Assembly: GCA_017458885.1 (NCBI GenBank)
Contig: JAFSZQ010000085.1
Span: forward strand, 1 to 8,369
Length of the DNA stretch: 8,369 nt
Source: Oscillospiraceae bacterium
GTDB taxonomy: Bacteria; Bacillota; Clostridia; Oscillospirales; Oscillospiraceae
Reading direction: 5' to 3'
Shown: piece after piece, positions 1 through 8,369 of the stretch
How the letters are laid out: each line of letters begins with the position of its first letter
Position numbering within the stretch: the stretch's first letter is position 1
Program-made: the position numbers and the translations under genes
Notes under the pieces: model-generated
The model's input: only the letters and a program-made list of their open reading frames with translations
Database searches by the model: none
Told to the model about the DNA's origin: nothing

Positions 1-1
1 G

Positions 2-817
2 GACGACGAGAAGCTGGGCACCAGCGTGGAGCAGGAGCTGGAGCTGCTGGACGAGAAGTTCTTTACCTCGCCGGCGCTGGCGCTCTCCGGCGCGTCCGGC
101 GCGATCTCGACCATGGCGCAGCTCGCCCGCGAGGGCGTGCTGAACGCGATGGACGTGCTGCTCGACTACGACAGGCACAAGATCGACGTCATCAACGAGA
201 ACGAGGACAATATCGACCTGCTCGCCGACCGCGTGGACAACTACCTCATCAAGCTCTCGCCCCACGTCCAGATGGGCTACGGCAACGAGCTGCTGAACTA
301 CTATATCCAGTGCTTTTCCGAGTTCGAGCGCATCGGCGACTACGCCGTGAACCTGACGGAGAACGCGCAGGAGCTGCGCGACAAGGACATCGCGCTCACG
401 GACGCCGCGAAGCACGAGCTGCGCGTCATGCGCGAGGCGCTGGAGGAGATCCTGGGCTATGCCTGCCAGAGCTTCACGGCGCTGGATATGCGCGCCGCGC
501 GGCACATCGAGCCGGTGGAGGAGGTCGTGGACGACCTCGTGGCGACGCTCCGCGCGAACCACATCAAGCGCGTGCGCGACGGCAGGTGCACGACCATCGC
601 GGGGCTGACGTACCTCGACGTGCTGGTGAACATCGAGCGCATCTCCGACCAGTGCTCCAACCTCGGCGTCTACACGCTCTCGCAGTCGGACAGCCGCATC
701 ATGAACAACCATCACGAGTATATCCACCAGCTCCATCAGGGCGTCAACGAGGACTTCAACCGCAAGTACCGCGAAGCGCACGAGAAATACTTCGGCGCGC
801 TTGCGAACGGGGGCTGA
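2..817 (+). CDS. Na+/Pi cotransporter family protein, C-terminal PhoU-like part (5' truncated)
   Basis: The reading frame is open from base 2, so the gene starts upstream of the window. The GTG at 26 is only an internal Val codon. What remains (271 residues) is all helical and PhoU-like. It opens with a linker (DEKFFTSPALAL) typical of the point where the membrane transporter half of NptA/YjbB-type Na+/phosphate cotransporters passes into the cytoplasmic PhoU tail. It then shows two PhoU-type acidic repeats: one around INENEDNIDLLADRVD and FSEFERIGDYAVNL, and a second around VEEVVDDLV and NIERISDQCSNLGVY. These ExxxD/ERIGD motifs bind metal clusters in PhoU proteins. The expected role is phosphate uptake coupled to sodium, with the tail as a regulatory domain. 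No membrane segment is visible here because that half is outside the window. A free-standing PhoU protein is less likely given the linker. A terminator follows 12 bases after the stop. Confidence 0.85.
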   Translation, partial: DDEKLGTSVEQELELLDEKFFTSPALALSGASGAISTMAQLAREGVLNAMDVLLDYDRHKIDVINENEDNIDLLADRVDNYLIKLSPHVQMGYGNELLNYYIQCFSEFERIGDYAVNLTENAQELRDKDIALTDAAKHELRVMREALEEILGYACQSFTALDMRAARHIEPVEEVVDDLVATLRANHIKRVRDGRCTTIAGLTYLDVLVNIERISDQCSNLGVYTLSQSDSRIMNNHHEYIHQLHQGVNEDFNRKYREAHEKYFGALANGG

Positions 818-827
818 AGAGATATGG

Positions 828-860
828 AAAAAGAGCGGCGTATGTGCCGCTCTTTCCTTT
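828..860 (+). terminator. Rho-independent terminator of the phosphate transporter gene
   Basis: A perfect 10-bp stem pairs 830-839 (AAAGAGCGGC) with 846-855 (GCCGCTCTTT) around a 6-base loop. A pyrimidine/T-rich tail (TTTCCTTT) follows. It lies just after the stop at 815-817 and separates the transporter gene from the next cassette. The T tract is interrupted by CC, so efficiency may be partial. Confidence 0.8.
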
Positions 861-862
861 GT

Positions 863-899
863 CAATACATTGCCGTAATTTTTTTGCGGCAATGTATTG
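863..899 (+). repeat. Perfect 13-bp inverted repeat upstream of the ATPase gene
   Basis: Bases 863-875 (CAATACATTGCCG) are the exact reverse complement of 887-899 (CGGCAATGTATTG). The 11-base spacer contains seven T in a row. The right arm is followed by TATTTTTG. Two readings fit. It could be a second terminator in tandem with the one at 828-860. It could also be an operator, because the right arm runs into a possible -35 element at 897-902 for the downstream pair. The sequence alone does not decide between them. Confidence 0.7.
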
Positions 900-925
900 T
901 ATTTTTGCGTGGGATGTGGCATACT
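897..925 (+). promoter_or_regulatory. Possible promoter of the ATPase-TOPRIM pair
   Basis: TTGTAT at 897-902 and CATACT at 920-925 are spaced by 17 bases. They match the sigma-A hexamers at 3 of 6 and 4 of 6 positions, so this is a weak promoter candidate. It is the best one I see between the upstream terminator and the ATPase start. Its -35 overlaps the right arm of the 13-bp inverted repeat. Confidence 0.4.
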
Positions 926-936
926 GTCCTTGAAAA

Positions 937-943
937 GGGGAGG
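937..943 (+). promoter_or_regulatory. Ribosome binding site fixing the ATPase start at 953
   Basis: GGGGAGG ends 9 bases before the ATG at 953. It supports this start over an in-frame ATG at 824, which lies before the terminator hairpin and would add 43 residues with no family resemblance. Confidence 0.8.
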
Positions 944-952
944 ATCGCTGCG

Positions 953-2059
953 ATGTTGACAAAATTCAGCGTGGAAAATTTTAAGGCGTTTCCCGGCAAG
1001 CTCACGCTTGACTTGGGCAGGTCTGGGAATTATGAGTTCAACACCGAGGTCATTCGAAACGGGGTCGTCGATAAGGCCGTTTTATACGGCTTCAACGGCA
1101 GCGGAAAGAGCGCCCTGGGGCTTGCGCTGTTCGACATCACCATACACCTGACGGACTGGACGTGGATACGGGAATCGTATGAGCCGTATCACAATCTGGA
1201 CAATCCCGCCGGGCAGCCGGTCGCCTTTGCATACAGCTTCCTCTTTGACGGGACGGAGGTCGTCTATCGTTACGAAAAATCGGACGCGGAGACGCTGCTG
1301 TCCGAGACGCTGCTGATCGGCGGCAGAGAGGTGCTGCGATACGACTTCCTGACGCACGCCGGATACGTCGGCTTGGAGGGCGCGGAAACGCTGGACCTCG
1401 CCGCGGAGGACAGCCAGATATCCCGCGTGAAATATGTCCGGCGCAACGGGATATTGCGCGCGAACCGCGAGACGGAGGCATTCAAGAGCTTCATTGACTT
1501 TGTCGATCGGATGCTGCTGTTCTATTCGCTGGACAAGAACAAATACCAGGGCTTCAAGGGCGGCTCGGACAGCGTGGGCGCCTCCATCATCAAAGCCGGA
1601 AAGACAAAGGAATTCGAGGCGTTTTTGCAGGAAAACAACATCCGCATCCGGCTGGAGGAGAAGGATGTGGACGGGGAGAAAAAGCTGGTTGCCCGCTATC
1701 AGAACAGGGATTTCCCCTTTTTCCGCATCATCTCGACCGGCACAAAGGCGCTGACGATCTTCTACTACTGGTATATCAAGATGGAAGAGGCGTCGTTCGT
1801 TTTCATGGACGAGTTCGACGCATTTTACCATTTCGAGCTGGCGGAGAGCGTCGTGAAGACGGTCAGGCGGTTGCCGGGCACGCAGGTCATCCTGACCACG
1901 CACAACACCGACCTGTTGAGCAACGACCTGCTGCGGCCGGACTGCTTTTTCTGGCTGGACGAGGGACGCATATCGCCCCTGTGCGACCTGACGGAAAAGG
2001 AGCTGCGCAGGGCGCACAACCTGCAAAAGATGTTCAAGGCGGGTGCGTTCCGTGGCTGA
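953..2059 (+). CDS. AAA15/COG1106-type ABC ATPase, RloA/AriA-like, probable defence component
   Basis: This 368-residue soluble ATPase has the layout of the AAA15/AAA21 (COG1106) branch of ABC ATPases. The N-terminal strand is LTKFSVENFKAF. Walker A is GFNGSGKS (46-53). A roughly 200-residue insert covers the middle. The ABC-signature-like motif is STGTKAL (261-267), Walker B is FVFMDEFDAFYH (282-293, with D286 and E287), and the switch histidine is H317 in TTHNTDLL. All ATP-binding and hydrolysis motifs are intact. Relatives in RloA, PARIS AriA and OLD proteins sense phage and control a TOPRIM nuclease; this protein has no TOPRIM of its own, but the overlapping next gene appears to supply one. 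At 368 residues it is on the short side for the group. Codon use is unlike its neighbours: 16 of the first 53 codons end in A or T. The ATPase call is firm; the defence role is inferred from family and pairing. Confidence 0.85.
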   Translation: MLTKFSVENFKAFPGKLTLDLGRSGNYEFNTEVIRNGVVDKAVLYGFNGSGKSALGLALFDITIHLTDWTWIRESYEPYHNLDNPAGQPVAFAYSFLFDGTEVVYRYEKSDAETLLSETLLIGGREVLRYDFLTHAGYVGLEGAETLDLAAEDSQISRVKYVRRNGILRANRETEAFKSFIDFVDRMLLFYSLDKNKYQGFKGGSDSVGASIIKAGKTKEFEAFLQENNIRIRLEEKDVDGEKKLVARYQNRDFPFFRIISTGTKALTIFYYWYIKMEEASFVFMDEFDAFYHFELAESVVKTVRRLPGTQVILTTHNTDLLSNDLLRPDCFFWLDEGRISPLCDLTEKELRRAHNLQKMFKAGAFRG

Positions 2060-2894
2060 TAAAAAGCAGATCGCGGTGATCGTCGAGGGCGAGAAGCGGG
2101 AGCTCGACTACTGGGACTCGCTTGCGCCGGTCTTCTTTCCCAAAACGGACGTGGAGGTGCTGCCCCTGCCGCTCCATGAGAACATCTATATGCTCTACGG
2201 GGAGCTGGCGGCGGACGGCGACCTCGACGTCGTCGAGGTCGTGCGGGAGCGGAGCGCGGAGGCGGGAAGGGCGCTGGAGGGGAAGACGCGGAAAAGCTTT
2301 CAGGAGGTCTACCTGTTCCTCGACTTCGACCCGCACGCCTACGAGCGGAATATCAAAAAGACCTGCGCGAAGACCATGACCGAGATCGTCGAGGAGATGC
2401 TGTCGTTCTTCGACAATGAGACCGAGCAGGGCAAGCTCTACATCAGCTACCCGATGTGCGAGGCGCTGCGCGACGGACACAAGGCGAGCTGCGCGGCGCA
2501 TTACCGATGCGTTCTCCCGCTCGAGGAGGCGGGCGACTACAAGCGCCTGTCAAGCGACGGCAATCCATTCGCGTCCAAGCCGATCCATACATACACGGAG
2601 GGGCATTGGGAGCACTTCTGCGCGGCGTACCTGCACAAATACCGCTGCCTGCGCGGGGAGGACGTCCCGCCGGAGCAGCTCTACCTGTGGTACAAGCGGG
2701 AGGAGCAGACGCCGCTGGACGTTTTCCAAAGAGAGCGCGCGCTGCTCGAGCGGAGCGGCGGGATATTCGTCATCAGCGCGTTTCCCGAATTCCTGCTGGA
2801 TTATTTCAAGGAAAGCCGCTGGAGCGGTATGCTCGGGCGGCTTACGGGTATCGCACGGGACTGCCGCGGCAAAGACAAGGACGGAAGCGAGTAG
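2052..2894 (+). CDS. TOPRIM-like protein resembling RloB, probable nuclease partner of the ATPase
   Basis: This 280-residue protein shows a TOPRIM-like pattern. After a short beta strand comes IAVIVEGEKRELDYW (acidic residues E12 and E14). Next is VYLFLDFDPH (D91 and D93, the DxD motif), then LYISYPMCEALRDG (129-142). The last resembles the 'nP.fE' segment after the core of RloB-family proteins. In TOPRIM nucleases the early Glu and the DxD bind metal for phosphodiester cleavage. The C-terminal ~130 residues (for example ISAFPEFLLDYF, 241-252) match nothing I recognise. I chose the GTG at 2052 because AGGCGG sits 9 bases upstream. A GTG at 2043 is possible but has no spacing for a binding site. 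The gene overlaps the ATPase end by 8 bases, so the two are probably translationally coupled. DUF4435/AriB of PARIS is an alternative family. The nuclease call is inference. Confidence 0.65.
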   Translation: MADKKQIAVIVEGEKRELDYWDSLAPVFFPKTDVEVLPLPLHENIYMLYGELAADGDLDVVEVVRERSAEAGRALEGKTRKSFQEVYLFLDFDPHAYERNIKKTCAKTMTEIVEEMLSFFDNETEQGKLYISYPMCEALRDGHKASCAAHYRCVLPLEEAGDYKRLSSDGNPFASKPIHTYTEGHWEHFCAAYLHKYRCLRGEDVPPEQLYLWYKREEQTPLDVFQRERALLERSGGIFVISAFPEFLLDYFKESRWSGMLGRLTGIARDCRGKDKDGSE

Positions 2895-2908
2895 CTTCCG
2901 TCCTTTTT
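2877..2908 (+). terminator. Terminator between the TOPRIM gene and convergent obgE
   Basis: A perfect 11-bp stem pairs 2877-2887 (AAGGACGGAAG) with 2895-2905 (CTTCCGTCCTT), followed by TTTTT up to 2908. The TOPRIM stop codon (2892-2894) lies in the 7-base loop, so the end of the gene forms the hairpin. obgE ends at 2910 on the other strand. Read from that strand the stem is followed by a weaker TTGTCTTT tail, so it may serve both transcripts. Confidence 0.85.
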
Positions 2909-2909
2909 A

Positions 2910-4190
2910 TCAGCGTTGATATTCGAATTGCAGCCCGTACAGATCCACCGTGTCGCCGTCCTGCACGCCGCGCTCCTCAAGCAGGGCGAACACGCCGTTG
3001 TCGCGCAGCGCCTTGTCGAAGAACATCCGGCTCTCGTAGTCGGAGAAGTTGACGTTCGCCATCAGCCGCTCCAGCCACTTGCCCGCGACGTACCACACGC
3101 CGTCCGCGTGCTCGATCTCCAGCGGCTCGTCCGCGTCCGGCGTCGGCGGGCGCGGGACGTAGGTCGGCTCGTAGACCGTCACCGGCGGCAGCGTCGCGAG
3201 CTTTTCCGCGACGGCGCGCACCAGCTCGCGCGTGCCGACGTGGCTCGCGGCGGAGATGGGGAAGACGGGGATGCCCAGCGGCTCCACGTGCGCGCGCAGG
3301 GCGTCGAGCAGGCGCTCGTCCGTCATGACGTCGGTCTTGTTCGCGACGACGAGCTGCGGACGCCGCGCCAGCTCCGGCGACCAGTGCGCAAGCTCCGTGT
3401 TGATCGCGTCGAAGTCCGCGGCGGGGTCGCGCCCCTCGCTGCCCGACACGTCCACGACGTGCACGAGCAGGCGGCAGCGGTCGATGTGGCGCAGGAAGTC
3501 ATGCCCCAGGCCCGCGCCCTCGCTCGCGCCCTCGATGATGCCCGGGATGTCCGCGAGGACGAAGCTCGTCTCCTCGTCCACATATACGACGCCGAGGTTG
3601 GGGAAGAGCGTGGTGAAATGGTAGTTCGCGATCTTCGGCTGCGCCTTGCTGACGACGGAGAGCAGCGTCGACTTGCCGACGTTCGGGAAGCCGATCAGCC
3701 CCACGTCCGCGAGCAGCTTCAGCTCGAGGATCACGTCGCGCGCCTCGCCCTCGAGCCCCGCCTTGGCGAAGCGCGGCACCTGCCGCGTGGGGGTCGCGAA
3801 GTGGGCGTTGCCCCAGCCGCCGCGCCCGCCCTTGCAGAGCACGAACGGCTCGCCGCCGGACATATCCTGAATGATCTCGTTCGTCTCCGCGTCGCGCACG
3901 AGCGTCCCGCGCGGCACGCGGATGACGAGCGGCTTGCCGCCCTTGCCGTTGCGCCGCGCGCCCTGTCCGTCCGCGCCGTTCTCGGCGGCGTATTTGCGCT
4001 TGTAGCGGAAGTCCATCAGCGTGGACAGGTTGTCGTCCACCTGCAGGACGACGCTGCCGCCCGCGCCGCCGTCGCCGCCGTCGGGGCCGCCCGCGGCGAC
4101 GTACTTCTCGCGGTGGAACGCGACGGCGCCGTTGCCGCCCTTGCCGGCGCGGACGCTGATGCGCGCGGTGTCGATGAAGGATGCTGGCAT
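2910..4190 (-). CDS. obgE: GTPase Obg/CgtA
   Basis: This is an essential-class, ribosome-associated GTPase of 426 residues, acting in 50S assembly and stress or growth control. The N-terminal Obg fold (about 1-158) has the glycine-rich stretches expected (RAGKGGNGAVAFHREK, GGPDGGDGG). The G domain is complete: G1 GFPNVGKST (167-175), switch region FTTLFPNLG (192-200), G3 DIPG (214-217), G4 NKTD (284-287) and G5 SAAS (313-316). The C-terminal OCT domain (about 345-424) ends GVQDGDTVDLYGLQFEYQR, so the protein is the three-domain form found in Firmicutes. The ATG at 4190 has GGAGG 6 bases upstream. It is the last gene of the rplU-prp-rpmA-obgE cluster, but a strong terminator lies between rpmA and its ribosome binding site. 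It runs convergently into the defence-like pair. Confidence 0.97.
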   Translation of the reverse strand: MPASFIDTARISVRAGKGGNGAVAFHREKYVAAGGPDGGDGGAGGSVVLQVDDNLSTLMDFRYKRKYAAENGADGQGARRNGKGGKPLVIRVPRGTLVRDAETNEIIQDMSGGEPFVLCKGGRGGWGNAHFATPTRQVPRFAKAGLEGEARDVILELKLLADVGLIGFPNVGKSTLLSVVSKAQPKIANYHFTTLFPNLGVVYVDEETSFVLADIPGIIEGASEGAGLGHDFLRHIDRCRLLVHVVDVSGSEGRDPAADFDAINTELAHWSPELARRPQLVVANKTDVMTDERLLDALRAHVEPLGIPVFPISAASHVGTRELVRAVAEKLATLPPVTVYEPTYVPRPPTPDADEPLEIEHADGVWYVAGKWLERLMANVNFSDYESRMFFDKALRDNGVFALLEERGVQDGDTVDLYGLQFEYQR

Positions 4191-4208
4191 GAATTACCTC
4201 CAATGTGG

Positions 4209-4236
4209 AAAAAACCCCCGCGTCAGCGGGGGTTTT
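4209..4236 (-). terminator. Strong terminator between rpmA and obgE
   Basis: On the minus strand an 11-bp perfect stem (AAAACCCCCGC, 4236-4226, pairing with 4221-4211) closes a 4-base loop and runs directly into six T (4214-4209). It begins 7 bases after the rpmA stop. The obgE ribosome binding site (4201-4197) starts only 7 bases after the T tract, leaving no room for a promoter between them. obgE expression must come from read-through or from a promoter inside rpmA. Confidence 0.9.
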
Positions 4237-4242
4237 GCTCTC

Positions 4243-4527
4243 TTACTCCTCGGCGGGGTAGACGCAAGCCTGCTTGCGGTCCTTGCCGAGCCGCTCAAAA
4301 CGGAGCACGCCGCTCTCCTTGGCGTAGAGCGTATCGTCGGAGCCGATGCCGACGTTCACGCCCGGGTGGATGCGGGTGCCGCGCTGGCGCACGAGGATGT
4401 TGCCCGCGAGAACGTGCTGCCCGTCCGCGCGCTTGAGACCGAGGCGCTTGGACTTGGAATCGCGGCCGTTCTTGGTCGAGCCCATACCTTTTTTATGGGC
4501 AAAAAACTGAAGACCGATGTTCAGCAT
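4243..4527 (-). CDS. rpmA: Ribosomal protein L27 (bL27) with Prp-cleaved N-terminal extension
   Basis: This 94-residue large-subunit protein sits near the peptidyl transferase centre. The body shows the L27 hallmarks [29 protein letters not shown] and [16 protein letters not shown]. The N-terminus [14 protein letters not shown] is the Firmicutes-type extension. In Staphylococcus aureus the equivalent LQFF/A bond is cut by the Prp protease, which here would release residues 1-9 and leave Ala10 as the mature start. The protease gene is the next gene upstream. The ATG at 4527 has AAAGGA 11 bases upstream, and the gene begins 32 bases after the prp stop. A strong terminator follows the stop. Confidence 0.97.
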
Positions 4528-4559
4528 GATTGGTGCCGTCCTTTCTGTAGAATGAGGCG

Positions 4560-4889
4560 TTACGCCTCCAAAACTTCGATGTGGTCGGGATATTCTTCGC
4601 GCAGCTCCGCGCAGTAGAGCATGAGCCCCGACAGGAGCCCCTGCACCGCGTGCTCGTCCCGCTCGGACAGCCCGCCGGGGACGCGGAGCGAGATGGAGCC
4701 GGACTTTTCGCGCACCTTGACCGACGCGGAGAGCCCGAAGACGTCGTTGACGACGACCTCAGTCAGCCGCACGGCGCTCGTGACGGCGGCGCAGACGATG
4801 TCCTTGCCGACCTCCGCGAAGCCGCTGTGCCCCTCGACGTCGAAGCCCGTGATGCGCTTTCCCTCTGTGAGGAACGTGAACGTAGTCAT
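4560..4889 (-). CDS. prp: Ribosomal-processing cysteine protease Prp (YsxB family)
   Basis: This 109-residue protein matches the Prp/YsxB family in length and motif order. The segment [21 protein letters not shown] carries the expected catalytic pair, His21 (in GHS) and Cys33 (in DIVCAA). Prp removes the N-terminal extension of L27, and its location between rplU and rpmA is the conserved one in Firmicutes. The target motif is present in the L27 encoded just downstream. The ATG overlaps the rplU stop by one base (TGATG), which points to coupled translation with L21. Confidence 0.95.
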
Positions 4890-5200
4890 CAGACGCTGAT
4901 CTTGCCGATCTCGACCTTGGTATAGGGCTGGCGATGACCTTGGCGTTTGCGGTATCCCTTCTTGGGGAGATACTTGAAGACGCGGATCTTCTTGGCCTTA
5001 CCGTTCTTGACGACCTTGGCGGAGACGCTCGCGCCCGCCACGGTGGGAGCGCCGAACTTCGTGTTCTCGCCGTCCACGACGGCAAGCACCTCGTCGAAGG
5101 TCACCTCGTCGCCCGCCTCGGCGGGCAGCTTCTCGATAAACAGCGTGTCGCCCTCCGCGACGCTGTACTGCTTACCGCCGGTAACGATGATAGCCTGCAT
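4889..5200 (-). CDS. rplU: Ribosomal protein L21 (bL21)
   Basis: This 103-residue large-subunit protein binds 23S rRNA. The start [12 protein letters not shown] and the C-terminal motif [18 protein letters not shown] (about 77-94) are diagnostic. I place the start at the ATG at 5200 because GAGGTG lies 6 bases upstream and the product then has the normal L21 length. An in-frame GTG at 5209 would add three residues and overlap that binding site. It is the first gene of rplU-prp-rpmA, 83 bases downstream of the likely transcription start. Confidence 0.97.
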
Positions 5201-5244
5201 GTGTTGCACCTCTTTCCTTTAGTACGGACTCGCTCTCGGGGGCG

Positions 5245-5260
5245 GTCAACGGACGTTGAC
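5245..5260 (-). promoter_or_regulatory. Hairpin in the rplU 5' leader, candidate L21 leader
   Basis: The untranslated leader (about 5283 to 5201) contains a 6-bp stem, GTCAAC pairing with GTTGAC around a 4-base loop. An L21 leader RNA is known upstream of rplU in low-GC Firmicutes. I cannot show by eye that this leader has that fold. The hairpin is seen; the autoregulatory role is inference. Confidence 0.35.
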
Positions 5261-5289
5261 GCTTTTTGCCCATTCAAAGCGGCTTTCCT

Positions 5290-5318
5290 ATTGTAACGGC
5301 GCAAAGACGCTTTGTCAA
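5290..5318 (-). promoter_or_regulatory. Near-consensus promoter of the rplU-prp-rpmA operon
   Basis: On the minus strand TTGACA (5318-5313) and TACAAT (5295-5290) are separated by exactly 17 bases, matching the sigma-A consensus at 11 of 12 positions. Transcription should begin near 5283. The promoter lies 31 bases beyond the dinB stop, so rplU does not depend on the dinB transcript. I see no clear terminator for dinB in this gap. Confidence 0.92.
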
Positions 5319-5348
5319 GCGGTATTTTCGCGGTTTTTGCCAAAATTT

Positions 5349-6563
5349 TCATCGCGGGCGCGGCGGCTCCTCCGTCCCCCCGCCGTTTTGCGCGTAGGCG
5401 ATCGCGTCCTTGCCGTACTTGGCGCGGATGCGCGCCATCGCGTCCTCGACCGCCTCCTGTTTCTCCCGCGCCGCGCTCGGCGCGCCCAACAGGTCGAGCT
5501 GCTCGCAGGTCTCCCGCCCGTCCGTCAGATGGATCGCCGTGACGGACAGCAGCCGCACGGGCGTCGGCGGCTTCCACGCGCCGCGCAGCAGCTCCAGCGC
5601 CGCGCCCTCGATCTCGCGCATGAGGTGGGTCGGCTGGGGCAGCGTCTTTTGGCGCGAGACGGTCTTGAAGCTCGCGTCCTTCAGCCCCACCGCCACGCCG
5701 CCGCAGTACAGCCCGCGCCGCCGCAGGCGCATCGCCACGGAGTCGGAGAGCAGCGCGATCCCGTCGCGCAGCTCGTCCCACTTCGTAAGGTCGCGGCGGA
5801 ACGTCGTCGAGTTGCCGACGGACTTCACGCGCTCGCGCTCGCCCGCGGCGCGCACGGGCGCGTCGTCCAGCCCGTTGGCGTAGCGGTAGAGCTGCACGCC
5901 CAGCTTGCCGAGCAGCGCGTCAAGCGATTCCTCTTTACACGCTGCCAGCTCGCCGATGGTGCGCACGCCGTACTTCGCCAGCGCCTCGCTCGCCGCGCGC
6001 CCGACGAAGAGCAGGTCGCTCACGGGGAGGGGATGGACGATGCGCTGCCAGCCGTCGGGCGGGATGACGGTCGTCGCGTCCGGTTTTTTGTAGTCGCTGC
6101 CGAGCTTCGCGAACACCTTATTGAACGACACGCCGACGGAGATCGTCAGCCCCAGCTCGCGTTTGACGCGCTCGCGGATGGTATCCGCGAGCGCCTTTGC
6201 GTCGCTGCCGAAGAGGTGCAGCGAGCCGGTCACGTCCAGCCAGCTCTCGTCGATGCCGAACGGCTCGACAAGGTCGGTGTACTCGCCGTAGATCGCGTTG
6301 ACGCGCTGGGAGTACGCGGCGTAGCGATCGTGGTGCGGCGGCAGCAGCACGAGAGCGGGGCACTTGCGCCGCGCCTGCCAGACGGTCTCCGCCGTCTTGA
6401 CGCCGTACCGCTTCGCGGGCTCGTTCTTCGCGAGGATGATGCCGTGGCGCGCCTCGGGGTCGCCGCAGACCGCGACGGGCACGTCGCGCAGCTCGGGGTG
6501 GGAGAGCAGCTCGACGCTGGCGTAGAAGCTGTTGAGGTCGCAGTGGAAAATGACGCGGCTCAT
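5349..6563 (-). CDS. dinB: DNA polymerase IV (Y-family translesion polymerase)
   Basis: This 404-residue Y-family polymerase copies past damaged bases at the replication fork. The palm motif FHCDLNSFYASVE holds catalytic Asp9 and the likely steric-gate Tyr14. The second metal site is FGIDESWLDVTG (Asp105, Glu106). The segment GVSFNKVFAKLGSDYKKPD (144-162) is the family signature, followed by a helix-hairpin-helix thumb (VGRAASEALAKYGVRTIGELA) and a little-finger domain (about 245-350). EQLDLLG (354-360) is a beta-clamp binding motif; unusually it is followed by about 45 more residues, ending in a proline-rich tail. The ATG at 6563 overlaps the degV stop by 4 bases (ATGA), so translation is probably coupled and transcription starts at the degV promoter. 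The frame stays open upstream, but that extension is antisense-like junk inside degV. Confidence 0.95.
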   Translation of the reverse strand: MSRVIFHCDLNSFYASVELLSHPELRDVPVAVCGDPEARHGIILAKNEPAKRYGVKTAETVWQARRKCPALVLLPPHHDRYAAYSQRVNAIYGEYTDLVEPFGIDESWLDVTGSLHLFGSDAKALADTIRERVKRELGLTISVGVSFNKVFAKLGSDYKKPDATTVIPPDGWQRIVHPLPVSDLLFVGRAASEALAKYGVRTIGELAACKEESLDALLGKLGVQLYRYANGLDDAPVRAAGERERVKSVGNSTTFRRDLTKWDELRDGIALLSDSVAMRLRRRGLYCGGVAVGLKDASFKTVSRQKTLPQPTHLMREIEGAALELLRGAWKPPTPVRLLSVTAIHLTDGRETCEQLDLLGAPSAAREKQEAVEDAMARIRAKYGKDAIAYAQNGGGTEEPPRPR

Positions 6564-7438
6564 CGGGAGCGCACCTCCGCGTCGCCGCGGAAGAACAGCG
6601 CCAGCGAGCCGGGGCCGAGGTGGGAGCCGGTGACCGGCTCGTAATCGACGAGCAGCACGTCCTTCGGCGCTCGGCCGCGGCGGAGCAGGGCAATGAGCGC
6701 GTCCGCGTCGGCGCGGCAGTCGCAGTGCGCGACGCCGACGAGCTGCTCCTCCGGTGCGACGGCGTATTTTTCGTAGCGCGCCGCAAGCTCCTCGATGACC
6801 CGCCGACGCCCGCGGACCTTGCCCGCGAGCACGATGTGGAAGGTCTCGTCGCCCTTGAGGATGGGCTTGATGTCGAGCATCGTGCCCAGCAGCGCGCCCA
6901 CGCCGGAGAGGCGTCCGGTGGCGCGGAGGTACTTGAGGTCGCCGACCGTGAAGACGGAACACATATGGAAACGCTCCTCCTCAAGAATATCCACTGTCTC
7001 GTCCAGCGTTTTGCCCGCGTCGCGCAGCTCGGCGGCGCGGAGCGCCTGCAAGCCCTCGCCGAGCGACGCCGTACCGGTATCGACGCAGCGGATGCGGCGC
7101 CCGGGGTAGGTCTCGAGCAGCTCCTTCGCCGCCATGAGCGCCGACTGGTAGGTGCCGCTGATGCCCGACGTGATGCTCACGAACAGCACGTCCCGCCCCG
7201 CCGCGAGCAGCGGGGAGAAGCAGTCGAGGTACGCCTGCGGCGGGACTTGGGAGGTGACGACCCGCGCGCCCGCGCGCATGGCGGCAAAGAAGCCGGCGGC
7301 GTCGAACTCCTCCTGCGTCGGGACGCTCTGCTCCACGCCGTCCACGGAAAACGAGAGCGGCAGGACGCCGATCCCGCGCTGCCGCAGCAGCCGGTTGGGG
7401 AGGTTGCCGGCGGTGTCGGTGACGATGGCAAAGGACAT
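6560..7438 (-). CDS. DegV family fatty-acid-binding protein (FakB-like)
   Basis: This 292-residue two-domain protein belongs to the DegV family. Its characterised members (FakB) hold a fatty acid while the FakA kinase phosphorylates it for phospholipid synthesis. Family motifs are present: VTDTAGNLP near the N-terminus, VVTSQVPP (61-67), SITSGISGTYQSA (88-100) and VTGSHLGPGSLALFF (269-283). In the last, the His and neighbouring residues contact the carboxylate in known structures. No signal peptide or membrane segment is seen. The ATG at 7438 has AAAGGAG 7 bases upstream and follows its own promoter. The gene overlaps dinB by 4 bases. No fakA gene is in the window, and Clostridia usually carry several DegV paralogues, so the specific lipid is unknown. 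Confidence 0.93.
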   Translation of the reverse strand: MSFAIVTDTAGNLPNRLLRQRGIGVLPLSFSVDGVEQSVPTQEEFDAAGFFAAMRAGARVVTSQVPPQAYLDCFSPLLAAGRDVLFVSITSGISGTYQSALMAAKELLETYPGRRIRCVDTGTASLGEGLQALRAAELRDAGKTLDETVDILEEERFHMCSVFTVGDLKYLRATGRLSGVGALLGTMLDIKPILKGDETFHIVLAGKVRGRRRVIEELAARYEKYAVAPEEQLVGVAHCDCRADADALIALLRRGRAPKDVLLVDYEPVTGSHLGPGSLALFFRGDAEVRSR

Positions 7439-7467
7439 GGCACGGCTCCTTTCGGTCGTTTTTTTCC

Positions 7468-7496
7468 ATCATAGGCGCGAAAAGCAGGGAAGTCAA
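7468..7496 (-). promoter_or_regulatory. Near-consensus promoter of degV-dinB
   Basis: On the minus strand TTGACT (7496-7491) and TATGAT (7473-7468) are separated by 17 bases, 10 of 12 matches to the sigma-A consensus. Transcription should start near 7461, giving a leader of only about 23 bases that is mostly the ribosome binding site. Confidence 0.9.
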
Positions 7497-7511
7497 GCGC
7501 GAAAACGCTTG
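7494..7511. repeat. Short inverted repeat between the divergent promoters
   Basis: CAAGCG (7494-7499) and CGCTTG (7506-7511) are perfect inverted arms around a 6-base spacer. Each arm overlaps the inner end of one -35 element (degV on the left, pncB on the right). A shared operator is possible, but 6-bp arms can occur by chance and I recognise no regulator motif. Confidence 0.4.
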
Positions 7512-7537
7512 CTTTATGGTATCTGAACGACTATAAT
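7509..7537 (+). promoter_or_regulatory. Promoter of the nicotinate phosphoribosyltransferase gene
   Basis: A perfect -10 TATAAT (7532-7537) follows TTGCTT (7509-7514) at 17-base spacing. The -35 matches 3 of 6 positions, so the promoter could depend on an activator or be moderate. Transcription should start near 7544. The -35 lies 12 bases from the divergent degV -35. Confidence 0.85.
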
Positions 7538-7550
7538 AGGGCGCATCACA

Positions 7551-7569
7551 GGCGCGGCGTCCCCGCGCC
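7551..7569 (+). promoter_or_regulatory. GC hairpin at the 5' end of the pncB leader
   Basis: GGCGCGG (7551-7557) pairs with CCGCGCC (7563-7569) around a 5-base loop. It lies about 7 bases after the predicted transcript start and 24 bases before the start codon. No T tract follows, so it is not a terminator. A role in mRNA stability or translation control is possible but only inferred. Confidence 0.5.
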
Positions 7570-7593
7570 GGAAACGAGAAGGGTCTTTCGCCC

Positions 7594-8369
7594 ATGAGAA
7601 CGGATGAAAAGCTGAACATGACCATGCTCTGCGACTTCTACGAGCTGACCATGGCGAACGGGTATCTGGAAAGCGGCATGGCGGATCGCGTCACCTACTT
7701 CGACGCATTCTTCCGCTCGGTGCCCGATAAGGGCGGCTTCGCCATCGCGGCGGGGCTGGAGCAGCTCATCGACTACATCGAAGACCTGCACTTCACGGAG
7801 GAGGACATCGCGTATCTGCGCGGCCGCGGGCTGTTCAGCGAGAAGTTCCTCGACTACCTGCGTGAGTTTAAATTTACCGGCGACGTCTGGGCGATCCCCG
7901 AGGGCACGCCCGTATTCCCGCGCGAGCCGATGGTCGTCGTCCGCGCGCGCGCCATCGAGGCGCAGCTCATCGAGACGTTCACGCTGCTGACCGTCAACCA
8001 CCAGAGCCTCGTCGCGACCAAGGCGAACCGCATCGTCCGCGCCGCGAAGGGGCGCGCGGTGATGGAGTTCGGCTCCCGCCGCGCGCAGGGCAGCGCCGCC
8101 GCCATCGACGGCGCGCGCGCCGCGTACATCGCGGGCTGCGTCGGCACCGCCTGCACCATCTCCGACCAGCTCTACGGCACGCCCGCGCTCGGCACGATGG
8201 CGCACGCATGGGTGCAGATGTTCGACAGCGAGTACGAGGCGTTCAAGACCTACTGCGAGATGTACCCCACGAACGCGACGCTGCTCGTGGATACCTACAA
8301 CACGCTGAAGTCCGGCATCCCGAACGCCATCCGCGTGTTCGACGAGGTGCTGCGGCCCCGCGGCATCAC
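7594..8369 (+). CDS. pncB: Nicotinate phosphoribosyltransferase (3' truncated by window end)
   Basis: This is the first 258 residues of an NAPRTase. The enzyme joins nicotinate to PRPP, with ATP hydrolysis, to make nicotinate mononucleotide for NAD salvage (Preiss-Handler pathway). Family motifs in order: LCDFYELTMANGYLESG (12-28), FRSVPDKGGFAIAAGLEQ (40-57), LTVNHQSLVATKANRIV (132-148), MEFGSRRAQG (157-166), GTMAHAWVQMF (200-210) and LLVDTYNTLKSGIPNAI (230-246). H204 corresponds by position to the phosphorylated histidine of bacterial NAPRTase. The ATG at 7594 has GAAGGG about 10 bases upstream; an in-frame ATG at 7618 would cut into the conserved N-terminus. The frame is open to the last base, so the rest of the gene lies outside the window. 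It is transcribed divergently from degV. Confidence 0.95.
   Translation, partial: MRTDEKLNMTMLCDFYELTMANGYLESGMADRVTYFDAFFRSVPDKGGFAIAAGLEQLIDYIEDLHFTEEDIAYLRGRGLFSEKFLDYLREFKFTGDVWAIPEGTPVFPREPMVVVRARAIEAQLIETFTLLTVNHQSLVATKANRIVRAAKGRAVMEFGSRRAQGSAAAIDGARAAYIAGCVGTACTISDQLYGTPALGTMAHAWVQMFDSEYEAFKTYCEMYPTNATLLVDTYNTLKSGIPNAIRVFDEVLRPRGI

Follow-up and report, generated by a model that had tools for sequence, protein, structure and literature searches.

We analyzed a window of 8369 bases, the whole stretch of DNA presented here, which belongs to a draft genome of 0.92 Mb that is 64% complete. Two adjacent genes, A and B, encode an ATPase and a predicted nuclease of the RloB/TOPRIM type, respectively, and are preceded by an operator-like palindrome and a candidate promoter. 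The pair is flanked by two genes that we take, from their reading frames, to be an nptA-like gene (1-822) and obgE (2910-4190). The features of the locus are as follows:

830..855, forward strand: terminator-like hairpin with a 10-bp stem, 3' of the nptA-like gene, read from the sequence
863..899, no strand: operator-like palindrome with 13-bp perfect arms and an 11-base A/T-rich centre
873..889, no strand: 17-bp core of the palindrome, CCGTA-N7-TGCGG, one mismatch from the family consensus CCGTA-N7-TACGG
897..925, forward strand: candidate promoter with -35 TTGTAT (897-902), a 17-bp spacer and -10 CATACT (920-925), read from the sequence
937..943, forward strand: Shine-Dalgarno-like GGGGAGG ahead of the ATPase start, read from the sequence
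953..2059, forward strand: ATPase gene A (PDC-M12A), 368 aa, ATG at 953 and stop at 2059; AAA_21, Rad50/SMC-head type, AbiLi-like
2006..2056, forward strand: C-terminal tail of the ATPase (residues 352-368), with R352, H355, N356, K359 and F366 invariant
2052..2059, forward strand: 8-base overlap of genes A and B, with probable translational coupling
2052..2894, forward strand: gene B (PDC-M12B), RloB/TOPRIM-type predicted nuclease, 280 aa from GTG at 2052

Rfam families at gathering scores had no match within the window. Further downstream, positions 4243-5209 carry rplU and rpmA, which encode ribosomal proteins, and between these two a YsxB/Prp-like gene (names from the reading frames); the L27 protein encoded there has the N-terminal extension, LQFFA-HKKG, that is cleaved off by Prp.

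The reading frames at 953-2059 and 2052-2894 confirmed what the initial annotation had observed, namely an intact ATPase gene followed, with an 8-base overlap, by a second intact gene, and its interpretation of the pair was partly supported. An alternative GTG at 2043 gives a protein B of 283 amino acids; residue numbers of B refer to this longer frame, and subtracting 3 yields those of the initial annotation. Among 84 pairs (the window, 78 loci and five named records), 43 overlap by 8 nt and 25 by 11 nt, taking the start nearest to an 8-nt overlap where several were possible, and 76 show some overlap. The stretch at 2006-2056 that encodes the end of the ATPase is likely to hold the ribosome site of gene B as well.

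Protein A matched AAA_21 with 71.6 bits (cut-off 27), the PADLOC profile PDC-M12A over profile positions 1-368 of 369 (E 8.7e-140) and AbiLi (PDLC02335, E 3.2e-36), and gave a weak sequence match to the solved AriA (E 4.6e-4). Across 56 aligned ATPases, comprising that of the window and 55 relatives, the Walker A residues G46, N48, G51 and K52, the signature-like S261 and G263, the Walker B residues D286/E287, and H317 were invariant. The C-terminal tail is likely to be a partner-binding tail; despite its conservation, the last ten residues of the ATPase had pLDDT below 50 in the monomer model.

Protein B matched the PADLOC profile PDC-M12B over profile positions 7-245 of 251 (E 8.2e-60). Homologues at E <= 1e-3 numbered 425, of which the best 119 after the window's own were aligned with the window protein, and all 120 of these sequences matched M12B. 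Residues invariant in the alignment include E15, G16, D94, E126, G130, S135, Y136, P137, M138, E140, K167, W189, C202, S245, A246 and Y254. A TOPRIM acidic pattern had been proposed for this protein (E12/E14 and D91/D93, here E15/E17 and D94/D96); E15 and D94 held up as invariant, position 96 is D in 115 of the 120 sequences and E in 5, and E17 is unlikely to be catalytic because E occupies that position in only 81 of 120. The invariant S135, P137 and E140 were absent from the initial annotation, and the approximately 130 C-terminal residues that it had set apart as unrecognized proved to be conserved across the family, with W189, C202, S245, A246 and Y254 among the invariant positions. In the TOPRIM fold, an E follows strand 1 and a DxD follows strand 3 of the alpha/beta core. 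In the confident model of B (pLDDT 91, pTM 0.90), strand 8-14 is followed by E15, strand 88-94 has D94/D96 at its end, and S135/E140 stand at strand 130-136 or beyond it; strands and conserved motifs are thus predicted to stand in the TOPRIM-type order given above. Foldseek and VIA searches with this model gave no convincing match to a solved fold; AriB, RNase M5 and OLD were not among the 50 VIA matches listed, and the best match among viral models was an RloB-like phage protein (E 2.9e-3, TM 0.38/0.48). The predicted TOPRIM assignment rests on the motifs, the strand order and the match to the RloB profile.

The RloB-like segment that had been noted in B could be substantiated at the profile level. 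An hhalign comparison of B with an RloB/AbiLii profile made from 24 proteins of other genomes yielded 92.6% and E 4.4e-7 across 109 columns, in which the acidic positions match up, and none of 59 column-shuffled control profiles did better than E 0.09. The EG...E..Y, DxD and S-x(4)-E blocks align with RloB over these columns, whereas the C-terminal half of B has no alignment to the RloB profile, and the window protein, at 12.3 bits, lies below the Pfam cut-off of 31.5 for RloB (PF13707). Among the 120 aligned B sequences, 42 matched RloB at E 0.1 or better (best 1.3e-6) and 9 matched AbiLii at E 0.01. No solved structure of the RloB family came up in a sequence search. On this remote, profile-level homology, B is of the RloB/AbiLii kind.

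By strict membership, the pair belongs to PDC-M12 and not to PARIS, OLD, AbiL or RloB. PDC-M12 is a candidate in PADLOC-DB made up of the same two genes; M12A and M12B were matched over nearly their full lengths, side by side and with the 8-base overlap, so the earlier suggestion of an undescribed member has to be given up. The PDC class comes from a 2024 preprint, as cited in a passage of PMC12988326. Our literature search found no paper naming PDC-M12; this analysis adds to it the nuclease motif map and the operator-like site. AbiL of Lactococcus (AbiLi/AbiLii), which excerpts of PMC10440598 present as a plasmid abortive-infection relative, likewise has two genes, and the window shares with it an AbiLi-type ATPase and an RloB-like second protein; however, B of the window had no match to AbiLii (PDLC02337) at E 1. 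The initial annotation had compared the locus with the split ATPase and TOPRIM pairs RloAB and PARIS (AriA/AriB). A split ATPase with a strictly linked RloB/TOPRIM-type partner is indeed what we found, but the pair is not PARIS. The PARIS rule, as worded in an excerpt of PMC9122126, combines an AAA_15 or AAA_21 ATPase over threshold with DUF4435 (AriB). The window has an ATPase and a separate Toprim-type protein, as PARIS does, and its AAA_21 score exceeds the PARIS threshold (71.6 vs 27), but B had no DUF4435 (PF14491) match at E 1, and comparison with a DUF4435 profile, a thin test with four proteins only, was not significant. Membership in the OLD nuclease family was also rejected, as B had no PF20469 match at E 1 and hhalign against the C-terminal parts of OLD proteins gave a nonsignificant E of 0.1. 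The NetFlax TOPRIM_OLD:AAA pairs (D44/D60 with D29), compared by description only, similarly join an RloB-like/OLD-Toprim toxin to an AAA ATPase. Excerpts of PMC10440598 state that RloB-like and OLD-Toprim toxins are neutralised by partner AAA ATPases in E. coli, and describe no operator or autoregulation for the NetFlax AAA pairs.

We addressed the distribution of the pair in a species-level genome collection, in which B had 188 relatives, and kept the best 80. Gene A lay directly upstream of B in 78 of the 80, and the other two (L029 and L069) begin at a contig edge; homologues standing apart in different genomes, which the initial annotation had named as the observation that would speak against it, were therefore not encountered. 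The pair occurs in at least six bacterial phyla. Closer to the window, B was present in 2 of 60 genomes compared, one being the window's own, and was absent from 17 other genomes of the genus. GC3 was 81 in A and 86 in B, compared with approximately 95 in nptA and obgE. In all 16 genus relatives in which both of the latter genes were found, they are on separate contigs, so that the insertion is not datable by an empty site. Plasmid and phage records also carry the pair, including 4.0-4.4 kb plasmids of E. coli and Raoultella, plasmids of Acinetobacter and Pectobacterium, and records of Vibrio filamentous phages. The E. coli plasmid L104 has four annotated genes, namely the pair, mobA and a replication gene; in L104 and the Raoultella plasmid L105, which measure 4.0-4.3 kb, the pair is almost the sole cargo, and one of the two was typed as mobilizable and the other was not. 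We infer from this distribution that the module is accessory and mobile. One Acinetobacter plasmid record (L313) contains two copies of a single unit of approximately 12.4 kb, possibly a dimer or an assembly artefact. A survey of neighbouring defence genes had been suggested earlier, and our near-versus-far comparison gave no sign of defence genes lying closer to the pair. It covered 37 loci with 148 near and 107 far genes, of which 73 near and 72 far were scanned (one of the two nearest per side, picked by hand, and the second-nearest in about a dozen cases); PADLOC families at E 1e-10, tallied as families and not as proteins, numbered 41 near and 40 far, and near and far were not separated.

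The operator-like palindrome, to us the most informative feature of the locus, lies outside the region covered by the initial annotation, in which the promoter also went unremarked, and the 13-base arm of the palindrome has no second occurrence in the 0.92 Mb of the genome. The search for the core consensus upstream of gene A covered the 81 loci in which that gene is preceded by 200 nt or more (the 84 pairs minus L015, L031 and L061). Perfect copies stood in 45 loci and copies with no more than one mismatch in 58; random windows drawn from these loci gave 0 and 7 of 1512, and shuffles 0 and 0 of 1620. After similar upstream regions were collapsed, 38 and 51 of 74 remained. A further 14 of the 81 loci showed 3-4 mismatches, the site being apparently absent or diverged there. 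The perfect copies came from 26 Bacillota, 9 Pseudomonadota plus 1 phage, 6 Bacteroidota, and 1 each of Actinomycetota, Spirochaetota and Delongbacteria (by record names, everything not otherwise listed being counted as Bacillota), and an archaeal MAG had the palindrome with one mismatch. A promoter was recognisable in 40 of the 58 loci within one mismatch, with the -35 beginning 6 bp downstream of the palindrome in 27 of them and 5 bp downstream in 6. The window promoter was missing from a stricter promoter scan; its place 7 bp after the core fits that of the relatives. The C/G ends of the palindrome were kept at 93-100%, and a second half-site, TRCRG, recurred at +22 bp in 14 and at -22 bp in 6 of the 58 loci, no other offset occurring more than twice. 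In the upstream regions of L053, L058, L012 and L026, the two half-sites had changed in concert (xTGTA...TACAG), which would be expected of a site read by a dimer. A search of virus contigs with the ATPase yielded 14 loci, and of the 13 with upstream DNA, 12 had a perfect palindrome and 1 had one mismatch; this set is partly independent, as the upstream DNA shows 99-100% identity between L299-L302 and L008 and between L303 and L014, and L307-L309 are mutually identical, the distinct new regions being six, five perfect and one with a mismatch. The record of a Vibrio filamentous phage (L107:6884-8750) holds the pair with a perfect operator, and its annotator labelled the ATPase 'Paris_II AAA_21'; the operator is degenerate, with two mismatches, in the plasmids L104 and L105.

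The motif alone does not predict the system, since 72 of 81 exact palindromes in virus contigs lie away from the pair, 38 of them within frames of 120 codons or more. Among 398 genomes of the phylum, the A/T-spaced form occurred in 6, compared with 23 for the reversed control (rows counted by hand), and the pair was not seen within 1.5 kb of the site in any of the 6. These results indicated that the palindrome does not mark a host regulon within that phylum, and that it has meaning only at the operon of the pair. The site also sets the pair apart from AbiL/RloB loci, as 41 RloB/AbiLii loci, only 17 of them with an ATPase start and 150 nt before it, contained 0 perfect and 2 one-mismatch palindromes. 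A limited literature search found no report of such an operator.

As to the protein that reads the palindrome, no neighbouring family was shared by more than 8 of the 80 loci (frames of 50 codons or more, approximately 2.5 kb on either side), which makes it likely that the system regulates itself. A Pfam scan of 73 neighbours with at least 110 codons found HTH_3 in 2, and the genes near L105, L106 and L107 are named HTH, LysR-type and putative regulator, respectively, by name no single shared kind. Profile searches recognised a DNA-binding domain in neither A nor B. Since the hosts come from different phyla and no neighbour common to them remains, we infer that A, B or the A-B complex binds the palindrome. 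A more specific version, which we put forward tentatively and with slightly less than even confidence, is that the ATPase-TOPRIM complex itself would be a DNA-binding repressor reading CCGTA-W7-TACGG and the 22-bp-phased half-sites at its own promoter. DNA occupancy and nuclease arrest would then be its two outputs, and a phage DNA mimic or a displacing protein would derepress the operon and arm the nuclease. If true, this would be an OLD/RloB-type defence system carrying a portable operator across phyla.

Judged from its sequence features, the pair is a plausible candidate defence system. We proposed, leaning modestly toward this reading, that it is a mobile ATPase and RloB/TOPRIM-type module (PDC-M12) acting as an autoregulated, toxin-antitoxin-like abortive-infection system that would kill or stall the infected cell. 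The predicted nuclease would be restrained by the ATPase, the A-B complex would repress its own promoter via the 17-bp palindrome, and a signal from the infecting phage would free the nuclease. B may then cut nucleic acid, perhaps tRNA by analogy with AriB; in PARIS, according to excerpts of PMC12409363, AriA sequesters AriB, a two-metal Toprim nuclease, until a phage protein releases it and tRNA is cut. How a host survives its own ATPase and Toprim defence pairs is a current question, to which sequestration is the PARIS answer in the same excerpts. That the cis-site accompanies the pair in Clostridia, Bacteroidota, Proteobacteria, a spirochaete and a filamentous phage suggests built-in expression control.

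The pair may instead be a PARIS-like sensor and effector without autoregulation, whose ATPase complex senses the phage and releases the nuclease while a host regulator binds the palindrome or the palindrome serves as an UP element, an A/T-rich stretch that boosts the promoter; we consider this unlikely, though worth keeping in view. The split ATPase and Toprim-type architecture is as in PARIS, and the A/T centre of the palindrome stands approximately at the place of an UP element relative to the -35. An UP element, however, leaves the conserved C/G ends unexplained, and a host regulator would have to be one and the same in Bacillota, Bacteroidota, Pseudomonadota and Spirochaetota, yet the site is almost absent elsewhere in the 398 genomes.

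The pattern of gene loss bears on which gene is costly. In 93 pairs uncut by contig ends, with model coverage below 0.9 taken as poor, an intact A stood beside a poor B in 11 and the reverse was seen in 1 (L311). Three of these (L307-L309) share a single sequence that looks intact, with a coverage of 0.89, and L044 has 0.88; B was broken or gone beside an intact ATPase at 7 loci (8 with L044), where assembly errors are possible. As most loci were found via B, the sampling works against an excess of B loss. One virus contig (L306:3001-5275) has an intact ATPase and a perfect operator followed by only the first codons of B, an ATPase-only remnant. The more frequent loss of the predicted toxin than of the ATPase would also suit a toxin-antitoxin module of plasmids or prophages that owes its persistence to self-maintenance more than to phage defence, as would its presence as almost the sole cargo of approximately 4 kb plasmids and in filamentous phage. 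We regard this explanation as improbable: the relatives number 188 in species genomes (chromosomal and any plasmid contigs counted together) against 14 in plasmid and 3 in phage records, and AbiL and PARIS, which share the architecture, act against phages according to excerpts of PMC10440598 and PMC9122126.

Finally, that the palindrome is an intrinsic terminator or RNA hairpin and not a protein site is very improbable, and was rejected as a general explanation because the palindrome precedes the -35, by one fixed distance in 27 of the 40 recognisable promoters, and so is not in the main transcript; the window copy is long-armed and scores terminator-like, and long arms occur in a few relatives, but the listed copies mostly have neither long arms nor a T-run after them, and half-sites recurring at 22 bp fit protein binding on one helix face. 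The palindrome offers a direct handle, as a DNA probe for fishing out the binding protein and as a reporter for the trigger, and the 4 kb E. coli plasmids that carry the PDC-M12 candidate are an easy entry point. One variant of the gene order was observed at L051:5728-7990, where two tandem ATPase genes of the family (226 and 457 bits) lie ahead of gene B.
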